A program made the position numbers and the translations under genes. Positions 1 through 64,000 of a DNA stretch of 64,000 bases are shown here, piece after piece. The DNA comes from Burkholderiales bacterium 39-55-53 (GTDB lineage: Bacteria; Pseudomonadota; Gammaproteobacteria; Burkholderiales; Burkholderiaceae_C), in NCBI GenBank assembly GCA_002282445.1, contig NCJK01000001.1, positions 744,001 through 808,000 of the forward strand. Reading direction: 5' to 3'. Under the pieces are notes generated by a model. The model was not told the origin of the DNA. It saw only the letters and a list, made by a program, of their open reading frames with translations, and made no database searches. Each line of letters begins with the position of its first letter. Within the stretch, counting starts at the first letter, position 1.

Positions 1-1380
1 CGCACGGTTCGCACCTTCGATGACCAAAGCCGCGACAAGAAACCTGCCAAAGAACTCACGCGTTCTGGCAATTTAGGTCTGGACTGCCGCTACCTCAACT
101 TTGCACCACAGTGCCAAGGCTGGCACGACTTGACACAACAAGGAGGATCGGGGTCTTTCTTGATTTTGTGGTCAGGCGTTTGGAAACGCACCACCGCTGC
201 CGTGATCCCCTACTACACGGGCCAATATGCCAATTCGCCACGCGGTTTCGGCTACGTGACGATTGGTGCGAATATCGAAGATTTTCATGCTCCCGCTGTC
301 GCCACAGCGGATTTGATGAACGAAAAAGTCAACGACTTCACAGACCGTTTACGCAACAAGCAAATCAGCATTCAAAGCATGATTGAGCATTCCGTCAACG
401 AGACCGCAGCCAACCTCACGGGATCCACATTGATCATGCTGATCTTGGTGGTCGTCGTGGCGGTTTGGTTGGCCTCATTGCTGACCCGCCATGTGACTGA
501 CTTGGTGCAAGGATTGGCGCGCATTGAAGGAGGCGATTTTTCATTTCGTTTTCAACGCGGTACGAACGATGAATTGGGTCATTTGAATAACTCGCTCAAT
601 CACATGGCGGACAGCGTGCAAGCTTCTTTCGAACGCAGCGAATCTGCACGTCGTCAAGCCGAAGACAACAGTCAAATGAAAAGCGACTTTGTGGCCAATG
701 TGTCGCACGAACTGCGCACGCCGCTCAACGGTATCTTGGGCTTTTCCGAAATTATTTTGGAAGATGCCAAAGACTCTGAAACACGCGAGTTTGCACAAAC
801 CATTCACCAAAGCGGCCAACATCTGCTGTCTGTTGTCAACGACATGTTGGACGTGGCCAAGATTGAAGCGGGCCACATGACCCTTGAACCTGTCGTCACC
901 CAAATTCGAGCCTTGCTCAACGAGGTGGCCTTGCTGCACACCAACTCGGCCGAACAAAAGGGCTTAAAACTTCACACCTTGCTGGAGGACGATTTACCAG
1001 AGCAGATGTGCACTGATCCGACGCGCCTGCGTCAAGTCATCAACAACTTACTGAGTAATGCTGTGAAGTTCACCGCCAAAGGAGAAGTAACTTTGTCAGC
1101 ACGTTGGGTTGATCAGCAGCTCATTGTGGGGGTACGTGATACAGGTGCTGGCATTGCGCCACACGTCCAAGAAGTAGTGTTTGAAAGATTTCGCCAAGCC
1201 ACTTCATTTGTCACACGAGAACACGGTGGTACGGGTTTAGGACTTGCCCTTGTGCGTGAATTTATCAAGCTGATGGGGGGCGAGCTCAGGCTGACATCAC
1301 AACTGGGGTTAGGCTCTTATTTTGAGTTTTCTGTGCCAGAACTCAATCGGGCAACACGCGTAACAAATCTTGACCACTGA
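1..1380 (+). CDS. Sensor histidine kinase, 5' end outside the window
   Basis: This is a membrane sensor kinase that autophosphorylates on histidine and passes the phosphate to a response regulator. The frame is open from base 1, so the true start and most of the sensor domain lie upstream. Visible in order are the end of an extracytoplasmic sensor region, one hydrophobic segment (about 427-480), a HAMP-like linker, a HisKA domain with the H-box SHELRTPLNG (phospho-His codon at 706-708), and a HATPase domain with N-box NNLLSNAVKF, G1 DTGAGIAP and G2 GGTGLGLAL. There is no C-terminal receiver. The last 38 bases overlap a convergent receiver-domain gene, a plausible partner. The signal sensed cannot be read from the sequence. 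Confidence 0.9.
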   Translation, partial: RTVRTFDDQSRDKKPAKELTRSGNLGLDCRYLNFAPQCQGWHDLTQQGGSGSFLILWSGVWKRTTAAVIPYYTGQYANSPRGFGYVTIGANIEDFHAPAVATADLMNEKVNDFTDRLRNKQISIQSMIEHSVNETAANLTGSTLIMLILVVVVAVWLASLLTRHVTDLVQGLARIEGGDFSFRFQRGTNDELGHLNNSLNHMADSVQASFERSESARRQAEDNSQMKSDFVANVSHELRTPLNGILGFSEIILEDAKDSETREFAQTIHQSGQHLLSVVNDMLDVAKIEAGHMTLEPVVTQIRALLNEVALLHTNSAEQKGLKLHTLLEDDLPEQMCTDPTRLRQVINNLLSNAVKFTAKGEVTLSARWVDQQLIVGVRDTGAGIAPHVQEVVFERFRQATSFVTREHGGTGLGLALVREFIKLMGGELRLTSQLGLGSYFEFSVPELNRATRVTNLDH

Positions 1381-1696
1381 TTGGCTTGAGCAACAAATCA
1401 TCAAAGCCTGCAGACATGATGCTTTGACGCTCCGATTCCATGGCATGCGCGGTGTACGCAATCACGCGCAAAGCGGCTAGCTCGGGCGTTCCACGTATCA
1501 ATCGACAGACCTCCTTGCCATCCATCACTGGCATGCTGATGTCCAACAAGACAACGTCATAACGATGGCTTTGCAGCTTCTCCAATGCAGAACCGCCACT
1601 TTCAGCTTCATCGACTCTCATGCCACGACGTTTCAAAAGTGCGGCAGCCAACTTCCGATTGACAGCGTTATCGTCGACAACCAAAACATTTTTCAT
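1343..1696 (-). CDS. Single-domain response regulator (CheY-like receiver)
   Basis: The product is 117 residues and consists of one receiver domain with no output domain. The acidic pocket (D8, D9), the phospho-acceptor D52 in LLDISMPVMDG, the switch residue T82 and the conserved K104 are all present. Such proteins act by protein contact or as phosphate shuttles. The gene runs convergently to the histidine kinase and its 3' end lies inside the kinase coding region by 38 bp. That makes the pair likely partners and also allows antisense interference between the transcripts. The downstream output is not visible here. Confidence 0.85.
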   Translation of the reverse strand: MKNVLVVDDNAVNRKLAAALLKRRGMRVDEAESGGSALEKLQSHRYDVVLLDISMPVMDGKEVCRLIRGTPELAALRVIAYTAHAMESERQSIMSAGFDDLLLKPISGQDLLRVLPD

Positions 1697-1783
1697 GGCT
1701 TTGCGTATCTCTATACTTATCTTTAAGTACGAGTTTATAACTCATTTAAATTAACATAATTAATAAATTTCGTTATATTTCAC

Positions 1784-2311
1784 TTAATTAGATACTAAGG
1801 TATTAAATATTGGATTGATTATTTTGCGCCAAGCTTCTAACTTTTGAGAAAAAGACCAAGTGGCATGTGCCGGACTCGTCGACGGCAAACGATGGACAGG
1901 TATGCCAAGTGTTTGCGTGAGCTTGGCATGTTTGAAGCTCTCACCACCGTTGTGTGCAATGGCAGCCAGTTGGGGACAACGCATCCGCAAAATTTTCAAA
2001 TCGTTGGGCTGCGCATTCTGAATGTGGCTGTCCAAACTGCCCTCGCGCTCACAAGCCGCGTAAACATCCCACAAACCCACGCCTTGGCTGAGCAACCACT
2101 GCGACCGTTGGACATAGGGCATGGCCAACACAGCGTCAGGCTCGGGCGACAACAGCGTCGCCATGATTCTCCAAAACTGGTTTTGTGGGTGACCGTAGTA
2201 CTGCTGCGCACGCAGCGAAGCCACGCCGGGAAAGCTGCCCAACACCACCAAACGCGTACGGGCGTCTAGCAAAGGCGGTAAGCCTTGCAACACGGGCGTG
2301 GCCTGTGTCAT
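1784..2311 (-). CDS. DNA-deoxyinosine glycosylase (uracil-DNA glycosylase family 6)
   Basis: This 175-residue protein belongs to the uracil-DNA glycosylase superfamily and most resembles the hypoxanthine-DNA glycosylase branch, which removes deaminated adenine from DNA. The motifs seen are GSFPG (residues 25-29, the active-site loop), YYGHPQNQFWRI (38-49) and STSPAHA near the C-terminus. Length fits the family. The gene lies 8 bp downstream of lolA on the same strand and could be co-transcribed with ftsK-lolA. A Mug-type G:T/U glycosylase is the main alternative, but the STSPA box favours family 6. Confidence 0.8.
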   Translation of the reverse strand: MTQATPVLQGLPPLLDARTRLVVLGSFPGVASLRAQQYYGHPQNQFWRIMATLLSPEPDAVLAMPYVQRSQWLLSQGVGLWDVYAACEREGSLDSHIQNAQPNDLKILRMRCPQLAAIAHNGGESFKHAKLTQTLGIPVHRLPSTSPAHATWSFSQKLEAWRKIINPIFNTLVSN

Positions 2312-2319
2312 CGCTGCAC

Positions 2320-3033
2320 TCAGGGGCGAATCACGCTCACGCCCTTAGGCGGCACAAAATTGAACTGCGCGACACCAAGGTTGGCCGGGTTGACTTCAAA
2401 GCGGTCAAAGCTCAACACCGAGCGCTGACCCATGGCATCAAAAATCTCAAGCTTGGCAAGACTGATTTGTGCACCGTCTGCGCGAAGCCCCAAGCGCACC
2501 GATTGAATGGTGCTCTCGCGGTTCTTTGGCGTGGCTTGCACCCATTGCAAGCCCTCGGCATCGGCTTGGGCGTCTAGGCTGAACTCTTTTTGCAAAGCAC
2601 TCAAGTCCGTCGCGGTGGCCACCAAGGCAGCAGGAGTGCTACCCAAGGCTTGTGCTTGCTTGCGAGCCGTCACTTGTTCAAGGTCGGCGTCATACAGCCA
2701 CAAGGTTTGACCATCGGCCACGATGATTTGTGGAAAGGGTTTGAGGTAATCAAAACGAAAACGTGTGGGACGCACAAATGAAAACTGCCCTGTTGACGTT
2801 TTGCTGCGTACCGAGGTTTGTCCTGCTTTCGCAGGTGGTGTGACCACTTGCGTGAAATCGGCGCGGCCACTCTTGGTGGATTTCAAAAACGTTTCCAGCG
2901 TGTCCAAGCTGCTGGCACATGCAACACCGGCACTCAACGCTGCAATGATCAAGCCTGATGCAACTCGGGGCACAGTGCAATTCACAAAAGCGAAAACCTT
3001 GCTCAAACTCTGCTGGGTGTTGTTATTCATCAC
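2320..3033 (-). CDS. lolA: Outer-membrane lipoprotein carrier protein LolA
   Basis: LolA is the periplasmic chaperone that takes lipoproteins from the LolCDE complex to LolB at the outer membrane. The 237-residue product has a hydrophobic export signal (about residues 20-41, ending near ACASS) followed by the LolA fold, with the typical stretch [20 protein letters not shown] and the C-terminal FNFVPPKGV. Its start overlaps the end of ftsK by 11 bp, so the two are almost certainly translationally coupled. Inner-membrane partners appear in this window at 30058-32018 (lolC/E and lolD). Confidence 0.93.
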
Positions 3034-5374
3034 GCTTAGGCACCAAAATTTCGCGTTGGCCGTTGCTGCTCATGGCACTGACCATGCCGGCCTTCTCCAT
3101 GTCTTCCACCAAGCGTGCGGCGCGGTTATAGCCAATCTTCAAGTGGCGTTGCACCAACGAGATGCTGGCCTTGCGGTTCTTCAACACCACTTCAACGGCT
3201 TGGTCGTACATCGGGTCTTTTTCTGCTGACACTTCGCCAAACAAATCGGGGCCTGAAGGGTTGCCATCGCCATCGACCGTGCCACCTTCGAGCACCCCCT
3301 CGATGTAATCGGGTTCACCTTGGCTCTTTAAGTAGCTCACCACGCGGTGCACTTCTTCGTCGCTCACGAACGCGCCGTGCACACGCACGGGGAAGCCTGA
3401 GCCGCTGGCCATGTACAACATGTCACCCATGCCCAACAAAGCCTCAGCACCCATTTGGTCGAGGATGGTGCGGCTGTCAATTTTGGAGCCCACCGAGAAC
3501 GCAATACGCGATGGGATGTTGGCCTTGATGAGGCCCGTGATCACATCCACGCTAGGACGTTGCGTGGCCAAGATCAAATGGATACCGGCAGCACGCGCCT
3601 TTTGGGCGAGACGTGCAATCAGCTCTTCAATCTTCTTACCCACCACCATCATCAAATCGGCCAACTCATCAATCACCACCACGATGTGTGGCAGACGTTG
3701 CAGTGGCTCAGGTTGCTCAGGCGTCAAGCTAAAGGGGTTGTAGATGAACTCTTCACGCGCAGCGGCTTCGTCAATCTTGGCGTTGTAGCCCGCGAGGTTA
3801 CGCACGCCCAGCTTACTCATGAGCTTGTAGCGTTTTTCCATTTCGCCCACACACCAATTCAGCCCATGTGCGGCTTGGCGCATGTCGGTCACCACGGGAG
3901 CCAATAAATGCGGGATGCCTTCGTAGACCGACATCTCTAACATCTTGGGGTCAATCATCAGCAAACGCACATCGCGGGCTTCGGCCTTGTAGAGCAAGGA
4001 CAAAATCATCGCGTTGATACCCACCGATTTACCCGAGCCAGTCGTACCCGCCACCAACACGTGGGGCATCTTGGCCAAATCGGCCACGATGGGATTGCCC
4101 ACAATGTCTTTGCCCAAGCCCATGGTGAGCATGGACTTGGATTCGTTGTACACGTCAGAGCCCAAAATTTCGCTCAAGCGAATCGACTGACGCTTGGCAT
4201 TGGGCAACTCCAACGCCATGTAGTTTTTGCCTGGGATGGTCTCCACCACGCGAATGGACACCAGTGAGAGTGAACGCGCCAAGTCTTTGGCGAGGTTCAA
4301 CACTTGCGAACCCTTCACGCCTGTGGCGGGTTCAATCTCGTAGCGGGTAATCACAGGGCCGGGAGACGCGGCCACCACGCGTACTTCCACGCCAAAGTCT
4401 TTGAGCTTTTTCTCAATCAAGCGGCTGGTCATTTCCAGCGTTTCGGGCGATACCGTGTCTTGACGCACCAGCGGATCGTCTAGCAAATCCACCTGCGGTA
4501 AACGCGAGTCTGTGGCCGCATCGCTGAACAACGTCTTTTGGCGCTCTTTGGCCACGCGCGCACTCTTAGGCACTTCCATCACTTCGGGTTCAATGTGTAC
4601 CGTGATGGGGGGGTGTTCTTTGATTTCCACCAACTCTTCAAACACCACTTCTTCGCGTTCGCGTGCAGCCACCAAACCGTAGGCCAAGTCTTCTTCACGC
4701 TCTCGGCGCTCACGCCATTTTTCGTAAAGGCCGTCAATGAAGGCGCCAATGTTTTCAGCGGTTTGTCCCCATGAGAAGCGGAACACCCAAGATGCACCCA
4801 CCACACCAAACACAATGAAAATCAAACCCGAGCCATTGAAGCCAAACCAGTCCAAGCTCGAAGGCCCCACCAGATAGCCCAACACGCCGCCACTGCTATG
4901 TCCGGGCAAGCGGTCTTCAAAGCGGTACATGCGCGTCCACTCCAAGCCCGTGCTTGAAATCAACAACAAAACCAAGCCAGCCCAAAACGCAAAGCGCGTG
5001 TAGCGCCAACTGGTGTGCTCCGGCGTTGGCTCGTCTTCGTCACGCAATCGGTTGGCCAAGGCAGACAGCCAAGCCACCAAAGCGGCGGCATAACACCACC
5101 ACACCGAGTAGCCGAGCAAGAAAAAGCTCAAGTCGCCAAACAAGGCTCCCATGCGGCCACCAAAGTTACGCACGGTGTTGCCTGCGCCAGAGGTGGTCCA
5201 TGCGGGATCCAGCGGCGAATGGGTGATCAGCGCCAGCAACCAATAGGTCATGAACACAAAGCCTGCCGTCAGCGCAATTTCTTGGGCAAAGCGGCGAAAA
5301 CCTGTGGGCTTGTGGTCCGCATCGGCACTCGAAGCGCGCGGATCGTTCTTTAATGTATTGAGCGAATAAGTCAT
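3023..5374 (-). CDS. ftsK: DNA translocase FtsK
   Basis: FtsK pumps DNA at the division septum and activates XerCD to resolve chromosome dimers. The 783-residue protein has about four N-terminal membrane segments (residues 30-200), a short charged linker, the motor domain with Walker [12 protein letters not shown], and a C-terminal winged-helix gamma domain that reads KOPS sites ([20 protein letters not shown] onward). The linker is short compared with E. coli FtsK, as in many betaproteobacteria. The gene overlaps lolA at its 3' end and is divergent from trxB. Confidence 0.95.
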
Positions 5375-5463
5375 GTCTAGAGGCAGAGCTTACCCGAGAG
5401 GCAACCTTGACTTCTCAGGGATAAAGCGAGGTTCTTACAATCTTGCCTTTATTGTCTCTTTGA

Positions 5464-6432
<969 letters not shown>

Positions 6433-6546
6433 AACGCGCTACAATCTCAGGCTTTGCTGAATTTAGCGAAGAGATGGGTTACCGCCACCCTTTTTGGCGA
6501 GGTGAGGCGCTCGTGGGAACGACCGCCGTTGATATGGAGTGTCCAC

Positions 6547-6780
6547 ATGGCACGCGTATGTGAAGTAACGGGCAAAGGCCCAATGTCTGGGAACAACGTT
6601 TCCCACGCAAACAACAAGACAAAACGCCGTTTTTTGCCTAACCTGCAATACCGCCGTTTCTGGGTAGAGACTGAAAACCGTTGGGTTCGCTTGCGCGTTT
6701 CTAGCGCAGCTCTGCGTTTGATCGACAAAAACGGCATCGACGCCGTGTTGGCTGACTTGCGCTCACGCGGTCAAGCTTAA
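6547..6780 (+). CDS. rpmB: 50S ribosomal protein L28
   Basis: L28 is a small structural protein of the large ribosomal subunit. The reading frame is open further upstream, but the conserved N-terminus [12 protein letters not shown] fixes the start at 6547 and gives 77 residues, the usual size. The conserved RRFLPNLQ and [12 protein letters not shown] segments are present. rpmG follows after 25 bp, the usual L28-L33 operon, and a strong terminator closes the pair. Confidence 0.97.
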
Positions 6781-6805
6781 TTCCAGTTACTGAAAGGACA
6801 CGATC

Positions 6806-6976
6806 ATGGCATCCAAAGGCGGACGCGAAAAAATCAAGCTGGAATCGACAGCCGGCACAGGTCACTTCTACACGACCAGCAAAAACAAGAAAACAATGCC
6901 CGAGAAAATGTTGATCATGAAATTTGATCCCAAAGCTCGCAAGCACGTTGAATACAAGGAAACCAAACTGAAGTAA
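6806..6976 (+). CDS. rpmG: 50S ribosomal protein L33
   Basis: L33 is a 56-residue large-subunit protein. The sequence begins [20 protein letters not shown], continues with the conserved FYTTSKNKK, and ends YKETKLK. The zinc-binding cysteines of C+ type L33 are absent, so this is the zinc-independent form. The start ATG follows an AAAGGA ribosome-binding site. It is the second gene of the rpmB-rpmG operon. Confidence 0.97.
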
Positions 6977-6995
6977 TTCAGGCTGGCCCTCTCGA

Positions 6996-7028
6996 AAAAC
7001 CCGCTCATCGTTTGATGGCGGGTTTTTT
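6996..7028 (+). terminator. Rho-independent terminator after rpmBG
   Basis: The arms AAAACCCGC (6996-7004) and GCGGGTTTT (7018-7026) pair. An inner CATC/GATG pair extends the hairpin, and a run of T follows. It lies 20 bp after the rpmG stop codon. Confidence 0.9.
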
Positions 7029-7088
7029 GTTGCCCAAACGAGCATGCGTGTCGATCAACGGATAGGCAGCGTAGCCAGTGCATCACCC

Positions 7089-7116
7089 AAAAGAAAAGGC
7101 ACCCGAAGGTGCCTTT
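7089..7116 (-). terminator. Rho-independent terminator after the acyl desaturase
   Basis: A perfect 9-bp stem (7095-7103 with 7108-7116) encloses a CGAA loop, read as TTCG on the minus strand. On the minus strand it is followed by CTTTT. It lies about 20 bp downstream of the desaturase stop codon. A very similar stem-loop follows tctA at 24294-24318. Confidence 0.85.
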
Positions 7117-7135
7117 GTCGTGAGTGCAGAACCGT

Positions 7136-8347
7136 TTACACGCGTGCAGCACGCAAGTGCATCGAGAACTCTTGCAAAGCAGCAATGCCGCTGGTCTCGG
7201 CGCGTTTGCACCAAGCTTGCAGGTCTAGCGCCAATTGCGCACGGTTGTGGTTGGTGTTGAGCCACAACTGGCGCAGCTCTTCACGCATCTTCACCATCGT
7301 GTCCACATCAGGCAAGGCCGCACGGGCTTGGGCCAATTGGGCCGCCACGGCCGCAGGCACCTTCTCTGCGTCGCGGTGCATCCAGCGTTTGGCAGCAGCC
7401 AACACAGAGTCAGCAGGCAAGGTGCTCATCTTGTCGAGCTCTTGCTTCATGGCCAAACGCAGTTGGGTGGCGTAATTGGCCATCACTTCGTAGCGGTTGG
7501 CAATGACGGCTTCCAAGGTCTTTTCATCGGCCACTGGCTTGATGTCGCCAAAAGCGAGCTTTGGAGGTGTCTTCTTCACAGTCGCCAAACCCACAGTTTC
7601 CAAGATGCGGATGTACAACCAGCCCAAGTCGAACTCGTAGGGCTTGACCGACAACTTGGCCGATGTGGGGTAAGTGTGGTGGTTGTTGTGCAACTCTTCG
7701 CCACCAATGATGATGCCCCAAGGCGAAATATTGGTGCTGGCGTCTGGCGCCTCAAAGTTGCGATAGCCCCAGTAGTGGGCTGCACCGTTGATGATGCCGG
7801 CCGCAGTGACGGGAATCCACATCATCTGCACGGCCCACACGGTCAGGCCCAAAGCGCCGAACAAGGCCAAGTTGATGATGAGCATCAAAGCCACGCCCCA
7901 CACCGAGTGAGGGGTGTACAGGTTGCGCTCAATCCAATCGTTGGGGGTGCCGTGGCCAAAACGCTCGAGGGTTTCGAGGTTCTCGGCTTCTTTGCGGTAC
8001 AGCTCAGCGCCTGTGAACAACACGGTTTTGATGCCGTGCACGTGAGGGCTGTGTGGGTCTTCCGCTTGCTCGCACTTGGCGTGGTGCTTGCGGTGAATGG
8101 ATGTCCACTCTTTGGTCACTTGGGCGGTGGTGAGCCACAACCAGAAACGGAAGAAGTGCGACGCAATCGGATGCAAATCCAAAGCGCGGTGTGCCGAGTG
8201 GCGGTGCAAGTAGATGGTCACGCTGGCGATGGTGATGTGTGTGAGCACCATCGTGACGATGAAGACTTGCCAGCCAGAAAAATGCAGCAAGCCGTAGCTC
8301 AGCCAGTTCAACGTGGCATCAAGCCAAGCCCAATTGGGTAACAACAT
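7136..8347 (-). CDS. Membrane fatty acid (acyl-CoA/acyl-lipid) desaturase
   Basis: This di-iron membrane enzyme puts a double bond into fatty acyl chains, probably at delta-9, and so adjusts membrane fluidity. The 403-residue protein has the three histidine boxes of the stearoyl-CoA desaturase group: HRHSAH near residue 50, HRKHH near residue 87, and HNNHH in the second half. Hydrophobic stretches lie between the boxes. The C-terminal ~130 residues form a helical, soluble extension found in proteobacterial members. The gene is alone between two terminators. Confidence 0.88.
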   Translation of the reverse strand: MLLPNWAWLDATLNWLSYGLLHFSGWQVFIVTMVLTHITIASVTIYLHRHSAHRALDLHPIASHFFRFWLWLTTAQVTKEWTSIHRKHHAKCEQAEDPHSPHVHGIKTVLFTGAELYRKEAENLETLERFGHGTPNDWIERNLYTPHSVWGVALMLIINLALFGALGLTVWAVQMMWIPVTAAGIINGAAHYWGYRNFEAPDASTNISPWGIIIGGEELHNNHHTYPTSAKLSVKPYEFDLGWLYIRILETVGLATVKKTPPKLAFGDIKPVADEKTLEAVIANRYEVMANYATQLRLAMKQELDKMSTLPADSVLAAAKRWMHRDAEKVPAAVAAQLAQARAALPDVDTMVKMREELRQLWLNTNHNRAQLALDLQAWCKRAETSGIAALQEFSMHLRAARV

Positions 8348-8399
8348 GTATGTCTTTCAACTCGTGGAAAATTAACTGTCAATTTTAAAGTTTCGGGTC

Positions 8400-9734
8400 T
8401 TATTTGGCTACCCAAACCGCAGCAAAAAAGCCGTCTGTTGCATGTATGTGGGGCCAAAGACGCAAATACAAGCCGTCTGTCGTACACAAACTGCCTGCAT
8501 TGGCTACTTTCAGCTCTGTCAGCGTGTCGGCTGCTGACAACGGCACAAAGTTGGGGTGCGCTGCACTGAAGGCTTGGGCAATTGCCTCGTTCTCTTCGGG
8601 CAACACGCTGCAGGTGGCGTACACCAAGCGGCCGCCCGACTTCACCAAACGCGCAGCGCTGGCCAAGATGGAGGTTTGCTTGACTGTCAACTCTTCAACG
8701 GCCTTGGGTGACTGACGCCATTTCAGGTCAGGGTTGCGGCGCAAAGTGCCGAGGCCCGAACAGGGGGCATCTACCAACACGCGGTCAATCTTGCCGCTTA
8801 GGCGCTTCACACGCTCGTCACGCTCGTGCGCAATGGCGGAGGGGTGAACGTTGGACAACTTGCTGCGTGCCAAACGTGGCTTGAGCGATTCCAAGCGATG
8901 GCCCGATGTGTCAAACGCATACAAGCGGCCGGTGCTGCGCATAGACGCGCCAATGGCCAGCGTTTTACCGCCAGCGCCCGCACAAAAGTCCACCACCATC
9001 TCGCCGCGCTTGGCGTCGAGCAAAAGGGCCAACAGCTGTGAGCCTTCGTCTTGCACTTCAATCGCACCACGCGCAAACGCGTCGAGGCCCGACAAAGCAG
9101 GCTTGCCTTCAATACGCAAACCCCAAGGCGAGAACGGTGTGTCCACCGCCTTGATGCCCGCGAGCTTCAACTCGTGCTGCACATCGGCGCGTTTGTCGGT
9201 GAAGGTGTTCACGCGCAAGTCCAGCGGTGCGCCGCCATTGAGGCGTTCGACCAAAGGCCAAAAGCCCTCGCCCACTTGGGCTTTGAGCGGCTCCACCAAC
9301 CACTCGGGCATGTTGTGGCGGTGGCGCTCCATCAGGTCAGCAGGGCTTACCGCTTCGCAGGCTTCGAGCCATGCGGCTTCTTGTTTGTTCAACGCACTGA
9401 ACAAAAAGTCGAGCGGGCTGTTGTTGGCGTGCTTGGCGCTCTTGGGCGCGTTGTTGGCAGGCGCTTGGTCTTTCAAGTGCTGTGCAAAGCCAAGGATGGC
9501 CAAGCGGCGCTCTTTGGGGCCAGAGCCCGAGGGCGCAAAGTGGTCGTAGCGCAGTTTGTTGCGCAAGACGTTGTAGGTGGTTTCGGCCAAGGCCGCTCGC
9601 TCGCGCGGGCCGAAGGCATAGGTTTTACGGTAGTCACGGAAAAACTTTGACACCACTGAATCAGCAGGGTGGTCAAACTTCAAAGTGAGGCGGACAAGCT
9701 CAGTACAAGCTTCAACAAGGGCTTTTGGATGCAT
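8400..9734 (-). CDS. rsmB: RsmB-type rRNA (cytosine-5)-methyltransferase
   Basis: The product probably methylates a cytosine in 16S rRNA using S-adenosylmethionine. The 444-residue protein has an N-terminal NusB-like helical region, then the methyltransferase fold with SAM motif DFCAGAGGKTLAIG, motif IV DAPCSGLGTLRRNPD and motif VI YATCSVLPEEN. The two cysteines of the NOP2/Sun mechanism are in PCS and TCS. It could be another RsmB/F paralogue, because the target base cannot be told from sequence alone. Confidence 0.85.
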   Translation of the reverse strand: MHPKALVEACTELVRLTLKFDHPADSVVSKFFRDYRKTYAFGPRERAALAETTYNVLRNKLRYDHFAPSGSGPKERRLAILGFAQHLKDQAPANNAPKSAKHANNSPLDFLFSALNKQEAAWLEACEAVSPADLMERHRHNMPEWLVEPLKAQVGEGFWPLVERLNGGAPLDLRVNTFTDKRADVQHELKLAGIKAVDTPFSPWGLRIEGKPALSGLDAFARGAIEVQDEGSQLLALLLDAKRGEMVVDFCAGAGGKTLAIGASMRSTGRLYAFDTSGHRLESLKPRLARSKLSNVHPSAIAHERDERVKRLSGKIDRVLVDAPCSGLGTLRRNPDLKWRQSPKAVEELTVKQTSILASAARLVKSGGRLVYATCSVLPEENEAIAQAFSAAHPNFVPLSAADTLTELKVANAGSLCTTDGLYLRLWPHIHATDGFFAAVWVAK

Positions 9735-9754
9735 AGGGTGTATTGTCCCATCCT

Positions 9755-9991
9755 ATGAACGACCAAGACCTCCCCCCACTGCAAGAAACTCCCATCGGCC
9801 TCTACCGCCACTACAAAGGCGGCCAATACGAGGTGATTGGCACCGTACGCCACAGCGAAACACTAGAACCCATGACACTCTACCGCGCCCTTTACGGCGC
9901 ACACGGCCTGTGGGTGCGGCCTGCGGCCATGTTTAACGAACAGGTGCTGATTGACGGCGTGATGCAGCCGCGCTTCGTCAAAACCAACTAA
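9755..9991 (+). CDS. DUF1653 family protein
   Basis: This 78-residue protein has the compact DUF1653 pattern GLYRHYKGGQYEVIGTVRHS, followed by MTLYRALYG and LWVRPAAMFNE. The family is widespread and of unknown function. ATG at 9755 is chosen over the in-frame TTG at 9743 because the TTG overlaps the likely promoter region and adds only four residues. It is divergent from the rRNA methyltransferase and lies 45 bp upstream of purN, perhaps in one transcript. Confidence 0.8.
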   Translation: MNDQDLPPLQETPIGLYRHYKGGQYEVIGTVRHSETLEPMTLYRALYGAHGLWVRPAAMFNEQVLIDGVMQPRFVKTN

Positions 9992-10036
9992 GCCTTGTAT
10001 GCAGCGGTGTTGCCAGCCCCGCGATAATTCGCGTCA

Positions 10037-10627
10037 ATGAAAAACATCGTCATCTTGATCTCTGGCGGCGGCTCCAACATGACCGCCATCGTGCGCACCG
10101 CGCAAACCCAAAACTGGGCCAAGCAATTCAACGCGCAGGTGAGTGCCGTCATCAGCAACAAAGCCGACGCCAAAGGCTTGGCCTTTGCCAAAGAACACAG
10201 CATTGCCACAGCAGTCATTGACCACAAAGCCTTTGCCGACCAGCCCCAACCCCGCGAAGCCTTTGACGCCGCCTTGATGACCGAGATCGACAAACACCAG
10301 CCCCATCTTGTGGTGCTGGCTGGCTTCATGCGCATCCTCACACCAGGCTTTGTGGCGCACTATGAAGGCCGACTGCTCAACATCCACCCCTCGCTCCTGC
10401 CCGCCTTCCCTGGCCTGCACACGCATGAGCGCGCCATCGAAGCCGGCTGCAAATTTGCCGGAGCCACCGTGCACCGCGTGACCGCCGAACTAGACCATGG
10501 CCCCATCCTCGCCCAAGCCGTCGTACCCGTGCTGCCCGACGACACTGCAGACACACTGGCTGCGCGGGTGTTGACGCAGGAGCATTTGATTTACCCGAAG
10601 GCGGTGGCGGAGTTGTTAGCCCATTAA
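10037..10627 (+). CDS. purN: Phosphoribosylglycinamide formyltransferase
   Basis: PurN transfers a formyl group from 10-formyltetrahydrofolate to GAR in purine synthesis. The 196-residue product starts with the phosphate-binding ISGGGSNM, has GFMRILTPGFV, and carries the catalytic block NIHPSLLPAFPGLHTHERA followed by ELDHGPILAQAVVPV. Length is typical. The ATG at 10037 begins the first beta strand directly. Confidence 0.95.
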   Translation: MKNIVILISGGGSNMTAIVRTAQTQNWAKQFNAQVSAVISNKADAKGLAFAKEHSIATAVIDHKAFADQPQPREAFDAALMTEIDKHQPHLVVLAGFMRILTPGFVAHYEGRLLNIHPSLLPAFPGLHTHERAIEAGCKFAGATVHRVTAELDHGPILAQAVVPVLPDDTADTLAARVLTQEHLIYPKAVAELLAH

Positions 10628-10655
10628 CAAAGGCCGAGTGAAGAAACTCACAGCT

Positions 10656-10721
10656 GAGAGGGGTATGGCCAGCTGACGATTTCTGGTACTCCAGCATGAG
10701 GAAGCTGGCCATGCACCTCTC
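10656..10721. repeat. Long imperfect inverted repeat in the purN-HNH gap
   Basis: The 19-base arms 10656-10674 and 10703-10721 are complementary at 17 of 19 positions. The 28-base loop contains a further small CTGG/CCAG hairpin. There is no T-run, so it is not a simple terminator for purN. It could be a structured RNA element, a processing site or a remnant of a small repeat unit. Confidence 0.6.
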
Positions 10722-10761
10722 GGCGGAGCGACAGCACTCTCACCGCATCGAACGCAAAAAA

Positions 10762-11319
10762 TCAAGCCAAGAGTCGAGAACTCTTAGGCACATGCGCCAT
10801 CAAAAACTCCATCTGATCCGCCAAGATACGGCGGTTTCTCAGGATGAAGTCCTCCCACAACGAAGGCTCATAAGGTGTGTACAGCAGCGGCATGCGCGCT
10901 TGCTCGGGCGTGCGGTTGCCCTTGCGGTGGTTGCACGATTTACACGCCGTCACCACATTCATCCACACATTGGGGCCGCCTTGGCCCACGGGGCGAATGT
11001 GTTCGCGGGTGAGTTCTGATTCGTGGAAGTGGTCGCCGCAGTAGGCGCACACGTTGCGGTCGCGGCTGAAAAGCTTGTCGTTGGTCAGGCCCGATTTCAA
11101 ATCAAACGGGTTGATGTTGGGCACACCTTTCGTGCCAATGATGCTGTTGACCTTGATGATCGACTGCTGACCTGTGATGGCATTGGTGCCGCCATGAAAC
11201 ACCGCCACCTCGCCGCCTGATTCCCAGCGTACTTCGTCGGCCGCGTAATGAATGACCGCTTGTTCCAGCGATATCCACGACTGCGGTAGCCCTTGGGCTG
11301 ACAGTTTCAAGACCTTCAC
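10762..11319 (-). CDS. HNH endonuclease family protein
   Basis: This 185-residue protein carries a C-terminal HNH nuclease motif with two zinc knuckles: CAYCGDHF, then the catalytic LTREHIRPVGQGG, the Asn in WMNVVTAC, and CKSCNHRKGNRTP. The N-terminal 90 residues have no recognised domain. Homologues of this layout are common single chromosomal genes in Burkholderiales. No methylase or other restriction partner is adjacent, so a defence role is not supported. The substrate is unknown. Confidence 0.8.
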   Translation of the reverse strand: MKVLKLSAQGLPQSWISLEQAVIHYAADEVRWESGGEVAVFHGGTNAITGQQSIIKVNSIIGTKGVPNINPFDLKSGLTNDKLFSRDRNVCAYCGDHFHESELTREHIRPVGQGGPNVWMNVVTACKSCNHRKGNRTPEQARMPLLYTPYEPSLWEDFILRNRRILADQMEFLMAHVPKSSRLLA

Positions 11320-11428
11320 ACCTCACCTCCATTCGCTTCTTAAACGATCGATCGGGAATGCACATCTATCGCTGACAATATACCTTTATTGAGTGACAGT
11401 TTTATGCCACTCACGTAACACCCAATTT

Positions 11429-12403
11429 ATGCAAATTTTTCGAGGTTTTCATCACCCCCAGTTGGCCAAGGCCTGTGCCTTGACGATTGGCAACTTTGAC
11501 GGCGTGCACCGTGGCCACCAAGCCATGTTGGCCCTGCTGAAAAATGAGGCACGTCACCGCGGCGTGCCCAGTTGCGTGATGACGTTTGAGCCGCACCCGC
11601 GCGACTTCTTTGCCAAGCAGCACCAACAGCCCGACCTCGCCCCCGCCCGCATCGCCACCCTGCGTGACAAGCTCAACGAGCTGGCCGCTTGCGGTGTGGA
11701 CCAATGCGTGGTGCTGCCGTTTGACCAAAGCTTTGCCTCGCAAGAGCCTCAGGCTTTCATCGAAGACGTGCTGGTCAAAGGCCTAGGCGTGAAATACGTG
11801 CTGGTGGGTGACGACTTCCGCTTTGGGGCCAAACGCCTGGGCGACTACGCCATGCTCGACGCCGCAGGCACAGCACACGGTTTTGACGTGGCCCGCATGA
11901 ACAGCTACGAGGTGAAGAACCTGCGCGTGTCCAGCTCTGCCGTGCGCGAGGCCATGGGCCGTGGCGCGATGCAAGAGGTGGCGCAGTTGCTGGGCCGCCC
12001 TTATGCCATTTCGGGCCATGTGGTGCATGGCCGCAAGCTGGGCCGCGAGCTGAACTGCCGCACCCTCAATCTGCGCTTTAGCCATTGGAAGCCCGCTGCC
12101 AGCGGCATCTTCGTGGTGCAGGTGCACGGCCTGAGCAATCAGCCCTTGGCCGGTGTAGCCAATTTGGGCATTCGCCCTTCGCTTGACCCGACCGATGTGA
12201 ACGGCGGCCGCGTGCTGCTAGAAACCCATTGCCTCGACTGGCCCGCCAGCCTAGGCGCTGAGGGGGGCTACGGTAAAATCATCCGCGTGGAACTGCTGCA
12301 CAAATTACACGACGAGCTGAAGTACGACGGTCTGGACGCCTTGATGCAAGGCATACACAAAGACTGCGACGATGCACGCGCCTGGCTCGCAGCCCGAATT
12401 TGA
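11429..12403 (+). CDS. ribF: Bifunctional riboflavin kinase / FAD synthetase
   Basis: RibF makes FMN and then FAD from riboflavin. The N-terminal nucleotidyltransferase domain has LTIGNFDGVHRGHQ and the SSSAVREAM motif. The C-terminal flavokinase domain begins GRPYAISGHVVHGRKLG. The usual flavokinase PTANL is RTLNL here. The frame is open upstream, but MQIFRGFHHP matches the family start and gives 324 residues. It lies 117 bp before ileS-lspA in the common ribF-ileS-lspA arrangement. Confidence 0.94.
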   Translation: MQIFRGFHHPQLAKACALTIGNFDGVHRGHQAMLALLKNEARHRGVPSCVMTFEPHPRDFFAKQHQQPDLAPARIATLRDKLNELAACGVDQCVVLPFDQSFASQEPQAFIEDVLVKGLGVKYVLVGDDFRFGAKRLGDYAMLDAAGTAHGFDVARMNSYEVKNLRVSSSAVREAMGRGAMQEVAQLLGRPYAISGHVVHGRKLGRELNCRTLNLRFSHWKPAASGIFVVQVHGLSNQPLAGVANLGIRPSLDPTDVNGGRVLLETHCLDWPASLGAEGGYGKIIRVELLHKLHDELKYDGLDALMQGIHKDCDDARAWLAARI

Positions 12404-12520
12404 CGGGGCGTGCAGCCCCCTCTTGCTGCACATTGCCCCGCATCTGCCTGATTTAGCGAGCTGCCCCGCTTTTGGGTTTAGCAGCCAGCCCCCTCTTAAT
12501 GCCTCCGACCTGAGATAGCC
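12404..12520 (+). other. ribF-ileS intergenic leader with a small hairpin
   Basis: This 117-bp gap holds an inverted repeat GTGCAG (12410-12415) / CTGCAC (12426-12431), flanked by GGGGC/GCCCC. An AGCCCCCTCTT segment occurs twice, near 12414 and 12488. No T-run follows, and no T-box specifier structure is visible. It may hold the ileS promoter or leader. Confidence 0.4.
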
Positions 12521-15394
12521 ATGACAGACAAAGCCACCGATTACCGATCCACGCTCAACATGATGGACACCCCGTTCCCCATGCGTGGTGACTTGCCCAA
12601 ACGCGAACCCGCTTGGGCCAAGCAATGGAACGAGCAAGGCTTGTACAAAAAACTGCGCGTGGCACGCCAAGGTGCACCGCTGTTTGTGTTGCACGACGGC
12701 CCGCCCTACGCCAACGGCAAGCTGCACATCGGCCACGCGCTGAACAAAGTGCTCAAAGACATGATCGTCAAGTCCAAGCAATTGGGTGGCTTTGACGCGC
12801 AATACATCCCCGGCTGGGACTGCCACGGTTTGCCCATCGAGAACGCCATCGAAAAACTGCATGGCCGCAAACTCAGCCGTGACGACATGCAAGCCAAGAG
12901 CCGCGCATTCGCCACTGAGCAAATTGACCAACAACGCGAAGACTTCAAACGCTTAGGGGTCTTGGGCGACTGGGAACGCCCCTACCGCACCATGGACCCC
13001 GCCAACGAAGCAGGCCAACTGCGCGCCTTCAAACGCGTGATGGAACGTGGCTTTGTGTACCGTGGTCTGAAGCCTGTGTACTGGTGTTTTGACTGCGGCT
13101 CATCTTTGGCCGAGTTTGAAATTGAATACGCCGACAAGAAGAGCGACACCTTGGACGTGGCCTTCTTGTGCGCCCAACCTGAAAAGTTGGCTGCTGCATT
13201 TGGTTTGCCCAAGCTCGACAAAGAAGCGTTTGCAGTCATCTGGACCACCACCGCGTGGACCATCCCTGCCAACCAAGCGCTCAACATGCACCCCGAAATC
13301 AACTACGCCTTGGTCGACACCGAGCGTGGTTTGTTCTTGTGCGCGGCTTCCTTGGTCGAGAAATGTTTAGAGCGTTGGAAGCTCGAAGGCAAAGTGGTGG
13401 CCACGGCTACGGGCGACAAGCTCGGCCTCATTGAATTCAACCACCCACTGTCACATGTGGACGCTGGCTACAAACGCACAGCCCCCGTGTTCTTGGCCGA
13501 CTACGTGGGCGAGAGCGACGGCACAGGCATCGTGCACAGCGCCCCTGCCTACGGCGTGGATGACTTCAACTCATGCATGGCCAACGGCATGAAGTACACC
13601 GACATCTTGAACCCCGTGCAAGGCAACGGCGCGTATGCCGCTGACTTCCCGTTGTTCGGTGGCCAGCACATCTGGAAAGCTGTACCCGTCATTTTGGAAA
13701 CCCTGCAAAACGCAGGCCGCTTGATGGCGACACAAACCATCACGCACAGCTACCCACATTGCTGGCGTCACAAAACACCTGTCATCTACCGCGCGGCTGC
13801 GCAGTGGTTCATCCGCATGGATGCGTTTGACAGCACCACCGAAAAAACCACGGGCAAGTTCATCACCGACAAGTCAAGCAAATCTCTGCGCGAACTCGCA
13901 TTGCATGCGATTGACGAAACCCACTTCTACCCAGAAAACGGCCGTGCACGTTTGCGCGACATGATTGCCAACCGCCCCGACTGGTGCATCTCGCGCCAAC
14001 GCAGCTGGGGTGTGCCCGTGCCGTTCTTCTTGCACAAAGACAGCGGCGAGTTGCACCCACGCACCATGGCCATCATGGACCAAGCGGCCGACATCGTTGA
14101 AAAAGGCGGCATCGAAGCATGGAGCCGCGTGACGGTAGAGGACATCCTCAACCAACCCGGTGACGACGCAGCCAGCTACACCAAGAGCACCGATATCTTG
14201 GAAGTGTGGTTTGACTCTGGCTCGACCTTCCAACACGTGCTGCGCGGTAGCCACAAAGATGCGTACGACCGCGCACCACACCATGACCAAGGCCCTGAAG
14301 CCGACTTGTATTTAGAAGGCCACGACCAACACCGCGGCTGGTTCCACAGCTCGCTGCTGCTGGGCTGCGCTTTGTACGACCGCGCGCCCTACAAAGGCCT
14401 GCTGACCCACGGCTTTGCCACCGACGGCCAAGGCCGCAAGATGAGCAAGAGCTTGGGCAACACCGTCGCACCACAAGAAGTGAGCGACAAGATGGGCGCA
14501 GAAATCGTGCGCTTGTGGGTGGCCAGCACCGACTACTCGGGCGACCTGAACATCGACGACAAAATCTTGGCTCGCGTGGTCGATGCCTACCGCCGCATCC
14601 GCAACACGCTGCGCTTCTTGCTGGCCAACGTGAGTGACTTTGACCCAGCCAAAGACGCCGTGGCGTTTGACGACTTGTTGGAAATCGACAAGTACGCGCT
14701 TTCGCGCGCAGCACAAGTGCAAGCCGAAATTCGCGCGCACTTCGATGCGTATGAGTTCCACCCCGTGGTGTCGAAGTTGCAGCTGTACTGCTCGGAAGAT
14801 TTGGGCGCGTTCTATTTGGACGTGCTCAAAGACCGCCTGTACACCACAGCACCCAAGTCGCTCGCTCGTCGCAGCGCACAAACTGCGTTGCACCAAATCA
14901 CCCACGCAATGCTGCGTTGGATGGCCCCGTTCCTCAGCTTCACCGCTGAAGAAGCTTGGACCACGTTTGGTAAGTCTGAATCGATCTTCTTGGAAACCTT
15001 CACGGATCTCGGCGCAAGCAATGCGGTGTTGATGGACAAGTGGGGCAACATCCAACAAATTCGCGAAATCGCCAACAAGAAAATCGAAGACAAACGCACA
15101 GAAGGATCTGTGGGTGCGTCACTGCAAGCTGAACTCATCATTCACTGCGACGACGTAACATACGACACCTTGGCCTCATTGGGCGACGACTTGAAGTTTG
15201 TGTTCATCACCTCCAAGGTCGCACTCGTCAAAGGCGCAGGTTTGACCGTTGAAGTCAAAGCCAGCGAAGCCACCAAGTGCGAACGTTGCTGGCACTACAG
15301 CGACGACGTGGGCCACAACCCCGCTCACGCCACCTTGTGCGGCCGTTGCGACAGCAACTTGCACGGTGACGGTGAAGTGCGTCACTTCGCTTAA
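12521..15394 (+). CDS. ileS: Isoleucyl-tRNA synthetase
   Basis: IleS charges tRNA-Ile and hydrolyses mischarged valine. The 957-residue class I synthetase has the HIGH box KLHIGHALN near residue 70, the editing domain, the KMSKS loop RKMSKSLGN near residue 640, and a C-terminal zinc finger with CERCWHYS and CGRCDSN. Length is normal for the bacterial short type. The stop codon is 12 bp before lspA, so the two are co-transcribed. Confidence 0.97.
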
Positions 15395-15406
15395 AGAAAG
15401 CTACAC

Positions 15407-15907
15407 ATGGCACGCCACACCTTCATCCGCAACCCCACCTCGTATTGGGTGTGGCTCGGCATTGCCGCGTTGGTATTGATCGCCGATCAATTCACCAAGG
15501 TGCTCATCGTCAGCACGTATCAGTTGGGTGAAGGTTTTCCTGTCACTGACTTTTTCAACATCGTGCGTGTACACAACGAAGGCGCTGCGTTCTCGTTCCT
15601 CGCCACGGCGGGCGGCTGGCAGCGTTGGTTCTTCACTGGCCTTGGCGTGGTGGCCACCATCGCCATGGTGTGGATGCTCAAAAAGCACCCAGGCCAAAAA
15701 CTGTTTGGCTTTGCCATCGCCTGCATCTTGGGCGGCGCAGTGGGCAATGTGATTGACCGCGTGCTGTATGGCTACGTGGTGGACTTTCTAGATTTTTATT
15801 ACGCCGGCATTCACTTCCCAGCGTTCAACATTGCCGACAGCGGCATCACCGTGGGTGCAGCCTGTCTCATCTTGGATGAAGTGCTGCGCGTGCGCCGCGG
15901 AAACTAA
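15407..15907 (+). CDS. lspA: Lipoprotein signal peptidase II
   Basis: LspA cleaves the signal peptide of diacylglyceryl-prolipoproteins in the inner membrane. The 166-residue protein has four membrane helices and the two catalytic aspartate boxes, [19 protein letters not shown] and FNIADSGI. It follows ileS by 12 bp. A dioxygenase gene starts 2 bp after its stop codon, which suggests one transcript. Confidence 0.95.
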
Positions 15908-15909
15908 AC

Positions 15910-16659
15910 ATGCAAATACTTCCCCCAAAAACAGTTGGCATAGCCGAACTGAACACGGCCATTGCGCAAAAAGGCTACGGCATGCTCAGTGCTGCCAGCG
16001 TGGCCGAATGGGCAGGATGTGCATTGAGCGAGCTGCAAGCCCTGTCGCCCGACTGGGACAACATGCCGCCCGACAACTACCTTAAAGATGGTGGCCGCTA
16101 CCGCCGCCGCTTGCACAGCAGCTTTGTGTTTGAGCACAACACACTCAGCCAAGTGCCGCATCGTGCGCATTGGCAGTCCCTCGACTACAACGCGCTGCAC
16201 GGCGGCATGGAGCGTTGGTTTGAACCCATGCACAAAGCCACCGTGGCCACACCTGCGTGGACGAAGTTGCTCACTGCATTGGCAAACACCGCTACCCAAG
16301 TACGCGGCACACCGAGCACCAAGTGGTGCATCGAAGCGCATCAGTTCCGCATCGACACCACCGACGGCATTGGCCGCCCCACACCTGAAGGCGCACATCG
16401 TGATGGCGTGGATTTTGTGGCGGTATTCATGGTCAACCGCACCGACATCAAAGGCGGTGAGACCCGCGTGTTTGAAGCCAACGGCCCACAGGGCGAACGC
16501 TTCACACTGAGCGAGCCTTGGTCGTTGATGTTGTTAGACGACACCCGCATGATTCACGAGAGCACGCCCATTCAGCCATTGGCTGAGGGCGGTCATCGCG
16601 ATACGCTGGTGCTCACCTGCCGCGCAGACAAGTTTCAGGACGCCGAACCCAGCGCCTGA
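15910..16659 (+). CDS. 2OG-Fe dioxygenase family protein
   Basis: This 249-residue protein matches the 2OG-Fe dioxygenase family that includes amino-acid hydroxylases. The iron facial triad is visible as HRDGVDF (His and Asp about residues 160-162) and a distal His in MIHESTPI. The 2-oxoglutarate-binding arginine is probably in HRDTLVLTCR. It starts 2 bp after lspA, an unusual neighbour that need not imply a shared function. Free amino-acid hydroxylation is the family precedent, but the substrate is not known. Confidence 0.75.
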   Translation: MQILPPKTVGIAELNTAIAQKGYGMLSAASVAEWAGCALSELQALSPDWDNMPPDNYLKDGGRYRRRLHSSFVFEHNTLSQVPHRAHWQSLDYNALHGGMERWFEPMHKATVATPAWTKLLTALANTATQVRGTPSTKWCIEAHQFRIDTTDGIGRPTPEGAHRDGVDFVAVFMVNRTDIKGGETRVFEANGPQGERFTLSEPWSLMLLDDTRMIHESTPIQPLAEGGHRDTLVLTCRADKFQDAEPSA

Positions 16660-16675
16660 AACCCCTGCGCTGTCA

Positions 16676-17659
16676 TCACAAAGTGATGATGGTGCAACCC
16701 GTGGTCTTGCGGGCTTCCAAGTCGCGATGCGCTTGGGCAATGTCGGCCAAGGGGTAAGTTTGGTCGATGTGAATCTTCACCTTGCCGCTGGTCACGGCTT
16801 CAAACAAATCGTCAGCCATTTCTTGCGTGCTTTCGCGCGTGACGATGTGGCTGAACAAAGTTTGACGTGTGAGGTAGATCGAACCTTTAGGGCCCAAGAT
16901 GCCGGGGGCGATGGGCGCTGGTGCACCTGATGCGTTACCAAAGCTGGCCATCAAACCAAACGGTGCGATGCAATCGAGTGATTTGTCCCATGTGTCTTTA
17001 CCCACCGAGTCGTAAACCACTTTCACGCCCTTGCCGCCTGTGATTTCTTTCACGCGCACCAGGAAGTCTTCCGTGTTGTAGTTGATGACGTGCGCTGCAC
17101 CGTTGGCTTTGGCCAAAGCGCACTTGGCATCGCTGCCAGCCGTACCAATCAGTTGGTAGCCCAATGCCTTGGCCCATTGGCAAGCGATCAGGCCCACACC
17201 GCCAGCGGCTGCGTGGAACAAGATGAAGTCACCTTTGTGCAAGCCGCCTTGTGGCAAGGTGCGCTTCAACAAATATTGCGCGGTCAAACCTTTGAGCATC
17301 ATGGCTGCGCCGGTTTCAAACGAAATGGCGTCTGGCAATTTGCACACGCACTTGGCAGGCATCACGCGCTCTTCGCAATAGCTGCCGGGTGGCTGGCTGG
17401 CATACGCGGCACGGTCGCCCACTTTCAAATGGGTCACGCCTTCGCCCACGGCTTCAATGATGCCGGAGGCTTCCATACCCAGTTGCAAAGGCATTGCCAA
17501 GGCATACAAACCGCTGCGTTGGTACACGTCGATGAAGTTCAGGCCAACGGCTTTGTGGCGAATGCGAATCTCGCCTGGGCCAGGTTGGCCCACGGTCACG
17601 TCAACGAGCTTGAGCTCTTCAGGGCCGCCGTTTTTTTCGATGATGACTGCTTTGGTCAT
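16676..17659 (-). CDS. NADPH:quinone oxidoreductase (zeta-crystallin type)
   Basis: This 327-residue zinc-independent medium-chain reductase has an N-terminal GroES-like domain (GLNFIDVYQRSGLY, the quinone reductase signature) and a Rossmann domain with AAAGGVGLIACQWAKALG. It probably reduces quinones with NADPH. The frame is open upstream, but MTKAVIIEKNGG is the family start at 17659. It is divergent from the EamA gene with about 110 bp for promoters. Confidence 0.88.
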   Translation of the reverse strand: MTKAVIIEKNGGPEELKLVDVTVGQPGPGEIRIRHKAVGLNFIDVYQRSGLYALAMPLQLGMEASGIIEAVGEGVTHLKVGDRAAYASQPPGSYCEERVMPAKCVCKLPDAISFETGAAMMLKGLTAQYLLKRTLPQGGLHKGDFILFHAAAGGVGLIACQWAKALGYQLIGTAGSDAKCALAKANGAAHVINYNTEDFLVRVKEITGGKGVKVVYDSVGKDTWDKSLDCIAPFGLMASFGNASGAPAPIAPGILGPKGSIYLTRQTLFSHIVTRESTQEMADDLFEAVTSGKVKIHIDQTYPLADIAQAHRDLEARKTTGCTIITL

Positions 17660-17771
17660 GGGGTGATGCTCCAGATATGGGTGAAATTTTTCAGACGCTG
17701 AATCCTGCCATGAAATGGGTGACTCTCCTGTCACACAGGTTATCCAGCCGCTCGGGTACAGTCCTGCCCTT

Positions 17772-18692
17772 ATGTCAGTTGTTCCTCACGCCCTCACGCC
17801 GCGCAATGCGGCGCTTTTATTGATCCCTCCCCTTTTGTGGGCGGGCAACGCCGTGATTGGCCGCATGATTGCGGACCAGATTCCGCCCATCACCCTCAAC
17901 TTCTTTCGCTGGGCCTTGGCCTTTGTGCTGGTGCTGCCTTTGGCGCACAGCATGTTGCGCCGCGACAGCCCCTTGTGGGCGCACTGGAAGCGCTACACCT
18001 TGCTAGGCCTGCTGGGCGTGGGCTTGTACAACAGCTTTCTGTATTTAGCGCTGCAAACCTCCACGCCCATCAACGTGACCTTGGTCGGCTCCAGCATGCC
18101 CGTGTTCATGCTGCTGGTGGGCGCGCTGTTCTTCAAGCAAACCGTGCGCAAGCGGCAAATGACGGGTGCAGTGCTGTCCATCCTGGGTGTGATGGTGGTC
18201 CTGTGCCGTGGTGACTGGCATGCACTGGCCAATGTGCATTTGGTGATCGGCGATGTGTTTGTACTCATGGCTACGGCCGCGTGGTCTTGGTACAGCTGGT
18301 TGTTGTCGGGCACGCAAGAGCCCACAGAAGCACGAAGCAACTGGGCCAACTTCCTGATGGCGCAAATGGTGTTTGGCTTGTTTTGGTCTGCCGCGTTCAG
18401 CGGTGCAGAGTGGGCGGGCCTGACGGGTATTGCCGATGCACACATCAGCTGGAGCTGGCCCTTGGTGGCTGCGCTGGTTTATGTATCGGTGGGTCCAGCG
18501 GTGTTGGCCTACCGTTTTTGGGGCTTGGGCGTGCAAAACGTAGGGCCCAACATCGCAGGCTTTTTTGTGAACCTCATTCCCGTGTTCACCGCCACCTTAT
18601 CCGCCTTGGTATTGGGTGAAATGCCGCAGCTGTATCACGCGGCGGCGTTTGCGCTGATCATTGGCGGCATTTTGGTGTCGTCGCGCAAATAA
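17772..18692 (+). CDS. EamA-type (DMT superfamily) transporter
   Basis: This 306-residue inner-membrane protein has ten predicted hydrophobic helices in two EamA repeats. The pattern NFFRWALAFVLVLPLA in the first repeat and PNIAGFFVNLIPVFTATLSA in the second is typical. Such proteins usually export metabolites or amino acids, and the substrate cannot be deduced. ATG at 17772 is preferred to an upstream in-frame start at 17715 because the latter adds a polar extension. A second EamA gene faces it convergently 18 bp away. Confidence 0.85.
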   Translation: MSVVPHALTPRNAALLLIPPLLWAGNAVIGRMIADQIPPITLNFFRWALAFVLVLPLAHSMLRRDSPLWAHWKRYTLLGLLGVGLYNSFLYLALQTSTPINVTLVGSSMPVFMLLVGALFFKQTVRKRQMTGAVLSILGVMVVLCRGDWHALANVHLVIGDVFVLMATAAWSWYSWLLSGTQEPTEARSNWANFLMAQMVFGLFWSAAFSGAEWAGLTGIADAHISWSWPLVAALVYVSVGPAVLAYRFWGLGVQNVGPNIAGFFVNLIPVFTATLSALVLGEMPQLYHAAAFALIIGGILVSSRK

Positions 18693-18710
18693 AGCGTTGC
18701 TGCAAACAGG

Positions 18711-19619
18711 CTATTTTGAGCCGTACTTCGACACGATAAACACGCCACCCAGCACCAGCAAAGTACCTGCGCCAATCCACGCGTTGAGTGGTTCATCCAA
18801 CAGCCACACACCCAGTGCGATGGTGGACATGGGGCCAATCATGCCGGTCTGTGCGGCCAAGGCTGCGCCGATGCGTTCAATGGCCATCATCACCATGAGC
18901 ACAGGGGCCACCGTGCAGGCCACAGCGTTGAGCACACCCAGCCACAACACATCCACGGGGACAACAGCTGCCGACAGCGGGCGCAGCATCACAAACTGAG
19001 CAATGCAACACACACAGGCCACACTGGTGGCCCAGCCCACCAAACGCAGCGAACCAATGCGCTGCACCAACTGGCCGCTGTAGAGCAAATACACGGCATA
19101 GCTCACTGCGCTGCCAAACACCAAAGTGCTGCCCAAGGCCACATCAGCCCCAGCAAATGACAGCTCGTGCGAGAACACCAACATCACGCCGCTGTAGCTG
19201 ATGGCCATGGCCAACATACGAATGGGGTGAATCGGCTTTTTGTAAATCGCCCAGCCCAGCAACACCACCAGCGTGGGGTTGAGATACAAGATGAGTCGTT
19301 CCAAGCTGGCCGTGATGTATTGCAAGCCTAAGAAATCCAAGTAGCTCGACAAGTAGTAGCCCACCAAGCCAAGGCCCACGATGTCGATCACGTCACGGCG
19401 CGTCAGCGGGTTCTCACGCGCAATGGCTTGGCGCTCGGCCCACAAGCCCATGGCAATGAAAAACGGCAGCGCAAACAGCATGCGGTACATGATGACCGTG
19501 ACCGCATCCACCCCGTACGTATATGACAGCTTGACGATGATGGCTTTGCCGCTGAAAGCAATCGCACCCGCTGCCGCCAAGAGAAGACCCGACAAAGCGG
19601 GACGTTGAGAAGTGTTCAT
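18711..19619 (-). CDS. EamA-type (DMT superfamily) transporter
   Basis: This 302-residue protein also has ten hydrophobic helices in two EamA repeats, with SYLDFLGLQYITASLERLIL and NPTLVVLLGW in the first half. It is only distantly similar to the convergent neighbour, so this does not look like a recent tandem duplication. The substrate is unknown. It probably acts as a metabolite exporter. Confidence 0.85.
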   Translation of the reverse strand: MNTSQRPALSGLLLAAAGAIAFSGKAIIVKLSYTYGVDAVTVIMYRMLFALPFFIAMGLWAERQAIARENPLTRRDVIDIVGLGLVGYYLSSYLDFLGLQYITASLERLILYLNPTLVVLLGWAIYKKPIHPIRMLAMAISYSGVMLVFSHELSFAGADVALGSTLVFGSAVSYAVYLLYSGQLVQRIGSLRLVGWATSVACVCCIAQFVMLRPLSAAVVPVDVLWLGVLNAVACTVAPVLMVMMAIERIGAALAAQTGMIGPMSTIALGVWLLDEPLNAWIGAGTLLVLGGVFIVSKYGSK

Positions 19620-19670
19620 TCGCAGTATTTACCAGTAAGGCGCGAGTTTATGTGAGGCCTTCGCCAAAGC

Positions 19671-21473
19671 ATGTCACAAACGCTCGGTACCATTGGGGGT
19701 ATGTCTTCCCTTGAACTCACCCTGTTGTATTTGTGCGCTGCTGTGGTCAGCGTGGTGGGTTGTCGTCTGCTTCAGTTGCCCGCCATGTTGGGCTACTTAT
19801 TTGCTGGCTTGGTCATCGGCCCCAACGCCTTGGCGCTGGCCAACGACTCAGCGGCTGTCGAACACTTGGCCGAATTTGGCGTGGTGTTTTTGATGTTCGT
19901 CATCGGCCTCGAATTCAACCTGCCCAAGCTCATGCGCATGCGCAAACTGGTGTTTGGCTTGGGGCTGGGTCAAGTGGTGCTGACCATGCTGACCGTCGTG
20001 TTGTTCAATGCGGGCATTGGCTGGGCGTTGCATAGCTTTGGCTACAAATGGGGCCTGAGCTGGCAAGCTGCTACAGCGCTTGGCGCGGCCATGACCATGT
20101 CAAGCACGGCCATTGTGGTCAAGCTCATGGCAGATCGCGTCGAACTCGAGTCGCCACACGGCCAGCGTGTGATGGGCGTTTTGCTGTTTCAAGATTTGGC
20201 CGTCGTGCCCCTGCTGGTGCTCATCCCCGCCCTGGCGGACATGCGCGAGCACAACATTTGGGAAACATTAGGCATCGCCTTCATCAAAGCCACGGTGTTG
20301 GTCAGTTTGCTGCTGTGGGGTGGCAAGCGACTGATGCACAAATGGCTTCGTATGGTGGCGCGACGCAAGAGCGATGAGCTGTTCATGCTCAACCTCTTGC
20401 TCATGACCTTAGGCCTGTCTTGGCTCACCGAGATGGCGGGCTTGTCTTTGGCCATGGGCGCATTTTTGGCCGGCATGTTGATTGCCGAGACCAACTTCAA
20501 ACACAAAGTGGAAGAAGACATTCGCCCCTTCCACGACGTGCTGCTGGGTTTGTTCTTCATCACCATCGGCATGAAGCTGGATTGGGAAGTGTTGTTCGAC
20601 AGCTGGACTTGGGTGCTGCTGCTGGCCACTGTGCCGATCTTGATCAAAGCTGGTTTGATTTATGGGTTATCACGCCTGTCTGGCACGCCAGCCGGCGTGA
20701 GCCTTCGCACCGGCTTGTACTTGGCGCAAGCGGGTGAGTTTGGTTTTGTGTTGTTGACACTGGGCTCGCAAAACGGGCTGATTCCTCATGCATGGGTCAG
20801 CCCCATGTTGGCATCGATGGTGCTGTCCATGATTGCGACACCGTTCTTGATCATGAAGGCGGATGCCATCGTCAACCGCCTCATCAGCAACGATTGGCTG
20901 CTGCAATCGCTTGCGCTCACCAACATGGCGCAACGCAACCTCAACATTGAGCACCATGTCATCGTGTGCGGCTATGGCCGAAGCGGGCACAACTTGGTGG
21001 ACTTTCTCGTGCTGGAAAACACCGCGTATGTCGCACTCGACTCCGACCCCGACCGCGTGCAAGCTGGCCGCGATGAAGGCCACCATGTCGAACTGGGTGA
21101 CGCCACCAAACTCGCCAGCCTCATGTCGGCAGGCTTGGTACGTGCGGCGGCCGTGGCTGTGACCTACCCCGAAACAGCCTCAGCGCTCAAAGTATTGGCT
21201 TGGGTCAAAGAACATGCCCCGCATGTGCCCGTGATTGTGCGCACGCACGACGACAGAGACCTTGAAATGTTGCGCGCCGCAGGCGCTGCCGAAGTGGTAC
21301 CCGAAGTGATCGAGGGCAGCCTCATGCTGGCCAGCCAAACCTTGGCCCACATTGGCATTCCGTTGAAGCGCGTGATTCGTTTGGTGCAAGGCCAACGTAT
21401 GACACGCTATGCGCTGATGCGCGATGAACTCAAGCACAAAGAAGCCATGGACGCGGCCGAACCTCATCAATAA
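19671..21473 (+). CDS. Kef/CPA2-type monovalent cation:proton antiporter
   Basis: This 600-residue protein has about twelve membrane helices of the Na/H exchanger type (residues 10-385), followed by a cytoplasmic TrkA-N (RCK) domain beginning HVIVCGYGRSGHNLV, which binds NAD(H). This is the KefB/KefC layout for K+ efflux. KefF/KefG ancillary genes are not adjacent. ATG at 19701 is a possible alternative start, with a G-rich tract just before it. Confidence 0.88.
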   Translation: MSQTLGTIGGMSSLELTLLYLCAAVVSVVGCRLLQLPAMLGYLFAGLVIGPNALALANDSAAVEHLAEFGVVFLMFVIGLEFNLPKLMRMRKLVFGLGLGQVVLTMLTVVLFNAGIGWALHSFGYKWGLSWQAATALGAAMTMSSTAIVVKLMADRVELESPHGQRVMGVLLFQDLAVVPLLVLIPALADMREHNIWETLGIAFIKATVLVSLLLWGGKRLMHKWLRMVARRKSDELFMLNLLLMTLGLSWLTEMAGLSLAMGAFLAGMLIAETNFKHKVEEDIRPFHDVLLGLFFITIGMKLDWEVLFDSWTWVLLLATVPILIKAGLIYGLSRLSGTPAGVSLRTGLYLAQAGEFGFVLLTLGSQNGLIPHAWVSPMLASMVLSMIATPFLIMKADAIVNRLISNDWLLQSLALTNMAQRNLNIEHHVIVCGYGRSGHNLVDFLVLENTAYVALDSDPDRVQAGRDEGHHVELGDATKLASLMSAGLVRAAAVAVTYPETASALKVLAWVKEHAPHVPVIVRTHDDRDLEMLRAAGAAEVVPEVIEGSLMLASQTLAHIGIPLKRVIRLVQGQRMTRYALMRDELKHKEAMDAAEPHQ

Positions 21474-21486
21474 AGGGTCGCCGTCC

Positions 21487-21909
21487 TCAAGGCTGGGCTG
21501 ATTTGGCCAAAAAATCTCGCCAAGCGTGCAACACCGCTTTCACCTCAGCCAAAGCAAATCGACCTTCTGGCAAGTTCCACCAATCGGTGTCCTCTGGCCC
21601 CACATTGCTTTGGTTGAACTGCACACCCGTGGTTTTGAAATCCACGCAAAACATATCGCCATCGGCAAACCACTCAGTGATGCTGTGGTTTTCTAATTGG
21701 ATCAAGGCTTTCAACGCTTCATCGCAACGCGCCACCTCGGCCATGTCACTGGTGAGCCAGCTGCACACGAACCGATTGAGTGGGTGCTGATCAGCATCCG
21801 TCGCATCGCCTTTGGGCGCACGCCATTCACACACGGGATAGCTCACAGGCTTGGCCGCTGAGCCAGGCACTGGCAATTCTTGGTGGTGGAAAAAATGAAT
21901 GTGTTTCAT
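21487..21909 (-). CDS. Probable immunity protein for the adjacent EndoU RNase
   Basis: This 140-residue soluble protein has no signal peptide and no domain I can name. The sequence is rich in Trp, His and acidic residues (for example WFADGDMFCVDF and PEDTDWWNLPEG), as is common in small immunity proteins. The start at 21909 gives MKHIHFFHHQEL. A longer frame upstream would overlap the EndoU gene. It begins 13 bp after the stop of the exported EndoU ribonuclease on the same strand. The immunity role is inferred from position only. Confidence 0.5.
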   Translation of the reverse strand: MKHIHFFHHQELPVPGSAAKPVSYPVCEWRAPKGDATDADQHPLNRFVCSWLTSDMAEVARCDEALKALIQLENHSITEWFADGDMFCVDFKTTGVQFNQSNVGPEDTDWWNLPEGRFALAEVKAVLHAWRDFLAKSAQP

Positions 21910-21922
21910 GGTCGTGGCTTCC

Positions 21923-22423
21923 TCATTTGGCATAGACGGGATAGGCCGTGACACGCGGGGCGGTGTAGCCCTCCACGCGCACACCGCTGGGCGTGAGGGC
22001 GCTCCACTTGTCGCCACGGATGGTTTTGTTGGGGCTGTTCCAAGCGGCATCGAGTTCAGAGGCCACACGCTCAGCGTTCCACGCCTTGGGGAACATGGTG
22101 TTTTGCATGGGCTTGCCGTTGCGATCGGTCTTGGTCACCCATTGGCCGGGGCGCGAGGGGTCAGCCATTTGCACATGGGCGCGATACACGCCAGTGGCAT
22201 CGGGCGCTGATTCGCTGCCGGGGATCACACGCACATCACCACTCAGCAAAGTGTGCCCGCCCGTGGGTAAGCCTGTGCGGCGGTTGAAGTCCGCGCCCAC
22301 CACGTGCTCAATGTCGATGGGCGAGCGTGCACTGGCAACACCAGACAAGGCCGACATGCACAACATCAACGCAAGCACCATGGCTGCACGCCATGAGCTG
22401 AATAAATTTCGATTCAAAAACAT
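21923..22423 (-). CDS. Exported EndoU-family ribonuclease (possible toxin)
   Basis: This 166-residue protein has a Sec signal peptide (about residues 1-32, SGVASA-RS) directly followed by a bacterial EndoU domain. The family landmarks are DIEHVVGADF (His40), TGGHTLL (His57), WVTK (Lys98) and NTMFPKAWN. In the characterised CdiA-CT EndoU toxins two His and one Lys form the RNA-cleaving site. Here the domain is free-standing and secreted rather than attached to a large CdiA. The next gene (21487-21909) is placed like an immunity gene. A housekeeping periplasmic nuclease is the alternative. Confidence 0.75.
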   Translation of the reverse strand: MFLNRNLFSSWRAAMVLALMLCMSALSGVASARSPIDIEHVVGADFNRRTGLPTGGHTLLSGDVRVIPGSESAPDATGVYRAHVQMADPSRPGQWVTKTDRNGKPMQNTMFPKAWNAERVASELDAAWNSPNKTIRGDKWSALTPSGVRVEGYTAPRVTAYPVYAK

Positions 22424-22443
22424 ACGTCACTCTCTCTTGTTCA

Positions 22444-24270
22444 TCACTCGCCCAATACCACGCCTTCACGGCGTGGGTCAGCGCCACTGATCCATTCAGA
22501 TCGGCTAGATTTATTTCGACGCACCACGGCTTGCAAACCGCTGGTCAACGCCAGCTCTTTGACCTCGTGGCCGCGCTCGCGCAAGGACACAAGCGTAGCA
22601 GGTGCAAAGCGGCCGCCTTCCAATACCAGCGGCCCGCCCACACTGCCAAAGTTGGGCAGTGCAATGGCTTGCTGTGGGCTCATGCCCCAGTTCAACACGC
22701 CATACAAAGTTTTGGCGGTGAAGTGGATGATCATCGCGCCGCCAGGGCTGCCCACACTCATCACCAGTTGGCCCGTGGCTTTGTCAAACACCAAGGTGGG
22801 TGACATGGAGGAACGAGGGCGCTTGTTAGGCTGCACACGGTTGGCGACCAAACGGCCTTGTGCATCACGCGGCGCAAAGCTGAAATCGGTCAGCTCGTTG
22901 TTGAGCAAAAAACCTTTGACCATTTGGCGCGAACCAAACGCGTCTTCAATGGTGGTGGTCATGGCCAGTGCGTTGCCCTGACCATCGACGATGCTGATGT
23001 GCGATGTGCCGTACTCGGGCTGATCCACCATCGGCGCAAAGCTGCTGCGCTGGGCACGCACAGGCACGCCTGGCAAGACTTGCGTTTGGGCCGTGGGCTG
23101 TATGAATTTGGCGCGCTCGCGCAAATATGCAGGAGCCAGCAAGCTTTGCCACTCGCCGCTGGGGGCCGGCGCAAAGTCAGGGTCGGCCACGTATTGCGCA
23201 CGGTCTGCAAACGCGAGGCGAGAGGCCTCGGTGTAAAGATGCAACCAGCGCGCATCGGGTGTGCCGTCCACGGCCTCAGTGGGCGAGGACATCAACGATG
23301 CAGGTGTGTGCTGCAACATGCCCAATATTTGGCCAATGGCAATCGCGCCCGAGCTGGGTGGCGGGAAACCACACACGCGGTAGACGCGGCTAACTGCTGC
23401 ATGGTCAAAGCACACAGGCGTACGCTCTTTGGCTTGGTAGTTGGCCAAGTCGCTCAGTGCCAAGCGGCCAGGGTTGCTGGGGTGCTGCTGCACTTTGCGC
23501 ACCACGGTCTCGGCCACATCACCGCTGTAAAACGCTTGCACCCCCTCAGTGGCAATGCGTTGCAACACTGCGGCAAGCTCTGGGTTACGCAACGCGTAAC
23601 CTATCGCGTGAGGCTCGCCATTGGCTTGGTAAAAGTAAGCGCGTGCGGTGGGGTCTAAGCGCAAATACGCATCGGCCTTGAGCTGCGCATGCAAGCGCGG
23701 GCTGATGGCAAAGCCTTGGGTGGCCAAGGCGATGGCGGGCTCAAACAACTTGGCCCATGGCAGTTTGCCGTGTTGTGCATGAGCCTGCGCCAACATGCGC
23801 AGCACACCGGGCGTGCCCACCGAACGGCCGCCCACCACGGCGGCATGAAATGCCAGTGGTTTGCCATCGGCATTGAGCAGCATGTCTTCGGTGGCGGCTG
23901 CAGGTGCGGTCTCGCGGCCATCGAAGGCTTGCACTTTAGGTACGCCCTCACCTGATGTGCTGTGCAACAAAAACGCACCGCCACCAATGCCACTCGATTG
24001 CGGCTCGACCAAGCCCAACACCATTTGCACGGCAATGGCGGCATCTACGGCGGAGCCTCCTGCTTTCAATACCTCAAAGCCCGCCTGCGTGGCCAAAGGG
24101 TTGGCAGCTGCCACGGCAAACTTAGCCGTCACCACATCGGCTTTGCGTGTGAAGCCCGTGGCGATTTCGGGTTGCAACGGTCCTTGGCCTGTCGCCCCCG
24201 GCCAAGTGGCACATGCGGCTAAGCCAACGGTTACAGCGAGCGCTAAGCCAAGACGTTTGAAATTGGTCAT
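22444..24270 (-). CDS. ggt: Gamma-glutamyltransferase (glutathione hydrolase)
   Basis: Ggt is made as a proenzyme that cuts itself before a catalytic threonine and then hydrolyses or transfers gamma-glutamyl groups from glutathione in the periplasm. The 608-residue product starts MTNFKRLGLALAV and has a lipobox-like LAAC, so it may be a lipoprotein. The autoprocessing site is at EYGTSHISIVDGQGNA. The GSPGGAMI motif of the small subunit is present. An upstream extension of 42 codons is rejected because it lacks a signal peptide. Confidence 0.93.
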   Translation of the reverse strand: MTNFKRLGLALAVTVGLAACATWPGATGQGPLQPEIATGFTRKADVVTAKFAVAAANPLATQAGFEVLKAGGSAVDAAIAVQMVLGLVEPQSSGIGGGAFLLHSTSGEGVPKVQAFDGRETAPAAATEDMLLNADGKPLAFHAAVVGGRSVGTPGVLRMLAQAHAQHGKLPWAKLFEPAIALATQGFAISPRLHAQLKADAYLRLDPTARAYFYQANGEPHAIGYALRNPELAAVLQRIATEGVQAFYSGDVAETVVRKVQQHPSNPGRLALSDLANYQAKERTPVCFDHAAVSRVYRVCGFPPPSSGAIAIGQILGMLQHTPASLMSSPTEAVDGTPDARWLHLYTEASRLAFADRAQYVADPDFAPAPSGEWQSLLAPAYLRERAKFIQPTAQTQVLPGVPVRAQRSSFAPMVDQPEYGTSHISIVDGQGNALAMTTTIEDAFGSRQMVKGFLLNNELTDFSFAPRDAQGRLVANRVQPNKRPRSSMSPTLVFDKATGQLVMSVGSPGGAMIIHFTAKTLYGVLNWGMSPQQAIALPNFGSVGGPLVLEGGRFAPATLVSLRERGHEVKELALTSGLQAVVRRNKSSRSEWISGADPRREGVVLGE

Positions 24271-24293
24271 CACACAGCCCTGCAAAATTACAT

Positions 24294-24318
24294 AAAAAAA
24301 CGGCACCCGAAGGTGCCG
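24294..24318 (-). terminator. Rho-independent terminator after tctA
   Basis: A 7-bp stem CGGCACC/GGTGCCG with a CGAA loop (TTCG on the minus strand) is followed on the minus strand by seven T. It lies about 22 bp after the tctA stop codon. Confidence 0.88.
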
Positions 24319-24340
24319 CTCGCATTCGGAATGATCCGAA

Positions 24341-25852
24341 TTATTCCTCGACGAAGGCTTCTTCGCGTTTGTGTTTGACAGAAGGCAACAACACAATCAC
24401 CAAAAGCAACACTGCCGCAGCCAGCAAACCGGCTGAGATGGGACGCGTACCAAACACTGTCCAATCTCCACGAGACAGCAGCAGCGCACGGCGCAGGTTT
24501 TCTTCCATCATCGGTCCAAGGATGAAGCCCAACAACAATGGTGCGGGCTCAGCACCCAACTTGACAAACAAGTAGCCAATGAAACCAAACATGGCCACCA
24601 TCCAGATGTCAAAGGTGTTGTTGTTGGTCGAGTACACACCGACCGCGCAGAACAACACAATGGCTGGGAACAAGAAGCGGTAAGGCACTGACAACAACTT
24701 GATCCACATGCCGATCAATGGCAAGTTCAAGATCACAAGCATCAAGTTACCAATCCACATCGAGGCAATCAGACCCCAGAACAACTCGGGGTTGCTGGTC
24801 ATCACCTGTGGGCCGGGTTGGATGTTGTGAATGGTCATCGCACCCACCATCAAAGCCATCACGGCGTTGGGTGGAATACCCAAGGTGAGCAATGGAATGA
24901 ACGAGGTTTGAGCGCCCGCATTGTTAGCCGCTTCAGGCGCTGCCACACCACGGATGTTGCCTTGGCCAAATGGCACTTCGCCGGGGCGCAATGCTGTTTT
25001 CTTCTCAATGGTGTAGGCCGCAAACGCTGCCAGCAACGCACCGCCACCGGGCAAGACGCCCAGCAACGAACCCAAAGCTGTGCCGCGAATGACGGCTGGC
25101 ATCATGTTCTGGAAGTCTTCCTTGGTGGGGAACAAACCTTCCACCTTGGCCGTGAACACTTCGCGGTCTTCTTCGGGACGCGAGAGGTTGGAAATAATTT
25201 CACCGTAACCAAACACACCCATGGCGATGGTCACAAAGCCCAGACCGTCGGTGAGTTCGGGAATGTCAAAGCTGAAGCGTGCCACGCCAGAGTTGACGTC
25301 AGTACCAATCAAGCCCATCAAGAGGCCCAACACGATCATGGCAATCGCTTTGAGCAAAGAGCCCGAAGCCAACACCACCGCACCGACCAAGCCCAAAATC
25401 ATGAGCGAGAAATATTCAGCAGGGCCAAACTTGAACGCGAGTTCAGTCAAAGGAGGCGCGAAGGCCGCCAAGATCAAAGTACCCACAGAACCAGCGAAAA
25501 ACGAACCTAAGCCAGCAGCTGCCAACGCGGGGCCTGCGCGGCCTTTGCGAGCCATTTGATAGCCGTCGATGGTGGTCACCACCGAAGACGATTCACCGGG
25601 CAAGTTGACCAAAATCGCGGTGGTCGAGCCACCGTATTGAGCGCCGTAATAAATACCGGCCAACATGATCAGCGCCGACACAGGTGGCAACGCGTAAGTG
25701 GCTGGCAACAACATGGCGATGGTCGCCACGGGGCCAATACCTGGCAACACACCGATAAGCGTGCCCAAGATACAACCGGTCAAGGCGTACATCAGGTTGA
25801 TGGGCGTGAAAGCCACGCCAAAACCCAATGAGAGGTTTGCAATCAAATCCAT
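24341..25852 (-). CDS. tctA: Tripartite tricarboxylate transporter, large permease TctA
   Basis: TctA is the large membrane subunit of secondary transporters that take up citrate-like acids delivered by a periplasmic TctC protein. The 503-residue protein has about twelve helices and the conserved GVLPGIGPVATIAMLLP and YGGSTTAILVNLPGE motifs. The adjacent tctB is 15 bp upstream. No tctC lies beside them, so the binding protein must come from elsewhere in the genome. Confidence 0.93.
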   Translation of the reverse strand: MDLIANLSLGFGVAFTPINLMYALTGCILGTLIGVLPGIGPVATIAMLLPATYALPPVSALIMLAGIYYGAQYGGSTTAILVNLPGESSSVVTTIDGYQMARKGRAGPALAAAGLGSFFAGSVGTLILAAFAPPLTELAFKFGPAEYFSLMILGLVGAVVLASGSLLKAIAMIVLGLLMGLIGTDVNSGVARFSFDIPELTDGLGFVTIAMGVFGYGEIISNLSRPEEDREVFTAKVEGLFPTKEDFQNMMPAVIRGTALGSLLGVLPGGGALLAAFAAYTIEKKTALRPGEVPFGQGNIRGVAAPEAANNAGAQTSFIPLLTLGIPPNAVMALMVGAMTIHNIQPGPQVMTSNPELFWGLIASMWIGNLMLVILNLPLIGMWIKLLSVPYRFLFPAIVLFCAVGVYSTNNNTFDIWMVAMFGFIGYLFVKLGAEPAPLLLGFILGPMMEENLRRALLLSRGDWTVFGTRPISAGLLAAAVLLLVIVLLPSVKHKREEAFVEE

Positions 25853-25867
25853 TTTTTATTCTCCGAC

Positions 25868-26353
25868 TCAACCAGTGATAAAGGCAGGCCATACAGGCAT
25901 CTGCAGCTTCAAGGCCCAAATAAAGGCAAGGTAGCTACCCACGGCCAACACGGTGGCCAAGATCAGCACTTCCTTGAGGTTGAAGGTCTCGCCCGCTTTG
26001 CTGGCCACGATGACCAAGGCATAAATGCCGGCAATCAAGCCCATGGGTGGCAAACCGATGCTGGGCAAGCCGCCCAACAACACGCCAAAAATCAGGTTAG
26101 CGCCCAAGATGTACACAATGGGTTTCCAAGCGAACTTGCCCACAGGCTCGCCGTCTTCGGTGTGCTCCACCAACGAGTAGAACGTGATGAACGCGCCCAA
26201 CACGGCCAAAAAGATGCCCAGCAACAACGGAAAGTAGCCGGGGCCCATGCGCGCACCCGTGCCAATGTTGTAGTTGGTTGCACCCCAAGCGAATGCGCCA
26301 CCGACCAATGTGAACATCAGGCCGGAGAAAAAGTCTTTTTGACTTTTGATCAT
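25868..26353 (-). CDS. tctB: Tripartite tricarboxylate transporter, small subunit TctB
   Basis: This is the small four-helix membrane subunit that works with TctA. The product is 161 residues with the family start KDFFSGLMFTLVGGAFAWGA and MGPGYFPLLLG. Start 26353 is chosen because an AGGAG box lies seven bases before it. The frame is open eight codons further upstream. tctB and tctA form a two-gene operon ended by the terminator at 24294-24318. Confidence 0.9.
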   Translation of the reverse strand: MIKSQKDFFSGLMFTLVGGAFAWGATNYNIGTGARMGPGYFPLLLGIFLAVLGAFITFYSLVEHTEDGEPVGKFAWKPIVYILGANLIFGVLLGGLPSIGLPPMGLIAGIYALVIVASKAGETFNLKEVLILATVLAVGSYLAFIWALKLQMPVWPAFITG

Positions 26354-26470
26354 TTCTTCTCCTCTATCCAATAGCAAATATGGCGTGAATTATGGTGTTC
26401 ACGCATAGGCACGCCCGATGTGGGTTACACCTATTTTGAGGAGGGATTAAATAGGGGGTTAACCCCTAAA

Positions 26471-27232
26471 TCACAGGTCTTTGAGGGGTTTGAAGACGCG
26501 CAACCACTTGGTGGCGGGCAGTGGCCAACGGGCTTGGATGGCCTCGGCACGTGCCATCAATTCGGCGCGTTTGGGGGCGCTGGGGGTGCGCTGTGCCAGC
26601 ACCACGGTGTTGCCCTCACGTGTGGGCTTGAAGGCCCACAGTGCGTCCGGACCAAAAGCGGCCGCCATCTTCTCCACGCTTTGGTCAAAGCTGGAACTGC
26701 GCCCAAACAGGTTGACGGTCATGCAGCCTTCGTCGGTCAACAAGCTGCGGCAGTCGGCATAGAACTCGGCACTGTCCAGCACGGGTGATGCAGCTTCGTG
26801 GTCGTACAAGTCCACTTGCAGCGCATCAATCTGGCCGCGCCAGTGGTCGTGCTTGGCTACCTCGGCGGCATCGCCCAACACCACTTGCAGCTTAGCGCTG
26901 TCGGCTGGCAGCTTGAACCACAGGCGGCAGGCGGCCACCACTTGTGGGTTGAGTTCAATGGCGGTGGTTTTCATGCGCAGGTGCTTGAATGAAAACTTGG
27001 TGAGCGACGCCGCGCCCAACCCCAACTGCATGGCGTGCAGCTTGCCCACTTTGTCGATGTCCACAAACAAGAGCCACGCCATCATGCGTTGCACGTATTC
27101 AAGATCGATGTCGAAAGGTTTGTCGATGTTCATCGAACCTTGCACCCACGGCGTGCCGAGGTGCAGGTAGCGGGTGTCGCCGTAGTCAGAGAAATTGACT
27201 TCTGGGAGTTCGAGTTTTTTCTTGCTTGCCAT
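26471..27232 (-). CDS. Spermidine synthase-like protein
   Basis: This 253-residue protein has the Rossmann fold of spermidine synthases, with AIELNPQVVAAC as the nucleotide-binding motif and LQVDLYDHEA in place of the aminopropyl-acceptor DAYD/DxxD loop. The N-terminal beta domain is short. Several polyamine-site residues differ from true SpeE, so the substrate is uncertain and it may be another small-molecule transferase. The start MASKKKLELPE is preferred over an upstream ATG. recJ ends 29 bp upstream on the same strand. Confidence 0.72.
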   Translation of the reverse strand: MASKKKLELPEVNFSDYGDTRYLHLGTPWVQGSMNIDKPFDIDLEYVQRMMAWLLFVDIDKVGKLHAMQLGLGAASLTKFSFKHLRMKTTAIELNPQVVAACRLWFKLPADSAKLQVVLGDAAEVAKHDHWRGQIDALQVDLYDHEAASPVLDSAEFYADCRSLLTDEGCMTVNLFGRSSSFDQSVEKMAAAFGPDALWAFKPTREGNTVVLAQRTPSAPKRAELMARAEAIQARWPLPATKWLRVFKPLKDL

Positions 27233-27261
27233 TGCGTTGCTTATTCTTATGTTTTTGTTAT

Positions 27262-28971
27262 TTATCCAGCCATGCCTTCGACCACAAAGCGCACGCGCTT
27301 GTTGCCCTGCCATTCATCCGCTTCTAGGCGAAACGCCAAATGCGCGAGCGCGGGCAGTGGGTCCACTCGACCAAACCAAATGCCATCCACAGGCTGGCCA
27401 TGGTGGCGCAGTTTGAGGGCCAAATGTTTTTCGCCCACCAATCGTTGGCCCACCACCTCGACCTCTTCGCTGAACGTGGGTGGTGCAAAGCCTTGGCCCC
27501 ACACTTCGCGCGCCAAGGTGTCGGCCAACTCGGGGCGACGGTATTCGGGCAGCAAGGGGCCGTCGGTTTCTAAGCGGCGTTGTAAGGTGGCTTCATCGAG
27601 CCACTCTTGCGCGACTTGTTGCAGCGCTTCTTCAAAGGTGGCAAGGTTGTCTTCTTCCAAGGTGCAACCCGCCGCCATGGCGTGACCGCCAAAGCGCAGC
27701 AACACGCCGGGGTGGCGTTTGGCCACGAGGTCGAGTGCATCGCGCAAATGAAAGCCGGGAATAGATCGGCCAGAGCCCTTCAGCTCGTGCCCCTTGCCCG
27801 CCGCTTGGCTAGGCGCAAACACAAACGTGGGGCGGTGGTGCAAGTCTTTGAGCTTGGCTGCCACGATGCCCACCACGCCTTCATGGAAGTCGGGGTCGAA
27901 CACGCACAGGGCTGAGGGCGGTTCTTCTTCGGGGTCAAACATTTCTTGCGCCAGCTCTAGGGCTTGCTCGCGCATGTCGCCTTCAATCTCGCGGCGCTCG
28001 CGGTTGATGCGGTCGAGCTGTGTGGCCAGCTCGGTGGCGCGGCCCACGTCGTCTGTCGTTAAACACTCAATGCCTAACGTCATATCGGACAAACGGCCTG
28101 CGGCATTGATGCGCGGCCCCACGGCAAAACCAAAATCTTGTGAGGTGCATTTCTCGCTGGTGCGACCCGCCGCTGCAAACAAAGCGGTCATGCCCGCGGG
28201 CATCTGGCCCTTGCGCACACGCGCCAAACCTTGGGCCACCAAACGGCGGTTGTTGGCGTCGAGCTTGACCACGTCGGCCACTGTGCCCAGCGCGACGAGT
28301 GGCAACAAGGTGTCTAGCTTCGGTTGCTGTTCTGCGGTGAACACGCCGCGCTTGCGCAGCTCCGCACGCAAAACGAGCAACACATAAAACATCACACCCA
28401 CACCGGCGAGTGCTTTGCTCTCAAACGTACAGCCGGGTTGGTTGGGGTTGACGATGGCGTCAGCCTCGGGCAACACAGCCGCAGGCAAATGGTGGTCGGT
28501 GACGAGCACTTGCAAGCCCAGCTTGCGCGCGGTGGCCACGCCCTCGACGCTGGCAATGCCGTTATCGACAGTGATGAGCACATCCGCGCCACTGGCTTTG
28601 ACGCGCTCTGCAATGGGTGGCGTGAGGCCATAGCCATCGACCACGCGGTCGGGCACGATGTAGCTCACGTTCTTCGCACCCAGCAAGCGCAGGCCACGCA
28701 GGGCCACGGCACAAGCAGTTGCTCCATCACAGTCGTAGTCCGCCACGATGCACAGTTTTTTATTGGCAGCCATCGCATCGGCCAGCAACACGGCGGCGGC
28801 TTCAATGCCTTTCAATCCTGTGGGCGGCAACAGTTGCGCCAGCGACGCGTCGAGCGTGGCGGCATCTTGAATGCCGCGTGCGGCATACAGGCGTGCCAAC
28901 AACGGATGCACGCCCGCTTGCTCCAGCACCCAAATGCTGCGCGGTGGCATGTCGCGTGGGATGAATTGCAT
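27262..28971 (-). CDS. recJ: Single-stranded-DNA exonuclease RecJ
   Basis: RecJ degrades single-stranded DNA 5' to 3' in recombination and mismatch repair. The 569-residue protein has the DHH phosphoesterase motifs (CIVADYDCDGATAC, ITVDNGIASV and VTDHHLP) and the C-terminal DHHA1 domain with LLRFGGHAMAAG. Length is normal. It is 4 bp downstream of the rpfE-like gene, and the pair is probably co-transcribed. Confidence 0.95.
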   Translation of the reverse strand: MQFIPRDMPPRSIWVLEQAGVHPLLARLYAARGIQDAATLDASLAQLLPPTGLKGIEAAAVLLADAMAANKKLCIVADYDCDGATACAVALRGLRLLGAKNVSYIVPDRVVDGYGLTPPIAERVKASGADVLITVDNGIASVEGVATARKLGLQVLVTDHHLPAAVLPEADAIVNPNQPGCTFESKALAGVGVMFYVLLVLRAELRKRGVFTAEQQPKLDTLLPLVALGTVADVVKLDANNRRLVAQGLARVRKGQMPAGMTALFAAAGRTSEKCTSQDFGFAVGPRINAAGRLSDMTLGIECLTTDDVGRATELATQLDRINRERREIEGDMREQALELAQEMFDPEEEPPSALCVFDPDFHEGVVGIVAAKLKDLHHRPTFVFAPSQAAGKGHELKGSGRSIPGFHLRDALDLVAKRHPGVLLRFGGHAMAAGCTLEEDNLATFEEALQQVAQEWLDEATLQRRLETDGPLLPEYRRPELADTLAREVWGQGFAPPTFSEEVEVVGQRLVGEKHLALKLRHHGQPVDGIWFGRVDPLPALAHLAFRLEADEWQGNKRVRFVVEGMAG

Positions 28972-28975
28972 GGGC

Positions 28976-29983
28976 TTAGTCTTTCAAGGGCGCTACGGCC
29001 AACACGGTGTCTAAAGAAGTGGGGGCGAAGTGTGTGCGCACGCGTTGCCAAAGCGTTGGCGCTGCACTGTCGTACACATGAAACTCATGCTCGCCACACA
29101 ACACCAAACGTTGCGGCTCGCCTGCGGCCAAACGCGCCAGCATGGGTGCAATGACGTGGGCATCGACGTGTTGCCATGCTTCGAGCCAACCCATCAGGTC
29201 TTGCTGCAACGCGCTTTCGCGCAGGGTGTGAACCACCTGGGGTTCTCGGCGTGTGGTGGGCGATAATGCGCCCGTGCCATGCACCCAAAACGAATTGATG
29301 GTCAAACGGCGGCTGTCGTTGACAGGATGGGTGTAGAGCAACATTTGCATTTCGTTTTGCAAACGACGCAACAGTTTGGCGGCGGGGCTGAGCGCATCGG
29401 CAGCCACATGGCTGCCCACCAACCACGGGTCGATGTTGCGGCCGATCACTCGGTCTAGCGAGGCGGTGGGTAAGTCAACAAATAAATGCGACTGCGCCAG
29501 CCATTGGCCTTGCTTGTAGGGGTGCAAACGAATGCCGTCTTCTGCGAAGAAGTTTTGCATGGCTTTCAACAGTGTGTCGTCTGTGGCTTCGTCGATTTGC
29601 AAGTAAGCGGGGTCGCCCAGCGTCACTTGGCCATTGCTCACATGCCAGTTGCACAGATTGATGAACGCCCAGCCCTTTGCTGCATCGCTCGCAGCCAAGC
29701 CGCTCTCTGCTGCAGCACGCGCAGCCCATGGCAAACAACCATCCTGCGCGGGCCAACCAACGGCTTTTGCCCATGCTCGCTCATGCGGCGGCGAGAGCGT
29801 GGCCAGCAAAGGCTCTTGCACAGCATCCACTTGCACATCCACACACTTCGCCTGCGCCAACCATGTGCGCAAATTGGGCAACTCTGCCTTGGCCAACACT
29901 GAAGTCTCAGGGCCTTGAAGGGTCCAAAGCGAAAAAGGAATCAGGGTGGTGTCGCGCACAGAATGGATCAGCACAGATGTCAT
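28976..29983 (-). CDS. Conserved RecJ-linked protein (RpfE-like)
   Basis: This 335-residue soluble protein belongs to a family found next to recJ in many beta- and gammaproteobacteria. In Xanthomonas the corresponding gene has been called rpfE. Databases sometimes label members phosphoglycerate mutase, but I see no RHG phosphohistidine motif. Recognisable stretches are INLCNWHVSNGQVTLGDP and NSFWVHGTGAL. The function is unknown. The start at 29983 (MTSVLIHSVRD) avoids overlap with the promoter of divergent lolC. Confidence 0.6.
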   Translation of the reverse strand: MTSVLIHSVRDTTLIPFSLWTLQGPETSVLAKAELPNLRTWLAQAKCVDVQVDAVQEPLLATLSPPHERAWAKAVGWPAQDGCLPWAARAAAESGLAASDAAKGWAFINLCNWHVSNGQVTLGDPAYLQIDEATDDTLLKAMQNFFAEDGIRLHPYKQGQWLAQSHLFVDLPTASLDRVIGRNIDPWLVGSHVAADALSPAAKLLRRLQNEMQMLLYTHPVNDSRRLTINSFWVHGTGALSPTTRREPQVVHTLRESALQQDLMGWLEAWQHVDAHVIAPMLARLAAGEPQRLVLCGEHEFHVYDSAAPTLWQRVRTHFAPTSLDTVLAVAPLKD

Positions 29984-30057
29984 AGATGGTGATTGTCCGT
30001 GATGCAGCCCGACGCTTTGCAAAGGGTTGTTTTGCGCTACGGGATAATCCAGCCCAC

Positions 30058-31329
30058 ATGCAAACCTCCTCCTCCAAACTTCCCTACGAACTGCTGATTG
30101 GCTGGCGTTACACGCGCGCGGGTCGCGTGGCCGGTCGTAACGGTTTTATTTCGTTCATCTCGGGTGTGTCCATGCTGGGCATTGCGCTGGGCGTGGCCGC
30201 ACTCATCATTGTGTTGAGCGTGATGAACGGCTTTCAAAAAGAAGTGCGCGACCGCATGTTGGCCGTGGTGTCACACATCGAGCTACTCGCCCCCGGTGGC
30301 GAAGGCTTTGCCGATGTGAATGCACTTATCGTCCAAGCCAAACAAAACACCGAAGTAGTGGCAGCCGCCCCCTTTGTGTCACAACAGGCACTGATGGCAC
30401 GTGGTGAAGACATGCGCGGCGCAATGGTGCGCGGCATTGACCCCGAACCTGAAACACAGGTGAGCGACTTCACCTTGCAATTACCCCCTACAGTGCGCGC
30501 CACCTTGCAGCCCGGCAGCTTCAATGTGGTGCTTGGCGGTGAACTGGCCATGTCCATGGGCGTGCGCGTGGGCGACCAAATCACCCTCATCGCGCCAGGT
30601 GGGCAAGTCACTCCTGCTGGCGTGATGCCACGTTTGAAGCAGTTGCATGTGTCGGGCATTTTTGATTCGGGCCATTACGAATACGACGCCACGCTTGCGC
30701 TGCTGCACATGGAAGACGCACAACGCATCTTCCGCCTTGAGTCCCCCACGGGCGTGCGCCTCAAAATCAAAGACAGCCAGCAAGCCCGCAGCGTGGCTTA
30801 TGACTTGGCGATGCAACTCGGCCCAGAGGTGATCGTGCGCGATTGGACGCGCCAAAACCGCACATGGTTTGCGGCGGTGCAGGTGGAAAAACGCATGATG
30901 TTCATCATCCTCACGCTCATCGTGGCGGTGGCGGCGTTCAACCTCGTCACCACGCTGGTGATGACGGTGACCGACAAACGTGCCGACATCGCCATCTTGC
31001 GCACGCTGGGCGCAAGCCCCAAAAGCATCATGGCCATCTTTGTGGTGCAGGGTGCGACTGTGGGTGTGCTTGGCACATTAGGTGGTTTGCTGCTCGGCCT
31101 GTCAGTGGCCTTCAACATTGATGTCATCGTGCCTGCCATTGAGAACCTGCTAGGTGCGAGCTTCTTGCCACGCGACATTTACCTGATCAGTCGTATGCCC
31201 AGCGATCCGCAAGCCGCTGACATTTGGCCTGTCGCCATCATTTCGCTAGTGCTGGCTTTCTTAGCCACCATCTACCCCAGTTGGCGCGCCAGTCGCGTCA
31301 ACCCTGCTCAAGCCTTGCGCTACGAATGA
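30058..31329 (+). CDS. lolC: Lipoprotein-releasing ABC transporter permease LolC/E
   Basis: This inner-membrane protein works with LolD to extract lipoproteins from the membrane and pass them to LolA. The 423-residue protein starts [18 protein letters not shown] and has one N-terminal helix, a large periplasmic domain (about 50-270), and three C-terminal helices of the MacB/FtsX fold. The family motif [20 protein letters not shown] is present. Only one LolC/E gene is here, as in species that use a homodimer (LolF). lolD follows after 8 bp. Confidence 0.93.
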
Positions 31330-31337
31330 GGCTTGTT

Positions 31338-32018
31338 ATGACACAACACACACCTGTTCTCATTGCCAGCAACATCAGCCGCCGCTTCCACGAGGGGCCG
31401 CTGGATGTGACCGTGCTGCACAACGTCGACCTGTCGGTGAATGCCGGTGAAACCTTGGCCATCGTTGGCTCATCGGGATCGGGCAAAAGCACCTTGCTCC
31501 ATGTGCTGGGGGGCTTAGACGAGCCCAGCTCTGGCAGCGTGTCGTTAATGGGGCAACCACTGGCTGGCCTCAGTGCCGCCGCCTTGGGTGATTTGCGCAA
31601 CCAACACTTGGGCTTTGTGTATCAGTTCCACCACCTGTTGCCCGAATTCAGTGCGCTCGACAACGTGGCCATGCCCTTGTGGATTCGGCGCATGGACCGT
31701 GCCGCCGCCAGCGCCCAAGCGCAAGCCATGCTCGAAGCGGTGGGCCTTGGCCCCCGCATGCACCACCGCCCAGCCGAGTTGTCAGGCGGCGAGCGCCAGC
31801 GTGTGGCGATTGCCCGTGCTTTGGTGACGCGACCTGCCTGCGTGCTGGCCGATGAGCCCACGGGCAACCTCGACCGCAACACCGCCGACAACGTGTTTGC
31901 CCTCATGCTGCAACTGGCCCGTGAGCACAACACCGCGTTTGTGCTGGTGACGCACGACAACGCTTTGGCAGCTCGCTGTGACCGGCAACTGCACCTGAGT
32001 TCTGGGAAATTGGTTTAA
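31338..32018 (+). CDS. lolD: Lipoprotein-releasing ABC transporter ATPase LolD
   Basis: LolD powers lipoprotein release. The 226-residue ATPase has Walker [10 protein letters not shown], the Q-loop region [12 protein letters not shown] typical of LolD, the signature [15 protein letters not shown] and Walker [13 protein letters not shown]. The start at 31338 follows the lolC stop codon by 8 bp. A longer open frame upstream overlaps lolC and is not used. Confidence 0.95.
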
Positions 32019-32039
32019 GGCTTATAGGCTTAATGAGCC

Positions 32040-32936
32040 TTAGCCACTGAACAAACGCCCACGCGCGTTTTGCGTGATCGCCGCCACACACGGGTGCGAA
32101 ATACGGCGCTCCACCGACACCGCAAAGAACTCCTCCACCAGCTCATCGGTGCGGCCTATCACCTCCACACCAAACTGCGCCACAGTCTCTTTTTCCAAGA
32201 TACCCGGCGACATGAACACGCCCCGCCCTTCACGGCCAAACGCCGTCATCAACGCCCCGTCATCAAACTCGCCCACCACACGCGGCTGAATTTTGTGGCG
32301 CACCAGCCACCCATCCAGCTGCTGCCGCACCGACGACGCAGAGCCTTGAATCAGCATGGGCGTCTCGTGCAAACACTGGGGAAACTTGCCTTTCAAGGTG
32401 GCTCGTAACTCGGGCGTGCAAAAAAAACTCATGGGCGTGGTTCCCAACGCATGGTTGAACGCCTTCACGCTGATGCGCTTGGACAGCGGTTCATCCGCAA
32501 TCACCAAGTCCAGCCGATGCAAAGCCAACTGGGCAACGAGGTCTGGGAACTTTCCCTCGCTGCCAATCAAACGCACCGGTTCAGCGATAGACAACGCAGG
32601 CTCCAGCAGCCGGTAAGCCACAGACTTGGCCACCGAGTCGGCCACGCCCACCCGAAACTCCAACGTGCGCACGCCCGCTTGGGTGTCAGTCATGGCGGCC
32701 TTGAGCTCGGAGCCCAAGGCAAAGATGTCGTCGGCATAGCTCAGGGCTTTTCGGCCATCCTCGGTCAACTCAAGCTGACGGCCGCTTTTGCGAAACAGCT
32801 TGCGGCCCAAGCTTTCTTCGAGCAATTTGATTTGGCCAGACAGGGTTTGCGGGGTTGTGTGTAACTGCTCACCTGCGCGCATGATGCCGCCCGCACGCGC
32901 TGTGACCCAAAAATAATAGAGGTGTTTAAAGTTCAT
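32040..32936 (-). CDS. nhaR: LysR-family activator NhaR
   Basis: This 298-residue regulator starts MNFKHLYYFWVTARAGGI, characteristic of NhaR, which in enterobacteria activates the Na+/H+ antiporter gene nhaA in response to sodium. The N-terminal winged helix-turn-helix (residues 1-60) is followed by a LysR effector domain. No nhaA is next to it, so the target is unknown here. It is divergent from the Rrf2 gene and shares an AT-rich 127-bp region with two TACGAAT repeats. Confidence 0.85.
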   Translation of the reverse strand: MNFKHLYYFWVTARAGGIMRAGEQLHTTPQTLSGQIKLLEESLGRKLFRKSGRQLELTEDGRKALSYADDIFALGSELKAAMTDTQAGVRTLEFRVGVADSVAKSVAYRLLEPALSIAEPVRLIGSEGKFPDLVAQLALHRLDLVIADEPLSKRISVKAFNHALGTTPMSFFCTPELRATLKGKFPQCLHETPMLIQGSASSVRQQLDGWLVRHKIQPRVVGEFDDGALMTAFGREGRGVFMSPGILEKETVAQFGVEVIGRTDELVEEFFAVSVERRISHPCVAAITQNARGRLFSG

Positions 32937-33063
32937 AGGCTCTATTAAACTTCGATTTTTACGAATAAATAAAACAATAAATACGAATTTACACGAAGTG
33001 ATTTAGTGTTTAAAGTTCTGACCATTCTGAGATGTATTCAGAAGAAACACAAAGGAGCACACC

Positions 33064-33579
33064 ATGCGTTTGAGCACCAAAAGCCGTTTTGCCGTCACTG
33101 CCATGATTGATATGGGCTTGCGTCAGCACCAAGGCCCTGTGTCTTTGGCTGCCATCAGCCAACGCCAGCACATCTCCATCTCGTACCTTGAACAGCTCTT
33201 TAGCAAAATGCGCCAGCACGGTTTGGTGGAGAGCACGCGCGGCCCCGGCGGCGGCTACACCCTGAACCGCGACGCCAACCACATCAGCGTGGCCGACATC
33301 ATCTATGCCGTCAACAGCCCTGACGAAAAAGAACAGGTCCCTGCTGATGCCGCCCAAAACGGCTATGTGTCGACCGAAGACCTGTGGACACAGCTGAACC
33401 AAAAAATGGAAGACCACATGCAGTCCATCAGCTTGCACAGCTTGATTGCGGCTGAACTGACTAAATCAGGTCAAGTGCCCAGCAACCATTCGCCCAAACG
33501 CGGCGTGTTTGCCCAAAAGCCGCAAACCGTTTTGGCCAGCAAAGTACCCAACTCTGTATTTGCATTGGGCAGTTCCTAA
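33064..33579 (+). CDS. Rrf2-family regulator lacking the Fe-S cysteines
   Basis: This 171-residue protein has the Rrf2/IscR winged-helix domain: MRLSTKSRFAVTAMIDMGLR, then ISISYLEQLFSKMRQHGLVE and TRGPGGGYTL. IscR normally holds a [2Fe-2S] cluster with three cysteines around residues 92-104. Here the equivalent loop (SPDEKEQVPADAAQNGYVS) has none, and the whole protein has no cysteine. The DNA-binding domain is intact, so it probably acts as a cluster-independent regulator. No isc genes are nearby. The SD AAAGGAG precedes the ATG. Confidence 0.85.
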   Translation: MRLSTKSRFAVTAMIDMGLRQHQGPVSLAAISQRQHISISYLEQLFSKMRQHGLVESTRGPGGGYTLNRDANHISVADIIYAVNSPDEKEQVPADAAQNGYVSTEDLWTQLNQKMEDHMQSISLHSLIAAELTKSGQVPSNHSPKRGVFAQKPQTVLASKVPNSVFALGSS

Positions 33580-33590
33580 GCGCAGCCCTG

Positions 33591-34409
33591 ATGTGGATTG
33601 ACACACATGGCCACCTAGACGCCGCCGAGTTTGAACCCGATCGTGCTGCCGTGCATCTGCGTGCGCGTGCAGCAGGCGTGGCCACCTGCGTGATTCCAGC
33701 CGTCGAAGCGGCCAACTTTGACACCGTGCGTTTGCTGGCCCATGCCCAGCAAGACGCGTATGCACTGGGCATTCACCCGCTCTACACACCGCACGCCACC
33801 GAAGCGCATTTGGCAAAACTCGATGCAGCCTTGCACGCCCACCGCGAAGACCCGCGTTTGGTGGCCGTGGGCGAAATTGGCCTAGATGGCTTTGTGTCCG
33901 AGCTGAACACTCCCGATGCACTGGCCAAGCAACAACAGTTTTACAAAGCCCAACTCAAGCTCGCGCAACAACACCAACTCCCCGTGATCCTGCATGTGCG
34001 CCGCAGTGCAGACTTGCTACTCAAAGGCTTGCGCGACACACCCGTGGTGGGTGGCATTGCCCATGCCTTTAACGGCAGCTTGCAGCAAGCTCAGGCTTTC
34101 ATTGCCTTGGGTTTCAAACTTGGCTTTGGCGGCGCACTCACCTACGACCGTGCCCTGCAACTGCGCCGCTTGGCCACTGAGCTGCCGCTATCTGCCATCG
34201 TGATTGAAACCGATGCGCCTGATATCCCGCCGCATTGGCTCTACACCACTGCCGAGCAACGCGCCGCAGGCCAGCCCCAAGGCCGCAACGAACCCGCTGA
34301 ACTACCGCGCATTGCCAAAGTGCTGGCTGACCTGCGCGGCATCACCCTAGAAGCGCTAGCCGCAGCCACCAGCGCCAACGCACGACAAGCCTTGCCACGC
34401 CTACAATGA
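33591..34409 (+). CDS. TatD-family metal-dependent hydrolase/DNase
   Basis: This 272-residue TIM-barrel protein has the metal-binding IDTHGHLD at the N-terminus, AVGEIGLDGF, PVILHVRRS, and the C-terminal VIETDAPDIPPHW. TatD enzymes act as 3'-5' exonucleases or D-aminoacyl-tRNA hydrolases. It lies 11 bp after the Rrf2 gene and 4 bp before a PHP gene, so the three are probably one transcript. Confidence 0.88.
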   Translation: MWIDTHGHLDAAEFEPDRAAVHLRARAAGVATCVIPAVEAANFDTVRLLAHAQQDAYALGIHPLYTPHATEAHLAKLDAALHAHREDPRLVAVGEIGLDGFVSELNTPDALAKQQQFYKAQLKLAQQHQLPVILHVRRSADLLLKGLRDTPVVGGIAHAFNGSLQQAQAFIALGFKLGFGGALTYDRALQLRRLATELPLSAIVIETDAPDIPPHWLYTTAEQRAAGQPQGRNEPAELPRIAKVLADLRGITLEALAAATSANARQALPRLQ

Positions 34410-34413
34410 AGGC

Positions 34414-35271
34414 GTGACTTCATCCATCCTCAACGCTGATCTGCACTGCCACTCCGTGGTCTCGGATGGCACGCTTACACCTGAGCAGTTGGCTGCCCGT
34501 GCCAAAGCCAACGGTGTCGAGTTGTGGGCATTGACCGACCACGACGAAGTGGGCGGCCAAGATCGCGCCCTCGCAGCGGCGCAAGCCAACGGCATGAAGT
34601 ACCTCACGGGCGTGGAAATTTCCATCACGTTTGCCAACAAAACCGTACACATCGTGGGCCTCGGCTTTGATGCGCACGACGAACAGCTCAAACAAGGTCT
34701 GCACCAAACACGTGGCGGTCGCGGTGAACGTGCCAAAGAAATGTCTGAAGGCCTCGCCAAAGTCGGCATCCATGGCGCTTTTGATGGCGCACTCAAATAC
34801 GTGGGCAATCCTGAGCTGATCTCGCGCACCCATTTCGCACGCTTTCTTGTTGAAACCGGTGTGTGCCAAGACACCAACGAAGTGTTTCGCCGCTTCTTGA
34901 CCGAAGGCAACCCCGGCTTTGTGCCGCACCGCTGGGCCTCGCTCAAAGACGCGGTGCAATGGATCGTTCAAGCCAAAGGCATGGCTGTCATTGCTCACCC
35001 TGCACGCTATGGCTTCACGCCCAACGAAGAATTTGCGCTGTTCACCGAATTTAAAAACCACGGTGGCCAAGGCGTCGAAGTGGTCACGGGCAGTCACTCC
35101 GTGGCTGAATACGTGACCTACGCCGACATGGCCAAAGAGTTTGATCTGTTCGCCTCTCGCGGCAGCGATTTCCACAGCCCCACAGAGAGTCGCATCGACT
35201 TGGGCACACTGCCTTGGTTGCCCGGCCAACTCACCCCTGTGTGGGAAGCCCTCGCGAACCGAATTCAATAA
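34414..35271 (+). CDS. PHP-domain phosphoesterase (RNase AM / YciV type)
   Basis: This 285-residue enzyme has the PHP metal motifs LNADLHCHSVVSDGTL, LTDHDEVGG and VIAHPARYG, with ASRGSDFHSPTE near the end. Relatives hydrolyse 3',5'-bisphosphonucleotides or trim rRNA 5' ends. The start is GTG at 34414. The stop codon TAA shares its last base with the ATG of the next gene, so translation is coupled. Confidence 0.85.
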   Translation: MTSSILNADLHCHSVVSDGTLTPEQLAARAKANGVELWALTDHDEVGGQDRALAAAQANGMKYLTGVEISITFANKTVHIVGLGFDAHDEQLKQGLHQTRGGRGERAKEMSEGLAKVGIHGAFDGALKYVGNPELISRTHFARFLVETGVCQDTNEVFRRFLTEGNPGFVPHRWASLKDAVQWIVQAKGMAVIAHPARYGFTPNEEFALFTEFKNHGGQGVEVVTGSHSVAEYVTYADMAKEFDLFASRGSDFHSPTESRIDLGTLPWLPGQLTPVWEALANRIQ

Positions 35272-35906
35272 TGGCTCAGTTTCTTCAAGTTCACCCCGAC
35301 AACCCACAGCCCCGTTTACTCAAGCAAGCCGTTCAGCTGCTCGAGCGCGGCGGCATTGTGGCCGTGCCCACCGACTCCAGTTACGCCTTGGTGTGCCACT
35401 TGGACGATAAAGCGGCGGTTGAGCACATGCGCCGCATTCGCCAAGTGGACGAGAAACACCACCTCACGTTGATGTGCCGCGATTTGTCTGAGCTTGCGAA
35501 TTACGCCCGTGTGGACAACCGCCAATACCGCTTGCTCAAAGCTGCTACGCCCGGGGCCTACACCTTCATCTTGGAAGCCACCAAAGAAGTACCCCGCCGT
35601 GTGAGCCACCCACAGCGAAAAACCATTGGCCTGCGTGTGCCGCTGAACAAAACCTTGCTCGACTTGCTCGAACTCCATGGCGCGCCTCTGCTGGCCACCA
35701 CGCTCATCGCCCCCGGCGAAACCGACCCGATGAACGATGCCGAAGAAATTCGCGACCGTTTTGAGCACGACCTTGCCGCCGTGATTGACGCAGGCGCCTG
35801 TGCACTCGAACCCACCACCGTGGTCGACCTCACGCCCATGGATGGCGGCGGCGACCCCGAGGTGATCCGCGAAGGACGCGGCCCGCTGAGCACTTTGGGC
35901 CTGTAA
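35271..35906 (+). CDS. YrdC/Sua5-family protein YciO
   Basis: This 211-residue protein has the YrdC nucleotide-binding fold, with GGIVAVPTDSSYALVCHLDD, KHHLTLMCRDLSELANYARV and the substrate-binding TIGLRVPLN. It resembles the YciO branch more than TsaC, so a role in tRNA threonylcarbamoylation is possible but not assured. The start overlaps the PHP stop codon by one base (TAATG), which mirrors the yciV-yciO pairing in enterobacteria. Confidence 0.85.
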   Translation: MAQFLQVHPDNPQPRLLKQAVQLLERGGIVAVPTDSSYALVCHLDDKAAVEHMRRIRQVDEKHHLTLMCRDLSELANYARVDNRQYRLLKAATPGAYTFILEATKEVPRRVSHPQRKTIGLRVPLNKTLLDLLELHGAPLLATTLIAPGETDPMNDAEEIRDRFEHDLAAVIDAGACALEPTTVVDLTPMDGGGDPEVIREGRGPLSTLGL

Positions 35907-35952
35907 ATGGCAACGCAGCTAATCACGAAGTGTTGAATGCGACAATGATGTT

Positions 35953-36624
35953 GTGAATTTTCCAGAGCTGATTCAAACCATCCTGATTTATGCCTTGCCC
36001 GTGGTGTTTGCCATCACGTTGCACGAGGCTGCGCACGGCTATGTGGCCAACAAATTGGGGGACAACACCGCGCTGATGTTGGGCCGCGTCACCCTTAACC
36101 CCATCCCACACATTGACCCTTTGGGCACGATTGCCATGCCCGCGCTTTTGTACTTTGCCACAGGCGGTACGTTTTTGTTTGGCTACGCCCGCCCTGTGCC
36201 CGTGCGTTTTGGCAATTTGAACCATCCCAAACGCGACATGATTTGGGTGGCCTTGGCAGGACCTGGCATCAACTTCTTGCAAGCCCTTGCTTGGTTGTTG
36301 GCGTTTTATTTGATGAAAAGTTTTGGCGTGACCGAAACCTACTTTTTGAAAATGAGCTTGGCAGGCGTGGTCGTCAACGTGTCCATGTTTGTCTTCAACC
36401 TCTTTCCTCTGCCGCCGCTCGATGGTGGCCGCGTGCTGGTGGGCTTGCTGCCTTGGCGCGCTGCAGTTTGGCTGTCCAAGGTCGAGCCTTACGGCATGTA
36501 CATCATCTTGGGTCTGGTGATTTTCAAGTTGCTTGATGACATTTGGATGGCCCCACTCATGAAGTGGACCGTGTTTGTGTTGTCACTTTTGCTGAGCCCC
36601 GTTGAGTTTTTATTGCATCCCTGA
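35953..36624 (+). CDS. Site-2 protease family (M50) membrane metalloprotease
   Basis: This 223-residue membrane protein has the zinc motif HEAAH (residues 24-28) in the first helix and the third-ligand motif FPLPPLDGGR in a later helix. About five or six hydrophobic helices are visible. There are no PDZ or CBS domains, so it is the minimal type. The start is GTG at 35953. The substrate is unknown. The trpS gene begins 21 bp later, a gene order frequent in proteobacteria. Confidence 0.88.
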   Translation: MNFPELIQTILIYALPVVFAITLHEAAHGYVANKLGDNTALMLGRVTLNPIPHIDPLGTIAMPALLYFATGGTFLFGYARPVPVRFGNLNHPKRDMIWVALAGPGINFLQALAWLLAFYLMKSFGVTETYFLKMSLAGVVVNVSMFVFNLFPLPPLDGGRVLVGLLPWRAAVWLSKVEPYGMYIILGLVIFKLLDDIWMAPLMKWTVFVLSLLLSPVEFLLHP

Positions 36625-36645
36625 TTTTGAAATACTAAGCACGAT

Positions 36646-37842
36646 ATGAAAGAACGCGTTCTCTCCGGCATGCGCCCCACGGGTGCTTTGCATTTAGGCC
36701 ACTACCACGGCGCTTTGAAAAACTGGGTGCGTTTGCAGTCTGAGATGGATTGCTATTACTTCGTGGCCGACTGGCACGCGCTCACCACGCATTACGAAAA
36801 CCGCGAGGTGATCGAGAAGAACGTGTACGAGATGGTGATCGACTGGCTCGCCGCTGGCCTTGACCCGAACGCTTGCACCATCTTCTTGCAAAGCCGCATT
36901 CCTGAGCATGCCGAGTTGTTCACACTCTTGGCGATGGGTACACCACTGGGTTGGCTCGAGCGCGTGCCCACCTACAAAGACCAACAAGAAAAGCTCAAGG
37001 ACAAAGACTTGTCCACCTATGGCTTCTTGGGCTACCCGCTGCTGCAAGCAGCGGACATCTTGATTTACAAAGCCAAGCATGTGCCCGTGGGCGAAGACCA
37101 AGCCAGCCACGTGGAGTTGACGCGCGAAGCCGCACGCCGCTTTAACCACTTGTACGGCCGCGAAATCAACGCAGAAGAAAAAATCCAAGCATCTCTGGCC
37201 AAGCTGCCCAAAGACAGCATCAAACGCTTTGAGAAGTCGCGCAAGGCTTACCAAGAAACAGGCGACGCCAAAGCCATGGAAGGTGCGCTGGGCTACATTG
37301 CCACAGCACCTGAGTTGGATGAACAAGATCGTGAGCGCTTGGGCGGGTACTTCAAAGGCACAGGCAAAGTCATCTTGACCGAACCCCACGCGCTGCTGAC
37401 TGAAGCCAGCAAGCTACCAGGCTTGGACGGCGCAAAGATGAGCAAAAGTTACAACAACTCGATTGCCATCCGCGAAGACCGCGCCACGATCGAGCAAAAA
37501 GTCAAACGCATGCCCACCGACCCTGCGCGCCAAAAACGCACCGATGCGGGCAACCCCGACAAGTGCCCCGTGTGGCAATTCCACATGGTCTACAGCGATG
37601 CGGGCCAACGTGAGTGGGTAGCCCAAGGCTGCAAAACCGCAGGAATTGGCTGCTTGGAGTGCAAACAACCCATCATTGACGCCATTCTGCGCGAGCAGCA
37701 ACCCATGCTCGAACGTGCAGAGCCGTACATCACAAACCCCAAGATCGTTCGTGATATCGTCGACGCAGGTACTGAAAAAGCACGCAAGACAGCTCGGGAA
37801 ACCATGCAGGATGTTCGGTCCGCAATGGGGCTAAACTACTAA
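36646..37842 (+). CDS. trpS: Tryptophanyl-tRNA synthetase
   Basis: TrpS charges tRNA-Trp. The 398-residue product has the HIGH-type box ALHLGHYHGAL, the tryptophan-binding YPLLQAADILIYKA and the KMSKS loop GAKMSKSYNN. It is about 60 residues longer than E. coli TrpS because of insertions around residues 180-230 and a cysteine-containing segment CPVWQFH...CKTAGIGCLECK, which could bind metal. This longer form is usual in betaproteobacteria. Confidence 0.95.
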   Translation: MKERVLSGMRPTGALHLGHYHGALKNWVRLQSEMDCYYFVADWHALTTHYENREVIEKNVYEMVIDWLAAGLDPNACTIFLQSRIPEHAELFTLLAMGTPLGWLERVPTYKDQQEKLKDKDLSTYGFLGYPLLQAADILIYKAKHVPVGEDQASHVELTREAARRFNHLYGREINAEEKIQASLAKLPKDSIKRFEKSRKAYQETGDAKAMEGALGYIATAPELDEQDRERLGGYFKGTGKVILTEPHALLTEASKLPGLDGAKMSKSYNNSIAIREDRATIEQKVKRMPTDPARQKRTDAGNPDKCPVWQFHMVYSDAGQREWVAQGCKTAGIGCLECKQPIIDAILREQQPMLERAEPYITNPKIVRDIVDAGTEKARKTARETMQDVRSAMGLNY

Positions 37843-37864
37843 TATTGATTCAGGAGTAATAAAA

Positions 37865-38461
37865 ATGAGTATGTACATCATTGACGACCATCCTTTGGTT
37901 CGCCAAGCCATCGCCATGTTGTTGCGCCGCATGCGCCCCGCATCAAAAGTTATCGAATTGGAAAAGTTCAGCGAACTGCAAGCGGCCATCATCAAAAACG
38001 GCGAGCCAGAGCTGTTTGTGCTCGATTTGTTGCTGCCTGGCGTCAAAGGCACTTCAGCCGTCAAAGAGATCAAGACCATGTATGGCAACGTGCCGTTGGC
38101 CGTGATTTCCTCTATGCCTGCTGGCGAAGCCGAAGAAACGTGTATCGAAGCCGGTGCTGACATCTACATCGAGAAGTCCACACCTGCCAACGAAATCTCC
38201 TCTGCCATCCAAGGTTTGTTTGCTGCCGAACACGGCAGTGATGACGAAACAGCTGTCTCTGTGGGCGAGACCAAATTGTCTAAGCGCCAAAAACAACTCA
38301 TCGTGATGTTGGACCGTGGTTTGAGCAACCGCGACATCGCCGCCGAGTTGGACATCAGCGAACACACGGTCAAAGTTCACTTGTGGCGCTTGTTCCGCCG
38401 CTTGGACGTGAAGAGCCGTACACAAACGTTGCACTTTGCGCGCATGAACGGCTTGCTGTAA
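37865..38461 (+). CDS. LuxR-family response regulator
   Basis: This 198-residue protein has an N-terminal receiver domain (YIIDDHPLVRQ, phospho-acceptor in FVLDLLLPG) and a C-terminal LuxR helix-turn-helix (SKRQKQLIVMLDRGLSNRDI and ISEHTVKVHLWRLF). No histidine kinase is adjacent, so it is an orphan here. It follows trpS by 22 bp and is closed by a bidirectional terminator. Targets are unknown. Confidence 0.88.
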   Translation: MSMYIIDDHPLVRQAIAMLLRRMRPASKVIELEKFSELQAAIIKNGEPELFVLDLLLPGVKGTSAVKEIKTMYGNVPLAVISSMPAGEAEETCIEAGADIYIEKSTPANEISSAIQGLFAAEHGSDDETAVSVGETKLSKRQKQLIVMLDRGLSNRDIAAELDISEHTVKVHLWRLFRRLDVKSRTQTLHFARMNGLL

Positions 38462-38480
38462 TTCAGCGCACCCCAAAACT

Positions 38481-38516
38481 AAAAGCCCCGCAGTTTTAAA
38501 ACTACGGGGCTTTTTT
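38481..38516. terminator. Bidirectional terminator between the LuxR regulator and ccmI
   Basis: The arms AAAAGCCCCG (38481-38490) and CGGGGCTTTT (38505-38514), with an inner AGTTTT/AAAACT pair, give a nearly continuous stem. T-runs occur on both strands. It separates two convergent transcripts. Confidence 0.92.
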
Positions 38517-38534
38517 CATGGCTTGTTCACCACG

Positions 38535-39893
38535 TTACTGCGCTGTGGACTGCAAGGTGTCACGCACCATCAAGTTCAGGCCTTTGCTGCCTGGCTTCAC
38601 AGGCGTCAAGCTCACGCCGTAGTCGCCTGCTTGAGCAACCGCTTGACCACTCTTGGAGATGCGCACACGCACGGTCACTTCGCCCATCGTTGACAGTTTG
38701 GCAGTCGGTGTCATGGCACTGCTGTCATCCAACACAAAATCAAACGGCAATTTGTCGGCGGTGGTGCGCACAATGGCCACAGGCATGCGGGAGCCCGTCA
38801 CAGGCGTGGCGTACACGAACACAGTGTCGGTCGGCGCAACCAAACCTTGCAACTCTTTCACCAAGGTCACACGGCCGCTGATGCTGCTTGCCGCTAACGC
38901 GGCCTTGGCTGCAGGCGAAGTTGCGGCAACATCGGCTGGGGCCGCACTGGACGCACGAGGAGGGATCGCAGGCAAGCCCAGTTTGTTGCGCGCTTCGGCA
39001 ATGGCGCGGTCAAGCTCAGGGGCATCGGGCGAATCTGCGGGCACAACTTCGCGGGCACGCTCCCAATAGCGCAGCGCGGTCGTGAAATTCAGTTCCGCAT
39101 ACGACGCGCTACCAGCCAAGAACAAAGCATTCAGGTGATGCGGATCAGCGGTCAGCACACGCTGGATGATGGACCAAGGCTCGCCAGCAAAACTGCCACC
39201 GTTCTTTTGCGCCAACACTTCGGCTCGTTCAATGGACAGGTTGTCATCGCGACTCAAGGACAAAGCTTTGCCAAAAGCCTCTGCGGACTCTTGGAACATG
39301 CCACGCGCGCGTTGAACACGGCCCAGCATGACCCAGCCCTCCATGCTGTTGGGTTCATCCTGCAAACGACGTGTCAGGGCGGTGGCCATCTCCGTCAACT
39401 TTTCAGGAGTGACTTCTTCAGACGCATTGCCAGTGCCTTGCACCAAGGCGCGTGGGTCAAGCGCCACAGGCTCGCCCATCACGCTGTACATCAGCAACGA
39501 GGCCACGGGCACGACAAACACGACCAAACCAATGCTCAGCCAAGGTTTGCGCCACACCACAGGGGTACTTGGTTTGTCAGCCGAGCCGCTTGGGGAAGGC
39601 GACTCTAAGCCCTCTGCGCCGACATCGATCAACAAACGTTGTGACAGTTCGTCACGCGCTGCTTTGAGCTCCTCATAGCTGAGGTTACCCATCACGAACT
39701 CGCGGTCGAGATCGGCCATTTGGTCGCGGTACACCGCAGCATTGGCTTGGGCGGGGTTGTTGGCAGCATCAGCTTGATGGGCTGCCAGTTGTGCACCTTG
39801 CTTTGAGCCGCGCCAGATGGCCACGCTCAAGACAAGCATTACCGCAGCCAGCATGGCCACAGCGAGATAAATAAAAGCGAGTGCGGGATTCAC
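38535..39893 (-). CDS. ccmI: Cytochrome c biogenesis protein CcmI
   Basis: CcmI holds apocytochrome c for heme attachment. The 452-residue protein has two N-terminal membrane helices (about 5-25 and 115-138), the cytoplasmic leucine-zipper loop with LDREFVMGNLSYEELKAARDEL, and a periplasmic TPR domain (about 170-310). The C-terminal region, after an Ala/Pro-rich linker, resembles the CcmI C-terminal domain (FVYATPVTGSRMPVAIVR). It is the last gene of the ccmABCDEFGHI operon. Confidence 0.93.
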   Translation of the reverse strand: MNPALAFIYLAVAMLAAVMLVLSVAIWRGSKQGAQLAAHQADAANNPAQANAAVYRDQMADLDREFVMGNLSYEELKAARDELSQRLLIDVGAEGLESPSPSGSADKPSTPVVWRKPWLSIGLVVFVVPVASLLMYSVMGEPVALDPRALVQGTGNASEEVTPEKLTEMATALTRRLQDEPNSMEGWVMLGRVQRARGMFQESAEAFGKALSLSRDDNLSIERAEVLAQKNGGSFAGEPWSIIQRVLTADPHHLNALFLAGSASYAELNFTTALRYWERAREVVPADSPDAPELDRAIAEARNKLGLPAIPPRASSAAPADVAATSPAAKAALAASSISGRVTLVKELQGLVAPTDTVFVYATPVTGSRMPVAIVRTTADKLPFDFVLDDSSAMTPTAKLSTMGEVTVRVRISKSGQAVAQAGDYGVSLTPVKPGSKGLNLMVRDTLQSTAQ

Positions 39894-39894
39894 A

Positions 39895-40449
39895 TCAACC
39901 TTTCAACAGTTGCTTGGCGCGTTCGCGCGCCTCGTCGCTCAATGCGGCAGGCGCAGCCAGTGCGCGGCGCTGACGCAAATACACACCTAAAAAGATGGCA
40001 GCAATCACCAATAACAAAAACGGGCCAAACCAAAGCACCCATGTCAACGGCTTGACCTCGGGACGGTAGAGCACAAAGTCGCCGTAACGCGAGACCAAAA
40101 AGTCTTTGATCTCGCGGTCTGATTTGCCTGAACGAATCAGTTCACGCACTTCATCGCGCAAATCATTGGCCAACTCAGCGTGCGACGAAGCCAATGATTC
40201 GTTTTGGCACACCAAGCAGCGCAGCTCTTGTGAAATATCGACCAATCGGGCTTCGAGCTTTGGGTCTTCGGCCATCAGGGGGGCTTCGCGCCCCACAGCC
40301 AATGCAGCAGACGCAGCCGCTGCGGGCTCAGGGGCCAGCGAGGACGCTGTTGCTTGCGCCAAAGCACTATGCGGCATGCACCACATGGCCATCGAAACGC
40401 TGAGCACACCTACGCCATTCAAAGCGCCATTCATCCAACCACGTTTCAT
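39895..40449 (-). CDS. ccmH: Cytochrome c-type biogenesis protein CcmH
   Basis: CcmH is a periplasmic thiol oxidoreductase that keeps the CXXCH cysteines of apocytochrome c reduced. The 184-residue product has a signal sequence, the conserved LRCLVCQNESLASSHAELA with the two redox cysteines, and a C-terminal membrane anchor (WVLWFGPFLLLVIAAIFLG). It overlaps ccmG by 4 bp. Confidence 0.95.
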   Translation of the reverse strand: MKRGWMNGALNGVGVLSVSMAMWCMPHSALAQATASSLAPEPAAAASAALAVGREAPLMAEDPKLEARLVDISQELRCLVCQNESLASSHAELANDLRDEVRELIRSGKSDREIKDFLVSRYGDFVLYRPEVKPLTWVLWFGPFLLLVIAAIFLGVYLRQRRALAAPAALSDEARERAKQLLKG

Positions 40450-41024
40450 GATTTGTTCAACTCCGCAACCAAGGGCAAGATTTTCTCGGCCAGCAGGGCA
40501 GGCGTCACCGCTCCGACAAACTTGTAGCGAATCACACCAGCCTTATCGATGACGTAGGTCTCGGGCACGCCGTACACACCGTAATTGATGCCCACGCGTC
40601 CGTCGAGGTCCATGGCCGTGGTCGTGTACGGATTGCCATGGCGCTTGAGCCAGACTTGGCTACGCTCACGCGCAAGCTTGAGCTTTTCATCAAACGGTGA
40701 TTTGTAAGCGGGATCTTGCGGCTGGATTTCTTTGTAGCTCAGGCCGACGATGGGCACTTGATTTTTTTCAGAAAAAGCCACCAACACTGGGTGTTCTTCG
40801 CGGCACGCCACACACCAAGTGGCCCACACATTGAGCATCCAAACTTTGCCCTGCATGTCCGCAGGTGAAAACTTGGTATCACCTTCTAAGGTAAACAAGC
40901 TGAATTCAGGTGCAGGCTTACCCACCAAAGGGGACGGAATTTCACGTGGGTCACGCTTCAAGCCCACCGCCAAAAACACCACCAAGCCGATGAACAGCAC
41001 CAGTGGAATCAACACTTTTTTCAT
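40446..41024 (-). CDS. ccmG: Thiol:disulfide interchange protein CcmG/DsbE
   Basis: CcmG is a membrane-anchored thioredoxin-like protein that reduces CcmH and apocytochrome c. The start is set at 41024 (MKKVLIPLVLFIGLVV), giving 192 residues with an N-terminal anchor, the active site WCVAC in WATWCVACREEHP, and YGVYGVPETYVID with the cis-proline. It overlaps ccmF by 4 bp. Confidence 0.95.
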   Translation of the reverse strand: MKKVLIPLVLFIGLVVFLAVGLKRDPREIPSPLVGKPAPEFSLFTLEGDTKFSPADMQGKVWMLNVWATWCVACREEHPVLVAFSEKNQVPIVGLSYKEIQPQDPAYKSPFDEKLKLARERSQVWLKRHGNPYTTTAMDLDGRVGINYGVYGVPETYVIDKAGVIRYKFVGAVTPALLAEKILPLVAELNKS

Positions 41025-42940
41025 TTGCGGTATCTCCGATCCAGCGCGGCAAACACGCCACCCAGCACCATCAACAACACACCACCCCACAGCCAAGGCA
41101 CAAAGGGTTTGTAGTACACGCGCATGCTCCACTCGGTTTGCGCCTCATCCAAGGGCTCACCCAAGGAAACATACAAGTCGCGCATAAAGCCTGAATCAAT
41201 GCCCGCTTCGGTCATGGCCATGGCTGACGAGAAATAGCGACGCTTTTCGGGCTGCAAGATTTCAAGGATCTTGTCATCGCGCAGCACCTGCACATCGGCA
41301 CGCACTGCTTTGTAGTTGGGGCCGCGCACTTCATCCAAAGAATTCAAACGGAAGGTGTAAGGCGCGATCGTCACGACATCACCGATGCGCATGCGCACAT
41401 CGCGCTCGACCTCGTAGCACTTGACACCGGTGATACCGATCACCAGCACCGCCATGCCCAAATGGGCTGTGTGTTGACCCCAGAAGGATGCGCCAATGCG
41501 GCCCGGCTTGCGCAAGCGCTCCAGCACTTGCTGAGCCGTACCCAAAGCCACCCAACAACCAAGGAACAAACCAAACGCAGCACCAATGGACCAACCACCC
41601 AACACGAAGGGCAGCAACACCGCCAACACCAATGCGCCCGCAAATGTCCAGCGCAACTTGTGAGCGATCTCGCGCACATTGGCATCACGCCAGCGCGCCA
41701 CCGAACCTGGAATCATCAAGAATACAGTTGGCACGAGCAGCGGTGCAAACACCGCGTTGAAGTAAGGTGGGCCCACTGAGAGCTTGCCCATGTTGAGTGC
41801 GTCAATGATGAGCGGGTAAATCGTGCCCAACAACACGGCCGCTGTCGCCACGACCAACAACACACTGTTGGCCAACAAGAACGACTCACGCGACACCAAT
41901 TCCATGCGACCACCCAAGGCCACACGCGGCGCACGCCAAGCAAACAGCGTGAGCGATGCGCCCACCACCACCGCCAAAAAGATCAGGATGAACACACCGC
42001 GTTTGGGGTCAGACGCAAACGCATGCACCGAGGTGAGCACACCTGAGCGAACCAAAAACGTGCCTAGCAGCGACAACGAGAACGCCGCAATGGCCAATAA
42101 CACGGTCCAAGCCTTAAAGCTGCCGCGCTTTTCAGTCACCATCAATGAGTGAATGAGTGCCGTGCCAACCAACCAAGGCATGAGAGATGCGTTTTCTACA
42201 GGGTCCCAAAACCACCAGCCGCCCCAACCGAGTTCGTAATAGGCCCACCAAGAACCTAGGCCAATGCCAAAGGTCAAGAAGGCCCACGCCACCACGGTCC
42301 AAGGGCGCGACCAGCGTGCCCAAGCAGCATCCAAACGGCCACTCATCAAGGCTGACACCGCAAATGCAAATGCCACCGCCATGCCCACATAGCCCATGTA
42401 GAGCATGGGCGGGTGAATAACCAAGCCCGGATCTTGCAACAGGGGGTTCAAATCTTTGCCATCCATGGCCGCTGGCAACAAACGCTCAAACGGGTTGGAA
42501 GTGGTCAGGATGAACAACAAAAAGCCCACCGAGATCAAACCCAGCACGCCAATCACACGGGCGACCATGTCAAGGGGCAAGCTGCGCGAAAAAATAGCGA
42601 CTGCCACGGACCACAAAGCCAGCAACAACACCCACAGCAAGAGTGAACCTTCATGACCGCCCCACACTGCGGCGAATTGGTAAGGTTTGGGCAACAAGGA
42701 GTTGGAGTGCTGCGACACATACAGCACAGAGAAATCGTTGTTCAAAAACGAAGTCGCCAAAGCCCCAAACGCAAATGCCACCAACACAAACTGCAAAGCT
42801 GCCGTTGGGCGAGCCAATGACTGCAAAGTGATTTGCGTTTGCGGACTGCGCACCAAAGTGCCTGCAATGGGGAAAACGCCTTGCATCAAGGCCACCAAGG
42901 CCGCCAGCATGAGCGCGAAATTACCGAGTTCTGGAATCAT
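41021..42940 (-). CDS. ccmF: Heme lyase subunit CcmF
   Basis: CcmF attaches heme to apocytochrome c together with CcmH and CcmI. The 639-residue membrane protein has about fourteen helices, the N-terminal WGGHEGSLLLWVL and the WWD heme-handling motif GWGGWWFWDPVENASLMPWL. A large periplasmic domain near the C-terminus precedes the last helix. It overlaps ccmE by 4 bp and ccmG by 4 bp. Confidence 0.96.
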   Translation of the reverse strand: MIPELGNFALMLAALVALMQGVFPIAGTLVRSPQTQITLQSLARPTAALQFVLVAFAFGALATSFLNNDFSVLYVSQHSNSLLPKPYQFAAVWGGHEGSLLLWVLLLALWSVAVAIFSRSLPLDMVARVIGVLGLISVGFLLFILTTSNPFERLLPAAMDGKDLNPLLQDPGLVIHPPMLYMGYVGMAVAFAFAVSALMSGRLDAAWARWSRPWTVVAWAFLTFGIGLGSWWAYYELGWGGWWFWDPVENASLMPWLVGTALIHSLMVTEKRGSFKAWTVLLAIAAFSLSLLGTFLVRSGVLTSVHAFASDPKRGVFILIFLAVVVGASLTLFAWRAPRVALGGRMELVSRESFLLANSVLLVVATAAVLLGTIYPLIIDALNMGKLSVGPPYFNAVFAPLLVPTVFLMIPGSVARWRDANVREIAHKLRWTFAGALVLAVLLPFVLGGWSIGAAFGLFLGCWVALGTAQQVLERLRKPGRIGASFWGQHTAHLGMAVLVIGITGVKCYEVERDVRMRIGDVVTIAPYTFRLNSLDEVRGPNYKAVRADVQVLRDDKILEILQPEKRRYFSSAMAMTEAGIDSGFMRDLYVSLGEPLDEAQTEWSMRVYYKPFVPWLWGGVLLMVLGGVFAALDRRYRK

Positions 42941-43410
42941 GGGTTGCCTTTGGTGGGGGCTGGCGTTTGCACAGATTTGGCAGCTTTGGCGGCCATGGCT
43001 TCATCCATGGCGTGCTGCGCTTCGGGGGGCATGTAATTTTCGTCATGTTTGGCCAACACTTCGCTGGCCACAAACAATCCGCTGTCATCCAACTTGCCTT
43101 GCGCGACCACGCCTTTGCCCTCTTTGAATAAATCGGGCAACAAGCCCACATAGGTCGTTGGTATCTCGTGCACGGTATCGGTGATCACAAAACGCGCGGT
43201 ATTGCCGTCACGCACCAAGCTGCCCTCTTTCACCATGCCACCCGCGCGGAAGGTGCGGCCCTTAGGGGCTTCGCCTTTGCTCACTTGCGTGGGGGTGAAA
43301 AAGAACACCAAATTGCTTTGGAAAGCATTCAGCACAAAAGCGGCAGCAGCGCACAGCACCACAATGCCAGCGGCAATGAGCGCAAATCGTTTGGTTCTGG
43401 GTTTCATCAC
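42937..43410 (-). CDS. ccmE: Heme chaperone CcmE
   Basis: CcmE carries heme covalently from CcmABCD to CcmF. The 157-residue protein has an N-terminal membrane anchor and an OB-fold domain. The heme-binding histidine is in LAKHDENYMP near residue 123, with the nearby tyrosine of the HxxxY form. It overlaps ccmD and ccmF by 4 bp each. Confidence 0.95.
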   Translation of the reverse strand: MMKPRTKRFALIAAGIVVLCAAAAFVLNAFQSNLVFFFTPTQVSKGEAPKGRTFRAGGMVKEGSLVRDGNTARFVITDTVHEIPTTYVGLLPDLFKEGKGVVAQGKLDDSGLFVASEVLAKHDENYMPPEAQHAMDEAMAAKAAKSVQTPAPTKGNP

Positions 43411-43598
43411 ATCACATCCTCGTTCGGCAATTGAGCCAATGCCTGCTCGGCTTTCAACTGATTCAACACATCACGGTGCGCCCATCGGGCTTGCCACACC
43501 TCTACGGCCAACAACAACGCGGTCACGCCCACACTGCCCCACACGTAAACGGCATAGCCGCCCATGGCCCAAAACTGGCTCCAGCTTTCCCACCTCAT
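43407..43598 (-). CDS. ccmD: Heme exporter protein CcmD
   Basis: This 63-residue single-helix protein (GGYAVYVWGSVGVTALLLAV) stabilises the CcmABC-CcmE complex. The start at 43598 (MRWESWSQFWAMGGY) overlaps ccmC by 4 bp, which is the spacing seen throughout this operon. Ten upstream codons in the same frame are excluded. Confidence 0.88.
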   Translation of the reverse strand: MRWESWSQFWAMGGYAVYVWGSVGVTALLLAVEVWQARWAHRDVLNQLKAEQALAQLPNEDVM

Positions 43599-44338
43599 GA
43601 CTTCACCTCTTCGAGTTCGTGCACCCAAGTCGCGTGGCTTTCACGTTGCAAGATGAGCGTGCGTACGCGGTACAACACCAAGGCCACGGTGTAGAACCAA
43701 AACGCCAAAGCCATCAACAACATGCCCCAAAGCATGATGGCGGCCATGCTTGGCGCTTGCGTCACGGACACCGAAGCCCCTTGATGCAAGGTGTTCCACC
43801 ACTTCACCGAGAAATAAATGATGGGCACGTTGATCGCGCCCACGATGGCGATGAGCGCACCTGCACGGTCGCTGCGGCGCGTGTCATCAATGGCCGACGT
43901 CAAGGCGATGTAACCAAGGTACAAGAAAAACAAAATCAGTTCCGACGTCAGGCGTGCATCCCACACCCACCACGCACCCCACATGGGCTTGCCCCAGAGT
44001 GCGCCCGTCCACAACGACAGGAACGCAAACAAAGCACCCGTTGGAGCCAAAGCACGGGTCATCATGCCCGACAGGCGGGTGTTGAAAGTCAGGCCCAGTA
44101 CGCTCCAAAACGCCATGGCCAAGTAAATGACCATCGACATCCAGCTCGCAGGGACGTGCACGAAGATGATGCGGTAGCCCTCGCCTTGCTGAAAGTCGCT
44201 GGGCGCAACCGCAAAACCCAGCCACATGCCAGCCAGCATCAGCGCCGTGGCCAGCACGGCAAACCAAGGCCACGCCTTGCCTGCCAAACCATAAAAGGTT
44301 TGCGGTGCTGCGTAATAAAACCAGTTGATATTCTTCAT
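43595..44338 (-). CDS. ccmC: Heme exporter protein CcmC
   Basis: CcmC loads heme onto CcmE. The 247-residue protein has six helices and the WWD-domain tryptophan motif WGKPMWGAWWVWDARLTSEL. The start at 44338 (MKNINWFYYAAPQTFYG) is the usual family start and overlaps ccmB by 4 bp. Confidence 0.95.
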   Translation of the reverse strand: MKNINWFYYAAPQTFYGLAGKAWPWFAVLATALMLAGMWLGFAVAPSDFQQGEGYRIIFVHVPASWMSMVIYLAMAFWSVLGLTFNTRLSGMMTRALAPTGALFAFLSLWTGALWGKPMWGAWWVWDARLTSELILFFLYLGYIALTSAIDDTRRSDRAGALIAIVGAINVPIIYFSVKWWNTLHQGASVSVTQAPSMAAIMLWGMLLMALAFWFYTVALVLYRVRTLILQRESHATWVHELEEVKS

Positions 44339-45006
44339 TCCAACGCGATCCGTAAAGCCGCTGCACATGCAAACGGACTGAAAAAGGCTGCGGGCAGCAG
44401 CATGGCCATCAAAATCGACAAATGCGCCTGAGCTCCTAAGCCGCTGGCTTGTGCCTCGACTGCGCCAGCGCCAAACACCAGCACAGGGATGAACAAAGGC
44501 AACACCAACAGCGACAACAACACCCCACCGCCACGCACACCCAAGGTCAAGGCAGCGCCAATGCCGCCCACCAAAGACAGAACGGGAGTGCCCAACAACA
44601 GGGCCAAAGTGAGGGTTATCAGGGCATCAGCCGAAAGGTCAAATTGCAACCCCAAAACTGGGGCCAATAATACCAATGGGACCCCTGAAACCAACCAGTG
44701 AGCCAAGAGTTTGGCACTGATCAGTAAGGGCATTGGCGTGGGCGACAAAGCCATTTGTTCCAGCGTGCCATCGCGGTAATCCGCCTCAAACAGACGTTGG
44801 AGCGCCAGCATGCTCGACAGCAAGGCCCCCACCCACAGCACGCCAGGGGCGACCAAACGCAAAGTATTCAGCTCAGGGCCAATACCCAGTGGGAACAAGG
44901 CGGCCACCACCACAAAGAAAAAAACCGCCGTCAGCACCTCGCTCTTGCGACGCATGGCCAAGAGCAAATCGCGCCGCATCACGGCCATGAACGCACCGCC
45001 ACTCAT
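44335..45006 (-). CDS. ccmB: Heme exporter protein CcmB
   Basis: CcmB is the membrane subunit of the CcmAB ATP-driven complex that releases holo-CcmE. The 223-residue protein has six helices, with typical segments AVMRRDLLLAMRRKSEVLTA and LFEADYRDGTLEQM. It overlaps ccmA by 4 bp. Confidence 0.95.
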   Translation of the reverse strand: MSGGAFMAVMRRDLLLAMRRKSEVLTAVFFFVVVAALFPLGIGPELNTLRLVAPGVLWVGALLSSMLALQRLFEADYRDGTLEQMALSPTPMPLLISAKLLAHWLVSGVPLVLLAPVLGLQFDLSADALITLTLALLLGTPVLSLVGGIGAALTLGVRGGGVLLSLLVLPLFIPVLVFGAGAVEAQASGLGAQAHLSILMAMLLPAAFFSPFACAAALRIALE

Positions 45007-45641
45007 GCCACGCCTCTCAATCGGTAAGTTTGCACATCCACCGATGTGCCGTTTGCGGTGCTTAGCGCGACAGGCTGATGGCTGGTGAACAACACCATGC
45101 CGCCGTTGGCCACATGCTCGGCCAACAAGCCACGCAGACCGTCAACCGCTTTCACATCCAAAGCCACAAAAGGCTCATCCAGCACCCACAGCGGGGCTTG
45201 GCTGGCCAACAAACGGGCCAAAGCCGTGCGGCGCTTTTGGCCTTGCGACATCACGCGCAGCGGCAAGTGCTCGCGCCCGCGCAAACCCATACGGGCCAAA
45301 GCCACCAAGGCTTGCTGCTGGCTAAGTGTGCGACCAGACACGGCGGCATCTGACATGAGGTTTTCCAAAGCGGTCAGCTCTTCTTTGAGCGATAAGCCGT
45401 GGCCCAAATAAAACAGCGAAGAGCGAAATGCGGCAGCATTTTGCTGAATGGTTTTGTCATGCCAGCTGACCTCGCCCCCATCGGCAGGTGAGAGGCCGCA
45501 GACGATGCGCAACAAACTGGTTTTACCCACGCCATTGTCACCCTCAAGGTGCAAGGCTTGACCCGCTTTCAGTTCGAAGCTGACGTTGGCAAACAGCGGC
45601 TTATTGCCACGGCTGCATGAGAGATTAGAGATGCGCAGCAT
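45003..45641 (-). CDS. ccmA: Heme exporter ATPase CcmA
   Basis: CcmA is the ATPase of the CcmABCD complex. The 212-residue protein has Walker A GDNGVGKTSLLR, a signature loop read as MSQGQKRRTALARLL, and Walker B LWVLDEPFVALD. It is the first gene of a nine-gene operon in which most neighbours overlap by 4 bp. A FemAB-like gene ends 4 bp after... its upstream side (45645), so the operon may begin with that gene. Confidence 0.94.
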   Translation of the reverse strand: MLRISNLSCSRGNKPLFANVSFELKAGQALHLEGDNGVGKTSLLRIVCGLSPADGGEVSWHDKTIQQNAAAFRSSLFYLGHGLSLKEELTALENLMSDAAVSGRTLSQQQALVALARMGLRGREHLPLRVMSQGQKRRTALARLLASQAPLWVLDEPFVALDVKAVDGLRGLLAEHVANGGMVLFTSHQPVALSTANGTSVDVQTYRLRGVA

Positions 45642-45644
45642 GGT

Positions 45645-46568
45645 TTAAATGAACGTCCCTGCGCAGGTCAGCACTTGACCACCCGTGCCAATTTTGAAAC
45701 GCGCAATGCCTGCACTGCGCGTGGTGTTGACGCCGCCGAGGTCGAGTTTGCGAACACCACGCTCGCGCAACTCTTGGATCGCGTTCCACAAAATGAGGTT
45801 GTGCGCGTTTTGTTCACGGCCTGCATCACTGGTCCAGCCGACTTGATAGGTGGCGGCTTCGCCATGAATCAAAAACATCATGCCCGCCACGCGGTCGCGA
45901 CCCACGTCGGCACGCATGGTCAAAATGGTTTTGGCCGGTTGTTGGCGCGAGGGCACATACAAGTCAAAGAAGTGCAAGGGCAAGCCATGCAAGCCGCGCT
46001 GCTCGCGCTGCTGCATTTCAGCGTCTAACAGCCAACGGTATTGGCCTGCATTCGTGCCCACTCGGTGAATGGTCAGTGGCGACTCTTCGGCTCGTGCCAA
46101 GCTGTAGCGCCATCGTCCATCCAACTGAGCGCGCAACGCCTCAGGCTCAGGCAGCAGATCTAGCATCACGGTGCTGTGGCCTGTCATGACACGACGCCAG
46201 CGCGAGAGGCCCAACTCGGGGCCTTGGGCTTCGAGTGGCGTGAATGCGACCACCCGCAAGTTCTTCAACGGAATGGTTTTCTTGAGCGCTTTGTAAACAC
46301 GCGCTTTGTCATCGCCCGACAAAGGCTGCAGCCACACCGGACCGAGCGAACACAGCGCCATGTGGGCCAAGCCACCCGCAAATCGACGCACGATGAATTG
46401 GGCCAAGGCCACGGGTGCGCCGTCTTGCTCGACCAACGCGCGCAGTACACCCACGCCCAGCGTTTTCATGCATGCGCCATAGGCCCAGTCTTGCTGCAAG
46501 GGTGCAGCGGCGGCGGCATGGTGCGCGTCCCACTCGGGATAGCTCAGGGTGTCCCAGTTGACTTTCAT
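45645..46568 (-). CDS. FemAB-like peptidyl/aminoacyl transferase (GNAT fold)
   Basis: This 307-residue protein resembles the FemAB/FemX family, which uses aminoacyl-tRNA to add residues to lipid II, and its wider GNAT relatives. Visible are the N-terminal acyltransferase lobe (QQDWAYGACMKTLGV) and a second lobe with GEAATYQVGWTSDAGREQNAHN and ELRERGVRKLDLGGVN, typical of the family. A real interpeptide bridge is unusual in Gram-negative bacteria, so the acceptor is unknown. It lies 3 bp upstream of ccmA and may be co-transcribed with the ccm genes. Confidence 0.7.
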   Translation of the reverse strand: MKVNWDTLSYPEWDAHHAAAAAPLQQDWAYGACMKTLGVGVLRALVEQDGAPVALAQFIVRRFAGGLAHMALCSLGPVWLQPLSGDDKARVYKALKKTIPLKNLRVVAFTPLEAQGPELGLSRWRRVMTGHSTVMLDLLPEPEALRAQLDGRWRYSLARAEESPLTIHRVGTNAGQYRWLLDAEMQQREQRGLHGLPLHFFDLYVPSRQQPAKTILTMRADVGRDRVAGMMFLIHGEAATYQVGWTSDAGREQNAHNLILWNAIQELRERGVRKLDLGGVNTTRSAGIARFKIGTGGQVLTCAGTFI

Positions 46569-46588
46569 GCGCCTAGAATCCTCACACC

Positions 46589-46786
46589 ATGTTGAACAAA
46601 CTTCGCCTTCGCCGACAAGCCGAGACCGTGATGGGTCATCGCTTGGAAGAACCCCGCCTCACGCTGGTGTTTGTGCTGTGGGTGTTTGTGTACGTGGGTT
46701 TGCCCCTGCTGGCCGTCAGCAGCGTAGTGGATTTGCTCATTCAGCAAATCACGGGCAACTGCACCGGTTTTTGGTGCTGGTTTTAA
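46589..46786 (+). CDS. Small single-helix membrane protein
   Basis: This 65-residue reading frame encodes a basic N-terminus (MLNKLRLRRQAETVMGHR), one long hydrophobic helix (residues 24-50) and a short tail ending CTGFWCWF. I recognise no family. It is divergent from the FemAB-like gene with only 20 bp between starts, so the two would share a promoter region. The hydrophobic design suggests a real gene, but no ribosome-binding site is obvious. Confidence 0.45.
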   Translation: MLNKLRLRRQAETVMGHRLEEPRLTLVFVLWVFVYVGLPLLAVSSVVDLLIQQITGNCTGFWCWF

Positions 46787-46814
46787 ACACTGAGCCATTG
46801 TTGTTTGCACGGCC

Positions 46815-47249
46815 TCAACGGGGCACGCTGCAAGGCCCTGTGATGTTCATACGCACTTTTTTGCCCATATAGGTGGTGTCGTGATACGCCGTCACAACCA
46901 CCGTGGCTTGATCGATGCGAATCTCGGACTCTGCACCCGTCACCTTGTGTTTGCGGAACGCACCCATTTCTTTGGCGGTGGTTAAGTTTTTGCCCGTGAA
47001 TTCTTCGGTGGCCAAGCTGTTGGCGATCAACAAATAGGGCTCGGGGCCATTCATCTTCAAGAAGATGTTTTTGCCCAAGGATTGAATTTCAATCACCACT
47101 TTCTCAGGTTTGATCTTCACGTCTTCCATGGCCGGAATCGTGGCCTCTACCAAACAAGGCATTTTGAAAGTTTGGGCAAATGCAGGCGTAGCCGATACAG
47201 CCACCGCCAGCAGCACGGCTTGAAGCAATCGAACGTAGATTTTGGTCAT
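46815..47249 (-). CDS. Hypothetical exported protein
   Basis: This 144-residue protein has a clear Sec signal peptide (MTKIYVRLLQAVLLAVAVSATPAFA cut after AFA) and a mature domain of about 120 residues with two cysteines (MPCLVEA and GPCSVP) that could form a disulfide. I do not recognise the family. The start could also be three codons upstream (47258). It lies 10 bp after the CLC gene region boundary and on the same strand, downstream of it. Confidence 0.65.
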   Translation of the reverse strand: MTKIYVRLLQAVLLAVAVSATPAFAQTFKMPCLVEATIPAMEDVKIKPEKVVIEIQSLGKNIFLKMNGPEPYLLIANSLATEEFTGKNLTTAKEMGAFRKHKVTGAESEIRIDQATVVVTAYHDTTYMGKKVRMNITGPCSVPR

Positions 47250-47259
47250 AGCCACCATT

Positions 47260-48504
47260 CTAAGAAGGCTGAGAGGGGGCTTGCGATTTGCGGTGCGCCA
47301 CCCGCTGAGCCCGATAAATGCCGGAATGGCCGGAGCACACGTAGCTCATGACACAGGCCAACGCCGCAAACACGCCAATCTCAGCGCCAAACAACTCCAT
47401 GGCCATCAGCGTAGAAGCAATGGGCGTATTGGCCGCCCCTGCAAACACCGCCACAAAACCCACCGCTGCCAACAAGGCAAACGGCACATCCAGAAGCGGA
47501 GCCAAGGCATTGCCCAAGGTCGCGCCGATGTAGAACAAGGGCGTCACTTCGCCCCCCTTAAAGCCAGAGCCCAAGGATGCAATGGTGAACAGCATCTTGC
47601 CCAAGAAGTCAGTCGGCGCGAGTGGGTGGGCAAATGCCTCCACCATCACCGGAATGCCCAAGCCGATGTAGCGGTCAAAACTGCCCCACATCACCACAGC
47701 GGCAATCACAGCGCCGCCCAAGAAAGGACGCAGCGGCGCATAGGCGATGTGCTTTTTCATCACGCCACTCAAGGCATGCGTGCCATCGGCAAACAACTTG
47801 CCCGTCAAACCAAACACCGCGCCAGCCACCAGCATGGCCGCCAACAGCCAAGCTGTGATGTTGGGCATAGCCCCAGCCATGTAAAGGGAGTGTTGCACAC
47901 CCCAAAGCAAACCCACCTGGTCGGCCAACACCGCAGCCAACAAACACGGCAGCAAAGCATCCAAACGCATGCGGCCAATGGCCAAGACTTCCAGCGCAAA
48001 CACAGCGCCCGCCAAAGGCGTGCCAAACACCGAAGCAAAGCCCGCGCTGATACCGGCCATCAACACCATGCGGCGGTCTGTGTGGTCAAGTTTGAAAAAG
48101 TGGGTGAGCTGATCGGCCAAGGCCCCACCCATTTGCACCGCCGTGCCTTCACGGCCCACCGATGCGCCAAACAAATGAGAAATCACCGTGCCGCCCAACA
48201 CAAACGGAGCCATGCGCAGAGGCACGACTTTTTTGGGATCGTGAATTTCGTCAATCAGCAAGTTGTTGCCCGCCTCGACATGCTGGCCAAACTTTAAATA
48301 AAGCCAGCCGACGCTGAAGCCCGCCACAGGCAAGCCCCAAATCAGCCAACGGTTGGCTTCGCGGGTTTGCGTGGCCCAATCAAGCGCGAAGAGGAACAGG
48401 GCCGAGGCAGATCCCGCGAGGGCGGCAACCACCGACGCCAAAGCCACCCACTTCGCCACGTAGCGCAAGAGGTCTAGCTTGGAAGTTGGCGCAAGTTGCG
48501 GCAT
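47260..48504 (-). CDS. CLC-family transporter of the fluoride-exporting (CLC-F) type
   Basis: This 414-residue protein has the CLC channel/antiporter fold with about ten to twelve hydrophobic segments. In chloride CLCs the first selectivity motif is GSGIP. Here it reads GNNLL (residues 79-83, in HVEAGNNLLIDEI), and the second reads GREGTAVQMGG instead of GREGPTVQ. Both replacements are the known marks of CLC-F proteins, which exchange fluoride for protons and detoxify it. GSGFKGGEVTPLFYIG also fits this branch. No fluoride riboswitch was seen upstream. A chloride transporter is the less likely alternative. Confidence 0.82.
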   Translation of the reverse strand: MPQLAPTSKLDLLRYVAKWVALASVVAALAGSASALFLFALDWATQTREANRWLIWGLPVAGFSVGWLYLKFGQHVEAGNNLLIDEIHDPKKVVPLRMAPFVLGGTVISHLFGASVGREGTAVQMGGALADQLTHFFKLDHTDRRMVLMAGISAGFASVFGTPLAGAVFALEVLAIGRMRLDALLPCLLAAVLADQVGLLWGVQHSLYMAGAMPNITAWLLAAMLVAGAVFGLTGKLFADGTHALSGVMKKHIAYAPLRPFLGGAVIAAVVMWGSFDRYIGLGIPVMVEAFAHPLAPTDFLGKMLFTIASLGSGFKGGEVTPLFYIGATLGNALAPLLDVPFALLAAVGFVAVFAGAANTPIASTLMAMELFGAEIGVFAALACVMSYVCSGHSGIYRAQRVAHRKSQAPSQPS

Positions 48505-48538
48505 GGGTTGCCCTGTGAGACTGACAATCGAATATGAA

Positions 48539-48566
48539 AAAAGCCGTTCGATGACGAACGGCTTTT
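48539..48566 (-). terminator. Terminator of the chromosomal tRNA-Ser gene
   Basis: A perfect 12-bp stem (48539-48550 with 48555-48566) has a 4-base loop, followed on the minus strand by TTTTTT. It lies 19 bp beyond the CCA end of the broken tRNA-Ser and insulates it from the CLC gene. Confidence 0.9.
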
Positions 48567-48584
48567 AAGGGTGCTTTTTGGGCT

Positions 48585-48643
48585 TGGCGGAGAAGGAGGG
48601 ATTCGAACCCTCGGTAGGGTCGCCCCTACGCTTGATTTCGAGT
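48585..48643 (-). pseudogene. 3' half of chromosomal tRNA-Ser(CGA), broken by insertion
   Basis: Read on the minus strand this gives the anticodon loop and stem (CTCGAAATCAAG), the serine-type long variable arm, the T arm (GAGGG TTCGAAT CCCTC), acceptor strand CTTCTCC, discriminator G and encoded CCA. The sequence before the anticodon loop is not tRNA. The matching 5' half is at 59567-59608. Joined at the shared core the halves give a 90-nt tRNA whose acceptor (GGAGAAG/CTTCTCC) and anticodon stem (CTTGA/TCAAG) pair perfectly. Confidence 0.9.
48633..48643 (-). other. Attachment site copy (left end of the element)
   Basis: TGATTTCGAGT on the plus strand matches exactly, and in the same orientation, the copy at 59567-59577. 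On the minus strand it reads ACTCGAAATCA, the anticodon loop and 3' stem of tRNA-Ser(CGA). This 11-bp core marks the strand-exchange region. Confidence 0.85.
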
Positions 48644-48850
48644 ACAGGAAGAAGCGTTGCAGACTGCATGAACATTGGCTCGCGAGAGACATGGTCTTTT
48701 TTGTGTAGTCATTGTGCAGTTTGTACAGCTTCTTTTTGTACTTTGGTATCAAACCTTTTCCAAGATTCGGTGTCAGTCGTTGTTAAAAAATTCGTCAAGT
48801 GATTTTAACTCAGTCACCTAGCTATAAAAGTATAGGAAGGCAGTTGGAAT
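48644..48850. other. Non-coding left margin of the element
   Basis: These 207 bases lie between the left attachment core and the first gene. I see no convincing reading frame. Some open frames run across the tRNA fragment but have no start context. Integrase arm-type binding sites would be expected here, but I cannot define them by eye. Confidence 0.4.
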
Positions 48851-49207
48851 TCAAAGGCGTGTAGCAGCAGCTTGATTCACTTTTCGTAGCTTTTCTTGAG
48901 ACTTCAAAAAGTCTTGTCTTGCCTTGAGTTGCTTTTCTTGCGTTTTGTACTTTGCAGCTTGGTCAGCTAATGACTTGACTTGAAGTTGTTGAGGCGTGAG
49001 AGTCTTAGTCCCCTCCTCTATCTCGTTCACTTGCTCGTTCAACTCACTAACACTAAACACGTTTCTGTCACCATACTTGTGCTGAAAGATTTGTCGTGCG
49101 TAGCTCAGTGACTCTGTGCGCTCTGTAGCTGTGACAGTTGCGCCATTCTTCAGCTTCACACGTGCGATGTAGGTCTTGATTGGGCTTGTAATTTCATAAA
49201 GTTTCAT
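48851..49207 (-). CDS. Hypothetical protein with C-terminal coiled coil
   Basis: This 118-residue product is not recognised. Residues 1-55 look like a small beta-rich domain (KTYIARVKLKNGATVTATER, then SYARQIFQHKYG). Residues 65-112 are charged, rich in Lys/Gln and likely coiled coil (KYKTQEKQLKARQDFLKSQE). The N-terminal part resembles small single-domain proteins on plasmids and phages, but I cannot name a family. It is the leftmost gene of the element and is divergent from the secreted protein gene. Confidence 0.6.
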   Translation of the reverse strand: MKLYEITSPIKTYIARVKLKNGATVTATERTESLSYARQIFQHKYGDRNVFSVSELNEQVNEIEEGTKTLTPQQLQVKSLADQAAKYKTQEKQLKARQDFLKSQEKLRKVNQAAATRL

Positions 49208-49275
49208 AGAGATATTTATGATTTATGATGAGATTGATAACTTGTAAAGAGCGACCAAACTTAGGCAGTAGCAAC

Positions 49276-50118
49276 ATGAAAACGACACATAAAACCCATT
49301 TGATACAACTATTCATGTTGTTTTTTATGCTAAGTTCATTTCAGCACTCTTTCGCAGTTGAGAAAACAAGTGGTAAAGATTTCCTCAACAGAGCTATCAA
49401 ATACGATACGAACAACATCAAGTCATATGGTCGAGTCGTGACAAGTTCTGTCAATTATTCAATGGAAACTTCTGAACAAAAAATTGTTAAAAGCACAGAC
49501 AAACACATCTTTTTCTGTGCAAGTGGCGAACTTTACGAATATGAATCTGAATCAAACGAGTACAACAAAGATGGTTCGTGGAACAAAAGCAACCCTAAAG
49601 TTGATTCGAAAGATAAGGCAACTCCGATTAATCTAGAAAAAACTGAACAGCATTGGCTGAAGTTTGGAGGACTCAATGGACTCTATCAAGACATGCAAGC
49701 CAAATGCAGCACTGCAAACAGCAAAAATCCACGCATAGAAATTCCTATTGTTCGTTCTGAGTCAGCTGTTTCTCATGCCATTCTTGATACATATTCGAAC
49801 GATGGGAAATGGCGACATATTTGGCTCAAAGAACAGAAAATTTACAAGTCACAGATGAAAGACTCAAGTGGCAATCCACTTGTACTAAGTGGCGAAACAA
49901 TGTACGACTATAAATTTGTTGAGCCAAGAAACTACTCAATGAATAGGTACGCAGTAGATTGCAAACAAGATGCATTAGCTATTTCACAATTGATTGAATA
50001 CAAAGCCAACGGTGAAGTACTGAAAAGTGAATCAGTTGACCTCAATCGTCTAAGACTTGGCTCTGTGATTCCAAGCTCGATTGGAGAAGCAATACACAAG
50101 TTTGTATGTGGTTTGTAA
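49276..50118 (+). CDS. Hypothetical secreted protein of the element
   Basis: This 280-residue protein has an N-terminal signal peptide (LIQLFMLFFMLSSFQHSFA, cleavage about residue 28) and a hydrophilic mature part with two or three cysteines. No domain is recognised. The start at 49276 is chosen because it begins the signal peptide; the frame is open 17 codons further upstream. Presence of a secreted protein among plasmid-like genes suggests a role at the cell surface, but none can be assigned. The zinc-ribbon gene follows after 13 bp. Confidence 0.65.
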   Translation: MKTTHKTHLIQLFMLFFMLSSFQHSFAVEKTSGKDFLNRAIKYDTNNIKSYGRVVTSSVNYSMETSEQKIVKSTDKHIFFCASGELYEYESESNEYNKDGSWNKSNPKVDSKDKATPINLEKTEQHWLKFGGLNGLYQDMQAKCSTANSKNPRIEIPIVRSESAVSHAILDTYSNDGKWRHIWLKEQKIYKSQMKDSSGNPLVLSGETMYDYKFVEPRNYSMNRYAVDCKQDALAISQLIEYKANGEVLKSESVDLNRLRLGSVIPSSIGEAIHKFVCGL

Positions 50119-50131
50119 TCTGCATTAATTT

Positions 50132-50533
50132 ATGGGACAAGTCTTAGGGACTGTTTGCGATTGTGGCTACAAAGGTAGTGCTGCATTAGGCGCAGGAAGA
50201 AGTGACTTTCGTGAAGTTTGCAAGTTCCCTCACTACTGTAAGTCGTGTAATGAAGTCGTGAGCGTTGACATTTTCAAAGATAAGCACGTGTGTCCTAAGT
50301 GCCAAAGTGGTGATGTTCACACATATGAAGCCCAAACAACACGACTTAAAAATGAAACTCACGAACAGTTAAGTGATGTTCATCTTGGAAGACTTGGCTT
50401 ACATCGTAGAAGTGATGAGCAAGACAGTTGGTATGGAAAAGATAAAAGTCACACCTTGCTTAGAGGACCACACTATTGCCCTAAATGTGAACAGAACACG
50501 CTGAAGTTTTTTACAGAGTTAATGTTTGATTGA
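50132..50533 (+). CDS. Zinc-ribbon protein of unknown function
   Basis: This 133-residue protein has paired cysteines typical of zinc ribbons: CDC at 9-11, C30 and CKSC at 36-39, CPKC at 54-57 and CPKC at 116-119. Two or three metal sites are possible. Such ribbons bind nucleic acids or proteins. No catalytic motif is visible. It follows the secreted protein gene closely and ends in a bidirectional terminator. Confidence 0.65.
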   Translation: MGQVLGTVCDCGYKGSAALGAGRSDFREVCKFPHYCKSCNEVVSVDIFKDKHVCPKCQSGDVHTYEAQTTRLKNETHEQLSDVHLGRLGLHRRSDEQDSWYGKDKSHTLLRGPHYCPKCEQNTLKFFTELMFD

Positions 50534-50562
50534 AAACCCACATCACAAGATTATGGGTTTTC
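50532..50562. terminator. Bidirectional terminator between two convergent element genes
   Basis: A perfect 9-bp stem GAAAACCCA (50532-50540) / TGGGTTTTC (50554-50562) begins at the stop codon of the zinc-ribbon gene. It lies 10 bp from the end of the convergent DUF6641-like gene. Confidence 0.75.
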
Positions 50563-50571
50563 TAGCAAGAA

Positions 50572-51015
50572 TTACTTCTTGAATCGAGCTTTCACAAGCT
50601 CACTCGTTACTTCTATTTGACTGTCGAGCTCACCATTCAGAACAGCTTCGTTGAGCTTAGTGAGGGCTGCAATGAGTTCGTCTGCATTGTTTACTTCAAC
50701 TGAGTTCTTGTCTCCCTTAGAAGTTAAAGCAACAACCTTGTTGCCATAGCGAACTTGAACACAGACTTTGTTGTTTGAAACGAACCACCATTCTTTTGGT
50801 TTCTTCGAAACTTCAACTGATTGAATTAACCCATTTTCATCACGAACATTGCGCTGACGCTTCACAGTAAATGTTTCGTTATTTTTTAATGCATGCGCCA
50901 TTGAAACTTGTTCTAGCAGCTTCTGACTCACACGTTGGCGACGAAATTGAATTGGGTCAAGAACCGAACTGCGCTTTGCTGCGACCAACTTCAAAGACGA
51001 AAGAATTGAAGACAT
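50572..51015 (-). CDS. DUF6641-like protein
   Basis: This 147-residue protein has the family pattern SSILSSLKLVAAKRSS at the N-terminus, RRQRVSQKLLEQVSMAHAL, then WWFVSNNKVCVQVRYGNKVV and a C-terminal helical stretch. The match to DUF6641 is from memory of the pattern, not a search. Members are found on plasmids and genomic islands of Burkholderiales and have no known function. It faces the zinc-ribbon gene convergently and is divergent from the HUH gene. Confidence 0.65.
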   Translation of the reverse strand: MSSILSSLKLVAAKRSSVLDPIQFRRQRVSQKLLEQVSMAHALKNNETFTVKRQRNVRDENGLIQSVEVSKKPKEWWFVSNNKVCVQVRYGNKVVALTSKGDKNSVEVNNADELIAALTKLNEAVLNGELDSQIEVTSELVKARFKK

Positions 51016-51140
51016 AAATCACTCCATTTGTTGTTAAAGACAGAGTGATTTTTCGCCCATTCTCCATTTATTCCTATCCTTGTCCAACCTCTAGTATTTG
51101 GTTTTTTTATGGAAATATTTGGTTATGCATAAATAGATGC

Positions 51141-51653
51141 ATGACTCTCTTTGAAATACGACAAATCATCCAAAAATCAGAGCTAAATCGTCCAAATTGC
51201 AGAACTGCGACTAGGCAGTTTTTGGGCACCCTCGCAAGTGACTACACAGTCGCTTTGACGCTAACGCTGAATCAAAAATGGTTTGATAAATGTGGCTTGA
51301 TGAGAGTTGAGCACTACTTGAAAGAAGAAGATATTCCATACATATACGCTCGTTTTCAGCATCAACTTAACAAGTTGATTTGGAAGAACAGATACACAAG
51401 ATTTGGTGAGTCTGTGAAGATGCTCAGAGCGTGGGAAGACAAACATGGGACTAAGCGCAAGCACTTACATGCAGCCTTAGGAAACTTCCCCTCTAATTTC
51501 AAACTCAATACATTACCTTTGCTTGTAGAGAAGGCATCTCAGCAGTGCTTTGAGATTGACTACCAACACAAAGAGGATATTTGTGACAGTGGATGGATTG
51601 AGTACATCACGAAGGAAGTTGACAAGGACAACACAGACAAGATTCTGTGGTGA
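51141..51653 (+). CDS. HUH-type replication/relaxase-like protein
   Basis: This 170-residue protein carries the three landmarks of HUH endonucleases in order: a hydrophobic strand YTVALTLTLNQ (residues 35-45, motif 1), KHLHAAL with HLH at 108-110 (metal-binding motif 2), and EYITKEV with Tyr155 and Lys158 (motif 3, nicking tyrosine). The size fits small rolling-circle initiators that lack a helicase. The start at 51141 gives MTLFEIRQII; an upstream extension looks unnatural. It could let the element replicate or mobilise after excision. A family search is needed to fix the branch. Confidence 0.6.
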   Translation: MTLFEIRQIIQKSELNRPNCRTATRQFLGTLASDYTVALTLTLNQKWFDKCGLMRVEHYLKEEDIPYIYARFQHQLNKLIWKNRYTRFGESVKMLRAWEDKHGTKRKHLHAALGNFPSNFKLNTLPLLVEKASQQCFEIDYQHKEDICDSGWIEYITKEVDKDNTDKILW

Positions 51654-51932
51654 TTGTCATTACTGCGTTATTGACCGTGATTCGTAGTCGTGTACGAATT
51701 GCATTTTGTCTGTCTCTCGCAGCTAACGAGGAGAGTCGTAAGACTCTTTAATAGCGCAGCTTTGCCTAAAATTTCTTGAACTCGTAATGACTCTGATTGG
51801 TTAAGAAAAATACAAAGGCTAGCGAGAAGAATTCACTGAAATTGGTCAATAAATGGCGAATTAAATGGATTAAATTGAAAAAAGCAAAAAGGTCAAAAAG
51901 TGCATGTGTGATGGATGCACTTCATCAAAGCA
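51654..51932. other. Intergenic region with a terminator for the DUF6876-like gene
   Basis: This 279-bp AT-rich gap has no supported gene. At 51898-51922 a stem AAGTGCAT/ATGCACTT with a 9-base loop is followed on the minus strand by TTT, which fits a terminator of the gene at 51933-52292. The rest could hold an origin for the adjacent Rep-like protein, but no nick site can be named. Confidence 0.5.
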
Positions 51933-52292
51933 TCAGTACTCGCTAGTGAGCATGATGACCCAATGCTCACCATCAAATGAGCAGTACAGTTTGATTTCAT
52001 TCAATGGGAAGTCTGTGTACTCAATCGCTTGTGTTGCGAACACATTGTCATTTCCATCATCAAGCGTCAGAACAGCGCTTGACCCATTCACGACTAGACG
52101 AGCTACAGCAAAGTGGTCTTCATAGCTTCGTGTGAGATGTGAAGCAATTGCATCAAAGAGCCAAAAAGACTTTTCATTCTCAGCAAGATACTTTGTTCCA
52201 TCAGTCAGTACATGACGACTAGTGATGGGATAGAGTTTTTCAGTGCCAATGAATTGACTGAGTTCAGATTGAAGGTTGTGTGTTGAGTTCAT
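51933..52292 (-). CDS. DUF6876-like protein
   Basis: This 119-residue protein has the pattern LTDGTKYLAENEKSFWLFDA, then LDDGNDN and IEYTDFPLNEIKLYC, which I associate with DUF6876. Members occur on plasmids and islands and have no known role. The identification is from memory and was not searched. It is divergent from modA, and a terminator lies just after its stop codon. Confidence 0.65.
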   Translation of the reverse strand: MNSTHNLQSELSQFIGTEKLYPITSRHVLTDGTKYLAENEKSFWLFDAIASHLTRSYEDHFAVARLVVNGSSAVLTLDDGNDNVFATQAIEYTDFPLNEIKLYCSFDGEHWVIMLTSEY

Positions 52293-52401
52293 GTACTCAA
52301 CTTTGAACCCATCTCCAAATCATTCCTAGCCTCTCCAACGAATTCCGTTGTGTGAGGTAAACAGCTATCATTTGTGAAACAAAAACTTCTTACATGAGCC
52401 T

Positions 52402-53157
52402 ATGTCAATTCTGCGAACCACAACATTGTCATTTTTAATGCTCCTCAGCATCCCCTCGTATGCTGAAGAAATTCTTATCGCTGCTGCTGCTGATTTGAAA
52501 TTTGCAATGGATGAAGTCATTAAAGATTTCAAAGTTGCTAATCCCTCTGACAAAATCAGTGTCGTCTATGGATCAAGTGGAACATTTCTATTGCAGATAC
52601 AAAATGGTGCTCCATACGACTTGTACTTCAGCGCAGACATAGACTTTCCAAAGAAACTTCAATCAATGAAGTTGACTAGCTCAGAAGTCAAGCCCTACGC
52701 TTTTGGTCGTCTTGTACTGTGGTCAAACCAAGTTGATGCAAGCAAAATGACCCTCAGAGATTTAGTAGATAAATCAATCTCTCGCATTGCAATTGCGAAC
52801 CCTCAACATGCACCATATGGGAAACGAGCATCAGAAGCACTTCAAGCAGTGAATGCTTACGATGCAGTTAAAGAAAAATTAGTGTTAGCTGAAAACATTG
52901 GTCAAGCATCTCAATGGGTAAAAACAGGAAATGCTCAAGTTGGCATCATTGCATTGTCACTTGCACTTAGTAGTGAGATGCAAGGGCAAGGAAAGTACTC
53001 TCTGATTGATGAAAAATTGCACCAACGACTTGAGCAAGGCTTTGTCATTACCAAACATGCTGAGAAAAGTAGTTTGGCAAAAAGATTTGCTGACAACATG
53101 TCTTCAATGAAAACTCGTTCAGTAATGGAGAGATATGGGTTCGTTATCCCTAAGTAA
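52402..53157 (+). CDS. modA: Molybdate-binding periplasmic protein ModA, without partner genes
   Basis: This 251-residue protein has a signal peptide (ending SIPSYA) and the ModA pattern ILIAAAADLKFAMDEVI, YGSSGTFLLQIQNGAPYDLYFSAD and IANPQHAPYGKRA, which line the molybdate site. ModA normally feeds the ModBC permease, but no modB or modC is on the element. It may deliver molybdate to a host ModBC, or bind another oxyanion. Base composition matches the AT-rich element, so it was not picked up recently from the present host chromosome. Confidence 0.85.
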   Translation: MSILRTTTLSFLMLLSIPSYAEEILIAAAADLKFAMDEVIKDFKVANPSDKISVVYGSSGTFLLQIQNGAPYDLYFSADIDFPKKLQSMKLTSSEVKPYAFGRLVLWSNQVDASKMTLRDLVDKSISRIAIANPQHAPYGKRASEALQAVNAYDAVKEKLVLAENIGQASQWVKTGNAQVGIIALSLALSSEMQGQGKYSLIDEKLHQRLEQGFVITKHAEKSSLAKRFADNMSSMKTRSVMERYGFVIPK

Positions 53158-53652
53158 CTAGGTTTTGTAGAGTGAAATGGTAGGAATGGCGAAATCGTGT
53201 TGCTGTCTATTTCAGCAACCATAGATAGGACTCATTACAAGACGCCACACACGCACGATTTCACTCGTATACGGACCATATACGGTAGAACACTGAGGTC
53301 GTCTCTAGCTTGGATTAAACGAGTCACGCACGAAAGGTGAAACTTTATGTTTGCCTTCGTTACTATATTTTTATAGCAACAGATTTCTGTGACGACTCAC
53401 ACGCACTCACAGACGCATCAAATCCAACTACAAGCGATTTTTACGAGCGAGACGACTCAGAGTGACTGTGGACTCATGCGTGTCTCAAATCGCTCGTGAG
53501 CAAAATAATGTTTGGAAATACAGATAAGTAAACATTGCCAATGAAGCGTGTTGATTCCCAACGAAAAGGCATGGGAATTGGTGAACGGTTGTCCTACCAA
53601 ATGTTTGGGAATATCGTCTAGCTCATAAATAGTTAGATTAGTAAGGAACAAC
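53158..53652. repeat. Non-coding region rich in inverted repeats before the small recombinase
   Basis: About 495 bp has no supported gene. Visible pairs are GAAATCGTG (53191-53199) / CACGATTTC (53254-53262), GTTGCTG (53199-53205) / CAGCAAC (53213-53219), and ACGAGCGA (53443-53450) / TCGCTCGT (53490-53497). GACGACTCA occurs twice (near 53391 and 53451) and TATACGG is repeated near 53268-53285. This density suggests a recombination site or a replication origin. An 83-codon minus-strand frame overlapping the recombinase start is not believed. Confidence 0.55.
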
Positions 53653-54261
53653 ATGTCACAAGCAAAGATTCTCACGCAGTCAGAATTTCGCAAAATTCTT
53701 CTGCACATCGCAAAGAAGAAACATCACGCACGAAACAAAGCCATTTTGTACTGTAGTTTTTTTGGATGCATGAGGGTTGGTGAGATTGCGAGTCTCACAA
53801 TCAGTGATGTACTCAGTGAAGATGGGTCAATCAAAGAAGAGGTCTATCTGAAGCCTTTTCAGACAAAAGGTTCACGAGGTCGCACTGTCTACTTTCCAAC
53901 GAAGTTGCAAGACGAAATCAAGAACTATCTGTCTGTTAGATTTGGACTTAAAGACAAAGACTTGAGAGTGCTGAACTTGACTGACACAAGCAAAGCACTG
54001 TTTGGCTCGCAGAAGAACACTCAGCGAGGTTTCTCTCCAAACACTCTTTGTCAGTGGTTCACTAAGTTGTACGCTGACTGCTCTATCAATGGAGCATCAA
54101 GTCACAGTGGAAGGCGTTGGGGAGCTACGCAGTTGTGTGAGCAATCAGTCAACCCAAAAATCATTCAGAAGATTTTGGGTCATCGTCAATTGCAGACAAC
54201 GATGCTCTATTACGAAGTCTCCCCAAAGAGCATGAGAAACGCAGTTGAGTTACTTAGTTGA
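53653..54261 (+). CDS. Minimal tyrosine recombinase (catalytic domain only)
   Basis: This 202-residue protein contains only the catalytic domain of tyrosine recombinases, with all active-site residues: R41 in GCMRVGEIASL, K72 in FQTKGSRGR, H151 and R154 in SSHSGRRWG, H177 in LGHRQLQTTM, and Tyr186/187 in MLYYEV. The N-terminal core-binding domain is missing. Such short forms occur in some integrons' relatives, FimB-type invertases and island-borne recombinases. AAGGA precedes the ATG. Its 3' end overlaps the convergent HEPN-like gene by 12 bp. Its target may be the repeats just upstream. Confidence 0.8.
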   Translation: MSQAKILTQSEFRKILLHIAKKKHHARNKAILYCSFFGCMRVGEIASLTISDVLSEDGSIKEEVYLKPFQTKGSRGRTVYFPTKLQDEIKNYLSVRFGLKDKDLRVLNLTDTSKALFGSQKNTQRGFSPNTLCQWFTKLYADCSINGASSHSGRRWGATQLCEQSVNPKIIQKILGHRQLQTTMLYYEVSPKSMRNAVELLS

Positions 54262-54888
54262 GATAGCAGCTTGGGCTTCAATCTTAGAAACATACTGTTC
54301 AAACAAGTTGTATGTTTCATCAAGAATCAACTTAGCTAGTTCACCTAATGCATCAGTATTTTCTTTTCTGATTGATTCAGCACCATACGCAGTCAGATTT
54401 CCATGTGCAACCAAGTGTCTAATCTGTCGAGCAACTGCATGAAGATGCTTTCCATCAATGACGCCAAGATAGAAACTCATCAGTGCTTCCATTTGCACTG
54501 AGGTCCTTTGTGAAACATCTGCGTAATCAATCAGAATTTGAAGCAATTTTTCGTTATTCCAAATCTTTCTCGATATAGAAAAATCATCAAACGAGTGATT
54601 GTGCTTATCAATACTGAAGTCAACTGCTAAGTGCTTATTTCCAATAGCTCTGTTCTCATCTATAGCTTCAATCAGAGACTCAAACGCTGTGTAAGCTAGA
54701 AAGACTTTCAGCAGTGCATCGTATCCACGCAAAGTCTTTTCCCCATAACCATCAGCTTTTACACCATCAAATTTTGATGCGAGTCTGAACCTAGCGATGA
54801 AGCGAAATGAAGATGGGGCTCTATTAATAGTTGTCTTTTCATCTTTGACAAAATCAGCCCATCTCTTGAATGCAGTTTGCTTTTTCAT
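54250..54888 (-). CDS. HEPN-like protein with Rx4H motif
   Basis: This 212-residue, largely alpha-helical protein has IRHLVAHGN, in which Arg157 and His162 form the Rx4H motif of HEPN ribonucleases (family consensus Rx4-6H, often RNxxxH). Here the residue after Arg is His. HEPN domains cut RNA in many toxin-antitoxin, abortive-infection and CRISPR systems, and others act only as binding modules. It starts 3 bp after the stop of the transglycosylase-like gene and is probably translated from the same message. The assignment rests on the motif and helical pattern only. Confidence 0.5.
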   Translation of the reverse strand: MKKQTAFKRWADFVKDEKTTINRAPSSFRFIARFRLASKFDGVKADGYGEKTLRGYDALLKVFLAYTAFESLIEAIDENRAIGNKHLAVDFSIDKHNHSFDDFSISRKIWNNEKLLQILIDYADVSQRTSVQMEALMSFYLGVIDGKHLHAVARQIRHLVAHGNLTAYGAESIRKENTDALGELAKLILDETYNLFEQYVSKIEAQAAISTK

Positions 54889-54891
54889 GTT

Positions 54892-56262
54892 TTATTTGAT
54901 TGGTGCTTCATAGCCATGCACAACATCTTGCTTCTCTTTTTTTCCTATCTTTCCAAAAACTCTGTCAAGCATTGGTTTGTTCTTTGTTAGTTCACGCTTC
55001 CAATTTTTTACTGTGAACACATGCTCAATGAAATCAACTACTTCGAGAATTTCATTTGGTACTGTTTCTTGTGCAGAACTTCTATCTAAGAAAACAAGTT
55101 CGTTAGCTTCTAAAAATGAACGCACATAGACATAGAGTGTGTGGTTAATCATCAGCAACCAAGAAATCGTATCTGTAGACATTCCTTGATACTTTCCACC
55201 ATTCACATTGATATGGTCAAGCGTCATCAATTCACCAAGTGGCGATGAGAAGGGAAAGTGAAATTTCCCATCAGTATTTGCATATATTGGGTTAGTTTGT
55301 ACTTCACTTGCACTCATCACCCATGTTCGCAAATCTTTCGTCAGCTTTGGATATCGCACTGTGTCGTGAAATTTCCCAACCATTTGAAATGGACTTGCAC
55401 TGTCATAGCTAATTTGCAACTTTGGGTTGTCTTTACGAAGTTGCTTCTGAATTGCTGTAAAGATAACTGCCCATGTTGGCTTTGAAACTCCAAGTGCATG
55501 TACCCAATCTTGACCATCTACAAAAGCGTCTTCGTCTTTCATCATCAAGATGTTGTAGAGAACTGAGTCAAGTCCCCCTCCCCAACCTACATCTCCTGCA
55601 AGTGCCCATCCATCAAATTTGTATTTCTTAACTTCATCCCACCACATTTTCATGTTGTGTGGGTCAGTTCCTTGAAGAACATTCAACCATTTCGTTCTTC
55701 CCATCCTATGTCTCTTGATGTACTTCAAATTTTCGACAGTCATGTCTAGCAACTGTCTTTCGCTGCAAATTTTGAAAGGACTTGATGACTGCTGCGAACC
55801 AATTGCCCATAGTGGCATATCAATCGTCATCGCATAGTCACTATTAGACTCAAGCCAATTTACAACCCTTCTTCGCACTTCGCCACATTCAGTCCATGCA
55901 CGAATAACACCATCTTGCGTTTTTTCTCGCTTGATGTGTTGTGTTCCAGGAAATGTGCCAATTCCAATTTGATAACCACCACTATCGCCAAGAATAGTTG
56001 TCGCACTTCTGTCTCGATTTGCTACTGAACATGCTCGAGGTGCATCATCTGAGAAGAGTCCTGCAGAATACAGCCCATAGCCATAGTGCCATAGCTTGCT
56101 TTTTGGATTTAAGTAATCTAGGTCTTTTAGCGTGATTCCATTTGGGAAAGGACGCTCTTTATCTCTGAGCCTGTCTGAATAGACATTGCGTGAGTACCAA
56201 CTTTGAATCGCAGGTAAGTAGACAGCAAACTCACTCCATCGAGGTGTTAAATCGATTCCCAT
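54892..56262 (-). CDS. TGT-fold transglycosylase, DpdA-like
   Basis: This 456-residue protein shows the ordered landmarks of the tRNA-guanine transglycosylase barrel: GDSGGYQIG (Asp93, the catalytic Asp of DSGGFQ), MTIDMPLW (Asp148), LNVLQG (194-198), LAGDVGWGGG (221-230), HALGVSKP (255-262) and SYDSASPFQ (Asp287, at the nucleophile position). The zinc motif CxCxxC of tRNA TGTs is absent, and the protein is longer. This fits DpdA-type enzymes, which put 7-deazaguanines into DNA. No preQ0 synthesis genes are on the element, so the base would come from the host. A tRNA target remains possible. Confidence 0.62.
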   Translation of the reverse strand: MGIDLTPRWSEFAVYLPAIQSWYSRNVYSDRLRDKERPFPNGITLKDLDYLNPKSKLWHYGYGLYSAGLFSDDAPRACSVANRDRSATTILGDSGGYQIGIGTFPGTQHIKREKTQDGVIRAWTECGEVRRRVVNWLESNSDYAMTIDMPLWAIGSQQSSSPFKICSERQLLDMTVENLKYIKRHRMGRTKWLNVLQGTDPHNMKMWWDEVKKYKFDGWALAGDVGWGGGLDSVLYNILMMKDEDAFVDGQDWVHALGVSKPTWAVIFTAIQKQLRKDNPKLQISYDSASPFQMVGKFHDTVRYPKLTKDLRTWVMSASEVQTNPIYANTDGKFHFPFSSPLGELMTLDHINVNGGKYQGMSTDTISWLLMINHTLYVYVRSFLEANELVFLDRSSAQETVPNEILEVVDFIEHVFTVKNWKRELTKNKPMLDRVFGKIGKKEKQDVVHGYEAPIK

Positions 56263-56269
56263 TTGAACC

Positions 56270-57943
56270 TCAAACTTTCTTGTAGACAGTGCTATTCAAG
56301 TGACCTAACTCATTGCAAGTGGGTACTGCTATGAAGAATGATGCGTTTGCTGTTTTGTACATGATTGTGAAAACATCTTCACTAGCATTCAGCAAAATAT
56401 CACTGACTATGCTTTGCTTGCCTAGCGCACTAAGAATTGGAAATATGTCTTTCGAACGCATGTGAAACGCTAAATTCTTCGAACCTTTAGCTACATTTGG
56501 TTTAGGAATTGCGTTTTCAGTTTGGGTGTACTTGCCACGAGTTCCATAGAACTTGAGTACGAACTCTTTTGACAGTTCCAACATCACTTGCTTATGTCTG
56601 TCTCTGTTGATTTGCACACCATACTCACGCAACCAACTTGAAACACAGATTGAATTCAATTCATCAATCCATGCTTTATCAACTGTTGCACTCCATGTTG
56701 GAGCTTTGAAAGAAGCCTTATCAATGTCTACTTGTTTTTCATTGCCATTCGAATGATGACTCATTGGATAAAAATACAGATTCGTAATTTTGTCAGTCAC
56801 TGTATTTCTAGTTTTTAGTCTGTGACTTGCTACTAAGTCTTCACCATCAAGAACTTCAATTCTTTGAGTCAATGTTGTAAAGAAACACAAGTCACGATTT
56901 TGAACAATGCTTTGTTCAATGAACCTATGATTTATAGCTCGAAGCGTTATATCTTCTTTCACATTCGATGGAAAGTGATTAGGTACAGCAATAGTTACTA
57001 CTGAACAATCACCACGACATTCACTTAAAAGAATGTCTTTGTGCGATGCTCTGATAACAAGTCTTTTCGATTGTTTAAGTCTTGTTTTTCCATCGCTTGC
57101 CAACACATCGCTTATGTCTGCAAGACTAGGTCTGTGCTTTTCTAATTGCAGTGGTAACGCTTGCGTTTCAATCACTTCAGCGAGAAGTCGCAGCACTTGT
57201 GGAGCGTTGTCATCGTTGCGTTTGTATGTTTCAACAATGGTGTCTTGAATGATTTCGTCTTTATTCGTAACACCAAGCACATCATATGAACCATCTTTTG
57301 CTCTTCTCAGCAAAGCAACTGCATAGCCTTTGCGAGTTACTTCAATTTTTTTATTCTTAGCTGCTATGCGTGTTATTGGATTTGCATTCTCTGAGTAAAA
57401 CAACTCACCCATTTCATTGTGCTTAGCAACAAGTGCTGTTTCACTAAGAATTTCTTGCTTTGTTTTTTTATCTGAGTTTTTTACATTCTTTGGTGAGCCT
57501 ACTTGCTCATCAGTTTTTTGCATAGGACTGACAAGATTCCCTACGCCACTGATACCACCCTTTGAATCGAAGAACTGTCTGATTTTTTCTTGTGGGTTTG
57601 CTACATCGTATGCATCTTTGTTTGTCTTGAATTCTTGATGCAATCCTCTTAATGCTCTTGCCCAATTTTGCACAGTTGGACCTTTGTAGCCATTCCAACC
57701 CATCTGCCAAACTAACCTTACCAATCTCGTGAAGTTCTCTTCTCCTCCACGACTAACTAACTTTTTTTCTGCGTAGAGTTCTTCTAGAAATCCATTTTGC
57801 TTTTCTGCTTCACGCCACCATAAATATGTTGCACCCAAGTTCAGATACAACCTTTGCTGACTGCTCTCATAAAGTTGCGTAATTTCATCTGCTTCAGCTA
57901 TCAGTGACTCAAGCGTTTTTTTGAGTTCAGATTTACTCGCCAT
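56270..57943 (-). CDS. Unknown protein encoded first in the transglycosylase operon
   Basis: This 557-residue protein is not recognised. Residues 1-110 are helical with WWREAEKQNG and GPTVQNWARALRGLHQEF. A Lys/Ser-rich linker (about 145-165) follows. Residues 195-300 and 330-400 look beta-rich (KGYAVALLRRAKDGSYDVLG). The last 50 residues (KDIFPILSALGKQS and later) faintly recall a sliding-clamp domain, but this is weak. GGAG lies before the ATG. The 7-bp gap to the transglycosylase gene indicates co-transcription, so it may supply substrate recognition. Confidence 0.6.
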   Translation of the reverse strand: MASKSELKKTLESLIAEADEITQLYESSQQRLYLNLGATYLWWREAEKQNGFLEELYAEKKLVSRGGEENFTRLVRLVWQMGWNGYKGPTVQNWARALRGLHQEFKTNKDAYDVANPQEKIRQFFDSKGGISGVGNLVSPMQKTDEQVGSPKNVKNSDKKTKQEILSETALVAKHNEMGELFYSENANPITRIAAKNKKIEVTRKGYAVALLRRAKDGSYDVLGVTNKDEIIQDTIVETYKRNDDNAPQVLRLLAEVIETQALPLQLEKHRPSLADISDVLASDGKTRLKQSKRLVIRASHKDILLSECRGDCSVVTIAVPNHFPSNVKEDITLRAINHRFIEQSIVQNRDLCFFTTLTQRIEVLDGEDLVASHRLKTRNTVTDKITNLYFYPMSHHSNGNEKQVDIDKASFKAPTWSATVDKAWIDELNSICVSSWLREYGVQINRDRHKQVMLELSKEFVLKFYGTRGKYTQTENAIPKPNVAKGSKNLAFHMRSKDIFPILSALGKQSIVSDILLNASEDVFTIMYKTANASFFIAVPTCNELGHLNSTVYKKV

Positions 57944-58112
57944 GACAACTCCAATTCATCAGAATCAAATGTTTATTGATTTTGACAATATAAGTGCTGT
58001 GAAGCTATGTGTGCAGTGGAATTGCAGCTTTATGCGATTTATTTTTGCTTCACAGTCAATGCACACTTGTACTGCGAAGGTCTCTCGACAACGCTCTACA
58101 AGCGTTTGCGAG

Positions 58113-58118
58113 TAGAAT
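58113..58118 (+). promoter_or_regulatory. Probable -10 element of the element-borne tRNA-Ser
   Basis: TAGAAT lies 9 bp upstream of the first tRNA base. A hairpin AACGCT/AGCGTT (58090-58106) sits where the -35 region would be. No good TTGACA match is visible. The 184 bp between 57944 and 58127 hold no other gene. Confidence 0.4.
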
Positions 58119-58127
58119 CATTTTTGT

Positions 58128-58218
58128 GGAGAGATGGCAGAGTGGTCGAATGTACCTGACTCGAAATCAGGCGTAGGGTTTTCCCCTACCGAGGGTTCGA
58201 ATCCCTCTCTCTCCGCCA
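58128..58218 (+). tRNA. tRNA-Ser(CGA), complete copy carried by the element
   Basis: This is a 91-nt class II tRNA. The acceptor GGAGAGA pairs with TCTCTCC, followed by G and encoded CCA. The anticodon stem CCTGA/TCAGG encloses loop CTCGAAA with anticodon CGA (58162-58164). A long serine variable arm and T arm GAGGG TTCGAAT CCCTC are present. Compared with the broken chromosomal tRNA it differs in the acceptor, anticodon stem and variable arm, with the pairs kept. It is therefore a separate, functional-looking gene and not a copied fragment. It lies opposite in orientation to the broken gene and contains the 11-bp core at 58159-58169. Confidence 0.95.
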
Positions 58219-58231
58219 TAATTCTTTTTGA

Positions 58232-59440
58232 TTACTTATTGGGTTCACTCTCCCAATCTTCGTAACCAAGTCTGTTGATGTTTCTCATCAACTGTCCCCC
58301 AAGCTGCTTTGCGTAATGCTCTTGAATCATCGCTACTGATGTTCGACAGTTATTCGCAATTTCGTAGATTGGTGCACCCCTCAACAGTCTGAAACAAATG
58401 TAAGTCGAACGCAACGACACAAAGTCACGCTTTGTAGGTGGTGTTGTCTTAGTGTGCTTCAGCTTCGTTTTCTCAAGAATCTTGTTGAACATTGTTCTGT
58501 GATGAACCAAGAACAACTTCTCAGTTGAGTCTTTTGCTTTTGCGTGAGTCATTCCTCTACGCTTCAAGATGCGCTCGTAAGCAGCAACAGCACCATAAAA
58601 ACTCTGACAGTTCCCAATTCCTCGTTTACCTTTGATGTTCGAGATGACTAAGATTCGCTTGTCAGTTGTCTTTTCTTTGACGATTTTTACATCGCAGAAA
58701 CGACATGCATTCATCTCTCCAACACGCATTCCTGTATTTGTTCCAAAAATCACATAGTCGTAGAGTTCAAGTGCATGTTGATGCAGCAGCTTGTCTCTTG
58801 TACTCAAATACTCAGCATGTGCAGCAATTGTTCGATGTAACTTTGAGTACTCGTGTGCAGTAAACCACGCTCTAGTTGAGTTGTTCTTCTTTGTGTCGTA
58901 TTCATCTTTGAACTGTGGCAACTGTTTCAAGATGCCTTGTCTGAACGCATAGTTCAAGACCATTCTGATAGCGTTCTTGTACTGATGCAAAGTGCCACGC
59001 TTGATGCTTGGGTACGCAGCGACCATGTCTTCTTTGTACTTGTGCCAAGCTGTGTTGTCGATAGTCTGAACAGCTACTTTCTTGAAATAGTCTTTGACTC
59101 TTGAGTTCAAGATGCCTTCAATGCCCTCGTATGTCTTCAGACTACGCTGCCCTCTGTCCACAAACATACTTTTATAGTTAGCAAGTGCTTCGTCTGCTAA
59201 CTTGCCAAACTCATGCTTTGGAGACGAAATCTCGCCACTTGCAATCTCTGTCTGCTTGCTGAAATACCAATCTTTAGCGAACGCTTTTGCAGCTTCAAGG
59301 TGCTTTTGCTTTGTTGATGCTCGTAAGTATTTGCCCTTGAAGTGAAATCCACACCACCAAAAAGGCGAACCACTACGCATGAAGACATGCACTTTGCCTT
59401 CAAGAATCGTTACAGATTGGGGGAGTTTGTTATCAGTCAT
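58232..59440 (-). CDS. Tyrosine-type site-specific integrase of the element
   Basis: This 402-residue integrase has an N-terminal arm-binding region, a core-binding domain (about 80-180) and a catalytic domain. Arg239 (GTNTGMRVGEM), Lys270/272 (NIKGKRG), Arg344 (FVSLRSTYI) and the nucleophile Tyr376 (IQEHYAKQ) are present. The two histidines of the classical HxxR and H/W boxes are replaced (VSLR and NNC), as in one large group of phage-type integrases. It lies 127 bp inside the right attachment site and is read in the same direction as the host tRNA promoter, which may drive it. Confidence 0.9.
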   Translation of the reverse strand: MTDNKLPQSVTILEGKVHVFMRSGSPFWWCGFHFKGKYLRASTKQKHLEAAKAFAKDWYFSKQTEIASGEISSPKHEFGKLADEALANYKSMFVDRGQRSLKTYEGIEGILNSRVKDYFKKVAVQTIDNTAWHKYKEDMVAAYPSIKRGTLHQYKNAIRMVLNYAFRQGILKQLPQFKDEYDTKKNNSTRAWFTAHEYSKLHRTIAAHAEYLSTRDKLLHQHALELYDYVIFGTNTGMRVGEMNACRFCDVKIVKEKTTDKRILVISNIKGKRGIGNCQSFYGAVAAYERILKRRGMTHAKAKDSTEKLFLVHHRTMFNKILEKTKLKHTKTTPPTKRDFVSLRSTYICFRLLRGAPIYEIANNCRTSVAMIQEHYAKQLGGQLMRNINRLGYEDWESEPNK

Positions 59441-59566
59441 TTGGACTACACATTTGGGTCATCATTGAAAAATGATACTCCCAAAACTGATAATTGTGTA
59501 GTCCGTGTGTAGCTGCACAAAACCGATAAAAGCTAGTGTTTATGCGCTATAGAGAACGAAGTTGGC

Positions 59567-59577
59567 TGATTTCGAGT
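59567..59577 (-). other. Attachment site copy (right end of the element)
   Basis: TGATTTCGAGT is identical to the copy at 48633-48643. It sits in the anticodon loop region of the 5' tRNA-Ser half. The next bases on the element side (GCCAAC on the minus strand) do not restore the tRNA. Confidence 0.85.
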
Positions 59578-59608
59578 CAAGTACATTCGACCACTCTGCC
59601 ACTTCTCC
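59567..59608 (-). pseudogene. 5' half of chromosomal tRNA-Ser(CGA), broken by insertion
   Basis: Read on the minus strand this starts GGAGAAG (acceptor 5' strand), continues with the D arm GCAGAGTGGTCGAATG and the anticodon 5' stem CTTGA, and stops being tRNA-like after CTCGAAATCA. Together with 48585-48632 it makes a 90-nt tRNA-Ser(CGA). It keeps its promoter side, so a truncated transcript should still be made and run into the element. Confidence 0.9.
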
Positions 59609-59636
59609 TGATTCGGTGTCGTTTGTCGAAGCGGCA

Positions 59637-59642
59637 ATTCTA
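59637..59642 (-). promoter_or_regulatory. Probable -10 element of the chromosomal tRNA-Ser
   Basis: TAGAAT on the minus strand lies directly after the stop codon of the lipoprotein gene and 28 bp before the first tRNA base. It matches the -10 of the element's own tRNA. After insertion it points toward the integrase gene. Confidence 0.45.
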
Positions 59643-60122
59643 TCAGGGGCGACGTGCGCCAGCGCCACCCAAAGGCTGCACCACCACGCCCGCACCAGCA
59701 GGTGCGCCGCCTGTGCTGCCGACCAGGCCAACGGTCATCGAGGCCAATGAACCGCTAAACAAACCACTGTCTTCAATCTCAATCGTGGCCGAGCGATCAC
59801 CACGGGTGAACACCAGCAAACTCTTTTTGCCACGCACCGAAGCCACCATGGTCCAACCTTGGCGAGGCAACTGATCTGCAAAGAAGTTGTAGCTGGCATT
59901 GGCATCTGTCGGTACTTCAAACACCGCACGGCCTAACCAAGCCTCGCCTACGCCAAAAATCAGCGACTCAGCGGTGCGCAGTTTGGTACCCGTAGGCATG
60001 GGCATGCGTCCAAACTGGTCCATGCTGGGGCGTTGGGCATTGTCTGTATTGCTTTGCGAATCATTGGTTGTGCCGCAGGCGGTCAACAACGCTGTAGCCA
60101 ACAAGAGAAGGAGTTTTTTCAC
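59643..60122 (-). CDS. Hypothetical lipoprotein
   Basis: This 159-residue product has a lipoprotein signal (MKKLLLLLATALLTAC with lipobox LTAC, modified Cys16). The mature part has a compact domain with FEVPTDANASYNFFADQLPR and QGWTMVASVRGKKSLLVFTRG, a pattern seen in small periplasmic lipoproteins of Burkholderiales. The C-terminus is Gly/Ala-rich. The function is unknown. It lies between serS and the tRNA-Ser gene. Confidence 0.75.
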   Translation of the reverse strand: MKKLLLLLATALLTACGTTNDSQSNTDNAQRPSMDQFGRMPMPTGTKLRTAESLIFGVGEAWLGRAVFEVPTDANASYNFFADQLPRQGWTMVASVRGKKSLLVFTRGDRSATIEIEDSGLFSGSLASMTVGLVGSTGGAPAGAGVVVQPLGGAGARRP

Positions 60123-60166
60123 AGCGTTCTTTCTTTCAATTTTTGCGAACTGTATCAGCCGCGAAA

Positions 60167-61513
<1,347 letters not shown>

Positions 61514-61819
61514 TTAAGCTGCTGCGTGTTGAAACACACGAATACGGGGCGCAATTTTGTCGTGCAGCGTGCGGGAAGCCACACGCATGTCAAACTCAGA
61601 TTGCAAATTCATCCAAAAGCGTGGGTCCATTTTGAAAAACAGCCCCAAACGCAAAGCGGTATCGGCAGTGATGGGACGCACGCCGTTCACCACATCGCTG
61701 ATGCGGCTGGGTGACACATCAATGTCAGCTGCCAACTGACGCGCAGAAATACCCATAGGTTTCATGAAATCTTCCAACAAGATTTCACCTGGGTGAATTT
61801 CGTCGAGCAATTTAGTCAT
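61514..61819 (-). CDS. higA: HigA-family antitoxin
   Basis: This 101-residue protein has the HigA/VapI helix-turn-helix pattern PGEILLEDFMKPMGISARQL, DIDVSPSRISDVVNGVRPIT and DTALRLGLFFKMDPRFWMNL. It binds its own operator and neutralises HigB. It follows higB by 11 bp, the toxin-first order typical of hig loci. Confidence 0.92.
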   Translation of the reverse strand: MTKLLDEIHPGEILLEDFMKPMGISARQLAADIDVSPSRISDVVNGVRPITADTALRLGLFFKMDPRFWMNLQSEFDMRVASRTLHDKIAPRIRVFQHAAA

Positions 61820-61830
61820 GACATTTACTC

Positions 61831-62109
61831 CTAGTGGTAGTCCACGATTTCAACTTGATGTGCGCCGTCTTCACGCCACACAAAACAGATGCGCCATTGC
61901 GCATTGATTCGCATGCTGTGCTGCCCAGCTCTGCCACCCTTGAGAGCTTCCAGCATGTTTCCGGGCGGAATTCGCAAACTCACCAAATCTGTTGCGGCAT
62001 GCAACTGCAACAATTTTCTTCTGGCCACACGCTCAATATTCCTAAAACGGGGGACCACACAGCTGTGAAACAGCGCCTCCGTATTGGGACAAAGAAACGA
62101 ATGAATCAT
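61831..62109 (-). CDS. higB: HigB-family mRNA interferase toxin
   Basis: This 92-residue RelE/ParE-fold toxin has LLQLHAATDLVSLRIPPGNMLEALKG and the C-terminal QHSMRINAQWRICFVW, typical of HigB-1 proteins that cut ribosome-bound mRNA. The antitoxin gene follows. A TATAAT box lies only six bases before the ATG, so the transcript may have little or no leader. Confidence 0.92.
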   Translation of the reverse strand: MIHSFLCPNTEALFHSCVVPRFRNIERVARRKLLQLHAATDLVSLRIPPGNMLEALKGGRAGQHSMRINAQWRICFVWREDGAHQVEIVDYH

Positions 62110-62115
62110 GGCTGA

Positions 62116-62121
62116 ATTATA
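62116..62121 (-). promoter_or_regulatory. Probable -10 element of higBA
   Basis: TATAAT on the minus strand lies six bases before the higB start codon. A transcript starting seven bases later would begin at or near the A of ATG. No strong -35 box is seen. Confidence 0.4.
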
Positions 62122-62157
62122 TTCTGCAACACGGAACCCGTTTTAAGGTATCTAAAT

Positions 62158-63096
62158 TTACTTCAAACCTTTGGGCAAGGGAAACTTGATGGTTTCTTCG
62201 ACGCCATCGAGTGTTCGTACAGACACGGCGCCTAGGGCGCGCATGCGGGCAATGACTTGTTGCACCAAGATATCGGGGGCGGATGCACCAGCGGTCAGGC
62301 CCACACGGGTGACACCTGCGAACCACTCTTCTCTGAGTTCTTCGGCGTTATCCACCATGTAACTTTGTGCACCTAAGCGCTGCGCCACGTCGCGCAGGCG
62401 GTTGCTGTTGGAGCTGGTGGGGCTGCCCACCACGATGACCAACTCCACCTCACTGCTGAGCACCTTCACCGCGTCTTGGCGGTTTTGGGTGGCATAGCAA
62501 ATATCTTGCATCTTGGGTTTACGGATATTGGGAAAGCGTGCCACCACAGCTTCGGTGATGTGCGCCGCATCGTCCACACTCAGCGTGGTCTGCGTCACCA
62601 CGGCCAAGCGTTCGGTTTGTCGAGGCTGCACCTTAGCCACATCGGCCACGTCTTCCACCAAGTAAATGCCGTCCAGCAACTGACCCATCGTGCCTTCGAC
62701 TTCGGGGTGGCCCTTGTGGCCAATCATGATGAACTCGAAGCCTTCTTTGTGAAGTTTGGCCACTTCCACATGCACTTTGGTGACCAGCGGGCAAGTGGCA
62801 TCAAACACGGTGAAGCCGCGTCGTGTCGCTTCTTCTTCCACCGCCTTAGGCACGCCGTGGGCGCTGAACACCAGCGTCGCACCTGCAGGCACATCGGCCA
62901 AATCTTCGATAAAAATCGCGCCTCGGCTCTTGAGGTCCTCCACCACATAGGTGTTGTGCACGATTTCGTGGCGAACATAGATAGGTGCACCAAACTTCTC
63001 AATTGCACGGTCCACGATGTCGATGGCGCGGTCCACGCCCGCACAAAAGCCGCGAGGCGTTGCGAGCACGATTTCTTGGAGGCTGTGATTGCTCAT
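62158..63096 (-). CDS. ispH: 4-hydroxy-3-methylbut-2-enyl diphosphate reductase
   Basis: IspH makes IPP and DMAPP in the last step of the MEP isoprenoid pathway, using an iron-sulfur cluster. The 312-residue protein has the three cluster cysteines in [12 protein letters not shown] (Cys18), [11 protein letters not shown] and [10 protein letters not shown]. The active-site Glu lies in the usual GTMGQ region (VEGTMGQ). An FKBP gene ends 5 bp upstream on the same strand, the common slpA-ispH pair. Confidence 0.96.
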
Positions 63097-63101
63097 GGTG
63101 T

Positions 63102-63560
63102 TTACAAAATACCAATCACTTGCACTTCAAACGTCACAGGCTGGTTAGCCAGTGGGTGGTTGAAGTCAAACAGCACTTGGTCATTCGTGACTTGTTGCAC
63201 CGCGCCCGCAAACGAGCCTTGGCCGTTGGGCGCTGGGAACTGCACCACATCGCCCACGTTGTATTGCTCATCAGGGTCGCCAAACTCTTTGAGCAAGCTC
63301 TTGCTCACCCACTGTTGCATGTCTGGGTTGCGCTCACCAAACGCCAAACCAGCGGCCAGCTCAAACGTGGTGTGAGCACCTTCTTCAAGCCCCATCAAGC
63401 GTTGCTCCAGCGCAGGCGACAACTCACCCGAGCCCAGCGAGAGCGTGGCAGGTTTGTCGTTGAACGTGTTGATGACGTCGCCTTGCGGTCCCGAAAGCCG
63501 ATAGTGCAGCGTTAAAAAAGAAGCGGGGCCGATGGTAGGGTGAGCGTTAGAAGCAGTCAT
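63102..63560 (-). CDS. FKBP-type peptidyl-prolyl isomerase (SlpA-like)
   Basis: This 152-residue protein has the FKBP/SlyD pattern: [40 protein letters not shown] and the C-terminal [19 protein letters not shown]. The histidine-rich tail of SlyD is absent, and pairing with ispH favours SlpA. The start at 63560 is used; an upstream extension overlaps divergent radC. Confidence 0.88.
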
Positions 63561-63603
63561 AGGACTCTCAATGTTAGACCGCCTATTGTAGAAAGCTCTC
63601 GCT

Positions 63604-64000
63604 ATGGACCGAATGCCCGAACCCATGACCATTGCCCAGCTACCCGCCGAGATGCGTCCGCGCGAAAAACTGCTCAAACACGGGGCTTCGGCGCTGACCG
63701 ACACCGAACTGCTGGCCCTGTTTCTGCGCACCGGCATCAAGGGCAAAAACGTGTTTGTGATGGCCCAAGAGCTGTTAGACCGCTTCAAGGGCTTTGCCGG
63801 CCTGATTCATGCCAGCGCAGCCGAGCTCAAAACCTGCAAAGGCATGGGCGGCGACGCCAAGCGCTCGCAGTTGGTGGCCGTGCTGGAAATGGCCCGCCGC
63901 GCCCTGACCCAACAATTAACTGAAACCACCGTGATGAATTCGCCCAATGCGGTGAAACAATACCTGCAGCTTGAACTGGCCCAACTCAAACACGAGGTAT
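63604..64000 (+). CDS. radC: RadC-family protein, 3' end outside the window
   Basis: The first 132 codons of a RadC (JAB/MPN) protein are present. The N-terminal helix-hairpin-helix-like region reads QLPAEMRPREKLLKHGASAL, TDTELLALFLRTGIKGKNV and CKGMGGDAKRSQLVAVLE. The C-terminal metalloprotease-like domain lies outside the window. The gene is divergent from the FKBP gene. The role of RadC is not settled; its name comes from an old repair phenotype. Confidence 0.9.
   Translation, partial: MDRMPEPMTIAQLPAEMRPREKLLKHGASALTDTELLALFLRTGIKGKNVFVMAQELLDRFKGFAGLIHASAAELKTCKGMGGDAKRSQLVAVLEMARRALTQQLTETTVMNSPNAVKQYLQLELAQLKHEV

Follow-up and report, generated by a model that had tools for sequence, protein, structure and literature searches.

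The split tRNA-Ser(CGA) locus

The window, as we call the whole 64,000-nt stretch of DNA analysed here, belongs to a freshwater bacterium, the host of the element described below. The 10.9-kb element interrupts the host tRNA-Ser(CGA) gene in its anticodon loop, and each half of the gene carries one copy of an 11-bp core (Table 1). The GC content of the element is 40.5%, compared with 56.9% in the window outside it. An earlier note, made from the sequence of the window alone, had placed the split at these positions. The coordinates were verified, and the two halves, when fused by script, form a 90-nt tRNA-Ser(CGA). ARAGORN detects a tRNA at neither junction, in agreement with the note's view that neither is restored.

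Table 1. Features of the element and of the interrupted host gene, in window coordinates
Feature	Position	Strand	Remarks
Host tRNA-Ser(CGA), 3' half	48585..48643	-	59 nt; starts with the second core copy at 48633-48643
DUF6641 protein	50572..51015	-	Resembles ORFs of the Rim11 and G596 elements (by eye)
HUH-type replication-protein-like ORF	51045..51653	+	Weak PF23343 match, below cut-off
DUF6876 protein	51933..52292	-	Shared with the elements of G596 (Pfam) and Rim11 (by eye)
Cargo: molybdate-binding protein ModA	52402..53157	+	
Second tyrosine recombinase	53653..54261	+	202 aa; Phage_integrase domain
Cargo protein without assigned function	54892..56262	-	Rim11 counterpart 58% identical
Cargo protein without assigned function	56270..57943	-	Rim11 counterpart by eye
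-10-like hexamer TAGAAT	58113..58118	+	9 nt upstream of the carried tRNA; 5/6 consensus match only
Carried complete tRNA-Ser(CGA)	58128..58218	+	91 nt (ARAGORN); sole intact CGA tRNA found in the genome
Tyrosine integrase	58232..59440	-	402 aa; PHROG integrase (phrog_1); Pfam matches below cut-off
Host tRNA-Ser(CGA), 5' half	59567..59608	-	42 nt; 3' end is the 11-bp core ACTCGAAATCA at 59567-59577

The uninterrupted site that the note expected in relatives is indeed present. Thirty loci of the genus were fetched, and all 29 from genomes other than the window's own contain an intact tRNA-Ser(CGA), which matches the fused host gene exactly in nine. The query match spans at least 478 nt in seven of these 29 loci and is confined to the tRNA and/or at most 257 nt of flank in the others. 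The joined flanks of the element align across the junction in L094 and L095 (2,048 nt, 86% and 85% identity), and the first 1,107 nt align to L093, extending beyond the tRNA. The note's further claim that integration destroys the host tRNA holds for the host gene, which is split and unrestored, but the element brings a whole tRNA-Ser(CGA) of its own.

Carried tRNA, integrase and gene content

The carried tRNA-Ser(CGA), which 13 bp separate from where the integrase gene ends, is the only serine tRNA of the genome with a CGA anticodon. It scores 60.2 bits, against an Rfam cut-off of 29. A -10-like hexamer is positioned 9-10 nt upstream in all five carried tRNAs tested (four of them distinct), and the chance of finding such a hexamer at a random locus position is 0.003-0.048. 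The presence of a whole tRNA with this upstream hexamer indicates that the cell keeps a gene for tRNA-Ser(CGA). The same evidence, together with the ARAGORN prediction of an intact structure, makes it very unlikely that the carried tRNA is inert and that the host, its own tRNA destroyed by integration, copes through a UGA isoacceptor reading UCG by wobble. In favour of that explanation, tRNA-Ser(UGA) is intact in the genome, and a scan for sigma-70 -35/-10 pairs listed none upstream of the carried tRNA, whose expression we infer with the hexamer as sole promoter support.

U34 isoacceptors could read the affected codons by wobble. One is present in both genomes checked, tRNA-Ser(UGA) here and tRNA-Thr(UGU) in G596 (described below), so the carried tRNA may help the cell rather than be essential to it, and strict essentiality of the host tRNA is doubtful. 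TCG accounts for 175 of 750 serine codons in the long host ORFs of the window and for only 21 of 189 in the ORFs of the element, which favour TCA and AGT. The carried tRNA thus suits the host and not the element. This codon usage argues against a carried tRNA that serves the element, through the element's own codon usage or as a spare against tRNA-cutting defences, and that matches the split gene only incidentally. Such roles have been proposed for phage tRNAs (PMC10865867), and we consider this explanation even less probable than an inert tRNA.

Residues R239, R344 and Y376 of the integrase, which we presume to be catalytic, are invariant in an alignment of eight sequences (A3). ORFs similar to the second recombinase occur in two elements discussed below, those of Rim11 (by eye) and a Comamonas MAG, and the G596 element encodes a 219-aa Phage_integrase protein. 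The H-x-H and Y-x-x-K motifs of the HUH-type-like ORF are also found in its Rim11 counterpart, and the slot of ModA is occupied in Rim11 by an EamA-like transporter (named by eye). A TGT/DpdA-like identity for the 54892-56262 protein, suggested by a DSGG motif seen by eye, was rejected: it is unsupported by Pfam, NCBIfam, PADLOC and PDB sequences, and comparison with the tgt-like ORF of L250 by hhalign gives a probability of 7.7 over 12 columns.

The 12 main ORFs of the window element, which is apparently non-phage, include no phage structural family, and neither do the scanned proteins of the other elements (part of the ORFs of the larger ones). Some scanned proteins match PHROGs without known function (phrog_31551, phrog_21557 and phrog_1250).

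Elements of the same design at three isotypes

The element of Limnohabitans sp. Rim11 carries a tRNA identical to that of the window (91/91), but the split host tRNA-Ser(CGA) of Rim11 differs from the window's. The carried tRNA therefore moves with the element, and the two insertions are separate events of one travelling unit. A Comamonas MAG contains an element of 3,961 bp whose integrase is 69% identical and whose layout and target gene are the same.

Three further cases are designated G596, G746 and G876; the integrases of G596 and G876 are more distant from the window's than that of the Comamonas MAG. In G596, a 24.5-kb element splits the host tRNA-Thr(CGT). Both halves were found and join to form a 76-nt tRNA, and a full tRNA-Thr(CGT) follows the integrase. 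The carried tRNA of G746 is identical to that of G596 (76/76), and its 5' half and flank differ; the 3' half, and with it the 3' junction, lies off the contig. In G876, the host tRNA-Leu(CAA) is split across 39,015 bp, its halves join to form an 85-nt tRNA, and a different full tRNA-Leu(CAA) follows the integrase. This 39-kb element contains relaxase, coupling-protein and SIR2-Argonaute genes.

The window, Rim11, Comamonas MAG, G596 and G876 elements share an attB within a host tRNA gene, the absence of a rebuilt junction tRNA and a core of about 10 bp (11, 12, 9, 9 and 11 bp, respectively). The host tRNA is single-copy in the window's own genome and in G596 (assembly 91% complete), where a second CGT anticodon is absent among tRNA matches of class-I length; for Rim11 and the Comamonas MAG, single-copy status is judged from DNA similarity only. 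The anticodon of the carried tRNA equals that of the split gene in all three isotypes, Ser(CGA), Thr(CGT) and Leu(CAA), in cases that were located through tRNAs near related integrases. This match argues against both an inert tRNA and one that serves the element. The identity of two carried tRNAs across different hosts likewise speaks against inertness.

The least probable of the explanations weighed is that the carried tRNA chiefly offers additional copies of the element a place to integrate in tandem. In its favour, the carried tRNA retains the exact core, and the one in Rim11 also retains the target's entire anticodon arm; tandem insertion into a carried tRNA has been the subject of speculation by the mycobacteriophage authors (PMC10865867). 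Against it, none of the six carried tRNAs seen is interrupted, and an att site would need less than a complete tRNA preceded by a -10-like hexamer. The anticodon stem of the carried tRNA departs from that of the host tRNA in the window, Comamonas MAG, G596 and G876. A recoded stem that shields the carried tRNA from its own integrase was nevertheless rejected because the two share the whole arm in Rim11. A restriction of replacement to C34 tRNAs was also set aside: CGA, CGT and CAA fit it, yet three isotypes are a small sample, and Lys-TTT and Leu-UAG are among the published phage cases.

Among 299 genomes of the family, the window integrase is found only in the window's own (E <= 1e-20). The window and G596 integrases found no relative in viral_contigs, and phage records gave none. 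A search of viral_contigs with alignment A1 returned 58 candidate stretches and, from these, three loci. None of the three has an intact tRNA close to its integrase; the sole tRNA at these loci, in L119, is 7.7 kb away. Nine plasmid records matched, and the four regions fetched (three without a tRNA, one with an intact tRNA-Met beside the integrase) provided no further case, nor did 13 further DUF6876 neighbourhoods of up to 20 kb each. L037 (Hyphomicrobiales) is a possible further case, in which a partial integrase is followed by tRNA-Leu(CAA) close to the contig end.

Proposed mechanism and comparison with known systems

We consider it very probable that an apparently non-phage integrative element has replaced the host tRNA-Ser(CGA) gene with its own carried copy. 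Recombination by the tyrosine integrase would take place between the anticodon loop of the host gene and a short core in attP. Since this attP would lack a tRNA half, the host gene would remain split for as long as the element resides there, and the carried tRNA beside the integrase would make up the loss in trans, becoming the sole gene for that tRNA in the genome. Precise excision would rebuild the host gene; loss of the element in any other way would leave a cell without tRNA-Ser(CGA), and the tRNA would in effect be held hostage. The model implies that the carried tRNA is transcribed, charged and needed by the cell, that its loss would be costly and that excision can occur.

This arrangement resembles the tRNA-dependent lysogeny of actinobacteriophages (Guerrero-Bustamante and Hatfull, mBio 2024, PMC10865867) in its tyrosine integrase, its attB in a host tRNA gene, its unrebuilt junctions and its same-isotype tRNA on the element. 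The cores of the tRNA-dependent cases in the table of that study are 8-17 bp, and in phage Gaia a tRNA-Leu-CAA lies downstream of int. Those systems are temperate phages of Actinobacteria with an experimentally demonstrated tRNA requirement, whereas ours are from Pseudomonadota, show no phage structural family in the scanned proteins and have a U34 isoacceptor in the two genomes checked. By analogy, the elements may work in the same way, here without the look of phages and with three different tRNAs.

Other published loci share parts of the design. In proteobacterial prophages of two strains, tRNA-Leu(UAG) is described as centrally inactivated, and the prophage contains a tRNA of similar function; these are termed prophages and involve a different isotype. 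Prophage Lj965 of Lactobacillus johnsonii, as cited in PMC10865867, resembles the window element in its unrebuilt tRNA and cognate copy but is a Lactobacillus prophage. In Caldiarchaeum, a 5' fragment of a disrupted tRNA-Thr(GGU) lies 1.8 kb upstream of a full same-isotype tRNA with a recombinase in between (Sugahara 2012, PMC3293823); this archaeal locus is discussed in terms of intron gain and tRNA scattering, and the abstract describes no displaced 3' half. Ordinary anticodon-loop genomic islands use the same target site and integrase class (Islander, PMC4383910). Those islands restore the tRNA in cis, with an intact gene at one junction and a fragment at the other, and Islander accordingly seeks a tDNA and a tDNA fragment with the island between them; both ends of the window element, in contrast, are fragments. 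Some relatives of the window integrase, e.g. L122, L137 and L231, appear to act as cis-restoring islands.

We lean slightly towards a broader reading in which tRNA-gene takeover, or 'tRNA-dependent integration', is a strategy that non-phage integrative elements of Pseudomonadota have evolved repeatedly and independently. It would free attP of the tRNA half and lock the element in, because precise excision alone would return the host gene. With the elements described here, a mechanism known from temperate phages would reach a further phylum and islands that are mobilizable or otherwise apparently non-phage, with Ser(CGA) and Thr(CGT) added as isotypes that the phage table does not list as tRNA-dependent (PMC10865867). 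Island finders designed to pair a tRNA at one end with a fragment of it at the other are likely to overlook such elements, and a tRNA gene that looks like part of the core genome can be mobile and of foreign origin. The elements would represent a natural retention device, in which the target is broken and the rescue carried, that is directly testable.

Replacement of the split tRNA-Ser(CGA) gene

The window element (40.5% GC, versus 56.9% in the rest of the window) divides the host tRNA-Ser(CGA) gene into two halves that share a core sequence, with a core-to-core distance of 10,934 bp. ARAGORN calls no tRNA at either end of the element. The split described in the earlier note is borne out. Its further claim, that integration destroys the host tRNA, holds insofar as the host gene is split and unrestored at the junctions, but a complete tRNA-Ser(CGA) carried within the element had been overlooked. 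The window case is one of tRNA gene replacement, not of destruction alone.

Coordinates of split and carried tRNA genes
Feature	Location	Strand	Detail
Host tRNA-Ser(CGA), 5' half	59608->59567	minus	ends in core ACTCGAAATCA at 59577-59567
Host tRNA-Ser(CGA), 3' half	48643->48585	minus	starts with second copy of core ACTCGAAATCA
Carried tRNA-Ser(CGA), complete	58128-58218	plus	ARAGORN
G596 host tRNA-Thr(CGT), 5' half	L133:9503-9541
G596 host tRNA-Thr(CGT), 3' half	L156:17,023-17,068

The integrase gene ends 13 bp from the 3' end of the carried tRNA. A search of the own genome gives 38 tRNA matches, whose serine members are UGA, GCU, GGA and the element's CGA, the sole CGA read. TCG accounts for 175 of 750 serine codons in long host ORFs of the window versus 21 of 189 in element ORFs; the carried tRNA therefore suits the need of the host, not of the element.

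Uninterrupted copies of the locus, which the earlier note proposed to seek in related genomes, are found within the genus. A query of the lipoprotein gene plus the 5' half matched 46 of 61 genomes, own included. Thirty matching loci were fetched, one being the window's own, with the remaining matches outside this set, and all 29 others contain an intact tRNA-Ser(CGA). The match spans at least 478 nt in seven of them; in the others it is confined to the tRNA and/or at most 257 nt of flank. The joined halves of the window are letter-identical to the tRNA of 9 of the 29 relatives. The joined flanks align continuously across the junction over 2,048 nt in two relatives and, in a third, across the first 1,107 nt, beyond the tRNA. 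Compared with the tRNAs of these 29 relatives, the carried tRNA comes nearest to L078 and L079, with alignment scores of 88 and 87 respectively out of 91, and scores only 79.5 against its own host's joined gene, which fits a foreign source.

Related elements at serine, threonine and leucine tRNA genes

Exact peptide patterns, run against a genome collection covering 84,980 species, yield three loci with an integrase relative, in Limnohabitans sp. Rim11 (99%), a Comamonas MAG and a Hyphomicrobiales MAG (L037). The 12.8-kb Rim11 element has a 12-bp shared core containing the window's 11 bp. Its carried tRNA is identical to the window's over 91 nt, even though the split host tRNA departs from the window's in three places: the anticodon stem, the variable arm and the T arm. 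Across 1,690 nt of the integrase-tRNA block, the DNA of the two elements is 96.7% identical; elsewhere they are less alike or unmatched, and their cargo, compared by eye, includes ModA in the window and an EamA-like transporter in Rim11. The Comamonas MAG element (3,961 bp; integrase 69% identical) contains a full tRNA-Ser(CGA) convergent with the integrase, with both host halves outside it. In both genomes, the 3'-half query otherwise matched only the GGA and GCU tRNAs (E <= 0.01). At L037 10019-10464, an integrase remnant (55% identical) is followed by tRNA-Leu(CAA) near the contig end, possibly another split-and-replace case.

Within the order, a profile built from six integrases matched 18 of 399 genomes, the own genome among them (E <= 1e-30); of the 21 non-own matches, 20 were retrieved with wider surroundings. 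The halves of the tRNA-Thr(CGT) gene in genome G596 lie ~24.5 kb apart and join into a 76-nt tRNA; the 5' half is followed by the integrase and then, on the same strand, by a full tRNA-Thr(CGT) whose sequence is not that of the split gene. The remaining threonine tRNAs are GGU and UGU, as read from a 91% complete assembly with class-II-length matches mostly outside the reading. Genome G746 has the same carried tRNA (76/76) and a 98% identical integrase; its 5' half and flank are both unlike those of G596, and its contig stops before any 3' half. Within the family of G596, 15 of 26 genomes matched the 5'-half query, mostly over ~40 nt of tRNA, and an intact tRNA-Thr(CGT) occupies the site in 13 of these 15 (14 of 17 fetched loci), G596 and G746 being the exceptions. 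A class-wide search matched 6 of 369 genomes, own included (E <= 1e-30). One of these, G876, has a tRNA-Leu(CAA) gene split with an 11-bp core and halves 39,015 bp apart, and a full tRNA-Leu(CAA), unlike the split gene in sequence, directly after the integrase.

Gene restoration by more distant integrases seems to occur for tRNA-Lys(TTT), through a 46-nt 3' copy (L122), and for tRNA-Lys(CTT) (L137) and tRNA-Phe(GAA) (L124/L253), through 5' copies including upstream sequence. An intact tRNA adjoins the integrase in L121, L123, L128, L129 and L130; the remaining loci have tRNA fragments, tRNAs farther off, or none. The own genome has three related integrases within an ordinary tRNA-Asn(GTT) array and one more near a tRNA-Val(CAC) fragment. 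The ordinary-looking array, at C7:299055-439333, comprises one intact tRNA-Asn(GTT) plus two 3' fragments of that gene, 45 nt apiece, with a related integrase after each. A single gain of split-and-replace with two losses is possible; because the tree of 41 integrases requires three changes of this label, and 0 of 200 bootstrap trees need only one, the sequences suggest that it arose repeatedly.

Common layout and promoter signals

The integrase ORF starts ~118-127 nt past the host 5' half, on the same strand, in the window, Rim11, the Comamonas MAG, G596 and G876, a position downstream of the promoter of the host tRNA gene, from which it may be transcribed. The carried tRNA is convergent with the integrase in the Ser elements whereas in the elements at Thr and Leu genes it follows the integrase in the same direction. 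A -10-like hexamer lies 9-10 nt ahead of each of the five carried tRNAs tested (TAGAAT in two of them, and TACAAT, TAAAAT and TATAAT); the chance of a comparable match at a site drawn at random from the respective locus is 0.003-0.048. Pointing the other way, a sigma-70 scan of the window lists no -35/-10 pair ahead of the carried tRNA.

Gene content and known systems

Besides cargo, the window element encodes two recombinases and, on a weak family match, an HUH-like replication protein. Its 12 main ORFs include no match to phage structural families, though its DUF6641 protein hits a PHROG whose function is unknown. A cargo block of three genes (557, 456 and 212 aa; 54250-57943) has no family match above curated cut-offs; for the 456-aa protein, Rim11 has a counterpart of 58% identity. 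The first ~30 codons of the HUH-like ORF (51045-51140) are near-identical to those in Rim11 (L091 4227-4320), the whole proteins being 32% identical, and this start might represent a conserved signal, for instance an origin, that is non-coding but has been read as protein. The own genome has five more DUF6876 genes (C1:65459, C7:317050, C7:340361, C7:405288 and C11:16054), which suggest several related elements there. Among the subsets of ORFs scanned, the G876 element encodes a relaxase, a T4SS coupling protein, a ParA-like protein, a SIR2-Argonaute pair and a type IIG restriction enzyme, and the G596 element contains helicase and restriction genes together with a protein that hits phrog_1250, a family of unknown function. 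In G876, the SIR2-like protein and short Argonaute lie at L250 3804-6976, with the restriction enzyme close by.

Titles and abstract openings, from a coverage mostly exclusive of subscription literature, contained no report that we recognised of tRNA replacement by non-phage elements. The work on tRNA-dependent lysogeny describes experiments that prove the need for the carried tRNA (PMC10865867), and prophages of S. meliloti (PMC11476347) provide a phage case in a proteobacterium. Unlike these systems, the window element does not look like a phage and is therefore kept apart from tRNA-dependent lysogeny; the proof of need belongs to the phages, and the logic is common to both. By analogy, the window element works like tRNA-dependent lysogeny.
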